38,598 nt of DNA from the NCBI GenBank assembly GCA_903928915.1, contig CAIYSL010000055.1, positions 1 to 38,598 of the forward strand, in the 5' to 3' direction. Positions within the stretch are counted from its first letter, which is position 1; each line of letters begins with the position of its first letter. A program made the position numbers and the translations under genes. The DNA comes from an uncultured Syntrophobacterales bacterium (GTDB lineage: Bacteria > Desulfobacterota > Syntrophia > Syntrophales > UBA5619). This document shows positions 1 to 38,598 of the stretch, piece by piece. The notes beneath the pieces were generated by a model that was not told where the DNA came from, made no database searches, and worked only from the letters and a program-made list of their open reading frames with translations.

Positions 1-54
1 ATCTTGGTCTACGACATCAGCTCCAAGCCGCCCAGCACCATCGAGTGGGAGTAG
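1..54 (+). CDS. guaA: GMP synthase (glutamine-hydrolysing), C-terminal end only
   Basis: An open frame enters from the left edge and encodes 17 residues ending in YDISSKPPSTIEWE before TAG. This matches the highly conserved extreme C-terminus of GMP synthase (YDIS.KPPATIEWE in enterobacterial GuaA), which closes the dimerisation domain. GuaA aminates XMP to GMP using glutamine. The following genes, carB and purF, are also glutamine-dependent nucleotide synthesis genes on the same strand, which supports the call. Only the tail is visible, so the catalytic domains cannot be checked. Confidence 0.85.
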   Translation: MLVYDISSKPPSTIEWE

Positions 55-66
55 AGGGGAGCGCGT

Positions 67-172
67 CAGGGGGCGGAACCCGTCGCCGCTCAGGATCTTT
101 TTCCGACCCTGCACATCCTCGCTGCGCTGCCGGGAAAAAACTCCGAATCGCGGCAACGGGTCCCGCCCCCTG
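67..172. repeat. Long imperfect inverted repeat (hairpin) between guaA and carB
   Basis: Positions 67-89 and 150-172 are reverse complements over 23 bases with only two mismatches. The enclosed 60 nt can pair further (T5CC at 98-104 with GGA5 at 133-139), so the whole 106 nt could fold into one extended hairpin. It starts 13 nt after the guaA stop. It has no clean U-tract, so it is not a classical terminator. It could be a miniature inverted-repeat element, an RNA-processing signal or an attenuator for carB; the sequence does not decide between them. Confidence 0.75.
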
Positions 173-193
173 CCGCGGCCGTAGGTGGGAACA

Positions 194-221
194 GAAAAAT
201 AGGGACAGATACCTATTTTTC
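194..221. repeat. Perfect 10-bp palindrome with 8-nt loop, REP-like
   Basis: GAAAAATAGG (194-203) and CCTATTTTTC (212-221) are perfect reverse complements around the loop GACAGATA. AT-rich palindromes containing a GGGACAG core are familiar as short dispersed elements linked to REP-associated transposases in this kind of genome; that link is from memory. The element is 58 nt upstream of the carB start. A TATAAA box at 254-259 lies between it and carB, without a convincing -35. Confidence 0.65.
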
Positions 222-279
222 GGGAAAAGTCCTGCAGCCCGGTTTCACAAGAGTATAAAGAGACAAGAACGGAAGAAAG

Positions 280-3501
<3,222 letters not shown>

Positions 3502-3679
3502 CCGCGCCCTGTTCGTGCTTCGTGCACGGCCGGGCCGTTGATCTTCTGCGGAAGATGCATAGCTTATAAATTCATGGCCAGGCGAGGCGGGAATGCTTTT
3601 TCCCGTAAGGCGGCGATGTTCTTCCCCTCTCCCTGTGGGAGAGGGTCGGGGTGAGGGAAAAAAGGTGAATGGAAACGAA
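3502..3679 (+). other. carB-purF spacer with several small hairpins
   Basis: This 178-nt spacer codes for nothing recognisable. It contains ATCTTC-TGCG-GAAGAT (3541-3556, perfect 6-bp stem, tetraloop), CGGGAA-N6-TTCCCG (3588-3605) and the REP-like element at 3624-3657. A TATAAA at 3565-3570 has no good -35. None of the hairpins is followed by a clear U-tract, so carB and purF may still be co-transcribed with processing in the spacer. Confidence 0.6.
3624..3657. repeat. REP-like GC-rich palindromic element
   Basis: CCCTCTCCC (3625-3633), loop TGT and GGGAGAGGG (3637-3645) form a perfect 9-bp hairpin followed by TCGGGGTGAGGG. This is the widespread intergenic element whose translation gives the familiar string SPRPSPTGRGE on the opposite strand. 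It ends just before the purF ribosome-binding site. A diverged relative in the opposite orientation lies at 37745-37795. Confidence 0.8.
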
Positions 3680-5101
3680 ATGATACTGGGGAGCGACCGG
3701 GAGGGTAAACCGCGCGAGGAGTGCGGCGTCTTTGCGGTGTACGGCCATGAGGAGGCGGCGCGGGTGGCCTTCTTCGGACTGTTCGCCCTCCAGCACCGCG
3801 GCCAGGAAAGCGCGGGAATCGCCTCGGCGGACGGGTGCCAGGTATGGGAGCACAAAGGGATGGGGCTCGCCTCGGAGGTGTTCCAGGAGGACGTGCTCGG
3901 GAAGCTGCCCGGGAATCTGGCGATCGGCCACGTCCGGTATTCCACGACGGGTTCGTCGGTCCTGTCGAACGCCCAGCCATTTTTAGTCCACCATGCTGAC
4001 GAGTACTACGCCCTGGCCCACAACGGGAACCTCGTCAACGCCCAGGAGCTCAGGGCCGAGCTGGAAGAGCGGGGATCGATCTTCCAGTCCACCATGGACA
4101 GCGAGGTGATCATTCACCTGATGGCGCCCTACCTGCGGGAAGGGCTGGAGACGGCGCTGACCAAGGCGCTGGCGCGGGTGCAGGGCGCCTACAGCATCGT
4201 CATGCTGACCCGGGACCGCGTCATCGCCGTCCGGGATCCCCGGGGGTTCCGGCCGCTTTCGCTCGGCCAGTTCGACCACGGGTGGGTCGTGGCATCGGAG
4301 AGCTGCGCCTTCGACCTCGTCGGGGCGAAGTACCTCCGGGACGTCCGGCCCGGCGAGATCATCATCATCGACGAACGGGGGGTCCACAGCCTGGCGCCCT
4401 TCGCCTCGGTCAAGCCCTCCCACTGCATCTTCGAGCTGATCTACTTCGCCCGGCCCGACAGCCAGATCTTCGGCCAGAACGTCTACCTCTGCCGGAAGAG
4501 GCTCGGCCACAGTCTGGCCCGGGAATACCGCCCCGAAGTCGATTTCGTCATGCCCTTCCCCGATTCGGGGAACTACGCCGCCGTGGGCTACGCCGAGGAG
4601 AGCGGGCTCCCCTTCGAGATGGGGATGATCCGGAACCACTACGTGGGGCGGACCTTCATCCAGCCGAGCCAGGCGATGCGGGACTTCGGCGTGCGGGTGA
4701 AGCTCAACCCCGTGCAGCCGCTGATCGAGGACAAGCGGATCCTGATCGTCGAGGATTCGATCATCCGGGGGACGACGAGCCGGAACCGGGTCCGCCGCCT
4801 GCGGGAGAGCGGCGCGAAGGAACTCCACATGGTGGTGAGCTGCCCGCCGACCCGCCACCCCTGCCCGTACGGGATCGACTTTTCGATGAAGGGCGAGCTG
4901 ATCGCCGCCGAGAAGGCCGAGGAGAAGGAGATCGCTTCCTTCATCGGCCTGGACAGCCTCCACTACCTCTCCATCGAGGGGATGGTCGAGGCCACGGGCA
5001 TCCCCCGGGAGAGCTTCTGCCTTGCCTGCTACGACGGCAATTATCCCCTCGAGCCGCCGAAAAACTTCGGGAAGTTCTGCTTCGAGGGCAAGACGCTCTA
5101 A
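3680..5101 (+). CDS. purF: Amidophosphoribosyltransferase
   Basis: 473 residues from ATG 3680, chosen because AAGGTGA precedes it at a good distance and because it leaves a 14-residue propeptide before the catalytic Cys15 (REECGVFAVYG). PurF transfers glutamine ammonia to PRPP, the first step of purine synthesis. Visible features: N-terminal Ntn glutaminase domain with LQHRGQESAGIA and HVRYSTTG; phosphoribosyltransferase domain with the PRPP loop VEDSIIRGTTSRNR; cysteines in KPSHCIFE, HPCPYGID and SFCLACYDGNYP. This cysteine set and the propeptide match the Bacillus-type enzyme, which carries a [4Fe-4S] cluster and is oxygen-sensitive. An in-frame upstream ATG at 3593 lies in the REP-containing spacer and is unlikely. 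Confidence 0.97.
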   Translation: MILGSDREGKPREECGVFAVYGHEEAARVAFFGLFALQHRGQESAGIASADGCQVWEHKGMGLASEVFQEDVLGKLPGNLAIGHVRYSTTGSSVLSNAQPFLVHHADEYYALAHNGNLVNAQELRAELEERGSIFQSTMDSEVIIHLMAPYLREGLETALTKALARVQGAYSIVMLTRDRVIAVRDPRGFRPLSLGQFDHGWVVASESCAFDLVGAKYLRDVRPGEIIIIDERGVHSLAPFASVKPSHCIFELIYFARPDSQIFGQNVYLCRKRLGHSLAREYRPEVDFVMPFPDSGNYAAVGYAEESGLPFEMGMIRNHYVGRTFIQPSQAMRDFGVRVKLNPVQPLIEDKRILIVEDSIIRGTTSRNRVRRLRESGAKELHMVVSCPPTRHPCPYGIDFSMKGELIAAEKAEEKEIASFIGLDSLHYLSIEGMVEATGIPRESFCLACYDGNYPLEPPKNFGKFCFEGKTL

Positions 5102-5209
5102 GTCAAACCGTCAGCCCGCCACAGCCCGGCAGGTCCATGCCTCCGCTTCGCTTCGGCAGATGATTCCGACGGCGGTGTAAAGACCGGCATGCCCTGTTGC
5201 CCGCCGGCC

Positions 5210-5698
5210 TCATTTGTCGCCCGTATCCGGGTCCTTGCGATTCTTGTCGTAGGTATCCAGGTCCGGCGTGTCGATGCGCACGGTCCCGTCTTCGTTCATC
5301 CGGATGAACGTCACGGCCGAGAGGATCGAATACCAGACGCCGATCGGCTTGCCCTGGGGATCGCGCATCTCATGGCCGTACTGGTACTCGTAGAACTCAA
5401 AGGCCCTGGTCTTCATCCCCTGGACGATCTCCTTCATCCGCGCCGGGGTCATCTCCACCTCGCGCCAGAGCGTTGCCGGGTCGAGCCGGTACTGCCGGTG
5501 CAGCCCCATCAGGGCATTGGGGTGCAGGTTCGCGCCGCTGATGTAGTACCGGTACAGCGGATTGACCTCGTACCGCTCGAAGGCAGCGGTCACCTCCCGG
5601 CTGGTTTCGAGCTTTCCGTAATTGCGCAGCAGACCGGCGCAGGCCGCAACGGCCAGACAGAGCGCGATCGTCAGATACAATCCATAGCTTTTTTTCAT
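5210..5698 (-). CDS. Small lipoprotein of unknown function
   Basis: 162 residues starting MKKSYGLYLTIALCLAVAAC. The N-terminus is a lipoprotein signal peptide with lipobox AVAAC (lipid cysteine at residue 20), so the mature protein should be anchored in the inner or outer membrane. The start is set by a strong AGGAGGGG eight bases upstream; the longer open frame is a GC-rich run-on. The mature part is soluble and charged, contains YYISGANLHPNALMGLHRQYR and ends in a hydrophilic DTYDKNRKDPDTGDK tail. No family was recognised. It lies 89 nt downstream of the hydrolase gene and may share its transcript. Confidence 0.8.
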   Translation of the reverse strand: MKKSYGLYLTIALCLAVAACAGLLRNYGKLETSREVTAAFERYEVNPLYRYYISGANLHPNALMGLHRQYRLDPATLWREVEMTPARMKEIVQGMKTRAFEFYEYQYGHEMRDPQGKPIGVWYSILSAVTFIRMNEDGTVRIDTPDLDTYDKNRKDPDTGDK

Positions 5699-5787
5699 CG
5701 CTGTCCCCTCCTTGTCTTCTGCTCGGGCAGGCACTCCGGCTGAATCCTCAATCCTCCCTTCAGTACGGCTGCGGCCGGCCGTGCGGG

Positions 5788-6468
5788 TCATCCGAACTGG
5801 GCCAGGTACTTGCGGATGTACGCCTCCACGCGGCCGGCGGGCTGGAATATCCCGAAGTGCCCCTCGCAGAGGATATCCGCCTTCAGCCCGAGGAGCCGTT
5901 CCATCGACGCCCGCCACTGGTCGATGTCCGACCCGAAGGCCGGCAGAAATGGGCCGTGGATGTCCTGGCCGAACAGGACCCGCTTACCGCCGCGCTCCAG
6001 CCTGAGGGCGATCGAACCGGGGGTGTGGCCGGGGATGTGGACCCAGTGGAGGGTCTCCCCGCCGAAGCCGATCCCCTCCCCTTCTCCGGTCAGCCGGCGG
6101 TCGGCGGGGGTCGGCGGAAACGCGATCCCGTACCAGTCGGCAGCCGTGCGGATGGGGTCGCCCGTCTCCAGGGCCTCGGCGTCGAGCTCGTGGATCAGGA
6201 GCCGGCACCCGAGCCTGCTCCGCAGCTCCGGCGCGGCGCCGATGTGGTCGATGTGGCAGTGGGTGAGGATCAGCGTGGAGATCGCCGCCGGGTCGAGCCC
6301 CTGCTCTTCGATATTGTCGATGATCCGCTCGACGCTACGGCCCGCGCCGCAGTCGATCATCACCAGCTCCCCGGCGAAATCGATCACGAAAGCGGTGGCG
6401 TCCTCGGTGCGGGAGACCTCCGGTCCGGCTACCAGGTAGACCCCCGGGGCGATCAGTTCAGCACCCAT
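5788..6468 (-). CDS. Metallo-beta-lactamase-fold hydrolase
   Basis: 226 residues of a glyoxalase-II-like MBL-fold enzyme. The dinuclear metal site is complete: THCHIDH (His70, His72, Asp74, His75), HIPGHTPG (His148), GQDIHG (Asp169) and CEGHFG (His204). The protein is probably cytoplasmic because no signal peptide is present. The family hydrolyses thioesters, lactones or phosphodiesters; the substrate cannot be read from sequence. Its length fits single-domain members. The start ATG is preceded by AGGGAG. It is upstream of the small lipoprotein on the same strand. Confidence 0.88.
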   Translation of the reverse strand: MGAELIAPGVYLVAGPEVSRTEDATAFVIDFAGELVMIDCGAGRSVERIIDNIEEQGLDPAAISTLILTHCHIDHIGAAPELRSRLGCRLLIHELDAEALETGDPIRTAADWYGIAFPPTPADRRLTGEGEGIGFGGETLHWVHIPGHTPGSIALRLERGGKRVLFGQDIHGPFLPAFGSDIDQWRASMERLLGLKADILCEGHFGIFQPAGRVEAYIRKYLAQFG

Positions 6469-6508
6469 GTTCTCCCTTTCCGCAGCGCCGATATCCGAAC
6501 TAAAGAAT

Positions 6509-6532
6509 CAGCCGGAGCGCAGCGATCGGCTG
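6509..6532 (-). terminator. Possible terminator after the lipocalin gene
   Basis: Read on the minus strand, CAGCCG and CGGCTG form a 6-bp stem with a 12-nt loop that can pair internally. It is followed by ATTCTTTAG, a weak U-rich stretch. It lies 19 nt past the lipocalin stop and upstream of the hydrolase start, so it would separate the two transcripts. Confidence 0.4.
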
Positions 6533-6550
6533 TATTGCCTCGTCCGGCAT

Positions 6551-7069
6551 TTACTCATGTGTGACAAATATGAGTTTTTCTGTAGAAAAGCCAAGCGCTG
6601 CCGCTTTTCTTACAAGTCTCTCCTTCAGTTCATCGCCTATTTCAGGTCTTCTCGCTAAAATCCATAAGTATGATTTGTCGGGACCACACACGAGTGAATA
6701 TTGATACCCGTCATGGTCAAGTTCGAAGATGATGTAGGAACCGTAGAATGGCCCGAAGAATGAAACCTTAAGATATCCTTGATCGGGCTGATTAACGAAA
6801 TAGGCCCTTCCTTCAACTTCTTTCCATTTGGCTTCCTTTTCAGAGAAACCGCGGTTCAACACCCTGACACCGCCGTCTTCGCGCAGGCTGTACTGTGCCG
6901 TTACTCGGGTTAACCCTCGTTCAAACGAATGATCCAGTCTGGCAATTTCGTACCACTTCCCTAAATATTTCTGCAAATTGAAATTGCTGACAGGGCTGAC
7001 GTCTGCCGGGATTCCAACGCACCCACCTATAAAAAGAACGAACAAAAGGGATGTCCATTTCAATAGCAT
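6551..7069 (-). CDS. blc: Outer-membrane lipoprotein, Blc-type lipocalin
   Basis: 172 residues. The signal peptide MLLKWTSLLFVLFIGGC carries a lipobox with lipid Cys17. The lipocalin signature follows: YLGKWYEIARLDHSFERG at the start of the barrel, then VTAQYSLREDGGVRVLNRG, and GPDKSYLWILAR near the end. Bacterial Blc binds fatty acids or lysophospholipids at the outer membrane and is induced under envelope stress. GGAGG lies four bases before ATG. Its base composition is clearly more AT-rich than the nucleotide-synthesis genes, as for the adjoining toxin-antitoxin pair, which suggests acquisition. Confidence 0.92.
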   Translation of the reverse strand: MLLKWTSLLFVLFIGGCVGIPADVSPVSNFNLQKYLGKWYEIARLDHSFERGLTRVTAQYSLREDGGVRVLNRGFSEKEAKWKEVEGRAYFVNQPDQGYLKVSFFGPFYGSYIIFELDHDGYQYSLVCGPDKSYLWILARRPEIGDELKERLVRKAAALGFSTEKLIFVTHE

Positions 7070-7110
7070 TTAACCTCCAGAGCCGAACGGTTAGCTCACC
7101 GGGACCCAGG

Positions 7111-7130
7111 TTCACCGGTGATCCGGTGAA
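7111..7130. terminator. Perfect 8-bp hairpin downstream of the toxin gene
   Basis: TTCACCGG (7111-7118), loop TGAT and CCGGTGAA (7123-7130) form a perfect stem 15 nt after the toxin stop on the minus strand and upstream of the lipocalin. There is no U-tract, so it is more a transcript-end stabiliser or processing hairpin than a strong intrinsic terminator. Confidence 0.5.
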
Positions 7131-7144
7131 GCGATTCGTCATCG

Positions 7145-7435
7145 CTATTTTTCAGGTTCATCAGGAAACTGAGCACCATGCCATACAGCCACAATCCATA
7201 AGCTATCGCCTTTAATCTTATAGAAAAAACGATACGGATTTACGATAACTTCACGAAAAGGGAGTTCCGGAAACTCCGGCAGTTGTCTTCCTGACTCTGG
7301 AAATTTATTGAGACGGGAAAGCGATTTCTCCACCTTCTGGCGAAAGGCTGCTGCTGCAGACTGCCTGTCGCGGTTAATACAGGCAATGGCTTCAAGAAAC
7401 TGGCGGCGAGCTGTAGGCGTAAATAGGATTCTCAA
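7145..7435 (-). CDS. ParE/RelE-family toxin
   Basis: 96 residues with the layout of the RelE/ParE superfamily: N-terminal MRILFTPTARRQFLEAI, a central helix pair rich in Arg and Lys, then FPELPFREVIVNPYRFFYKI and the C-terminal strand SLWIVAVWHGAQ. Such proteins cleave ribosome-bound mRNA (RelE) or poison gyrase (ParE); the sequence does not settle which, though the RxVxVNPYRFFY strand resembles ParE. The start is a TTG that overlaps the antitoxin TGA (TTGA), implying translational coupling, with GAGG in the antitoxin 3' end as ribosome-binding site. Confidence 0.88.
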   Translation of the reverse strand: MRILFTPTARRQFLEAIACINRDRQSAAAAFRQKVEKSLSRLNKFPESGRQLPEFPELPFREVIVNPYRFFYKIKGDSLWIVAVWHGAQFPDEPEK

Positions 7436-7713
7436 AGTTTGGCAGCCTCAAGATAACGGTCAGCTTCTTTCAGCACCTCGTCGAGATCATGGCCGAGTCC
7501 TGCCGCTAATTCTTTCTCGCCCTTGGCCAGCAAACGCAGAATATCCATTTCGTTCTGTACGCTCTTATATACTTCCATGCTAACCATGACGGCAGCCGCT
7601 CTTCCGCGCTGAGTAATGAAAACAGGTTCCCTCGATGACGAAACACTCTTCACCACGCCGCTGGCGTTTTGTCTAAGATCGGAAATGGGTATAATTCTTG
7701 GTGCGCGTGGCAT
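7432..7713 (-). CDS. Phd/YefM-family antitoxin
   Basis: 93 residues. The N-terminal half, IIPISDLRQNASGVVKSVSS then EPVFITQRGRAAAVMVSMEVY, is the standard Phd/YefM DNA-binding and dimerisation fold. The C-terminal half is an acidic helix that would wrap the toxin. The gene precedes and overlaps the toxin, as in most type II systems. AGGAGGT sits five bases before ATG. The promoter just upstream contains an inverted repeat placed for autorepression. Confidence 0.9.
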   Translation of the reverse strand: MPRAPRIIPISDLRQNASGVVKSVSSSREPVFITQRGRAAAVMVSMEVYKSVQNEMDILRLLAKGEKELAAGLGHDLDEVLKEADRYLEAAKL

Positions 7714-7741
7714 TGGTTGTACCTCCTGTAAATGTTTCTAT

Positions 7742-7779
7742 TGTACTGTCAAGTGTACATCCAATGGATAGTTTGTCAA
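7742..7779 (-). promoter_or_regulatory. Toxin-antitoxin promoter with overlapping operator
   Basis: On the minus strand TTGACA (7774-7779) and TACACT (7752-7757) are separated by 16 bp. The inverted repeat TGTAC-N8-GTACA (7742-7759) covers the -10 box. A second TTGACA (7746-7751) follows within the repeat. The arrangement fits repression by the antitoxin-toxin complex. Confidence 0.65.
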
Positions 7780-7942
7780 GAGGTTCATTACAGAGATTCA
7801 TTACATTCTCTTGATAACAGCGAAGCTTGCACCGGGTATGGCTCTCGGGAGGCTTCCAGATCCCCAAAGACGCCAGATAACAAAAGAAATTGCATGTCGA
7901 TTTATTGGAAATAGTTTACTTGCAACGCGCACGTCTTACGTC

Positions 7943-8713
7943 TCAGTCCCGCTGGTACCGCTGCACCATCTGTTCCGTTCGGCCCCTCCTGGCCCGGCAG
8001 GCCGCGCTCCGTTCGGTGCTGCACAGGAGCTTGGCCAGGGCCACGCCCGCCACGAACCCCCCCACGTGGGCCCAGAAGGCGACCCCTCCCCCGGCCCCGG
8101 CGAGGGCGGGGATCCCCCCGAGAAGCTGGATGACGAACCAGTACCCCAGCATCAGGAAGGCGGGTACCACGAACCGGGTGATGTAGAACCCGAAGAATAC
8201 CAGGACGTGCACCGGCGCCCGGGGGAACAGGACCGCGTAGGCCCCCATCACCCCGCTGATGGCACCCGAGGCCCCCACCATCGGCACCACGCTCCGCGGG
8301 TCCGTGACCATTTGCAGGGCCGCGGCCGCGACACCGCACAGGAGGTAGAAGAGGATGAAGCGCACCTTGCCCATGGCGTCCTCGACGTTGTCGCCGAACA
8401 GGGCCAGGAACCACATGTTGCCGACGATATGGAACCAGCCGCCGTGCATGAACATCGAGGTGACCACGGACCAGACAGAGGCGTCGGCCGCCAGCACGCA
8501 GGCCAGGCCGTCCCCCAGGGGCACTTTCGTCCCCGGCAGCGCCGTGCCGAGAAGCTCGCCCGGGATCAGTCCATACTCGCAGATCGAGGCGGCCAGGGAG
8601 AAATCGGACCCCAGCCCCTGGATGAACACCCACACCAGGGCGTTGAGGCCGATGATCAGGAAGGTCACCAGGGAGGCGCCCAGGGTGGGATTTTCGTCGC
8701 GCAGAGGAAACAT
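7943..8713 (-). CDS. Rhomboid-family intramembrane serine protease
   Basis: 256 residues with six predicted membrane helices. Catalytic serine is in GASGAISG (Ser149) and catalytic histidine in AHVGGFVAG (His216). The oxyanion-side motif HIVGNMWFL (Asn99) and the hydrophobic helix FILFYLLCGVAAAALQ are in place. The protein cleaves membrane-spanning substrates in the inner membrane. A roughly 60-residue loop between helix 1 and the H-x-x-x-N helix, containing an LGDGLACVL stretch, is longer than in GlpG. The C-terminus is a short basic tail rich in Arg. The gene stands alone; the preceding gene on this strand ends 172 nt upstream, so a substrate cannot be inferred with confidence. Confidence 0.92.
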   Translation of the reverse strand: MFPLRDENPTLGASLVTFLIIGLNALVWVFIQGLGSDFSLAASICEYGLIPGELLGTALPGTKVPLGDGLACVLAADASVWSVVTSMFMHGGWFHIVGNMWFLALFGDNVEDAMGKVRFILFYLLCGVAAAALQMVTDPRSVVPMVGASGAISGVMGAYAVLFPRAPVHVLVFFGFYITRFVVPAFLMLGYWFVIQLLGGIPALAGAGGGVAFWAHVGGFVAGVALAKLLCSTERSAACRARRGRTEQMVQRYQRD

Positions 8714-8885
8714 GCCGCTCCTTTTTTCGGTATTCGAGTGACGGGAATTATATCACAGTTTTTGAACGACAGACGAAGTGTGGTTGATGAGGATATCCCT
8801 ACATCAGCCCTACAAGACGATTGGAACGTTCTGTTATATAGGCGTGATTATCAATCACGATCTCGAACATACCGCTCCGTCCATG

Positions 8886-11291
8886 CTAGTTCCAATCCAC
8901 TGCAATAGGATTTGCCTGCCCCGCAGTGATGGTCGTCACCGGACTCCAATACTGGGCTCCTCCCTCGTCAATCCTGAATTTGTAAGAACGGTTCGGAAGC
9001 AGAAATTCTACAGTGCCATCTATATTCGTCGTGCCATGTAAGCCGAGGTAGGAGCCACTGCTGCTGAAAAGATAAACAGGCGCGCCGGAGACGGGACTAC
9101 CGCTCTTCCGTGCTATGATCTGCGCCACCCCATGAGGTATGCTCACCGCAGCATTCTGAAACTGGAATATTTCGGACCAGAACTGGTTTCCCAGGTAGTC
9201 CGCCCTTACTTTGAAGCCCTTATTCGGCAGATCGAATGCTGCCCGTCCGCTACTGTCTGTTGTCTGCACCTTGCCCAGATAGCTTCCCGACGGTGCGAAG
9301 AGGTAGACACTGACCCCAGCGATAGGCTGGGTTCCCTGGTACATTCTTGCGATCGTGATCGCAACTGCCTGGTGCGGAACAGACAGCGCACCGGAGAGTG
9401 TATCGGGAACAGCGAAGATGTCACTCCAGAATTGGTATCCGAGATAGTCTAGCCGGAATTTGTAGCTTCCGCTGGACAGGTTGAACGATACCCGGCCGGC
9501 TGCATCGCTGGCACTTGACATCCCCAGATAGGATCCGCCGGGGCTGAACACATAGGTTCGTACACCCGCTAACGGTTCGCTCCCCCGGTCGATTACCAGA
9601 GTGAATTGTCCGCCGCCCAGGGCGAGCTCGAACGCAGTGGCCGCATTCTGGTTGAGCCCCGCAGTTACCCAGAACTGTCCGCCTTGGTGATCTGCCCGGA
9701 ACTTATATTCGCCCGCAGGCAGTCGAAACTCTGCGATCCCGGCGGCGTTCGTTACGGCCGAGAGTCCGAGGTACGTCCCGGCGGAGCTGAAGACGTAAAC
9801 CGGCACACCCGGGATGTCTTGACCTCCCAGGGTAACATGGACAAGGGCGGTGCCCTCCGGGATGAGGATCGTCATATCCTCCCAGGTGAATGTATCAGTC
9901 CAGAACTGCCGCCCTAAGTAGTCAGCACGCACCTTGCAGGGGAGCTGCGGCAGGTTGAACATCGCGCGACCGTTTGCGTCGGTTGCTGAATGCACGGATA
10001 AAAATGCCCCGGTAGCACCGAAGAGATACATGGGGATGCCTGACTTGGGCAATAGTCTGCCCGCAAGAGAACCCAGAGCCGTGATCGTGACACTCCGGTG
10101 GGTAATCGTCCTGGTGAGGCTCATCGTCGTTGGCACCGCCACCACCTCTGTCCAGAACTGCGAGCCGAGGTAATCGATGCGAAACTTGTAATTGCCGTCG
10201 GCGAGACTATAGAATGCCTGCCCGCTGTTGTCCGTTGTCTTGGAAAGGCCGAGGTATGAGCCTGCCGCGCTGAATGCATAGCACTTGACGCCGGTCAGCG
10301 GGTCCGAGTCGCCTTTGAGTACCGTCAGGGTAAACGATCCGCCGCCCGTGTTGATGGCTATCGGCTTGAGCTGATCCGCAACGAGCGTCTCTTCGGGACT
10401 CCAATACTGGTTGCCAAGGTAATCGGCACGGAATTTATATGAAGCCGCAGGCAAGCGGAATGTCGCCTTTCCGGAGGCATCCGTTGTCCCGGTCATCCCG
10501 AGGTATGAACCCGATGGTGTGAAAACATAGACGTTGACACCGGCGATGGATTGACCGCCCTGAATAACCGTGATCTCCGCATCGGCCATGGGAACATTGA
10601 CTACCGTATCCTGCGCATTGAACACGGAGGAGAAATATTGCCTGCCCAGGTAGTCTGCCCGAACCTTGTAGTCCTTGCCGGGCAGCGAGAAGCTCACCCG
10701 CCCGTCACCTTCGGTTTTTTGACTCAAGCCCAAATAAGAATTTGCAGGTGAAAAGAGATAGACGGTGACCCCGGCAAGCGGCGAGGTAACTCCCTGGCAG
10801 GTGCTGTTGACGGTTACGCCGACCGGATGGTGCGGTATCGTCAGATCGATGCTCTTCGCCGTGGTTACCTGCACCGTGTCGCTCCAGAACTGGTATCCGA
10901 TATAGTCGGCGCGAAGCCTGTAATTACCCGGGGAAATGGTGAATCGGACGGCACCGGCGGCATCGGTCGTCTGCGTCTTTCCCAGATAACTTCCGCTCCC
11001 GTTGAACAGGTAGGTGTTGATTCCCTGCAAAGGGTGATCGGCGTCCTTACGAACCGTGACCTGGAGCTGGACCTCATTGGTCGCGGCTGTGGTCCTCTGC
11101 TGGATCCGGTTGCCGACCGCATCGTACTGATATTCGACGATGCTCCCGCTCGTCGTGTTCTCGACGCGTATGAGGCGATTCAGTTCGTCATAGGTGTAAT
11201 TGATCGTGTCGGTAAGAGAAGGGCGAGGGGTGACGAGGGTAAGCGCGATAACGATTGCCAGGAATATCGTATACCGTAACTTGATATCCAT
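8886..11291 (-). CDS. Secreted YD-motif protein with nine carboxypeptidase-regulatory-like repeats
   Basis: 801 residues from ATG 11291, the start that gives a signal peptide at once (MDIKLRYTIFLAIVIALTLV). Residues about 28-65 hold two YD motifs (YTYDELNRLIRVENTTSG and YQYDAVGNRIQQRTT) like those of the upstream RHS protein. The rest is nine tandem copies of a module of roughly 75-85 residues with the pattern PLAGV.VY.FSP.GSYLGLS, then TTD..GRA.F.LP.G.YK.RADYLG.QFWS. The module resembles carboxypeptidase regulatory-like or transthyretin-type beta-sandwiches, which act as surface spacers or ligand-binding units. No enzyme domain is visible. It is the last gene of the island, 68 nt after the small membrane gene, and may be part of the same transcript. 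Adhesin or surface fibre is an inference. Confidence 0.85.
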   Translation of the reverse strand: MDIKLRYTIFLAIVIALTLVTPRPSLTDTINYTYDELNRLIRVENTTSGSIVEYQYDAVGNRIQQRTTAATNEVQLQVTVRKDADHPLQGINTYLFNGSGSYLGKTQTTDAAGAVRFTISPGNYRLRADYIGYQFWSDTVQVTTAKSIDLTIPHHPVGVTVNSTCQGVTSPLAGVTVYLFSPANSYLGLSQKTEGDGRVSFSLPGKDYKVRADYLGRQYFSSVFNAQDTVVNVPMADAEITVIQGGQSIAGVNVYVFTPSGSYLGMTGTTDASGKATFRLPAASYKFRADYLGNQYWSPEETLVADQLKPIAINTGGGSFTLTVLKGDSDPLTGVKCYAFSAAGSYLGLSKTTDNSGQAFYSLADGNYKFRIDYLGSQFWTEVVAVPTTMSLTRTITHRSVTITALGSLAGRLLPKSGIPMYLFGATGAFLSVHSATDANGRAMFNLPQLPCKVRADYLGRQFWTDTFTWEDMTILIPEGTALVHVTLGGQDIPGVPVYVFSSAGTYLGLSAVTNAAGIAEFRLPAGEYKFRADHQGGQFWVTAGLNQNAATAFELALGGGQFTLVIDRGSEPLAGVRTYVFSPGGSYLGMSSASDAAGRVSFNLSSGSYKFRLDYLGYQFWSDIFAVPDTLSGALSVPHQAVAITIARMYQGTQPIAGVSVYLFAPSGSYLGKVQTTDSSGRAAFDLPNKGFKVRADYLGNQFWSEIFQFQNAAVSIPHGVAQIIARKSGSPVSGAPVYLFSSSGSYLGLHGTTNIDGTVEFLLPNRSYKFRIDEGGAQYWSPVTTITAGQANPIAVDWN

Positions 11292-11359
11292 GTTCCTGTC
11301 CTCATCGGCTGTTGGGGGAGAGTAATACTCATCACGAATCAAAAACCGATACTCTCCTG

Positions 11360-11599
11360 TCAGGGGTAAATCATGAATTCACCACCTATTGAAAAACAGA
11401 CACTGATACTTAAGGACACCCCAGTCCCGGTGAAGATTATCCAATTGACCCATTCTGGCCCATGGTCACCCCAGCCAAATAGCAAATGCAGGACAACACG
11501 TAGGAGAGTGCCAAAGATGAATAATCCGGCAAACAGCCCAATAGCCACTCCCAAAATGATCAATACTATTCTCTGTATAATCACTCTATGTGCAGCCAT
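11360..11599 (-). CDS. Small two-helix membrane protein, possible second immunity protein
   Basis: 79 residues from ATG 11599 (MAAHRVIIQRIVLIILGVAIG). The longer frame runs back into the upstream gene and is less likely. Two membrane segments are visible, about residues 8-35 and 50-70, separated by a loop with GWGDHGPEWVNW. The ribosome-binding site is weak, so translation may depend on the upstream gene 25 nt away. No family was recognised. Its position directly after the RHS toxin and the four-helix protein suggests an immunity or accessory role. Base composition is AT-rich. Confidence 0.6.
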   Translation of the reverse strand: MAAHRVIIQRIVLIILGVAIGLFAGLFIFGTLLRVVLHLLFGWGDHGPEWVNWIIFTGTGVSLSISVCFSIGGEFMIYP

Positions 11600-11624
11600 C
11601 ACAATCCCGCACAGAGCTAACGGT

Positions 11625-12041
11625 TTACACTTGCTGCTCTGGTTGCCTAAAGATAAATAGGACCATAAATTGCGTGATTGCCATGCCAACGATGCCGATT
11701 ATTATTCCCCAAACAATGCCTGACGACAACGTACCGAAAAAGGTGAACGGGTCATAGAACAACGGATACCGTCCTAGACCTAAGCTAAAAGCCATGCCCC
11801 ATATGAATCCTACTCCAAAAGTAAAATAGAAGCCGACCCACCTCAGTTGCTTCTGCGTGGCTTCCTTCTTAATTCTTACTCGGATTTCCCAATACAATAA
11901 AGCGAGGTAGACACAAAAAAGTCCCACCTCTACGATAAGATAAAGTATCTCCATATGTTGGGGTACAATAATGTTCTTATTCAAGAGAAGTGTGCCGTAG
12001 AAAATCGTCCCCCATATGAGTAGCTTGGGAAGCATGCTCAT
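11625..12041 (-). CDS. Four-helix membrane protein, candidate immunity protein of the RHS toxin
   Basis: 138 residues with four predicted membrane helices (about residues 5-22, 30-50, 66-88 and 100-130) and a basic loop RVRIKKEATQKQLR between helices 2 and 3. The ATG overlaps the last 4 nt of the RHS gene, so the two are translationally coupled. In polymorphic toxin loci the gene immediately after the toxin normally encodes its immunity protein, and membrane-embedded immunity proteins usually protect against toxins acting at or from outside the inner membrane. The family was not recognised. The gene is strikingly AT-rich compared with the YD-repeat core. Confidence 0.75.
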   Translation of the reverse strand: MSMLPKLLIWGTIFYGTLLLNKNIIVPQHMEILYLIVEVGLFCVYLALLYWEIRVRIKKEATQKQLRWVGFYFTFGVGFIWGMAFSLGLGRYPLFYDPFTFFGTLSSGIVWGIIIGIVGMAITQFMVLFIFRQPEQQV

Positions 12042-15000
12042 TTCAATCCCTCTTTGAACGGCCGATTCCTTCTCTTATCGAGTGACTTCTTGAACTCCGA
12101 TAGCCACAATCTGGTCACTCTTTCCATGGTCTGGTCTCGCAGACTGCCTTCACAATATTTATCAGGTTCATCACCCATAGCATAATGCTTCGAAGGTATG
12201 ATACCCATGTGTGAGAATGAATCTTGAAGGGAATGTAAGAAACGACCGAAAGATGCTGCATTCCCAATAGCGACGTCCCTTAGTAAGTCTTGCTCAGCTG
12301 TTCCCTGAGGGAAATGATATGTCAAGAACGTGCCAACAACATAAGCTCCCCATTCATCTGGTCGTTGAAAGTAGGATTCATCAGTCGATTGGTTTGCTGT
12401 AGCAATAATTCGTGCCGTAGCCGGATCTATGCCAGCCTGCAATGCCCACATCTCGGTCTTATAGTAATGAACATCCCAGCCGTACAGGCCCCAGGGATCA
12501 ATCCAGTTCATCGGATTATTTTTCACGTACGCGTACAGGTTAACATCCCCGCCTACGAATCCGATGGGATCCCTCTGGAGGAACCGACCAGCCTTCGGGT
12601 CGTAGTATCTTGCCCGGTAGAAGTAGAGACCGGTCTCCGGATCATACTCCCGCGCGGTGTATGTGTACGGCTGAACAACGGCCGGCATATCGTTCAAGAT
12701 GTTGCCGAAAGCGTCGTACCGGTAGCTCTGCACCACGCTGCCGGTACTGTCCGTCAGGGCAATGATCGATCCCAAGTCGTCTGCGTGGTAGCAATACAGT
12801 TGCCCATCCTTCTCCATTGCCAGCGGTTCGTCGATGCCGGGACCGTGGATATACCGCGTTACCACCGCTCCCGTCTGATCGTATTCCAGGAGGATGTCCT
12901 CACCCTCGTAAAGATAATGGCTGATCGTTCCGTTCACATTCTTCTCGATCCGCCGGCCCAGAGGGTCGTAGGTGTACGTGGTTACTTGGGTCCCCCCGTT
13001 TGTCTCCACACGGACGAGACGCTGCTCGTCGTCGTAGGCGTAGACCGTCTCCCCGGCTGTATCGGTCTTCCGGGTCCGGTTTCCGTTCGGGTCGTACCCG
13101 TAGGTTGTTGCGTTGAGCGTCAGCAGCTCATTGGCCGTGCCGTAGGTCATCGTCTCGGTACCCGCTGCTTCGGAACCGGGCGATGCGGTATCGGTCTGGG
13201 TGAGGCGATTGTCCACCGGATCGTAGGTATAGTTGATCTCGGCCAGCACCGTCCCTCCTGATCCGGTGTGTTTCAGTCGCAGGAGGTTGCCGTTGTTGTC
13301 ATAGCTGTATGCAGCGGCCGTACCGTTCGGCATGGCAAGGCCGGTCCTCCGGCTGTTGGCATCGTATCCGAAGCTGAAGGTCGCGTTATTCGCCGCGATG
13401 GCGTTCAGCCGCCCTGCTGCGTCATAGCTGTAGGCGATCGTCCGGCCGTCAGGCGTGACGGTCGCAGTCCTGTTTCCGGCCGGGTCGTACTGATACTGTA
13501 TCGACCTGTTGTTCGAGTCGGTGACACTGGTCAGCCTGTTGTTAGCATCGTAAGCGAAGCTGTAGGCTATGGCGCTGTTGGCGGCATCGATCAGGTTGCC
13601 GTTGGCGTCATACTGATACTGGGTGGTACTGCCGTCAGGGTACTGCTTGCGGGTCAGGCGGTTCGCGGCATCGTAGGTGTAGTTGATCGCCCTGCCGTCG
13701 GGTTTGGTCCCGGTAAGGAGTCGCCCCCGCGCATCGCGGGTGAGGTTGGTTTCCCGGCCATTCGGATCCGTCTCTCTGATCAGCCGTCCGGCAGGATCAT
13801 AATCATACCGGGTGATACGGCTCAGGGTGTCCGTCAATGAGGTGAGTTTCTCAGCTCCTCCGCATCCGCTGCCGCAGCTGGCAGGTCCGTAGCTCAGTTG
13901 AGTCAATTTGTTCAGGGCATCGGTAATCCGGGTAAGCTGTCCGCGGTAGTTGTATTCGTACCGGGTCGGCCGGCCATTGGCGTCGGTCGCCGAAAGGATC
14001 TTGCCGCGAAAGTCGTAGGTGAAGGTGGTAACATTACCCTTGGGATCGGTCGCCTGGATCATCTGATGAAGAGGGTTGTAGACAAACCGGGTGAGGTGGC
14101 CGAGCGAGTCGGTCATCGTCAGTCGGTTGCCGACGGCGTCGTAGGTAAAACTGGTTACGTTGCCCAGGGGATCGGTGATGGATATGAGGTTGTTCTGGTT
14201 ATCATAGGTGGACGCAGTCGTCCGGTTATTGGGGTCGGTCATCGCGATGACATTCCCTTTGGTGTCGTATTGGAAGGTTGTCGTGCCGATCGGCGCGGCC
14301 ACGCTGGTGAGGTTCCCCCTTGCGTCGTAACCGTAGCTGGTCACGCCTCTCTTGGGGTCGGTGCTGCGGGTAACCAGATTCAGACTGTTGTATTCATAAG
14401 ATCTGAGGCTGACTACCGCGCCCTGGGGGTCTTTCAAGGTCACGGAGGTGACGTTGCCGTTGGCGTCATGGGTGTAGCTCGTTACGCTCCCGTCGGGTTC
14501 TACGGTGGAGGTAAGATTCCGCTTCTGATCGAAAAAAAATCCGGTGGTATTGCCCAGCGGATCCGTCTTCTGTGTCTTTACGGCGAGCGCATGATCGTAC
14601 CGGTACGTCCAGACGCCGCCGTCCTTTTCGGTGATGGTGGCGGCTCCGGGTTGGGTGTACGCCATCTTCCGGGTCCCGTCGGGTGTGGTTGATCTCCTTA
14701 TCCAGCCATTTGTGTAATATTCGTAGGTTATCGTGTTCCCCGCCGGGTCGGTCTTGGCCTGCATCAACCCATTGCCATCGTAGGTGTACTGCCAGGTATA
14801 GCCCAAGGGGCTGCTGATCGAGGTAAGAAGGCCGTCTGTATAACCCAGATTGTACACCCTGCTGTCGGCATCGCTTATCGAGACAATCCTTCCGTACATA
14901 CTGGAGATGGCGGTAACCCTGCCGTTGGGGTCGGTGACACTGGCCAACTCACCGCCGCTGGTGTAGACCAACGTAGTCGCGTTGCCATTTCGGTCCGTTA

Positions 15001-17197
15001 TCGAGGTAAGGCGACCGGCCTGATCGAAATGCTGGATCAATCCATTCTTGACCGTTCGGGCAAATGAGGCATCCGAGTTCTTGATGATCTGCGATGTGTC
15101 GCCACTGACGGCATCGGGAAGATAGATGCCGTTCGACAGATAGAAGGGAAGGATATTTCCATCGCCGGTCTTGAGCTTCAGGTAAACATTACTGCTCACG
15201 GGTATCAGTAGTTTAAGGTTGTAGTTGTGGGTCCATTTCTTCCCCAAAGGACCATTGTAAGGATCAAGGCTGTTGTAGGTCAATGTCAAGCCTGCCACAT
15301 GCTCAGAAAAATGCAGGTTGCCGCTCTTGATGTTGGCTGCGGATTCCCAATCGGCATTGGGTGAACGAGGATCGTTCGGACAACTGCCGCCGATATCGTT
15401 CGTTTCCGGATCCGGAGACCAACTACCCGATATCCCTTCCAGACCTGTCATCAACATGGCCGGGCAGCAGGAATGGTACTTCATTATGTTGGATCTCACA
15501 TCCTCCCAACCCAGTTCTACCAGGCGTGCGTATGCTGCTTCGGTACCGCAATTTGACCAAAGGTAAGTCTCCATGCAGTGTGCGCAGCTGAACCCTCCGT
15601 TCGCCAAATTCGACTGAGTCCCTGCCCGACACTCCGTTATCTTGTTACTCTGACAGTTATACTGCTTCTTAAGAATATAACAATTGCACAGATTGAGGAG
15701 GCAACCACACTGGTTCAAGTCTTCCCATGTTTTCATCGCGACTTCAGTTGGATTGTTGGACTGCGTCACCGCTATGGTAAGAAGGTCGGATTGTCCGCAG
15801 GAATCGACCAGACTTATGGTGGGGGTATGCTGGCAGTAGGTGTTTGCCGCTGGTGCGGTAAAAATGATCGAATCCCCGGTCACGGCGGAAAGGGTTCCGC
15901 TGCCCCTCGCGATTGCCCACCTGTAAGGACCACCGCATCCCCCTAATGCAGTTAACTGTTGACTTTCATTGAGCAGCATCTGCGGCTTGTAACTACCATT
16001 GTCTTTCAGTGCCAGAGGATATTCAATGACCGGAGCACCAGCGGTTCCAGTCCGCGCAACCGACCGATCGGATAAGGTCCCCGTGGCGGTCCTGTCGGAC
16101 ATGGAGAAGTTGCCATCGTTGTTCCCAGAGCTGGCAGTTGCTTCTAGTCGTGCACCGTTTCGATAAATAGATGATCCTTGACCGGTAGCTGTGATACTAC
16201 CGGTACTCGCCGGATCGATCGTGCTCTCGGCGGGTTCACCGGTGCTTCGCAGCATTCCGCCAATCGTCGGAAACGCGGAGGGGATCTTCGGGTTGTAGGC
16301 GATGGTCCAGTCGCCGAATGCCGTCGCAGTATTCATTTCTTCATAGGCGATCCTGAAATAGCCCGCCTCTGCCCAGTCGACGCCCCAACTGCCTTTTACA
16401 GTGAATGCCTGATCTCTGTCATCATAACCGACGATCAGGGCTGCATGGTATCCTACAAAATCTCCCCAAACATGCGAATAAATCCCGGAGTCGTAGTAAA
16501 AGAAGTCGGTATTGACCGCCATGAGCGTAACCAGGGGCCCATATCCGTAGAGGGCCTCCTTGATAGCTGCGGCGCTGGGTGCGACGCGGGACCAGCCGGG
16601 AATGGCATAGGCTTCTGATGCCCAATCGGGATTGCCGTTGGCGCATGAACCGTTCGATGCGGTGAACGGGGCGAAGTCTTCGGGAGGGAGGCCATAATTG
16701 CTGATAAAATCGGACGCCAGATCAATGTAGCCCGCATCACTTTTCCCTGCATTACTGCAGGCCAGGACCTGCTCGGAGAGGTCGAGCTGCGCACCGGGGG
16801 CACTTTGAGTAATCAGGACCTTGGATTCCAAGGCTGCTGAAATCGCGAAAGCCCAACAGAGGCCGCAATCGCCCTGATCCTTGACCGGCGTGACGAAGTT
16901 GTTACCGCTGTAATTCCGCCAGTCGAGCCGGGTAGGTAAAGGGGAAGATGTGCGGGACAAGACACGTTGAGTGAACGAAAATGACGGGAACCTTGAACCG
17001 AGTCGCTTGTTGCGCTCCGCCGGAGTGAGACTGGAAATAGATGTCTGCTTTGCGGTCCACCGGGAGTCTTGCCGGCTGATAGCCCGGGTGACTTGTTCAA
17101 ATTCGGCGCTGTCGGCAAGAACTCCGGACACAAAAGAGGGAACACTTAACGGAACAACCAGGATAACAGACAACGCAAGAACAGATCGTAGCTTCAT
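12038..17197 (-). CDS. Secreted papain-like / RHS-repeat polymorphic toxin candidate
   Basis: 1719 residues. Residues 1-29 are a Sec signal peptide. Residues 88-300 are a papain-like (C1) domain: QGDCGLCWAF gives oxyanion Gln108, Cys111 and catalytic Cys114, and GYHAALIVGYDD gives His251. The usual Asn of the NSWG motif is Gly269 (KGSWGVDWAEAGYF). Residues 420-480 look Ig-like; 497-578 hold eleven cysteines; 625-665 resemble the DUF6531 leader (SGNLHF, NSLDPYNGPLGKKWTHNYN). About 25-30 YD repeats run from about 690 to 1545, ending in the RHS core signature (YDPETGLYFYRARYYDPKAG, then RDPIGF and NPMNWIDPWGL). The 148-residue tail (1572-1719) has His1577, Asp1606, His1628, His1655, Asp1659 and His1663, an order like zinc-dependent phospholipase C / P1 nuclease ligands. 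The start ATG follows GGAGGATAG. It overlaps the four-helix gene. Confidence 0.9.
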   Translation of the reverse strand: MKLRSVLALSVILVVPLSVPSFVSGVLADSAEFEQVTRAISRQDSRWTAKQTSISSLTPAERNKRLGSRFPSFSFTQRVLSRTSSPLPTRLDWRNYSGNNFVTPVKDQGDCGLCWAFAISAALESKVLITQSAPGAQLDLSEQVLACSNAGKSDAGYIDLASDFISNYGLPPEDFAPFTASNGSCANGNPDWASEAYAIPGWSRVAPSAAAIKEALYGYGPLVTLMAVNTDFFYYDSGIYSHVWGDFVGYHAALIVGYDDRDQAFTVKGSWGVDWAEAGYFRIAYEEMNTATAFGDWTIAYNPKIPSAFPTIGGMLRSTGEPAESTIDPASTGSITATGQGSSIYRNGARLEATASSGNNDGNFSMSDRTATGTLSDRSVARTGTAGAPVIEYPLALKDNGSYKPQMLLNESQQLTALGGCGGPYRWAIARGSGTLSAVTGDSIIFTAPAANTYCQHTPTISLVDSCGQSDLLTIAVTQSNNPTEVAMKTWEDLNQCGCLLNLCNCYILKKQYNCQSNKITECRAGTQSNLANGGFSCAHCMETYLWSNCGTEAAYARLVELGWEDVRSNIMKYHSCCPAMLMTGLEGISGSWSPDPETNDIGGSCPNDPRSPNADWESAANIKSGNLHFSEHVAGLTLTYNSLDPYNGPLGKKWTHNYNLKLLIPVSSNVYLKLKTGDGNILPFYLSNGIYLPDAVSGDTSQIIKNSDASFARTVKNGLIQHFDQAGRLTSITDRNGNATTLVYTSGGELASVTDPNGRVTAISSMYGRIVSISDADSRVYNLGYTDGLLTSISSPLGYTWQYTYDGNGLMQAKTDPAGNTITYEYYTNGWIRRSTTPDGTRKMAYTQPGAATITEKDGGVWTYRYDHALAVKTQKTDPLGNTTGFFFDQKRNLTSTVEPDGSVTSYTHDANGNVTSVTLKDPQGAVVSLRSYEYNSLNLVTRSTDPKRGVTSYGYDARGNLTSVAAPIGTTTFQYDTKGNVIAMTDPNNRTTASTYDNQNNLISITDPLGNVTSFTYDAVGNRLTMTDSLGHLTRFVYNPLHQMIQATDPKGNVTTFTYDFRGKILSATDANGRPTRYEYNYRGQLTRITDALNKLTQLSYGPASCGSGCGGAEKLTSLTDTLSRITRYDYDPAGRLIRETDPNGRETNLTRDARGRLLTGTKPDGRAINYTYDAANRLTRKQYPDGSTTQYQYDANGNLIDAANSAIAYSFAYDANNRLTSVTDSNNRSIQYQYDPAGNRTATVTPDGRTIAYSYDAAGRLNAIAANNATFSFGYDANSRRTGLAMPNGTAAAYSYDNNGNLLRLKHTGSGGTVLAEINYTYDPVDNRLTQTDTASPGSEAAGTETMTYGTANELLTLNATTYGYDPNGNRTRKTDTAGETVYAYDDEQRLVRVETNGGTQVTTYTYDPLGRRIEKNVNGTISHYLYEGEDILLEYDQTGAVVTRYIHGPGIDEPLAMEKDGQLYCYHADDLGSIIALTDSTGSVVQSYRYDAFGNILNDMPAVVQPYTYTAREYDPETGLYFYRARYYDPKAGRFLQRDPIGFVGGDVNLYAYVKNNPMNWIDPWGLYGWDVHYYKTEMWALQAGIDPATARIIATANQSTDESYFQRPDEWGAYVVGTFLTYHFPQGTAEQDLLRDVAIGNAASFGRFLHSLQDSFSHMGIIPSKHYAMGDEPDKYCEGSLRDQTMERVTRLWLSEFKKSLDKRRNRPFKEGLK

Positions 17198-17327
17198 AAT
17201 CTATCCTCCGTCTTGTACCGGATTGTCAGATATGTTACCGCTCTTTAGACATACCTCCTGGATGGTTTCTCAAAAAAAGCAAGAACTGGGCGCTGCAGTT
17301 TGAGGAGTGTGACGAAGGAAGAATATC

Positions 17328-17355
17328 GATATAAATAAAATGACGATTATGTCAA
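17328..17355 (-). promoter_or_regulatory. Candidate promoter of the RHS locus
   Basis: On the minus strand TTGACA (17350-17355) and TATATC (17328-17333) are spaced by 16 bp in AT-rich DNA. Transcription would begin near 17320, giving a leader of about 120 nt before the RHS start. Confidence 0.5.
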
Positions 17356-17453
17356 GCATTATTTCCTCGGGGTACTTTCATCTCCTATGTCCATTTGCCT
17401 CTCGGGTGAGCAGTGGCGTTTCGCTAGCCCCCCGGGGCATCCCCATGGTTTCG

Positions 17454-17482
17454 TTGACAAGGCACGATTATTATACTATACG
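17454..17482 (+). promoter_or_regulatory. Candidate promoter of the TRAP-oxoprolinase operon
   Basis: TTGACA (17454-17459) and TATACG (17477-17482) are separated by 17 bp. Transcription would start near 17489, leaving a leader of about 175 nt before dctP. This promoter diverges from that of the RHS locus. The rest of the 467-nt intergenic region (17198-17664) holds no recognisable gene. Confidence 0.5.
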
Positions 17483-17664
17483 CACCCCTGCGAACCTCTC
17501 AACCATGCCTTTGCCCCGCCCGGTTGCGGGCTCGGGTGGATTTCGAAATCGTTTCTGATATCGCGTTGGCCGCCTCATCAAATCCGTCGGGGGCGGCCGT
17601 GCGTCTGTACGTTGCGACGGAAGGCCGGACAAGGTCCGAACGAGTGGAAAGGGAGGATGTGCGT

Positions 17665-18654
17665 ATGAAGAAGATGCTGCAGGCGGTGTTGGTTGTCCTG
17701 ATTCTGGCGGTGGCCGTTGCCCCCGTCCTGGCCAAGACGAGCTGGAACGCCAACTCGGTCTGGCCGCCCAAGAACCTTCACAGCGTCGGCCTGACGGACT
17801 TCGCCGAGAAGGTGAAGAAAGCCACCAACGGCGAGCTGGAAATGGTCGTCCACACGGGCGGCGCGCTGGGGTTCAAAGGTCCCGACCTCCTGAAGGCGGT
17901 CCGCGACGGCCTGGTCCCGGTCTCCGATATGCTCATCAGCGGCGTGGCCGGCGACGAGAAGATCTTCCAGATCGTGACCCTGCCGTTTTTGGTCCGGAAT
18001 TTCGACGAACTGCGGCTTTTGATCGACATCTCCGCCCCCTACTTCGACAAGAGCGCCCAGAAATGGGGGCAGAAGATCCTGTACATCGCCCCCTGGCCGG
18101 GCGCGGGCCTCTGGACCAAGAAGAAGGTCTCCACCCTCGCCGAGCTCAAGGGGCTCAAGACCCGGACCTACGACAAGAACGGCGCCCTGGTGATGGAGGC
18201 CGTCGGCGCGACCCCCTTCGCGCTCCCCTTCAGCGAGGTGTACACGTCGCTGCAGACCGGCCTGATCGACTCCGTCATGACCTCCACCCCCACCGCCGTG
18301 GACGGCAAATTCTGGGAAGTGCTCAAATACTTCGAACCGCTGAACATCACCATCGCCACCAACATGGTGACGGTCAACCTGAAGGCGTTCCAGAAGCTCC
18401 CGAAGGCCCAGCAGGAGATCCTGGTGAAGGTCGGCAAGGAGATGGAAGCGGCGATGTGGGCCAACGTGAAGACATGGGACAAGGAGCAGGAAGGCATCAG
18501 CAACAAGAACGGCATCGAAACGGTCAAACCCTCCGACAAGCTGATCGGCGAGCTGGAGAAGATCACGGAAAACATCCGCGCCGAGTGGCTCAAGTCGGCG
18601 CCCGCGGACGGCAAGAAGATCTACGACGAATTTCTGAAGAAGGCGAAGCGGTAA
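17665..18654 (+). CDS. dctP: TRAP transporter substrate-binding protein, DctP family
   Basis: 329 residues from ATG 17665, where MKKMLQAVLVVLILAVAVAPVLAK gives a clean Sec signal peptide and GGGAGGA lies eight bases upstream. The longer frame is leader sequence. The mature protein is a periplasmic solute receptor: LTDFAEKVKKATNGELEMVVHTGGALGF, then LKGLKTRTYD with the conserved Arg that usually binds a carboxylate, then ALPFSEVYTSLQTGLIDSV typical of the family. It delivers an organic acid to DctQM. The next genes encode the 5-oxoprolinase complex, so 5-oxoproline or a related acid is a reasonable but unproven substrate. Confidence 0.93.
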   Translation: MKKMLQAVLVVLILAVAVAPVLAKTSWNANSVWPPKNLHSVGLTDFAEKVKKATNGELEMVVHTGGALGFKGPDLLKAVRDGLVPVSDMLISGVAGDEKIFQIVTLPFLVRNFDELRLLIDISAPYFDKSAQKWGQKILYIAPWPGAGLWTKKKVSTLAELKGLKTRTYDKNGALVMEAVGATPFALPFSEVYTSLQTGLIDSVMTSTPTAVDGKFWEVLKYFEPLNITIATNMVTVNLKAFQKLPKAQQEILVKVGKEMEAAMWANVKTWDKEQEGISNKNGIETVKPSDKLIGELEKITENIRAEWLKSAPADGKKIYDEFLKKAKR

Positions 18655-18705
18655 AGGCTTCCCTGGGTGGCAGGTTCGAACCGGGTCCCGGGCGTGGGTC
18701 GTCTC

Positions 18706-18725
18706 CCGTCCGGGATACCGGACGG
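18706..18725 (+). promoter_or_regulatory. Intra-operon hairpin between dctP and dctQ
   Basis: CCGTCCGG (18706-18713), a GATA loop and CCGGACGG (18718-18725) form a perfect 8-bp stem with no U-tract, inside the 149-nt gap. A stable hairpin here would protect the dctP mRNA end and keep the abundant receptor above its membrane partners, as known for other receptor-transporter operons. The role is inferred. Confidence 0.6.
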
Positions 18726-18803
18726 TGTCTCGGTCTGCTTGTCCGCCAGGGGCTCGGCATGTGCCGGCAAGCCCTTTCGCGTTGCTCCCTGGAGAGATCC
18801 ACT

Positions 18804-19340
18804 ATGAAGGCTTTCATCAACACCATCGATCGGATTTCCGGTTTCGGCGGCTTGCTGGCGGGGATCATGATGGTCATCGCGCTTGTCATAGGCCTTGCGG
18901 AGATCATAACCCGGTCCGTCTTCGGAAAGACCCTGTACATCGCCGACGAGTATTCGGGCTACCTCATGGCCATGCTCACGTTTTTCGGCTTGGCCTATAC
19001 GCTGCGCGAGCGGGGGCACATTCGGATGATGTTTCTTCCCCATTTCCTGAAGGGCCGGCGCAGGGTGATATTCAACATGGTCTGCATGTTCGTGGGGCTC
19101 CTGTTTTGTATCGGACTCGTCTCGTTCACCGGCGAATTCTTCTGGGACTCGGTCGTCAATCAAACGCAGTCGATGCAGATCACGGAAACCTACCTGGCGA
19201 TCCCGCAGGCCTTCCTTCCCGTCGGATCGTTTTTCCTGCTGCTCCAGTTCCTGGCGGAGTTTTTGAAGGGCGCCGCGGTGCTGCGGCAGGATACGGCGGG
19301 ACTCCGGATCCTGGAGGAAACCGACGAATTGGGACGGTAG
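18804..19340 (+). CDS. dctQ: TRAP transporter small membrane subunit, DctQ family
   Basis: 178 residues from ATG 18804, preceded by GGAGAG. Four predicted membrane helices: IMMVIALVIGLAEIITR, the YSGYLMAMLTFFGLAYTLRE segment with the family's Arg-Glu-His (RERGHI) at its end, the helix from VIFNMVCMFVGLLFCIG, and PQAFLPVGSFFLLLQFLAEF. DctQ is the scaffold that pairs with DctM in the inner membrane. It is separated from dctP by 149 nt carrying a strong hairpin, and from dctM by 92 nt carrying another. Confidence 0.92.
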   Translation: MKAFINTIDRISGFGGLLAGIMMVIALVIGLAEIITRSVFGKTLYIADEYSGYLMAMLTFFGLAYTLRERGHIRMMFLPHFLKGRRRVIFNMVCMFVGLLFCIGLVSFTGEFFWDSVVNQTQSMQITETYLAIPQAFLPVGSFFLLLQFLAEFLKGAAVLRQDTAGLRILEETDELGR

Positions 19341-19364
19341 CGGAGGCATGCTTGCGACCCCCCT

Positions 19365-19395
19365 GACCGGAGGCGAAACCCCGCAAGCTCCGGTC
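19365..19395 (+). promoter_or_regulatory. Hairpin between dctQ and dctM
   Basis: GACCGGAG (19365-19372) and CTCCGGTC (19388-19395) form a perfect 8-bp stem around a 15-nt loop. An alternative stem GCTTGCG / CGCAAGC (19350-19356 with 19382-19388) overlaps the 3' arm by one base, so the two are probably mutually exclusive. It sits 37 nt before the dctM start. Confidence 0.5.
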
Positions 19396-19432
19396 TGTGA
19401 GCGGGAAGCTTCACACCCGGCGGAGAAAAAGC

Positions 19433-20743
19433 ATGAACATTGATCTGGGACCTGTTTCCGCGGCGATCCTCGGCCTGCTCATCCTGTTCCTGGGCGGATC
19501 GATCTGGATCGGCATTGCCCTGTTCCTCGTCGGCATGGGCGGCTTCATCATCTTCACCGACGTCTCCTACGGCTCGCTCTTGGCGAACATCGCCTGGAAC
19601 AACACCAGCGGCTCGGCCATGATGTCGCTGCCCTTCTTTATCTGGATGGGGGAAATCCTCTTCCGGAGCAAGATCTCCGAGAACTTGTTCCGGGGCCTTT
19701 CGCCCTGGATGGATTCGATTCCGGGACGGCTTGTGCACGTGAACATCCTGGCCTGCACATTCTTCGCTGCCGTCAGCGGATCGTCGGCGGCCACGACGGC
19801 CACCGTCGGCAAGATCACCGTCCCGGAATTGAAGAAACGGGGGTACGATCACGATCTTTCCATCGGATCACTGGCCGGCGCAGGGACGCTGGGGTTTATG
19901 ATACCGCCCAGCATGCCGATGCTCGTCTACGGGATCATCGGCGACGTGAGCATCGGCAAGCTCTTCATCGCGGGCTTCATCCCCGGGTTTATGCTGGCCT
20001 TCATGTTCAGCGGCTACATCCTGGTGCGCTGCCTGATCTCTCCCGAACTCGCCCCCCGGGGGGAAGACCGCTTCACCTGGAGGGATCGGCTCATCGCTGT
20101 CCCCGCGATCCTGCCGGTCGTCATCCTCATCCTTTTCGTCCTGGGCAGCATCTACATGGGATGGACGACGCCCACGGAGGCGGGGGCGCTGGGCGTCGTG
20201 GGCGCCTTCTTTTTCGCCGCAATCACCCGGAGCCTCACCTGGGAGGTGTTCAAGGTGAGCCTGGCAGGCTCGGTCCGCACGAGCTGCATGATCATGCTGA
20301 TCGTCATGGGCGCGGCGTACCTGTCGAACGTCATCGGCTATCTGGGGATCACCCGGGCGCTGACGCAATACGTGACCCTGATGGAGCTGTCGCCCTACAT
20401 GCTGATCGTCATCCTGACGATTCTCTATCTTATTCTGGGTTGCCTCGTCGACGGCTTCTCGATGATCGTCATGACCGCGCCGATCGTCCTTCCCCTGATC
20501 GAGGCGGCCAAGTTCGACACGGTGTGGTTCGGGATCTACCTGGTCCTGATGATCGAGCTGGCGCAGATCACCCCCCCGGTGGGGTTCAACCTCTTCGTGA
20601 TCAGCGGCCTCAACAATGACGACCTGGTGACCATAGCCCGGGCGGCATTCCCCTTCTTCGTCATCATGCTGCTGGCGACATTTCTATTGACGGTATTCCC
20701 GGAGATCGCCCTGTTCCTCCCCAGCCGGATGATTGCCAAGTGA
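19433..20743 (+). CDS. dctM: TRAP transporter large permease, DctM family
   Basis: 436 residues from ATG 19433, preceded by CGGAG. It has about twelve hydrophobic segments, the GSSAATTATVGKITVPEL segment with conserved Ser, Ala and Thr, GTLGFMIPPSMPMLVYG, and the second-half motif ITPPVGFNLFVISG. These are hallmarks of DctM, the ion-coupled transport channel in the inner membrane. Length matches the family (about 425-440). With dctP and dctQ this forms a complete tripartite transporter. It is 33 nt upstream of pxpA, so transporter and hydrolase are probably one transcript. Confidence 0.94.
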   Translation: MNIDLGPVSAAILGLLILFLGGSIWIGIALFLVGMGGFIIFTDVSYGSLLANIAWNNTSGSAMMSLPFFIWMGEILFRSKISENLFRGLSPWMDSIPGRLVHVNILACTFFAAVSGSSAATTATVGKITVPELKKRGYDHDLSIGSLAGAGTLGFMIPPSMPMLVYGIIGDVSIGKLFIAGFIPGFMLAFMFSGYILVRCLISPELAPRGEDRFTWRDRLIAVPAILPVVILILFVLGSIYMGWTTPTEAGALGVVGAFFFAAITRSLTWEVFKVSLAGSVRTSCMIMLIVMGAAYLSNVIGYLGITRALTQYVTLMELSPYMLIVILTILYLILGCLVDGFSMIVMTAPIVLPLIEAAKFDTVWFGIYLVLMIELAQITPPVGFNLFVISGLNNDDLVTIARAAFPFFVIMLLATFLLTVFPEIALFLPSRMIAK

Positions 20744-20776
20744 CGCGGCCGGGCGGCCGCATGCGGAGATGAGCCA

Positions 20777-21553
20777 ATGAAGAGCATCGACATCAACTGC
20801 GACATGGGCGAGAGCTTCGGCGTTTACACGCTCGGCATGGACGACGAGGTGATCCGCTTCATCAGCTCCGCCAACATCGCCTGCGGCTTCCACGCCGGCG
20901 ACCCGGGCGTGATGAGCCGGACCGTGAAGCTCGCGGCAAAACACGGCGTCGGCGTCGGCGCCCACCCGGGCTATCCCGACCTGCTGGGGTTCGGCAGGCG
21001 GAACCTGGACTGCACCCCCGAGGAGGTGCGCGACTACGTCATCTGCCAGCTCGGCGCGCTCCAGGGGTTCTGCTCGCTCCACAAGGTGAAGATGCGGCAC
21101 GTGAAACCCCACGGCGGCCTGTACAACATGTGCGTGGGCAACGAAACGCTCTCCCGGGCCGTGGCCGAGGCCATCGCCGCCGTCGATCCGGGGCTCTCCT
21201 GGATGACGCTCGGCGGGGCCCAGGCCGACATGGCCCGCAAGGTCGCTGCTGCGGCGGGGATCCGCGTCCTCTTCGAAGGCTTTCCCGACCGGGGCTACAC
21301 GCCCGAGGGCAGGCTGGCCCCGCGGAAACTTCCCGGCGCCCTGATCACCGACCCCGAGCGGGCCGCCGACCAGGCCCTCCGGATGGCCACGGAAGGCACG
21401 GTGATCGCCATGGACGGCACGGTCATCCAACTGGACGTGCAGACCCTCTGTGTCCACGGCGACAACCCCTCCGCCCTGCACCACGTCCGGACGATCCGGC
21501 AGGCCCTGGAGCATGCCGGGCTCCGCATCGAACCGCCGGGTGCGGCAGCATGA
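20777..21553 (+). CDS. pxpA: 5-oxoprolinase subunit A (LamB/YcsF family)
   Basis: 258 residues. Family motifs are all present: IDINCDMGESFG at the N-terminus, SANIACGFHAGDP, GVGAHPGYPDLLGFGRR and RHVKPHGGLYNM. PxpA works with PxpB and PxpC to hydrolyse 5-oxoproline (pyroglutamate), a spontaneous damage product of glutamine, to glutamate with ATP. GGAG lies eight bases before the ATG. It follows the TRAP permease gene by 33 nt and leads into pxpB 26 nt later. Confidence 0.95.
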   Translation: MKSIDINCDMGESFGVYTLGMDDEVIRFISSANIACGFHAGDPGVMSRTVKLAAKHGVGVGAHPGYPDLLGFGRRNLDCTPEEVRDYVICQLGALQGFCSLHKVKMRHVKPHGGLYNMCVGNETLSRAVAEAIAAVDPGLSWMTLGGAQADMARKVAAAAGIRVLFEGFPDRGYTPEGRLAPRKLPGALITDPERAADQALRMATEGTVIAMDGTVIQLDVQTLCVHGDNPSALHHVRTIRQALEHAGLRIEPPGAAA

Positions 21554-21579
21554 CGTCCCCCGGCTGCGGTATCTGAACC

Positions 21580-22284
21580 ATGGCTGTCCTGTACGAACGG
21601 GCACGATTCCGGTTGAGCGGCGACTGCGCGCTCCTGGCGGAGTACGGCGACGGCATCGACCTCGCGATCAACGACAAGGTGCGGGCGTTGACAACGCTTC
21701 TGAAGCGCGACCTTCCCGCCGGCGTCGAGGCCGTGGTGCCTGCCTATCGTTCCCTGTCGCTCCTGTACGACCCCCTGGCGACGGAACCATCCCGGCTGAT
21801 CGAGCGCCTCCACGCGCTGGAGGCCGGGTATTCCCCGGCCCGAGCCGAGGAGCCGCTCGTCGTGCCGATCCCCGTCTGCTACGGCGGCGAGTTCGGTCCC
21901 GACCTGGGCGTGGTCGCGGCCCACACCGGGCTGAGCGAACAGGAGGTCGTCGCCCTCCATACCGCCGTCGACTATCCCATCTACATGATCGGGTTCACCC
22001 CGGGTTTCTGCTACCTGGGGGGGCTGGACAGCCGGCTCAGGACCCCGCGCCGGAAAACGCCGCGCACGACGCTGGCGGCAGGCTCGGTGGGGATCGCGGA
22101 GTCCCAGACGGGCATGTACCCCGTCGAGAGCCCCGGCGGCTGGCAGATCGTCGGACGGACCCCGTTAAGGCTGTTCGCGCCCGAGCGGGAGAATCCCTTC
22201 CGGTACGCGGCGGGCGACCGCATCCGGTTTGTGGCCGTGGACGAGGCCGAGTTCGCGGCGTTGTACGAACAGGAGCGGCCCTGA
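21580..22284 (+). CDS. pxpB: 5-oxoprolinase subunit B (KipI family)
   Basis: 234 residues. The signature is GFTPGFCYLGGLDSRLRTPR followed by AAGSVGIAESQTGMYPVESP and GGWQIVGRTPLRLF, a cyclophilin-like fold of the KipI/allophanate-hydrolase-subunit-1 family. The N-terminus RFRLSGDCALLAEYGDGID is typical. In Bacillus the homologue KipI also inhibits a sporulation kinase, but the pxpABC order here points to 5-oxoprolinase. Its stop codon shares one base with the pxpC ATG (TGATG), showing translational coupling. Confidence 0.94.
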   Translation: MAVLYERARFRLSGDCALLAEYGDGIDLAINDKVRALTTLLKRDLPAGVEAVVPAYRSLSLLYDPLATEPSRLIERLHALEAGYSPARAEEPLVVPIPVCYGGEFGPDLGVVAAHTGLSEQEVVALHTAVDYPIYMIGFTPGFCYLGGLDSRLRTPRRKTPRTTLAAGSVGIAESQTGMYPVESPGGWQIVGRTPLRLFAPERENPFRYAAGDRIRFVAVDEAEFAALYEQERP

Positions 22285-23231
22285 TGGAACTGTTGCGCGT
22301 CCGCGCCCCCGGCTCGCTGACCACCGTGCAGGACCTCGGCCGCCGCGCCTTCCTGGACCGGGGCGTTCCGCTGTCCGGGGCCCTCGACGAGTACGCCTGC
22401 CGGGTCGCGAACCTCCTCGTGGGGAACCCCGAAGCAGCGGCGGTCCTGGAGATCACCTGGGCCGGGCCCGTCTTGGAGGTCCTGGCGACGGCCGACATCG
22501 CGCTGACCGGCGCGGAGATGGGGATGACCATAAACGGAAAGCCCGCGCAGGGGTGGCGGACGCACCGGGTGAACCCCGGCGACCTTCTCCGGATGCCGCA
22601 GGCCCGCAGCGGCTGCCGGGCGTACCTCGCCGTGACCGGCGGCATCGACGTCCCCGCGGTCATGGGGAGCCGCTCCACCTTCGAGAAGGCGAAGATCGGG
22701 GGGCTCGGGGGCCGCCGCCTGCTCAAGGGCGATGTGCTCGGCCGCGGGCCGGGCGATCCGCTGACCGCCGCCCGGGAGATGCCTGCGCAATGGATTCCGG
22801 CTTGCGAACGGGAGATTACGCTCCGGGCGATTCCCGGACCCCAGGACGACCTCTTCCGGGAGGGGGGCGACGCCTTTTTCAGCGCCGTCTACACCGTGAC
22901 GCCGCAGGCCGACCGGATGGGATTCCGGCTCAGCGGCCCCATCGTCCGCCGCGATCGCGGGGCGCCGGAGAGCATCGTGACGGAGCCCACGATGCCCGGG
23001 AACATCCAGATCCCCGCCGATGGCCAGCCGATCATCCTCTTGGTCGAGCAGACCTCCGGGGGATACGCGAAGATCGCCACGGTGATCGCCACCGACCTCT
23101 CCCGGGTGGCGCAGGCCCTGCCCGGGACGGTCCTCCGGTTCGAGCGGGTAGGCCTGGAGAAGGCGCATCGGCTGTACCGGGAGCGGCAGCAGCGGCTGGG
23201 GGAGCTTCGCAATCGTTTCACGCAGGGGTGA
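22284..23231 (+). CDS. pxpC: 5-oxoprolinase subunit C (KipA/biotin-dependent-carboxylase-like family)
   Basis: 315 residues starting at the ATG that overlaps the pxpB stop (TGATG); the longer open frame upstream is a shadow of pxpB. Motifs: SLTTVQDLGRRAFLDRGVPL, SGALDEYACRVANLLVGNPE, AYLAVTGGIDVPAVMGSRST, then TPQADRMGFRL and EQTSGGYAKIATVIATDL, as in allophanate hydrolase subunit 2 proteins. It completes the PxpABC complex in the cytoplasm. Length is normal for the family (about 310-330). Confidence 0.94.
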   Translation: MELLRVRAPGSLTTVQDLGRRAFLDRGVPLSGALDEYACRVANLLVGNPEAAAVLEITWAGPVLEVLATADIALTGAEMGMTINGKPAQGWRTHRVNPGDLLRMPQARSGCRAYLAVTGGIDVPAVMGSRSTFEKAKIGGLGGRRLLKGDVLGRGPGDPLTAAREMPAQWIPACEREITLRAIPGPQDDLFREGGDAFFSAVYTVTPQADRMGFRLSGPIVRRDRGAPESIVTEPTMPGNIQIPADGQPIILLVEQTSGGYAKIATVIATDLSRVAQALPGTVLRFERVGLEKAHRLYRERQQRLGELRNRFTQG

Positions 23232-23304
23232 GTTTCGCTTGATGAAAACGCAGCCAACCGGCCGCCGGCCGGAGGGAACGAATAGGAAAACAGGGGAGTA
23301 AAGG

Positions 23305-24075
23305 ATGAAGAAGATCGTTGCGTGTCTTGTAGTCGTTCTGATGGCGAGTTCGGCGGTTCCGCAGACGGAGGCAGCCGGCTGGTACCTGCGGGCTGCGGCG
23401 GGGTTCGAGCAGGGGCTCGCGGCCGACTTCTCCGACGATGACGCCGCGGCGGCCAATGCCTATTTCGGGGTCGGGCCGGGGAGCGACGGCCGCGGGATCC
23501 ACGCCGACGGGGACTTCGGGACGGTGTTGGGCCTGGAGGCCGCCGTGGGCAAGCAGATTCTCCCCTGGCTGCGCGCCGAGCTGGCCCTCACCTACCGCCC
23601 GAGCATGCAGTACCGGGCCCAGGCCAACTTCCGGGGGGTGACGGGCGACCAGCCTGTCACGGCCCGCGCCGACTCGCTGAGCGGGACCGCCAATGTGTAT
23701 CTCGACGTCGCCGGGCTTCCCGGGGTCCGTCTCGGCCGCTTCCAACCCTATGTAGGCGGCGGCCTGGGGGTGGCCCGCAACTGGCTCGGAGAGATGACCT
23801 ACGGGTTCCCGGGGCTTCCTGTCCACAAGGTAACCGTAACCCCCGGCGGCAGCAGGACGGACCTGGCCTTCCTGGCGACGATCGGCACCGGGGTCGTGCT
23901 CACCGAGCGGCTGGTCCTGGACGTGGCCTACCGGTACACCGACCTGGGCCGCGTCGCCACCGACCCCGGCAGGATGTACCTGAACCACATCCCGGCTGGG
24001 GCCGAAGTGAGTGGAACCTGGGCGCCGCTTCGTACCCACGGGCTGTTCGCCGGTCTCCGCTACCTCTTCCGGTAA
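23305..24075 (+). CDS. Outer-membrane beta-barrel protein
   Basis: 256 residues with signal peptide MKKIVACLVVVLMASSAVPQTEAA. The mature part alternates hydrophobic and polar residues as barrel strands (GWYLRAAAGFEQGL, LRAELALTYRPSMQYRAQ, FQPYVGGGLGVARNWLG, LVLDVAYRYTDLG) and ends in GLFAGLRYLFR, with the terminal aromatic-Arg/Phe strand expected for BAM recognition. It resembles the OmpA-like or OMP_b-brl group of 8-strand barrels. There is no C-terminal peptidoglycan domain. GGGGAG precedes the start. It lies 73 nt after pxpC; whether it belongs to that operon is unclear. Confidence 0.85.
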   Translation: MKKIVACLVVVLMASSAVPQTEAAGWYLRAAAGFEQGLAADFSDDDAAAANAYFGVGPGSDGRGIHADGDFGTVLGLEAAVGKQILPWLRAELALTYRPSMQYRAQANFRGVTGDQPVTARADSLSGTANVYLDVAGLPGVRLGRFQPYVGGGLGVARNWLGEMTYGFPGLPVHKVTVTPGGSRTDLAFLATIGTGVVLTERLVLDVAYRYTDLGRVATDPGRMYLNHIPAGAEVSGTWAPLRTHGLFAGLRYLFR

Positions 24076-24100
24076 GGGACTGAGGAAAGAACCCTCCGGG

Positions 24101-24670
24101 TCACGTACGGGTAAAAAGGGTGAGGTAATTGTAGGGCCCCACATCGTGGGTCTTAAGCGGCGCCAAACCAAAAGGGCGGCAGATCCGGATCAGCTCCTCG
24201 CTCGTAATCCGGATCGCGATGGGGGGGCCCGGGGGCCCCTCGATCTTCTTGAATTCGATTACCGCGAGCATCCCCCCCGCTTTCATCCCCCGCTGAATTT
24301 CTCTCAGCGTCCCCTCCGCCTTCCGGATGGGGATCAGATCGTGCAGCACCGTGGCCAGGAGGCAGGTGTCGATGCGTTGATCCGGCACGGGGATATGCCG
24401 GCTCACGTCGGCGACGCAGGCCGAGACGTTCCGGATCCCCCGGCTGACGAGCTCCTCCTTGAGCGCGGTGATGCCCTCTTCCCAGAGGTCAACCGCGTAC
24501 ACGTGCCCCTCCGGCCCGACCAGGGGAGACGCGGCCAGGGAATAGGCGCCGCGTCCGCAGGCCACATCGAGAAAGGCCATGCCCGGCGTGAGCGCCAATT
24601 CCGCGAAGACCTTCTCCACATCGACGAGGTCGAAACTGCTTCTGCCCGCGGCGATGGGCTTGTCCTTCAC
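24101..24670 (-). CDS. Class I SAM-dependent methyltransferase
   Basis: 189 residues from GTG 24670, chosen because GGAGG sits five bases upstream; the in-frame GTG two codons earlier would abut that site. Motif I is FLDVACGRGAYSLAA (residues about 33-47), followed by VYAVDLWEEGI (motif II) and TCLLATVLHDL (motif IV), then LREIQRGMKAGGMLAVIEF (post-motif). The pattern matches UbiE/arsenite-type small-molecule methyltransferases. The substrate is unknown. Its start lies inside a stub of a thiolase gene behind the acyl-CoA synthetase, so its place in that operon looks secondary. Confidence 0.87.
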   Translation of the reverse strand: MKDKPIAAGRSSFDLVDVEKVFAELALTPGMAFLDVACGRGAYSLAASPLVGPEGHVYAVDLWEEGITALKEELVSRGIRNVSACVADVSRHIPVPDQRIDTCLLATVLHDLIPIRKAEGTLREIQRGMKAGGMLAVIEFKKIEGPPGPPIAIRITSEELIRICRPFGLAPLKTHDVGPYNYLTLFTRT

Positions 24671-24741
24671 GTGCACCTCCGATACATAGGGCCGGATACG
24701 GCCGTGCGTACGGCGTCGACGAATACGCGCTCCCGGGTCAT
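24667..24741 (-). pseudogene. Truncated thiolase start (24 codons)
   Basis: An ATG overlaps the acyl-CoA synthetase stop (ATGA) and opens a 24-codon frame MTRERVFVDAVRTAVSGPMY before a TGA at the methyltransferase start. VFVDAVRTAVSG is the conserved first strand of thiolases (V.VDAVRT). The frame then departs from the family, and the stop overlaps the methyltransferase GTG. It looks like the 5' end of a thiolase gene, once coupled to the synthetase, whose remainder was lost in a deletion or replacement. The alternative is a short leader peptide with chance similarity. Confidence 0.6.
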
Positions 24742-26420
24742 GGGTTCCCTCCTTTGTTCGGGTTGAGTCGTTCCCGCTCTTCCTGGCGCAGAATCTTGCG
24801 CAGGATCTTGCCGACGACCGATTTGGGCAGCCCCTGCCTGAACTCCACGATCGTCGGCACCTTGTACCGGGTGAGTTTCGCCTTGCAGAAATCGATGATC
24901 TCCTGATCCGTTGCGGTCTCGCCGGGCTTGAGGACGACGAAGGCCTTCACCGTCTCCCCCCGGTACTCGTCGGGGATCCCCAGGCAGACCGCCTCGCTGA
25001 TCTTCGGGTGCTGGTACAGCACCTCGTCGATCTCGCGGGGGTAGATGTTGAACCCGCCGGCGATGATCATGTCCTTCTTGCGGTCCACGATGAACAGGTA
25101 GCCGTCCTCGTCCGCCTGGGCCACGTCGCCCGTGTACAGCCAGCCGTCGCGGAGCTGGCCTGCGGTCTCGGCGGGGTTGTTCCAGTACCCCTGCATGACG
25201 AGCGGCCCCTGCATGACGATCTCGCCCGGCTCGCCGGGCTTTACCTCGTGGGTGCCGGTCTCCACGTCCACCAGGCGCACGTCGTTGTCCGGGAAGGGGA
25301 TGCCGATGCTCCCGGCCTTCTTCATCCCCAGCACGGGGTTGGAGATGCCGAGCGACGTCGATTCGCTCAGGCCGTACCCTTCGCTGAAGAAGATCCCCAT
25401 CCCCTGCACCCGTTCGATCAGCTCCACCGGCATCGGCGCCGCGCCGGAGTTGAGGAGCCCCAGCCTGCGGTCGAGGTTCAGCGAGGCGGCCTGGGGGTGG
25501 TTGATCACCGCTGCGATCAGCGTGGGCACGGTGGGGAAGAAGAAGATCTTCTCGAAGGAGGCGATGATCCCCAGAAGCTCCTCGATCTCGAAGCGCGGCA
25601 CCAGGATCTGGGTTGCGCAGTTGAAGAAGGCCCAGTTCATGCAGACGATGCTGCCGTAGACGTGGAAGTAGGGGAGCACGCTCAGGACGTTCCGCTTTTC
25701 GATCGGGATGGTCCCGGTCGTCGCGGAACCCCAGAGCGATGCCTGGAGCGTAGCCGCCACCACGTTGGCGTGGGTCAGGACCGCCCCCTTGGGGACGCCG
25801 GTGGTGCCGCCGGTGAACTGGATCAGTGCGGGGTCGGCGGGGGCAAAGGGGACGCGGGGGAGCCGGGTTTCGGCGTTGCCCGCGATCACCTCGGAGAAGT
25901 GGCGCCACCCCTCCTCCAGCTCCAGGTCCTTGGCTGCGGAGACGCCGAAGCCCGCGATGTAGTCGGTGACCCTGGTCACGATCACCCGCCGGACCGCCGT
26001 CTCGCTGACCGCCGCCCGGACGTTGGCGAGCATCATGTCGAAGCTGAACAGGGTCTGCAGCCCCGTCGTCTCGATGATGAACCTCAGTTCGTTTACCGAG
26101 GCCAGGGGGTTCAGGTTCACCACCACGGCGCCCAGGGACAGCGTCGCCAGGTAGGCGATGACGGACTGGGGGCAGGTGGGCAGGTGGATTCCCACCCGAT
26201 CCCCCTTGCCCACGCCCATCGCCCCCAGGGCGTTGGCCATGCGCAGCATCTGGTCGCGGAGCTGCCAGAAGGTGAGCTCGGTGCCGTAGAAGTTGGTGGC
26301 GGGCCGGTCGGGGAAGTTCCCCGCGCTGAGCCGGAAGAATTCCTGGGCCGCGATCCGCGGGTAGCGGATGGTCGTGGGGACGCTGTAGTCATAGTGCCTG
26401 TGCCAGGGTCGTGTCTCCAT
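24738..26420 (-). CDS. fadD: Long-chain acyl-CoA synthetase (AMP-forming)
   Basis: 560 residues from ATG 26420, preceded by GGAGGA five bases away. ANL-superfamily motifs in order: P-loop LIQFTGGTTGVPKG (about 199-212), the HVYGSIVCMNW region, EGYGLSEST, DGWLYTGDVAQ, IVDRKKDMIIAGGFNIYPRE, and the C-terminal catalytic Lys in LPKSVVGKILRK. It activates a carboxylic acid to its CoA thioester through an acyl-AMP. Length and the VEGW-like start fit fatty acyl substrates, but chain length cannot be read. Its stop overlaps the thiolase stub ATG, evidence of a former fadD-thiolase operon. Confidence 0.92.
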   Translation of the reverse strand: METRPWHRHYDYSVPTTIRYPRIAAQEFFRLSAGNFPDRPATNFYGTELTFWQLRDQMLRMANALGAMGVGKGDRVGIHLPTCPQSVIAYLATLSLGAVVVNLNPLASVNELRFIIETTGLQTLFSFDMMLANVRAAVSETAVRRVIVTRVTDYIAGFGVSAAKDLELEEGWRHFSEVIAGNAETRLPRVPFAPADPALIQFTGGTTGVPKGAVLTHANVVAATLQASLWGSATTGTIPIEKRNVLSVLPYFHVYGSIVCMNWAFFNCATQILVPRFEIEELLGIIASFEKIFFFPTVPTLIAAVINHPQAASLNLDRRLGLLNSGAAPMPVELIERVQGMGIFFSEGYGLSESTSLGISNPVLGMKKAGSIGIPFPDNDVRLVDVETGTHEVKPGEPGEIVMQGPLVMQGYWNNPAETAGQLRDGWLYTGDVAQADEDGYLFIVDRKKDMIIAGGFNIYPREIDEVLYQHPKISEAVCLGIPDEYRGETVKAFVVLKPGETATDQEIIDFCKAKLTRYKVPTIVEFRQGLPKSVVGKILRKILRQEERERLNPNKGGNP

Positions 26421-26514
26421 GGATGTCCTCCGTGCAGTTTCGATCCATGCCGCACGCGGCAAGCGGAGGCGGTCGAACAGCCTCCAAACGAATTTATTAC
26501 AGGTTCAGGGGATG

Positions 26515-27840
26515 CTACTTCTTCGGGTAACGCGGGTCGGTGACCCCTTCGGTCGGCCTGCCGAAGGAGGCCGTGTCGAGCCCCTTGAGCGGATGGTTCT
26601 TCGCGTACATCCCCTTGAGCTTCCGGGCGCGCACCTCGGGATAGAAGGTGTCGATGGCCGCCCTGCTCCGGTCGAGCGGAACCGCTTCGATCACGTAGTC
26701 CGCCGAACCCAGGCCATTGGCTGCGCCCCCCTGGATCTGCGCCTCCACGTCCTTCCCCTTGATGACGTTCAGCTTCTTCGCCCCGCAGGCGAGCGCCCCG
26801 AACTCCTCGGCCTCGGAGTTGAGGAGCCCCGGGGCAGCGTTCATCATGTCGATGCAGGCCTTGTCCACGGCAACCGGGTCGTAGGAGGCAAGGATCCCGA
26901 GGCCGTTGACGATCGGGGTGTCGGTCCATCCGTAGCAGTCACAACTCGGGCTGATGTCCATGGCGAAGTTGAGGAAGAAGGCCTTGCCTTCGTCCTTGGT
27001 CATCATCGCGGCCAGGGCCGAGTCGGCGATGCGGCGGCCGAGGGTGGGGAGGTGGTCGAACCGCTGGATGCTCTTCACGCCCGCCATGTTGATGCAGAGG
27101 TTCGCGCAGGCGAAACAGTAGACGCAGCTTGCCAGGTCCACTGCGAGCCCCTTTTCCGTGACCGTGATCGACCCCTCGGGGCAGCAGTCCTCGCAGACCT
27201 GCCACCACTCGCAGCTCCGGCCCGGGCAGAGCTTTTCGTCGATCAGCGGCTTGTCGCCCGCCAGGGCGCCGTGGAGGTTCATCTTGCCGCGCTTGCTCGC
27301 CCCGCCCACCCCGATGTTCTTCAGCGACCCGCCGTAGCCGCCGGCCGGGTGCCCCTTGAAGTGGGCCACCGACAGGAGCGCGTCCGCGTCGGCGATGGCG
27401 CGGGCCACGAACTGTTTGGCCAGGTAGTTTCCCCGCCCCTGCAGGTCGACGATCACGTCGTCGGTCCCGAGCCAGCCGTCGGCCATCACGATCGGGCAGC
27501 CCACCGTGCCCTGGTTGAACCCGTTGCGGTTCGCCGTCTCCAGGTGGTCCATGGCCAGCGTCCGGCTGATCCAGGGGTGGTAGGGCATCGTGGTGGTGTC
27601 GGTGACGAAGGGGCGGAGCCCCCGCTCCTTGAGGAGGTCGACCAGGGTGCTGATGATCACGGGCCGCAGGTATCCCACGTTGTAGGCCTCGCCCATGTGG
27701 GTCTTGACCGCCACGATGTCGCCAGCCTTCAGGTTGTCCAGCCAGCCCGAACGCTCCAGGAGCTGACGGCCCTTGATCGCCGTGGATTCGAGAAACCGCC
27801 GCGCCCGGGCGTCCATGAACCAGACCTTCGATGGTGCCAT
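26515..27840 (-). CDS. DUF362 protein with two ferredoxin-type cysteine clusters
   Basis: 441 residues. The N-terminal two thirds show the DUF362 pattern: VAVKTHMGEAYNVGYLRP, FVTDTTTMPYH, and AHFKGHPAGGYGGSLKNIGVG with the conserved Lys-Gly-His and Gly-rich segment. Cysteines 205, 210, 216, 219 and 220 and then 239, 242, 245 and 249 (CVYCFACANLC) suggest two [4Fe-4S] clusters inserted in the domain. No signal peptide is visible. The family is common in anaerobes, and its biochemical role is not established. AGGAGG precedes ATG. It stands 94 nt upstream of the acyl-CoA synthetase on the same strand and may lead that transcript. Confidence 0.9.
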   Translation of the reverse strand: MAPSKVWFMDARARRFLESTAIKGRQLLERSGWLDNLKAGDIVAVKTHMGEAYNVGYLRPVIISTLVDLLKERGLRPFVTDTTTMPYHPWISRTLAMDHLETANRNGFNQGTVGCPIVMADGWLGTDDVIVDLQGRGNYLAKQFVARAIADADALLSVAHFKGHPAGGYGGSLKNIGVGGASKRGKMNLHGALAGDKPLIDEKLCPGRSCEWWQVCEDCCPEGSITVTEKGLAVDLASCVYCFACANLCINMAGVKSIQRFDHLPTLGRRIADSALAAMMTKDEGKAFFLNFAMDISPSCDCYGWTDTPIVNGLGILASYDPVAVDKACIDMMNAAPGLLNSEAEEFGALACGAKKLNVIKGKDVEAQIQGGAANGLGSADYVIEAVPLDRSRAAIDTFYPEVRARKLKGMYAKNHPLKGLDTASFGRPTEGVTDPRYPKK

Positions 27841-27971
27841 GCTGCCTCCTGATATTTGGGGCCCTATTGAGAAAATGATACCGGCGAACCGAGCTTGCTT
27901 GGGAACACGCCTATGATAGAGCTATTTACCGGTCAGGGGCAAGCAGGAAATTCGCCCGGTCGGAAAAGAGC

Positions 27972-28000
27972 TTGACAGGGGGGAGATCCCTCGATAGAAC
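27972..28000 (+). promoter_or_regulatory. Candidate promoter of the C_GCAxxG_C_C gene
   Basis: TTGACA (27972-27977) and TAGAAC (27995-28000) are separated by 17 bp on the plus strand. The -35 is perfect and the -10 weak. Transcription would start near 28007, giving a leader of about 70 nt. The neighbouring gene upstream is divergent. Confidence 0.45.
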
Positions 28001-28008
28001 CATTCCTC

Positions 28009-28062
28009 CCGATCGCTACGCCGGTCGGGGCCGAGGTTTGCATGGCTCCAGCGATAAGCCAT
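28009..28062 (+). promoter_or_regulatory. Two tandem leader hairpins before the ribosome-binding site
   Basis: CCGATCG (28009-28015) pairs with CGGTCGG (28022-28028), one G-U pair, and ATGGCT (28042-28047) pairs with AGCCAT (28057-28062). The second stem ends four bases before the GGAGG of the next gene. No known riboswitch class was recognised. Confidence 0.4.
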
Positions 28063-28076
28063 CCGGGAGGTGTGTT

Positions 28077-28595
28077 GTGGAAGACGTTGTCGAAAAAACC
28101 GTTGCCCGCTGCGAGGAATACCGGCTCAAGAAGTACCATTGCGCCGAATCCAGCATCCGGGCCTGCTCCGAGGTCCTGAACATCAAACTGTCCAACGACA
28201 TCCTCCGCATCGCCAGCGGCTTCCGGGGCGGCGGGGGAGGCTACGGCGACCGGTGCGGGGTCCTGGAGTCGGGCATCATGCTGATAAGCTTTCTGTACGG
28301 GCGGGAAAAGTCCAACGTCGACGTGTCCGATTACAGTTACCTTGTCCGGGTGCTGCACGACCGCTTCAACGCCGAGCTGGGCGGGTACTACTGCCGCGGT
28401 CTCAGGCCCTTCGCCTATCGCCTGAGCGGCGAGCAGCAGAACTGCGGCTACATCTACCGCAAGGGAACGGAGATCGTCGCGCAGCTTCTCGTCGATGCGC
28501 CCAGATTGATCAAGGAGATGCCGGAAACGGAAAAGTACGGCAGGAGTCCGCTGCGGCCCTACGAAAAGATCCCCACCGAACCGACCGAGACGTAA
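28077..28595 (+). CDS. C_GCAxxG_C_C-family redox protein
   Basis: 172 residues from GTG 28077, preceded by GGGAGG at a suitable distance; the upstream in-frame sequence is leader. Conserved cysteines: Cys12, Cys22 (HCAESSIRAC), Cys30, Cys60 (GFRGGGGGYGDRCGVLESG), Cys106 and Cys123 (QQNCGYIY). The core glycine-rich segment and RCGVLESGIMLIS match the C_GCAxxG_C_C family, although the canonical CGA reads CGV here. These proteins occur in anaerobes, often beside oxidoreductases, and are thought to be redox-active; the function is not established. It is divergent from the DUF362 gene and convergent with the crotonase gene. Confidence 0.85.
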   Translation: MEDVVEKTVARCEEYRLKKYHCAESSIRACSEVLNIKLSNDILRIASGFRGGGGGYGDRCGVLESGIMLISFLYGREKSNVDVSDYSYLVRVLHDRFNAELGGYYCRGLRPFAYRLSGEQQNCGYIYRKGTEIVAQLLVDAPRLIKEMPETEKYGRSPLRPYEKIPTEPTET

Positions 28596-28680
28596 CGGGA
28601 CGATGCAGTGAGGCCCCGGGGAACCAGCGACCGGCTTCGGAACGGCGACGCGCCGGCGGCTCGGGGCATGGCCGTGAGCG

Positions 28681-29481
28681 CTACCGCCCTTTGAAGGCTG
28701 GTTTCCGCTTCTCCAGGAAGGCGGTAACTGCCTCGACCATATCCTCGCTGGGGATCTGCGCGGCGTTCTTCTGGGCCACGTAGGCGAGCCCCGGGCCGAC
28801 CCCCTGGTCGCGGCCCTGGGTGAGCACCTCCTTCGTCCCCTGGACGGCGAGCGGCGGCAGGCCGGCGATCTCCGCGGCCAGCCCCCCGGCCTCCTTCAGC
28901 AGCGCCTCGCGGTTTTCGCAGAGGCGGGTGAGAAACCCCATCTTCAGGGCCTCCTCGGCGGTAAAGTCCCTTCCCGTCAGGGCCAGCTCGCCCGTCCAGC
29001 CATGGCCGATGATGTGGGGAAGCCGCTGGAGCGTCCCGAGGTCGGCGATGATCCCGATCCGCGTCTCCCGGATGGAGAAGACCGCGTCCCGGGCGGCCAT
29101 CCTGATGTCGCAGGCGGACAGGAGGTCCACCCCGCCGCCGATGCACCGGCCGTGCACCGCGGCGATCACGGGCTTCCGGCAGCGCTCCACGGCGCTGATC
29201 GAATCCTGGACGGCGAGGATCCGCTTCTGCAGCCCCGCCCGGTAGGCGGCCGAGCCGTCGCCGATCAGCGACTGGGCCGCGACCAGGTCGAGCCCGGCGG
29301 TGAACACCGGCCCCTCCGCCCGGATGACCACCGTCCGGACCTCCGGATCGGCGTCGAAGCACCGGAAGGACTCGGCGAGCTCGGTGAAGAACTCGTCGGT
29401 CATGGAATTTCGCTTCTCCGGCCGGTTGAGGACCAGCCAGGCCACGTTCCCGTCCCGTTCGCTCCTGAAGTTCTCTTCCAT
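28681..29481 (-). CDS. Crotonase-family enzyme, delta3,5-delta2,4-dienoyl-CoA isomerase type
   Basis: 266 residues from ATG 29481, preceded by AAGGAG. Crotonase-fold motifs: FTAGLDL (oxyanion hole), HGRCIGGGVDLLSACDIRMA and ETRIGIIADLGTLQRLP. The three residues that define mammalian ECH1-type dienoyl-CoA isomerase (Asp, Glu, Asp spaced 20 and 8 apart) are present as Asp119, Glu139 and Asp147. ADLGTLQRLPHIIG is characteristic of that subfamily rather than of enoyl-CoA hydratase. The enzyme would move double bonds of unsaturated acyl-CoAs during beta-oxidation. It lies 43 nt after the racemase gene and is probably co-transcribed with it. Confidence 0.88.
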   Translation of the reverse strand: MEENFRSERDGNVAWLVLNRPEKRNSMTDEFFTELAESFRCFDADPEVRTVVIRAEGPVFTAGLDLVAAQSLIGDGSAAYRAGLQKRILAVQDSISAVERCRKPVIAAVHGRCIGGGVDLLSACDIRMAARDAVFSIRETRIGIIADLGTLQRLPHIIGHGWTGELALTGRDFTAEEALKMGFLTRLCENREALLKEAGGLAAEIAGLPPLAVQGTKEVLTQGRDQGVGPGLAYVAQKNAAQIPSEDMVEAVTAFLEKRKPAFKGR

Positions 29482-29524
29482 CTTCCGCTGCTCCTTCACC
29501 GGGTCCGTCGGTCTCCGCCTCTTT

Positions 29525-30706
29525 TCAACTGAACAGTCCCGTCCGCTCGAACTCGTCGATTTCATCGTCGCGGTAGCCGAGCTCGGCCATCACCTCCCGG
29601 GTGTGCGTCCCGGCATGAACTCCGGCGTGCCGGTATTCCGGAGGGGTGGCCGAATACCGGATCGGGTGGCCGATCTGCCGCACCCTGCCGCAGCCGGGCG
29701 CATCCACCTCCACCACGAGCCCCCGCGCCCTGATGTGCGGGTCTCTAAGCGCCTCCCCGAGCCCGAGGACCGGCTCCACGCAGGCGTCCACCCGGCTGAA
29801 GATGGCGGTCCATTCGGCCCGCGTCCTGGTCTTGATGATCAGCCGGACCTCCTGCTTGAAGTGGTCGCAGTCCTGGGGAGAGACGCCGGCCACGACCAGG
29901 TCGGGCCGGCCGATCGTCTCGCAGAAGGCGGTGAAGAACTGCGGCTCCAGGCCGCCGAAGCTGATGTACCCGCCGTCGCTGGTCTCGTAGAAGTCGTACA
30001 GCCAGCCGCCGTTCAGGATCTCCTCCTCCCGCCCGGCCTCGGTGCCGTCCACGAGGCAGGCAGCGCCGGCCAGCGCGTTGAAGGCGACCACGCCGTCGGT
30101 CATGGCCACGTCCACGTGCTGGCCCTCCCCGGTGCGCAGCCGGTGGATGACCGCGGCAAGGATCCCGATCACGGAGTTGTTGGCGCCCGCGGCCACGTCG
30201 GCGATCTGCATCCCCGTGAGCGAGGGTCCGGATTCCTTCGTGCCGGAGTAGGACATCAGCCCCGAGCGGGCGAGGTAGTTGATGTCGTGCCCGGCCCGGT
30301 CCTTCAGCGGACCGGTCTGGCCGTAGCCGCTGAGCGAGCAGTAGATCAGGCGGGGGGTTGTCTTCGTGAGGGCCGCGTAGTCCAGGCCGAACTTCGCCAT
30401 CACGCCGGGCCGGAACTGCTCGATCAGGACGTCGTACTCCCCGACGAGCCGCTCGACGATTCCCCGGGCCCGCGGGTCCTTCAGGTTCAGGGCCATGCAG
30501 CGTTTCCCCCGGCCGAGCGTCGCGGTGGCGCAGGAAAGCTCCGTCCCCGGGAGGCAAGGGGGGACCATGGCCGCCAGGTCCGGCCGCGAGCCCGAGACGA
30601 CCCTGAGCACCTCTGCCCCCATGTCCGCGAGCATCATCGTCGCGAACGGCCCGGGCAGGAGCGTCGTGAAGTCGAGGATTTTGATGCCGTTCAGCGGGCC
30701 GGCCAT
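29525..30706 (-). CDS. Alpha-methylacyl-CoA racemase (CaiB/BaiF family)
   Basis: 393 residues of the type III CoA-transferase fold: LDFTTLLPGPFATMMLADMG at the N-terminus, then IEQFRPGVMAKFGLDY. Racemase residues of the mycobacterial MCR (His126, Asp156, Glu241) align with His140 in RAGHDINYLA, Asp170 in GMQIADVAAG and Glu254 in GGLEPQFFTAF, with nearly identical spacing. This favours epimerisation of 2-methylacyl-CoA over CoA transfer. It would let beta-oxidation accept (R)-2-methyl acyl-CoAs from branched lipids. The ribosome-binding site is weak; a good promoter lies about 60-85 nt upstream. Confidence 0.9.
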   Translation of the reverse strand: MAGPLNGIKILDFTTLLPGPFATMMLADMGAEVLRVVSGSRPDLAAMVPPCLPGTELSCATATLGRGKRCMALNLKDPRARGIVERLVGEYDVLIEQFRPGVMAKFGLDYAALTKTTPRLIYCSLSGYGQTGPLKDRAGHDINYLARSGLMSYSGTKESGPSLTGMQIADVAAGANNSVIGILAAVIHRLRTGEGQHVDVAMTDGVVAFNALAGAACLVDGTEAGREEEILNGGWLYDFYETSDGGYISFGGLEPQFFTAFCETIGRPDLVVAGVSPQDCDHFKQEVRLIIKTRTRAEWTAIFSRVDACVEPVLGLGEALRDPHIRARGLVVEVDAPGCGRVRQIGHPIRYSATPPEYRHAGVHAGTHTREVMAELGYRDDEIDEFERTGLFS

Positions 30707-30762
30707 TTTTCCAGCCTCATCTCATCGAGGTTACCAGACCACCAAGGATCGGAATGCGGGCT

Positions 30763-30790
30763 ATTATATAAGTTATTGCCTGTTTCGCAA
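30763..30790 (-). promoter_or_regulatory. Promoter of the racemase-isomerase operon
   Basis: On the minus strand TTGCGA (30785-30790) and a perfect TATAAT (30763-30768) are separated by 16 bp, in a short AT-rich patch. Transcription would begin about 50 nt before the racemase ATG. Confidence 0.6.
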
Positions 30791-30874
30791 GCTGCAAGAA
30801 GGCACGGCTTCCCGCCGCGGCCGCAGCGCACCGATACCCGATTCACTATTCACTAGTTGTATTAAACGTGCTAA

Positions 30875-31239
30875 ATGTCTCCAAAAAACCCCGGCACGGA
30901 AGGCGGAAGCAGGGAAAGGAGAGCGGCACTCATCGTTCCCGTTCTGGCATTCGGACTGTTTTCCCGATGCAGCTCCGATCCTGCCTCTCCCGAGTACACC
31001 GCAACCATTAACGAGGCCAAAGCTGCCTTAGCCGACGCCAGCAAAGAGTGTCACCCCGGCGTAATCACATGGCGCTGGGGGGGAAAGGGGGTCAGCCGGG
31101 CATGTACATCCTGTCGGAGATCCGGGTGGTGCCGCTCCGGAAGCGGTACGGGATCAACAGCGACTATCGGATGGTCAGGGAGCTTTGCCGGCCTGCGCCC
31201 GTTTTGTCGGGCGAGGCAGTCGATGGGATGCCTTCGTGA
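30875..31239 (+). pseudogene. Degraded small lipoprotein gene (probable frameshift)
   Basis: One frame from ATG 30875 encodes a signal-like stretch ALIVPVLAFGLFSRCSS followed by a helical segment TATINEAKAALADASKE. Coding quality is lost after the G-runs at about 31076-31091. A second frame picks up there with GMYILSEIRVVPLRKRYGIN and runs to a stop at 31239. Joining them across the G-runs gives one plausible protein of about 120 residues. There is no good ribosome-binding site and the lipobox has Arg before Cys. It may be a decayed gene, a sequencing error in the homopolymer, or no gene at all. Confidence 0.35.
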
Positions 31240-31302
31240 CTTGACGGATTATGCCCGGGCGAAGCGATTGATCGGAACGGATGCATGAGGGGAGGTGCTC
31301 AA

Positions 31303-32274
31303 ATGGCTCACGGGTTTGCGCTCATGTTCTTGTTTCTGACCGCCCTGCTGACCGGTTGCAGCAGCGATACCCGGCCGACTCCCGAACAACGGGGGTTCGG
31401 CGAAAGCGAGTTGTACGATCCGGCACGCAATCCGAACGGGGCAATGGTTAAAGCCGGACATACCCTGGCGCTGGCGATCGAAGCTGCGGGAGACGGCCCT
31501 GCTCGGGCGGAAGGAGATACGGGTGAAACCGGGTTTGATGAAGTCTGGTTCATGGTGGAGGAAGCGGGCTCTGTGGGGTTGAAGATCGCCGATCAAGCCA
31601 GGGAGATGGTTGCGCGGATCGAACTGAGGGACAGGGGCGGCAGCCTGCTCTTGGCCGTTGACCATGCCAAACCCGAGGACGGCCTGGACCTTGCCCCCGG
31701 CCAATACCGACTGCGCATCTTCGCCGGTCATTCCGAGAGCGAGCCAATGACCGGGTTTCTTCAGTTCAGGAAGATGGAGACGGTGGGCCAGAAGGAGCCG
31801 GGCTTACGGGAAAGTCTCTGGTCCTGGGCCTGGGTGATGGTGGGAGGAGATTGCCGGTACTGTGATCTGAAAGGTGCGGATTTGAGTTCCATGCTGCACA
31901 TACGGGCACGTGACCTGAGCTATGCGAACCTGGATCAGGCGAAGCTCACCGGGGTCAACCTTTCCGACTCGAATCTGAGTTATGCCAGTCTGTGGGACTC
32001 GGACCTGAGTTACACCAATCTGACCAGGGTCAACCTATTCCAAGTGTATCTGGGACGTACGAACCGTAACTATGCGAACCTGTCCGGGGCCACGTGGACC
32101 GCGCAGAAGGATTGGGATACCTCTGTTGCCTTCACCTGTGCGCAAGACCCCCTGACCAACGGCGTTGCCAGCGGCCTTTGTCTGTGCGGAACTCAGGAGC
32201 GCTGTAATGGATTGAGAAGAGTGGCCTGCGGGTTTGGGGAGGGGCCGATGCATTGCTGGGTCGAGACTCAGTAA
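31303..32274 (+). CDS. Pentapeptide-repeat lipoprotein
   Basis: 323 residues from ATG 31303, preceded by GGGAGGTG. Signal peptide MAHGFALMFLFLTALLTGC has a lipobox with Cys19. Residues about 25-155 form a soluble domain of beta-sandwich character (GFDEVWFMVEEAGSVGLKIA, then GQYRLRIFAGHS). Residues about 190-265 are pentapeptide repeats of the A(D/N)LXX type (CDLKGADLSSM, DLSYANLDQAKLTGVNLSDS, NLSYASLWDSDLSYTNLTRV), which fold into a right-handed quadrilateral beta-helix. The C-terminal 55 residues carry seven cysteines. The function is unknown; a surface-anchored binding protein is an inference. The gene stands alone. Confidence 0.85.
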   Translation: MAHGFALMFLFLTALLTGCSSDTRPTPEQRGFGESELYDPARNPNGAMVKAGHTLALAIEAAGDGPARAEGDTGETGFDEVWFMVEEAGSVGLKIADQAREMVARIELRDRGGSLLLAVDHAKPEDGLDLAPGQYRLRIFAGHSESEPMTGFLQFRKMETVGQKEPGLRESLWSWAWVMVGGDCRYCDLKGADLSSMLHIRARDLSYANLDQAKLTGVNLSDSNLSYASLWDSDLSYTNLTRVNLFQVYLGRTNRNYANLSGATWTAQKDWDTSVAFTCAQDPLTNGVASGLCLCGTQERCNGLRRVACGFGEGPMHCWVETQ

Positions 32275-32401
32275 GCGCCAGGCCGCAGCCCCCTGAACGT
32301 CGAGGCGACTTTATTCCGGTTCTCGTGCTTCCGCCCGTTCAGCATCGAATCCGGCGGAGCCCCGGCGCTACCCGCGGTTTGACCCGCCGTTCACCCCCGA
32401 G

Positions 32402-32860
32402 TCACGCCACTTCCAGGATCATCTCGATTTCCACCGGGATTCCGCCCGGGAGGGCCTGCATCCCCACCGCCGAACGGGCGTGCTTTCCGGGCTCGCCGAA
32501 CACCTCCACCAGGAGGTCCGAACACCCGTTGATCACCTTGGGCTGGTCCGTGAATTCCTCGGTGCAGTTGACCATTCCCAGGAGCTTCACCACCCGCTTC
32601 ACCCGGTCCAGGCTCCCGAGGGCGTCCCGGACCGTGGCCAGGCAGTTGAGTCCCACGTTGCGGGCCACCTGGTATCCCTCGTCGAGGGTGAGCTCTCTGC
32701 CGACCTTTCCCGCCAGTTTGATCTTCCCGTCGTTAAACGGGCCGTGCCCGGAAACGAAGAGGAGATTTCCCGCCTGCACCGCGCGAACGTAGTTGGCGAC
32801 GGGCTTGGGGGGCGTGGGGAGAGTGATACCCAGGTCTTTCAGTTTGGTTTCGGCGCTCAT
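32402..32860 (-). CDS. RidA/YjgF-family protein
   Basis: 152 residues. Family motifs: NYVRAVQAGNLLFVSGHGPF, GYQVARNVGLNCLATVRDALGS trimmed to its core, and KHARSAVGMQALPGGIPVEIE with Arg129, the residue that in RidA binds the carboxylate of imine or enamine intermediates. RidA hydrolyses reactive 2-aminoacrylate-type products of PLP enzymes. The family also includes members without this activity, and this one belongs to a longer (about 150-residue) branch. AAGGAGG precedes ATG. It is 17 nt downstream of the clostripain-like gene and could be co-transcribed. Confidence 0.88.
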   Translation of the reverse strand: MSAETKLKDLGITLPTPPKPVANYVRAVQAGNLLFVSGHGPFNDGKIKLAGKVGRELTLDEGYQVARNVGLNCLATVRDALGSLDRVKRVVKLLGMVNCTEEFTDQPKVINGCSDLLVEVFGEPGKHARSAVGMQALPGGIPVEIEMILEVA

Positions 32861-32877
32861 CGGATCCTCCTTTTCGC

Positions 32878-34902
32878 TCAGTGCTTCCAGTCATTCCAGA
32901 ATCCCTGCCGCAGGATGCCGTCCGGGGGGAGCGGCATCGCTTCCTGCCCCCGCGAAATATCCCTGGCGGTCCTGTCCGCCGCCGGAGCCGTGAAAACGGT
33001 TATCGGGTTGGAGATTTCCAGGTTTCCCGCCAGATCCTGGAGCCGGAAAAACAGGTGGTAGGTACCCGCGCTGACCGGTGAACGGCTGAAGATGAGCTTC
33101 TCGTCGCTCATCGGAAAGGGGGTGCCGGTGCTGTAGGTGATCGTTTCCGGGGACGTCGAAAAATCGATGGTCAGGAAGATCGGAGTGATGATGTCGCCGG
33201 TGTTCAGGTCCACCTCGGTACGCGACGAAATCCCGGATGGTTGTATCCCCTCCCAGGCCTCCCGGATGATGCCCCGGTTGGCCGCGGTGTCGTACCGTAC
33301 CCCCAGGTTGACCGGCCGGTTCTTCTCCGCGGGAGTCCCTTGGGGGCGGTACAGGGCGGGGACCGTCAGGGCGTAGATGCCCCCCTTTTCCTGGTATTCG
33401 AAATAGACCGTCACGTGGTGGCCGTCCAGGGTAAACCAGCGGGTATCGCGGGGATAGGTCAGGTCGAACCGGTCGTTTCCCGCGGGTTCTACCGAGGCCA
33501 GATCCATCCCCAGCATGGTGAAGCGATTTCCCGGTGCGGCCTGGGCGAGGGTGATGAACTGCTCCCCGATGCCGTAGGGGCTGGTAACGGTCGCACGCAG
33601 CGCCGTGGGTTCCTCGATCGGGTCGGAAATCGTCAACGCCGCACCCGGCGGATGGTCGAGCGGGTAGGCGATAAAGGGCTTCAGAAAGGTCCGATACGTG
33701 GGCGAAAAGGAAACCGCCTCGTACCTGCTGAAATACTCCTGCTCCCAGGCGAGTTTGTGGAACGGGAAGTAGAACGAAAGGCCGCTGGCGGCCGGATGTC
33801 CCTCGCTCTTCACGTTGTACCGCACGGCCTGTGCCACTGCCGCTTGCAGGCGAGCCGCGGACTGGCGGTAGACTGCGCCTGCCTCCCCGGCCAGGAGGGC
33901 AAAATGTCCCAGGTCCGTGGCGTTGTTGTAGATGTTGGTGATGCGGTTTGCCCCGAATTCATCGGCCAGATTGCGGACGGCGGCCAACTGGTTCCAGGCG
34001 GGACGCCCGAAGCGGGAGAGCTGGTCCAACGCCAGGACGGAAAACTCCTCGATCGCGGCCACTACGGCATCGATCCGGGAAAGATCGATCACCGACAAGG
34101 TGTAGGTGTCGGTCTCCGGATCGGTCTTCTCCGCATACCCCTTGGCGATGGTGGTTCCCGCCGCGAGGCCGTCGGCGTTAGGTTCGGCCGCCAGCGCGTT
34201 CAGGAAGGGGGTGTAGTTCCACCCCGCCCCCGGCTCGAGCTCTTCGGATGCCACCAGGTAGCGGGCAAAGGGGGCCAGGTTGGCGGCGATCTCGGCGGTG
34301 GCCATCAGGCAGGCATCGAATCCGATCAATTCGAATCCCTTGCCGCTGGCCGCCACGGCAGCGCCGATCGCCTGGCGTATCTGCGTCACCTGCAGGGGGT
34401 CGGTATCGGTGTCCAGGTCGCCGCCAAAGCCCCAGAGGGGGCCGCCGCCGTGATCCCAGAAGATCAGGATGTACTTGTCGGCCGGGAAGGCGGCCTGCCC
34501 CCAGCGGATAAAGTCGGTCAGGACAGATGCGGCGCCCATGTTGAGGGCCCCCAGGTCCTGCAGCTCCTGAATTGCTCCGTCCTTGATGAGGTGCCGTTTA
34601 ACCGTTCGCCAGCTCTTGACCGGGTCGGCGGCGACCGACTTGCCGGCTGCCCCGGTCTCCAGCACCACGTTCAGATGGTCCGCCGGGGTGGCCGCCAGCA
34701 TCTCCCTGATGTTGGCAGTGGCCCGTGCATAGTCGGTTTCCAGGTTGGTCCCTTCGATGTAGATCAGGACCGTGGTGGTGGGGACCGGATCACCGGATGA
34801 TGAGCCGCAGCCTGCAAGTGACAAAAACGACAGCAGCAGGAAGCTGGCAAGAGAAAACCAGCCTGCTGCGGGCCTGCTCCGGAAGGGCTGTCCGTTCTTC
34901 AT
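32878..34902 (-). CDS. Clostripain-family (C11) cysteine peptidase, lipoprotein
   Basis: 674 residues from ATG 34902, supported by GGGAGAA upstream and by the signal peptide it creates (WFSLASFLLLSFLSLAGC, lipid Cys32). The longer frame is a run-on. The catalytic dyad is clear: His151 in FWDHGGG and Cys198 in GFDACLMA, the C11 signature. The domain runs to about residue 420, followed by beta-rich C-terminal domains (about 440-674). C11 enzymes cleave after Arg or Lys and often self-activate. As a lipoprotein it would act in the periplasm or at the cell surface. Substrate unknown. Confidence 0.9.
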   Translation of the reverse strand: MKNGQPFRSRPAAGWFSLASFLLLSFLSLAGCGSSSGDPVPTTTVLIYIEGTNLETDYARATANIREMLAATPADHLNVVLETGAAGKSVAADPVKSWRTVKRHLIKDGAIQELQDLGALNMGAASVLTDFIRWGQAAFPADKYILIFWDHGGGPLWGFGGDLDTDTDPLQVTQIRQAIGAAVAASGKGFELIGFDACLMATAEIAANLAPFARYLVASEELEPGAGWNYTPFLNALAAEPNADGLAAGTTIAKGYAEKTDPETDTYTLSVIDLSRIDAVVAAIEEFSVLALDQLSRFGRPAWNQLAAVRNLADEFGANRITNIYNNATDLGHFALLAGEAGAVYRQSAARLQAAVAQAVRYNVKSEGHPAASGLSFYFPFHKLAWEQEYFSRYEAVSFSPTYRTFLKPFIAYPLDHPPGAALTISDPIEEPTALRATVTSPYGIGEQFITLAQAAPGNRFTMLGMDLASVEPAGNDRFDLTYPRDTRWFTLDGHHVTVYFEYQEKGGIYALTVPALYRPQGTPAEKNRPVNLGVRYDTAANRGIIREAWEGIQPSGISSRTEVDLNTGDIITPIFLTIDFSTSPETITYSTGTPFPMSDEKLIFSRSPVSAGTYHLFFRLQDLAGNLEISNPITVFTAPAADRTARDISRGQEAMPLPPDGILRQGFWNDWKH

Positions 34903-34976
34903 GACTCGCTTCTCCCGAGCCTGGACAAGGCTCCGTACAACGATTGACCTATTTCCCTGCCGGAGTAATGATGGCT

Positions 34977-35399
34977 TCAGCGGAGTCCAGGGTCGCGTTT
35001 CGGGTGTACGGTGATTACCTCCAGCCCCAAGAACTTCACCATGGGGTCGAAATCCCTGTCGTCGTGCAGCAAGCTGAATCGATGGTGAATGCAAAACGTT
35101 CCGATCATCACGTCTATGGTCTTTCTCACGGTCACGCCCTTCTTCCGCAGCCGTCGATAGTTCATGGCGCTCTCCAAGGCCAATTCCCTTCCACCCATGG
35201 ACATGAACGGGATCCCCAATAGCAGGCCTCTGGCTGTCTTGAAATCTCCGTCGCCTTGGAATCCCTGGAGTACTTCGGCCAGGATCAGGTCACCCATGAT
35301 AATGGGGGTATTACCAAGTGAAGAATCGAGCCACTCGGTCTGCGCCGTCTTCTTGCCATTGAAGTAGTCGATCCAGACGGATGAATCAACGAGGATCAT
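34977..35399 (-). CDS. vapC: VapC-type PIN-domain toxin
   Basis: 140 residues. The PIN-domain acidic residues are visible: Asp5 in MILVDSSVWIDYF, Glu in LILAEVLQGF, Asp in KTIDVMIGTFC and a further Asp pair in LLHDDRDFD. VapC toxins are magnesium-dependent RNases that cut tRNA or rRNA. The ATG overlaps the antitoxin stop by 4 nt (ATGA). Length is normal for the family. It lies 74 nt upstream of the C11 peptidase on the same strand, with no evident functional link. Confidence 0.93.
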   Translation of the reverse strand: MILVDSSVWIDYFNGKKTAQTEWLDSSLGNTPIIMGDLILAEVLQGFQGDGDFKTARGLLLGIPFMSMGGRELALESAMNYRRLRKKGVTVRKTIDVMIGTFCIHHRFSLLHDDRDFDPMVKFLGLEVITVHPKRDPGLR

Positions 35400-35590
35400 C
35401 TGTCCAGCCTCATCTCTTCAAGGTCGCCGGACCATTTCAGTTTTCCCCGGAAGTGTTTGATTGCTTTCTGGCTTTTCACCTGCACCAGCAGCTTCAATCC
35501 CTCTTCTATCGCGTCCTTTTTCGTTTTAAGGCCCGACACCTTGAGGGCGGATTCCATCAGTTTGTCATCGACAACGACGTTCGTTCTCAT
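35396..35590 (-). CDS. vapB: VapB-type antitoxin
   Basis: 64 residues. MRTNVVVDDKLMESALKVSG followed by KTKKDAIEEGLKLLV is the ribbon-helix-helix pattern of the VapB group paired with this VapC subfamily. The C-terminal part (KAIKHFRGKLKWSGDLEEMR) would occupy the toxin active site. GGAG lies seven bases before the ATG. It overlaps vapC and is preceded by a perfect inverted-repeat operator on its promoter. Confidence 0.9.
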   Translation of the reverse strand: MRTNVVVDDKLMESALKVSGLKTKKDAIEEGLKLLVQVKSQKAIKHFRGKLKWSGDLEEMRLDR

Positions 35591-35604
35591 GTCTCATCTC
35601 CTAT

Positions 35605-35651
35605 GTGTATAGAGCTACTGTATTATACACATTAGTAGGCCTGTGGGCAAA
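35605..35651 (-). promoter_or_regulatory. vapBC promoter with perfect inverted-repeat operator
   Basis: TGTGTATA (35605-35612) and TATACACA (35625-35632) are perfect 8-bp inverted repeats with a 12-nt spacer. On the minus strand a perfect TATAAT (35623-35628) overlaps the upstream arm, with TTGCCC (35645-35650) 16 bp before it. Binding of VapBC here would block RNA polymerase. Confidence 0.7.
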
Positions 35652-35939
35652 ATGTATTTGCTTACAGGAAACGGACGGCGCCCTTAAGTGCGGGCCATTC
35701 ATCATGTCTCCTGTTCAAGAGCGGCTCATGGGGGCGAGACTCATGACCGGAAGGCAGGCGGGGCGAACGGTGCTCGACGAGGATGAGCAGGAAAATCTGG
35801 CCCTTGCCGCAGGCGATGAACTCTGTTACAGGAAAATCGCTGTCCGAGTCGGCAGCAGATCTTGATACGGCCGTGGAGGAAGCGCGGTGGCGGCTACGGA
35901 TCTCAGCGATTCATGCCTGGGTGGAACAAAGGAGGCTTC
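35652..35939 (+). other. Spacer between vapB promoter and thioredoxin-fold gene
   Basis: A 288-nt stretch with a short plus-strand frame (35704-35865, 53 codons) that has no ribosome-binding site and matches nothing recognised. It may be a remnant of a larger gene. No promoter for the next gene was identified with confidence. Confidence 0.4.
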
Positions 35940-36577
35940 ATGAAGATCCTGAAGAGCACGTTGTTCATGCCTATTGTGTTTCTCCTGTCAATGGGATTGA
36001 TGTTAGGCGGGACCAGAGATGCCGAGGCGCTGTCCAAGGAGATCGCTCCGGACATTCCCCGGGAAATCGTTGAAAAGCTGCTTCCGGACGCGAAGGTCTA
36101 CATAACGGGCAATGGCCCGAAAGAGGTGCTGTTGCTGGCCGACCCCTTTTGTGAGAACAGCCGAAAGACCTACCGGCTATTGCAGACCAACGTTGAAAAG
36201 ATCCGGACTGTAAGGATCCTCTGGGTCTCCAGATACCCCCGCAAAATGGGTCGGAGGTGGCTGCGGCCGTGGCAATGAGGATGCAGGCCTTGGGCAAGGG
36301 CGAATCCGCGCTTACTACGGTTTTTACCCTGGATGTTCCCCCATCTGCGGGAATCGAGAAGTCGCGGCAGAATGCACTGGTCATCATGAACGAGAAATTT
36401 AAAGGGGAACTGGGGGAGATGGATCTGAGGGGGTTGAAACCGGAGCTGGACCAGTTGCAGAGGAACACGAACCTGGCGAAGGAAATAGGCTATCAGGGAA
36501 CGCCGCACGTTATCGTGGATGGCCGCGTCCTGCATGGTTATTCCGGACCTGCGATCCGGATACTGTTGAAACCGTAA
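35940..36577 (+). pseudogene. Frameshifted secreted thioredoxin-fold protein (DsbA/DsbC-like)
   Basis: ATG 35940 has AGGAGG five bases upstream and opens a signal peptide (MKILKSTLFMPIVFLLSMGL). The frame reads EVLLLADPFCENSRKTYRLL and then loses sense after ILWVSRYP, ending at 36278. The adjacent frame continues as QNGSEVAAAVAMRMQALGKG and runs to GYQGTPHVIVDGRVLHGYSG at 36577. A single-base change at the C5 run 36236-36240 restores one protein of about 212 residues. CENS replaces the usual CxxC, so only one active-site Cys remains. TPHVIVDG supplies the cis-proline of the fold. It is either a recent pseudogene or an assembly error. Confidence 0.8.
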
Positions 36578-36595
36578 ATCGTACATGGGTATCGT

Positions 36596-37738
36596 TCACA
36601 GCCCCATGAACCGCGCGGCGATCGTCTTCATGATCTCGTTGGTGCCGGCGAAGATCCGGGTCACCCGGATGTCCCGCCAGGCCCGGGCGATCGGGTACTC
36701 CTCGCAGTAGCCGTAGCCGCCGAAGAGCTGCATGCAGCGGTCGGCCACGCGCGAGGCCATCTCCGTGGTCCAGTACTTGGCCATCGACACGTCCACGATG
36801 ATCTCTTTGCCCTCCATGTGGTCGGCGATCAGCTTGTCGATGAAGGTCCGGCCCAGCCTGATCTCCGTCGCCATCTCGACGATCTCGAATTGGGTGTTCT
36901 GGAACTTGGCGAGCGGGCGGCCGAAGGCGGTGCGCTCCTTGCAGTACTGGATCGTGATCTCGAGCATGTACTCGGCCGCGGCCACGGCGCCGATCGCGCA
37001 GACGAGCCGCTCGGGCTGGAGCTGCTGCATCAGCTTGAGGAAGCCCGATCCCTTCTGGCCCATGCGGTTCGCCTTGGGTATCCGGCAGTCGCTGAAGTAG
37101 AGCTCCGCCGTGTCCTGGCTGTGCCAGCCCACCTTCTTGATCCGCTTTCCCTTCTCGAACCCGGGGGTGCCCGCCTCGACGAGGAAGAGGTCGACGCTGG
37201 CATGGGGGTTCTCGGTGGCTGGGTCGCGGGCGGCCAGGACCAGGAGGTCGCAGTTGATGCCGTTGCTGATGAAGGTCTTCTGGCCGTTCAGCACGATCTC
37301 GTCGCCCGACTCCACGGCCGTGGTCTTCATCGCGGCCAGGTCGCTTCCGGTGTTCGGCTCGGTCATGGCGATCGCGGTGATGACATCGCCGGAGACGCAG
37401 CCGGGCAGGTACCTGCGCTTCTGCTCCTCCGAGGCGAAGGCCGCGATGTACGGGACGACCACGTCGGTGTGGAGCCCTGCGGCGAGCCCGGAGTGGTTCG
37501 TCCGGATCATCTCCTCGTTGACGATGACCGAGTAGAGGTAGTCCGCCCCCAAACCGCCGTACTGCTCGGGCACGTGCATGGCGAGGAAGCCCTGCTCGCC
37601 CATCTTCTTCCAGGCCTGGCGCGGCACGATCCCCGCCTCCTCCCACTCTTCCACGTGGGGGGTGATCTCCCGGGCGAGGAACCGCCGCAGGCTATCGCGG
37701 AATATCCGGTGCTCTTCGGTGTACTTGAGAATGTCCAT
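36596..37738 (-). CDS. Acyl-CoA dehydrogenase, long-chain/isovaleryl type
   Basis: 380 residues. Motifs: HVPEQYGGLGADYLYSVIVN, AIAMTEPNTGSDLAAM (FAD contact), NGQKTFISNG, ERTAFGRPLAKFQNTQF and MQLFGGYGYCEEYPIARAWR. The catalytic Glu of medium-chain enzymes (EGT) is absent: the site reads IFAGTNEIMK. Instead Glu243 in LQPERLV corresponds to the base of long-chain dehydrogenase (PQERL). This places it in the LCAD-like branch that favours long or branched acyl-CoAs. It needs an electron-transfer flavoprotein, which is not in the window. The ribosome-binding site GAGGGTGAACC lies at the edge of a REP-like element. Confidence 0.93.
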   Translation of the reverse strand: MDILKYTEEHRIFRDSLRRFLAREITPHVEEWEEAGIVPRQAWKKMGEQGFLAMHVPEQYGGLGADYLYSVIVNEEMIRTNHSGLAAGLHTDVVVPYIAAFASEEQKRRYLPGCVSGDVITAIAMTEPNTGSDLAAMKTTAVESGDEIVLNGQKTFISNGINCDLLVLAARDPATENPHASVDLFLVEAGTPGFEKGKRIKKVGWHSQDTAELYFSDCRIPKANRMGQKGSGFLKLMQQLQPERLVCAIGAVAAAEYMLEITIQYCKERTAFGRPLAKFQNTQFEIVEMATEIRLGRTFIDKLIADHMEGKEIIVDVSMAKYWTTEMASRVADRCMQLFGGYGYCEEYPIARAWRDIRVTRIFAGTNEIMKTIAARFMGL

Positions 37739-37744
37739 GGTTCA

Positions 37745-37795
37745 CCCTCACCCTTCCTTGTCCCCCTCTCCTTTACCCCTCCCGCCGAGGAGGGG
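37745..37795. repeat. Diverged REP-like element upstream of the acyl-CoA dehydrogenase
   Basis: CCCTCACCC (37745-37753) followed by CCCCCTCTCC and the hairpin CCCCTCC-CGCCGA-GGAGGGG (37776-37795, 7-bp stem) is a degenerate inverted copy of the element at 3624-3657. Its edge provides the purine-rich sequence in front of the dehydrogenase ATG. Confidence 0.55.
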
Positions 37796-37799
37796 AGAG

Positions 37800-37831
37800 A
37801 AGAACGGGAGAATCTCCCATCACCCGTTCTT
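37800..37831 (-). terminator. Hairpin after the secreted unknown, possible terminator
   Basis: AAGAACGGG (37800-37808) and CCCGTTCTT (37823-37831) form a perfect 9-bp stem, with a competing inner stem GGGAG-ATT-CTCCC on the minus strand. It lies 56 nt past the stop of the gene at 37887-38507 and is followed on the minus strand by CTCTCCCC, only weakly U-rich. Confidence 0.5.
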
Positions 37832-37886
37832 GACCGTGCCGCACTTCCGGCTCGTGCGGGTCAGCCCGCGGTCTGTTGCGAGACCT

Positions 37887-38507
37887 TCACTTTTCCCTGG
37901 GCACGCCGCGCAGATAATAAAACTTGTCCACGGGAATCTTTTCCCAGGAGGCGATCAGCGAGGAAAGGTCCAACCCGAATACGTAGAGGGCGATTCGTCC
38001 CTGGTACTCCTGCATGACGGCCCCGCGCCCGCCGGCGAGCTCGAACAGCTGGGAGCCTGGTTTGGACGGATCGGGAACCGGCCTGAGCCGTATCGGGTTC
38101 GTCGGATCGGGGAAGATATGGATGCCTGCGGCGAGGGCAATCTCCTCGGGAGCGACAACGGTGCCCCCGGCCTTCATGGTAGTGGACAGCGGAAGCACCC
38201 CGGTGCCGTTTAACGCCTTGTCGTAGACCTTCGCGCCCCGCTCCTTGACCTCCCGGGCGACCCGGCCGACGATGAGCGCATCCGCTTTCTTCCTGATTTC
38301 GTCCTTTCGGTGCGTGTCGGGGAATTCTTTCAGATACGCCGCATATCCGTTTATCGAATTCGTCTTGCGCGCCGTTTCCCACCCCTCCTTCTCGGAAACG
38401 GCCGCGCCCTGGCAAACCGGGGCCGTCGCGATGACGATGGCGCAGATGGATGCGGCGAGGAAGGAAATCCCTGTCCGTACGTTGTTCTTCGCTGCTGCGG
38501 TGATCAT
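37887..38507 (-). CDS. Secreted protein of unknown function
   Basis: 206 residues. The signal peptide (hydrophobic core FLAASICAIVIATAPVCQGA) ends near residue 35. Residues about 42-72 (GWETARKTNSINGYAAYLKE then FPDTHRKDEIRKKAD) resemble one TPR-like helical repeat of the kind found in periplasmic assembly proteins. The remainder contains GIHIFPDPTNPIRLRPVPDP and a tail FYYLRGVPREK with no recognised family. The start is preceded by GGGAAAGGT. It is upstream of the acyl-CoA dehydrogenase on the same strand but separated by a hairpin and a REP-like element, so probably a separate unit. Confidence 0.78.
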   Translation of the reverse strand: MITAAAKNNVRTGISFLAASICAIVIATAPVCQGAAVSEKEGWETARKTNSINGYAAYLKEFPDTHRKDEIRKKADALIVGRVAREVKERGAKVYDKALNGTGVLPLSTTMKAGGTVVAPEEIALAAGIHIFPDPTNPIRLRPVPDPSKPGSQLFELAGGRGAVMQEYQGRIALYVFGLDLSSLIASWEKIPVDKFYYLRGVPREK

Positions 38508-38538
38508 ACTGACCTTTCCCGTGCTGATACTGCCACGT

Positions 38539-38598
38539 TCAGTTGTCGTAGCGGCCGACGATCGAGATGGCGCAGACGTTCTGGTGCGGGAACCCGCC
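38539..38598 (-). CDS. C-terminal end of an unidentified protein
   Basis: An open frame enters from the right edge and encodes the last 19 residues GGFPHQNVCAISIVGRYDN before TGA. The fragment is too short for a family call; the ending is somewhat reminiscent of thiolase-like proteins. Its gene lies outside the window, upstream of the secreted unknown on the same strand. Confidence 0.5.
   Translation of the reverse strand, partial: GGFPHQNVCAISIVGRYDN

Follow-up and report, generated by a model that had tools for sequence, protein, structure and literature searches.

A hairpin between guaA and carB in an uncultured Syntrophales bacterium as a probable worn copy of a small mobile element whose arms drift yet keep pairing

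Short hairpin-forming mobile elements whose sequence is transcribed into mRNAs have been described before; in the portions of the literature drawn on here, they are represented by Correia/NEMIS, ERIC, and YPAL (PMC2229807 and PMC10969869). According to extracts of the same papers, transcripts of Correia/NEMIS (Neisseria) and ERIC are cleaved by RNase III or RNase E (PMC10969869), and YPAL/RU-2 of Yersinia is a palindromic, mobile, intergenic element of about 168 bp, said to be co-transcribed with upstream genes, with target duplications of 3 to 26 bp and internal inverted repeats (PMC2229807). The Chunjie MITE of Geobacter uraniireducens is summarized as being 178–235 bp long, with inverted ends and direct repeats, and as having tens of intergenic copies, one of which lies inside a phosphate-uptake operon (PMC10969869); the title of the original report announces that operon structure is not disturbed (Chen et al. 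2008, cited in PMC10969869). REP sequences are given as 20–40 bp long in the section consulted (PMC3733652).

We analyzed a stretch of 38,598 nucleotides from an uncultured Syntrophobacterales bacterium (the window), which opens in the last codons of guaA. The guaA stop codon TAG lies at 52–54, carB occupies 280–3501 (NCBIfam NF003671), and a hairpin starts 7 nt past the guaA stop. A first-pass annotation had described a 23-bp imperfect hairpin, and its arms (67–89 and 150–172) indeed pair at 21 of 23 positions; pairing extends to 62–89 and 150–177, where 25 of 28 positions are Watson–Crick paired, and this is the longest inverted repeat within the 38.6-kb window at arm distances of up to 150 nt. 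Folded alone, 62–177 reaches −66.6 kcal/mol versus −43.2 ± 3.6 for shuffled sequences (z = −6.44), with 0 of 200 shuffles as good. No terminator was found 3′ of the hairpin. Between the hairpin and carB, what had been called a perfect palindrome at 194–221 turned out to consist of a pair of perfect 10-nt arms separated by 8 nt; this interrupted A/T-rich palindrome is found at seven places in the genome when up to three mismatches are allowed, with none in the control.

The hairpin belongs to a dispersed family. When 56–236 was used as a query against its own genome (4.34 Mb in 141 contigs), we found 23 matches including the window, most of them on a core at 88–143; two of the 23 correspond to the 194–221 A/T palindrome, another is the right arm as found in a variant contig, and a further one covers 23 nt in another context. 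In full copies, the core is conserved and is accompanied by a nested inner hairpin and by outer arms. The two outer arms of any one copy complement each other, yet they are mostly unrelated to the arms of other copies; cores match at 81–93% between loci while the arms differ. A covariance model built from nine long copies (R2) has 81.9% of its cells paired versus 73.6% after shuffling, and two-sided changes at 36 pairs versus 20.1. At E ≤ 0.1, R2 gave 27 matches in the genome, one being the opposite strand of another, which leaves 26 places with the window included.

We then asked how widespread the family might be. R2 matched 35 of 61 relatives at E ≤ 0.001 (own genome counted), 61 of 149 genomes of the class at 1e-8, with all listed matches in the same order, 15 of 198 genomes of the phylum at 1e-8, and 7 of 60 genomes in another class at 1e-6; opposite-strand R2 matches score 39–46 bits, and matches below about 60 bits, which form part of the phylum and other-class sets, may largely reflect shape. 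Among named genome contigs, a 29-base core pattern occurs in 10 stretches, titled Syntrophobacterales, Syntrophaceae, Syntrophales, or Deltaproteobacteria MAGs. The family is spread through the order Syntrophales, with matches elsewhere in the phylum. Its apical motif (ACTC...CTCARACA on a three-base bulge) is found by exact pattern in 88 of 101 copies and is present in 16 of 17 distant copies. At L221, L222, and L226–L228, from the other class, the hairpin layout is the same, the stem sequences are quite different, and the arms are very long; the apical motif and the 3′ inner loop (CAATG.NGC) look common with the family. Searches of Rfam at gathering threshold gave no match in the window and six loci, a permissive Rfam search of five other loci with full copies gave only matches far below threshold, and no family match was found in plasmid sequences.

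The guaA–carB site itself is variably occupied. Within the order, 78 of 80 genomes have CarB; at the 30 loci read, guaA is directly upstream in 22 and not in 7, with one not parsed. Among the 22 guaA-adjacent spacers, 13 are 1–18 nt long (including that of the congener G002, 1 nt), 3 contain the element, and 6 are other inserts or spacers. Spacer reading and model matches together place the element between guaA and carB in eight genomes from three families (the window, G001, G012, G013, G015, G020, G027, and G090), with guaA confirmed for two, and it is absent from this site in G002 and G010. The assembly has another contig, C128, whose carB is 93% identical over 886 nt; there (L120, about 886–1215), an unrelated palindrome (TTGGGGTCAGG...) stands in place of the left half of the hairpin, the right arm is kept, and a short antisense family copy lies ahead of carB. 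The G001 spacer contains an additional copy in antisense, with similar arms (L126:1906–2085). In G090, a 134-aa ORF lies between the element and carB (L105:1976–2380, − strand); its by-eye likeness to GIY-YIG was dismissed, as it gave no Pfam match at threshold.

Relatives also provide evidence of mobility. Recent copies in G031 have sharp ends, GAGA[CG]CTTTGAAAA...CAAAG[GC]TCTC, with short direct duplications on both sides. The terminal inverted repeats GAGA[CG]CTTTG are present in copies of G031 and G189, where the end motif was counted 69 and 103 times, versus 2 and 5 times for the reversed pattern. In 23 copies with both ends, we found target duplications of 5–6 bp in nine and of 4 bp in one, when shuffled flanks predict 0.48 copies at ≥5 bp and 0.51 at ≥4 bp. 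G023 has ten near-identical copies, arms included. In the G023 copies (L068, L171–L179), the hairpin is followed on the right by a conserved tail several tens of nucleotides long, and several have a left flank with a GGATTTCAAATCC-like palindrome. Among the G031 positions of the end motif, no autonomous or transposase partner was seen, and no pair of ends lies 1–2 kb apart. Overall, the family displays 1) many dispersed short copies, 2) terminal inverted repeats and target duplications, both in fresh copies of relatives, and 3) filled and empty sites, as between guaA and carB, which bears out the earlier suggestion of a mobile miniature element and is what is expected of a MITE. In the window copy, neither GAGA[CG]CTTTG ends nor a usable target duplication could be recognized, and 66–72 nt of core, apical motif included, are missing relative to four syntenic copies (Table 1). 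The window copy is likely what remains of a small mobile element after wear and internal shortening, and the loss of its apical part has probably left it immobile.

Table 1. Parts of the hairpin in the guaA–carB spacer (window coordinates)
Feature	Position	Strand	Evidence
Left (5′) hairpin arm	62..89	+	Pairing with 150–177
Retained 5′ strand of family core, CTCAGGATC...CTCGCTGCGCTGCCGGGAAAAAACTC	90..143	+	81–93% match to other copies; aligned with syntenic copies
Internal deletion junction ACTC|CG	140..144	+	66–72 nt of four syntenic copies missing, apical motif included
3′ core strand remnant CGAATC	144..149	+	Comparison with syntenic copies
Right (3′) hairpin arm	150..177	+	Pairing with 62–89
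Family model R2 match, 56.3 bits	66..173	+	Covariance model search of own genome

We consider it likely that the window hairpin is a degenerate copy of a hairpin-shaped, non-autonomous, MITE-like element, whose full copies are about 180–240 bp long. A transposase acting in trans would move the element as DNA, and copies would survive best where they are harmless, often between a stop codon and the ribosome-binding site of the next gene. Arm pairing would be kept mainly at the DNA level, either because one arm is copied from the other across the hairpin or because the folded DNA is recognized, and not by selection acting on the mRNA helix. If read into the guaA–carB mRNA, the window copy would still have to form a very stable hairpin, which may affect processing or stability as a side effect and not as the reason for its presence.

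The genomic context of the copies was determined for 100 loci, in which R2 gave 111 matches; once 5 opposite-strand matches, 2 same-place repeats, and 3 weak second copies were dropped, 101 remained. In this set, which is biased because it is the best-scoring one and whose neighbors were called by a simple codon-usage gene caller, 57 copies are sense to both neighbors, 19 are against both, 10 sit where the neighbors converge and 5 where they diverge, and 10 could not be assigned. In co-directional spacers, sense copies exceed antisense copies (57 versus 19, p = 1.5e-5). Many copies start close to the preceding gene, at most 18 nt past the stop codon in 44 of the 70 with a sense upstream gene; YPAL, too, reportedly inserts just after stop codons (De Gregorio, 2006). 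The sense excess and the starts near stops are as compatible with a role in RNA as with harmless insertion. Five neighbor pairs in the genome were named by Pfam, and several are likely operon partners, namely ilvB|ilvN, acyl-CoA dehydrogenase|carboxyltransferase, meaB|cobO, and lipid A acyltransferase|heptosyltransferase.

The unusual trait of the element is that copies change their letters while the two arms remain complementary. Across the seven complete syntenic copies, the share of paired cells is 93.1% versus 81.8% after shuffling, 56 cells show two-sided changes versus 19.8, and slid controls reach at most 0.155 versus 0.349, in a structure that was derived from one of the seven sequences and so favors paired cells. 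Identity between genomes is 0.41–1.0 for the arms, 0.30–0.78 for fourfold sites of guaA and carB, and 0.66–0.93 for the core, which exceeds fourfold-site identity in 21 of 21 syntenic pairs, narrowly in some; the silent-site values of G020 carB are unreliable (amino-acid identity of 0.66–0.81, a probable frame problem) and those of its guaA are sound. Arm sequence thus changes about as fast as silent sites while pairing persists, and the core is held, which could point to a host function. Single mismatches inside the stems comprise 51 G·U and 77 A·C, with no difference between sense (38/53) and antisense (7/11) copies. Since terminator hairpins were too few to serve as a control, we used tRNAs of the same genome, in which stems have 19 G·U and 2 A·C (31 of 32 tRNAs, two stems each), a comparison weakened by the differing methods of counting; hairpins elsewhere in 40 loci give 31 G·U and 27 A·C, close to the element. 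Because G·U is the expected half-way state when an mRNA structure is selected, the lack of an excess is read as maintenance at the DNA level, and pairing seems to be kept there and not by RNA selection. Plain arm-to-arm copying would erase asymmetric inner loops; since these loops and the apical motif persist, the core is probably recognized by something.

What might do so is suggested by a reading that we put forward tentatively and think improbable, namely that this is mobile DNA read by shape: the apical motif and the asymmetric inner loop, kept across the phylum, would be recognized by a mobility protein on a folded single strand or cruciform, the rest of the stem being free in sequence and forced only to pair. 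Integron attC sites, which are unrelated to the element, are comparable in logic. A somewhat different fate, which we find rather doubtful, is that an element of mobile origin was domesticated and selected in operons (guaA–carB, ilvB–ilvN) as an intercistronic hairpin for mRNA processing or stability, be it an RNase III or RNase E site or a barrier to 3′ decay. Such a role would account for the retention at guaA–carB in eight genomes, the higher conservation of the core relative to silent sites in syntenic pairs, the strong two-sided changes there, and the 57-to-19 sense excess with starts 5–18 nt past stops. It sits poorly with a sense strand that has no G·U excess (38 G·U, 53 A·C) and behaves like the antisense copies, with the absence of the element from G002 and G010, and with the broken hairpin of C128.

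Locus-specific arms around cores that match at 81–93% could also arise if the core inserted into pre-existing terminator-like palindromes. We judge this very unlikely because the empty guaA–carB spacers (1–18 nt) hold no palindrome, the G023 hairpins were copied whole, arms included, and the inner stems covary too. Least probable of all is a riboswitch or attenuator specific to carB. The position of the hairpin in the carB leader and its high stability speak for this reading, and a cis-acting RNA controlling carB had been suggested in the first-pass annotation. Yet copies adjoin unrelated genes (ilvB–ilvN, meaB–cobO, and lipid A genes), the window and eleven loci with full copies have no Rfam match at threshold, no terminator follows the hairpin, and close relatives lack it, the congener having a guaA–carB spacer of a single nucleotide; in the variant contig C128 (93% identical), this hairpin has lost its left half. 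A carB-specific regulator is therefore not supported.

On the preferred MITE-like reading, an unlisted repeat family would be present inside core operons of Syntrophales and of further genomes in the phylum. Its syntenic hairpins form a natural series in which the arms diverge at about the silent-site rate and stay paired without the G·U signature of RNA selection. This series makes the arm-matching mechanism of long inverted repeats testable, as copying across the hairpin versus recognition of folded DNA, and it indicates that strong two-sided covariation alone need not imply a functional RNA.

How does this family compare with known systems? Our literature search, which covered parts of the relevant papers, recognized no description of it; Geobacter genome papers list "multicopy nucleotide sequences" in supplements outside that search. 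REP sequences with Y1 (RAYT) transposases are, as far as the source goes, palindromic, extragenic, and dispersed like the element and are shorter, at 20–40 bp; membership in REP/RAYT was rejected, as no Y1_Tnp (PF01797) was found in the genome. Judged by description only, Correia/NEMIS and ERIC resemble the element as short hairpin mobile elements and differ in having TA at their ends (PMC2229807, in part). YPAL, again by partial description only, is similar in size range and in being palindromic, mobile, and intergenic, whereas the element has target duplications of 5–6 bp instead of 3 to 26 bp and inverted repeats that are terminal instead of internal. The nearest known system by description is Chunjie, whose host Geobacter presumably belongs to the same NCBI phylum as Syntrophales. 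As described in the extract, Chunjie shares with the element its size, inverted ends, direct repeats, tens of intergenic copies, and insertion in an operon; that description says nothing of arms that are free in sequence yet stay paired. The element may thus prove to be of the Chunjie family, or it may be a further variant of the known hairpin mobile elements.

Follow-up and report, generated by a model that had tools for sequence, protein, structure and literature searches.

Rhs polymorphic toxins (Zhang et al., 2012, PMC3482391; Tse15, PMC11461821) combine a YD shell and a core cleavage region with a variable C-terminus and a small variable gene at the immunity position, and the RHS cocoon is a shell made of beta-sheet (PMC11461821). 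Teneurin-like proteins (TLPs; Raoelijaona et al., 2026, PMC13018210) are also YD-shell toxins with downstream immunity and putative surface display, the evidence for the latter being only bioinformatic by the statement of those authors. The locus studied here lies in a window (the whole stretch analyzed) of 38,598 nucleotides from an uncultured Syntrophobacterales bacterium. It shares all of the listed features of the Rhs polymorphic toxins, and adds a third gene, whose predicted exported product is a YD stub that ends in a rod or in a tail of another type. TLPs carry their variable adhesion modules in cis at the N-terminus, whereas those of the window locus are on a separate protein with two YD repeats. 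Teneurins have a TTR domain with the fold of the window modules, a likeness compared at the level of the module fold only. Prealbumin-like stalks of the CarboxypepD_reg, CnaB, and SpaA types (BaTIE, SdrD B repeats, pilins) have the same fold and form head-to-tail rods, but the window rod is set apart by its higher-order A-B-C period, by the YD pair at the N-terminus, and by its linkage to RHS. Dissociated rhs tips (Jackson et al., 2009, PMC2935791) are likewise YD-bearing ORFs located 3' of an rhs gene, but the stubs have a signal peptide, no core or tip, an independent lineage, and conserved tails. The text of PMC3482391 does not mention carboxypeptidase, dockerin, or YD repeat. In the open-access literature, no reports were found that link RHS or YD proteins with carboxypeptidase-regulatory-like domains, dockerin, or Desulfobacterota, and no description was found in which the third gene of an RHS locus encodes a secreted YD stub, so this absence is a weak one. 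A secreted YD stub acting as an RHS partner is apparently undescribed. It bears on the question of how Sec-exported RHS and teneurin-like toxins are held at the surface and delivered to targets.

The RHS gene of the window (12038..17197, minus strand) encodes a protein of 1719 aa, composed of a signal peptide, a papain-family peptidase, a YD shell, an RHS core, and a variable C-terminus (PF00112, 6.7e-38; PF05593, 2.1e-117; TIGR03696, 1.6e-25). The YD repeats, RHS-associated core, and variable C-terminus place it among the RHS polymorphic toxins. A similar peptidase-like N-terminus was observed in the RHS gene of locus L015 (genome G042). The variable C-terminal domain, a putative toxin (12041..12484, minus strand), extends 149 aa past the DPxGL core motif and has a weak match to DUF6765 (9e-5). 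The start of a 138-aa membrane-type ORF (11625..12041, minus strand), a candidate immunity gene, overlaps the RHS stop; its counterparts in other loci occupy the same position and are non-homologous. Another membrane-type ORF of about 79 aa (11360..11599, minus strand) is a weak candidate for a second small gene. Across loci, the small ORFs between RHS and stub look unrelated, as immunity genes would. The source genome has a single RHS gene, and the YD genes found in it are this gene and the stub, with no others.

The stub gene (8886..11291, minus strand) is a frame of 801 aa without interruption from its ATG; in its product, a signal peptide and a pair of YD repeats precede nine CPD/TTR modules. 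An earlier note on this DNA had reported YD motifs and a signal peptide ahead of a repeat array; both are present, and the order can be refined to signal peptide, YD pair, and array. The signal peptide, or N-terminal hydrophobic helix (residues 1-27; 11211..11291, minus strand; helix 2-19 in the model), aligns with the signal peptides of other stubs. Export of both the stub and the RHS protein is predicted from N-terminal hydrophobic segments only. The two YD repeats (residues 30-69; 11085..11204, minus strand) match PF05593 RHS_repeat (1.6e-5, residues 34-71), are predicted to form a four-stranded sheet, and are canonical, without an obvious special interface. This was the only RHS_repeat match in the product, and neither TIGR03696 nor an RHS core was matched in it; it lacks the YD shell and RHS core of an RHS polymorphic toxin. 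The array belongs to the CarboxypepD_reg family (PF13620, 6.3e-47; 158.3 bits against a curated cut-off of 32.3). No obvious sorting tail was observed in the stub. Just 3' of it is a gene for a rhomboid-family protease (7943-8713, minus strand) that scores below the rhombosortase cut-off.

Nine tandem modules had also been proposed, and a module profile built from the protein itself finds exactly nine, with E-values of about 1e-31 to 1e-38. Self-comparison gives a clear tandem signal (mean pairwise module score of 142, compared with -9 +/- 1.7 for shuffled modules). Identity between module pairs is 31-57%, and an R-x-D-x-x-G-x-Q-[FY]-like motif is present in each copy, starting at residues 100, 184, 261, 344, 428, 505, 586, 669, and 746. 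Modules in the same phase modulo three are more alike than others (mean identity 44.8 versus 39.9%; rank 3 of 280 partitions), and identity from triplet to triplet is 41-48%. When the nine modules were compared with 31 arrays of other records, 252 of 279 best matches agreed in phase (the null had a mean of 139 and reached at most 156 in 2000 draws), as did 109 of the 136 that were out of register. Because of these triplet identities and the phase agreement across records, the repeating unit is best described as an A-B-C triplet of about 243 aa. The three super-repeats comprise modules 1-3 (residues 71-313; 10353..11081), 4-6 (residues 315-551; 9639..10349), and 7-9 (residues 558-800; 8892..9620), all on the minus strand and each in A-B-C order. 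Three triplets (nine modules) are found in the window and in L018, L019, L022, L024, L026, L028, and L035. The phase is lost partway in several Desulfobacterales arrays and in L034.

The AlphaFold model of the stub has nine beta-sandwiches (mean pLDDT 89.6, pTM 0.47). A low-confidence hinge (66-71) separates the rod from the YD sheet (30-67; strands 30-34, 40-45, 51-56, and 62-67). Within each triplet, an unbroken strand spans the second junction (229-244, 473-488, and 714-729), a feature that recurs with the triplet. In fold comparison, single modules match TTR domains of carboxypeptidase N/D (Z about 11 over 75-77 residues, which indicates the TTR-like fold of PF13620) and of teneurins (Z 8-10), as well as CnaB domains, pilins, MSCRAMM B repeats, and TIE. 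A sequence search of solved structures gave marginal matches only, the best being the B. anthracis TIE protein (0.0099); RHS cores appeared at 0.2 over residues 14-73. The conserved R.DYLG.QFW motif had been taken as a shared ligand site, for which the model offers no support. The motif is predicted to form a beta-hairpin (in module 1, strands 122-130 and 133-136; the other modules have equivalents) and contains R, D, Y, F, and G residues that are near-invariant in every array. A fold or packing signature would fit these modelled features at least as well as a ligand site.

The YD-stub family was defined by a signal peptide and a pair of YD repeats joined to an unrelated tail, with the gene placed 3' of RHS in the same orientation; the gene at 8886-11291 has all of these features. 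The search profile was built from the signal peptide and the two YD repeats (the leader), and neighborhood played no part in selection. The scan found 52 YD stubs; their sources are genomes of Desulfobacterota type and a single Nitrospirae record. Full-length leaders occur in 13 of 155 genomes of the order of the source organism, and about 30 more in 395 genomes sampled across the phylum. Of the 49 assessable stubs, 43 have a same-strand RHS gene shortly upstream, with a median gap of 256 bp; among the other six, one has RHS upstream on the opposite strand and five have none in view. Within the order, all 13 stub genomes carry RHS, compared with 35 of the 155 genomes overall (hypergeometric P 5e-10). 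No stub was detected in 22 of these 35 RHS-bearing genomes; therefore, RHS has no general need of a stub. Stub genomes have 1-14 RHS cores, and 8 of 16 have just one. An N-terminal alignment shows the signal peptide and two YDs leading into different tails, which include CPD rods, CHB_HEX, PKD, Big_5 (Ig), TSP_3, and Dockerin_1. A dockerin-cohesin tether was rejected as a general rule, with cohesin detected in three of the six dockerin-type stub genomes tested. The model of a dockerin-type stub has low confidence (pLDDT 65). A C-terminal FPWPMFLPAI motif is common to two stubs (L131 8947-9501 and L139 511-927).

CPD arrays are also associated with RHS in other settings. A scan of named genomes for the array found 37 loci, chiefly in MAGs that carry the labels Deltaproteobacteria, Syntrophaceae/Smithella, and Desulfobacteraceae, plus single records from Nitrospirae, Thiomargarita, Thiotrichaceae, and an archaeal source (one short contig). 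The survey for co-occurrence that the earlier note had suggested found RHS in the same protein or nearby at 17 of the 37 loci, and at most of the others the record ends within 3 kb downstream of the array. RHS is the gene upstream of the array in five loci (L018, L021, L034, L035, and L053) and the next gene after it in another five (L028, L036, L030, L043, and L044). In the last four of these, the array is directly upstream of a giant RHS gene, and for L030, L043, and L044 the RHS repeats fall in the giant downstream frames by coordinates. In seven loci, RHS is within the array protein itself. In L025 and L033, the array separates the last YD repeats from the RHS core; it comes after the YD region in L048, ahead of the RHS core in L032 and L051, and ahead of RHS in L022 and L047. 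Many Desulfobacterales and Thiotrichaceae proteins (L029, L031, L036, L037, L038, and similar) have a conserved N-terminal region of about 1000 aa, e.g., LCAEVKIEIKQELTLERQAFDAHMRINNGL, ahead of the CPD array.

Because the two-YD tag recurs on many tails behind RHS genes across the phylum, the stub is very probably a dedicated RHS partner. A dedicated surface partner had been one of two origins proposed earlier, and it gains support from the stubs 3' of RHS (43/49) together with the CPD rods fused or adjacent to RHS elsewhere. The variety of extracellular tails and the rod fusions into RHS favor a partner by which an extracellular module is linked to RHS. The best reading overall, which we rate as close to an even chance, is a dedicated partner encoded by the third gene of a toxin-immunity locus, with YD docking and tail display. 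The locus would then comprise an RHS protein that is exported and varies at its C-terminus, a small variable ORF at the immunity position, and the YD stub, and Sec would export both the RHS protein and the stub. The two-YD sheet may extend the RHS beta-cocoon by beta-sheet contact at a seam or an open edge. A flexible hinge would join this sheet to the rod, which would serve to display the toxin-loaded shell, space it, or tether it, either at the cell surface or within the matrix. In other lineages, fusion of the rod into the RHS polypeptide may reach the same end in cis. Docking through the YD pair is put forward tentatively as the mechanism. It is also conceivable, although somewhat doubtful, that the family constitutes a phylum-wide secreted RHS adaptor in which two YDs serve as a portable docking tag for many tails, acting on RHS shells in trans as a general means of displaying or anchoring Sec-exported RHS toxins. 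If the partner reading is true, RHS loci would be toxin-immunity-display cassettes. The stub would then account for proteins whose sole annotation is YD-repeat or carboxypeptidase-regulatory-like. As a conserved partner that is short, separable, and tagged with two YDs, it would also be a simple experimental handle.

Among the alternatives, the stub may be an independent adhesin or scaffold, in which the YD pair is a folding or export element, the tail is autonomous, and the link to RHS reflects shared regulation or habitat without a complex. The tails are indeed typical extracellular adhesive or structural domains, and the fold matches are to pilins, MSCRAMM B repeats, TIE, and teneurin TTR domains. 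However, this explanation, which we regard as unlikely, accounts for neither the YD nature of the constant part, nor the near-constant position 3' of RHS, nor the fusion of the same rod into RHS proteins.

A secreted chaperone or extracellular immunity protein, whose YD pair caps or sequesters the RHS shell until contact and so shields the producer, appears more improbable still. In about half of the loci the stub starts within about 250 bp of the RHS stop, which is the usual immunity position, and immunity genes are located directly 3' of bacterial teneurin-like RHS genes (PMC13018210). Yet immunity proteins are toxin-specific, whereas the constant part of the stub is common to loci with unrelated C-termini, and a separate small ORF holds the immunity position in the window, L018, L034, and L021.

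In comparisons of the 44-residue YD segment, 46 of 52 stubs score best against a stub from another locus, above any RHS protein, although selection by the stub profile favors mutual similarity of stubs; the RHS protein of the same locus beats the best stub in 0 of 52 cases. Because stub YDs match those of other stubs and never best match their own RHS, an origin as a broken RHS is rejected. The window stub and its ortholog in G019 differ by a dN of 0.24 and a dS of 1.33 (dN/dS about 0.18), and by this measure the gene is under purifying selection. These comparisons, together with the many unrelated tails, speak against the other proposed origin, a broken RHS gene rebuilt around the array. At the sequence level, the stubs form a distinct, conserved family that recurs directly 3' of RHS genes. 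RHS debris, i.e., a leftover YD pair or displaced tip fused by chance to an array and functionally unlinked to RHS, is very improbable: dissociated core-plus-tip fragments 3' of rhs genes have been described before (PMC2935791) and remnants exist (the last CPD module only at L013 8753-8977, G019 C156; a stub of just 94 aa in L080; in L021, an array gene that is split over two overlapping frames), but the window product is not a core fragment with a tip of the local rhs lineage, and the own-RHS comparison, the dN/dS, and the in-frame tails of 52 stubs across the phylum all stand against it.

The L013 remnant belongs to the second RHS locus of its genome, where the decayed stub follows a small ORF. 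In L021, the split array gene (5268-7774) is followed further downstream by a second stub with another tail (8139-8501). Finally, the RHS-small ORF-stub unit occurs twice in tandem in L015 (G042 C8), where the first stub is interrupted and a shorter RHS gene follows, possibly as a tip-displacement event.
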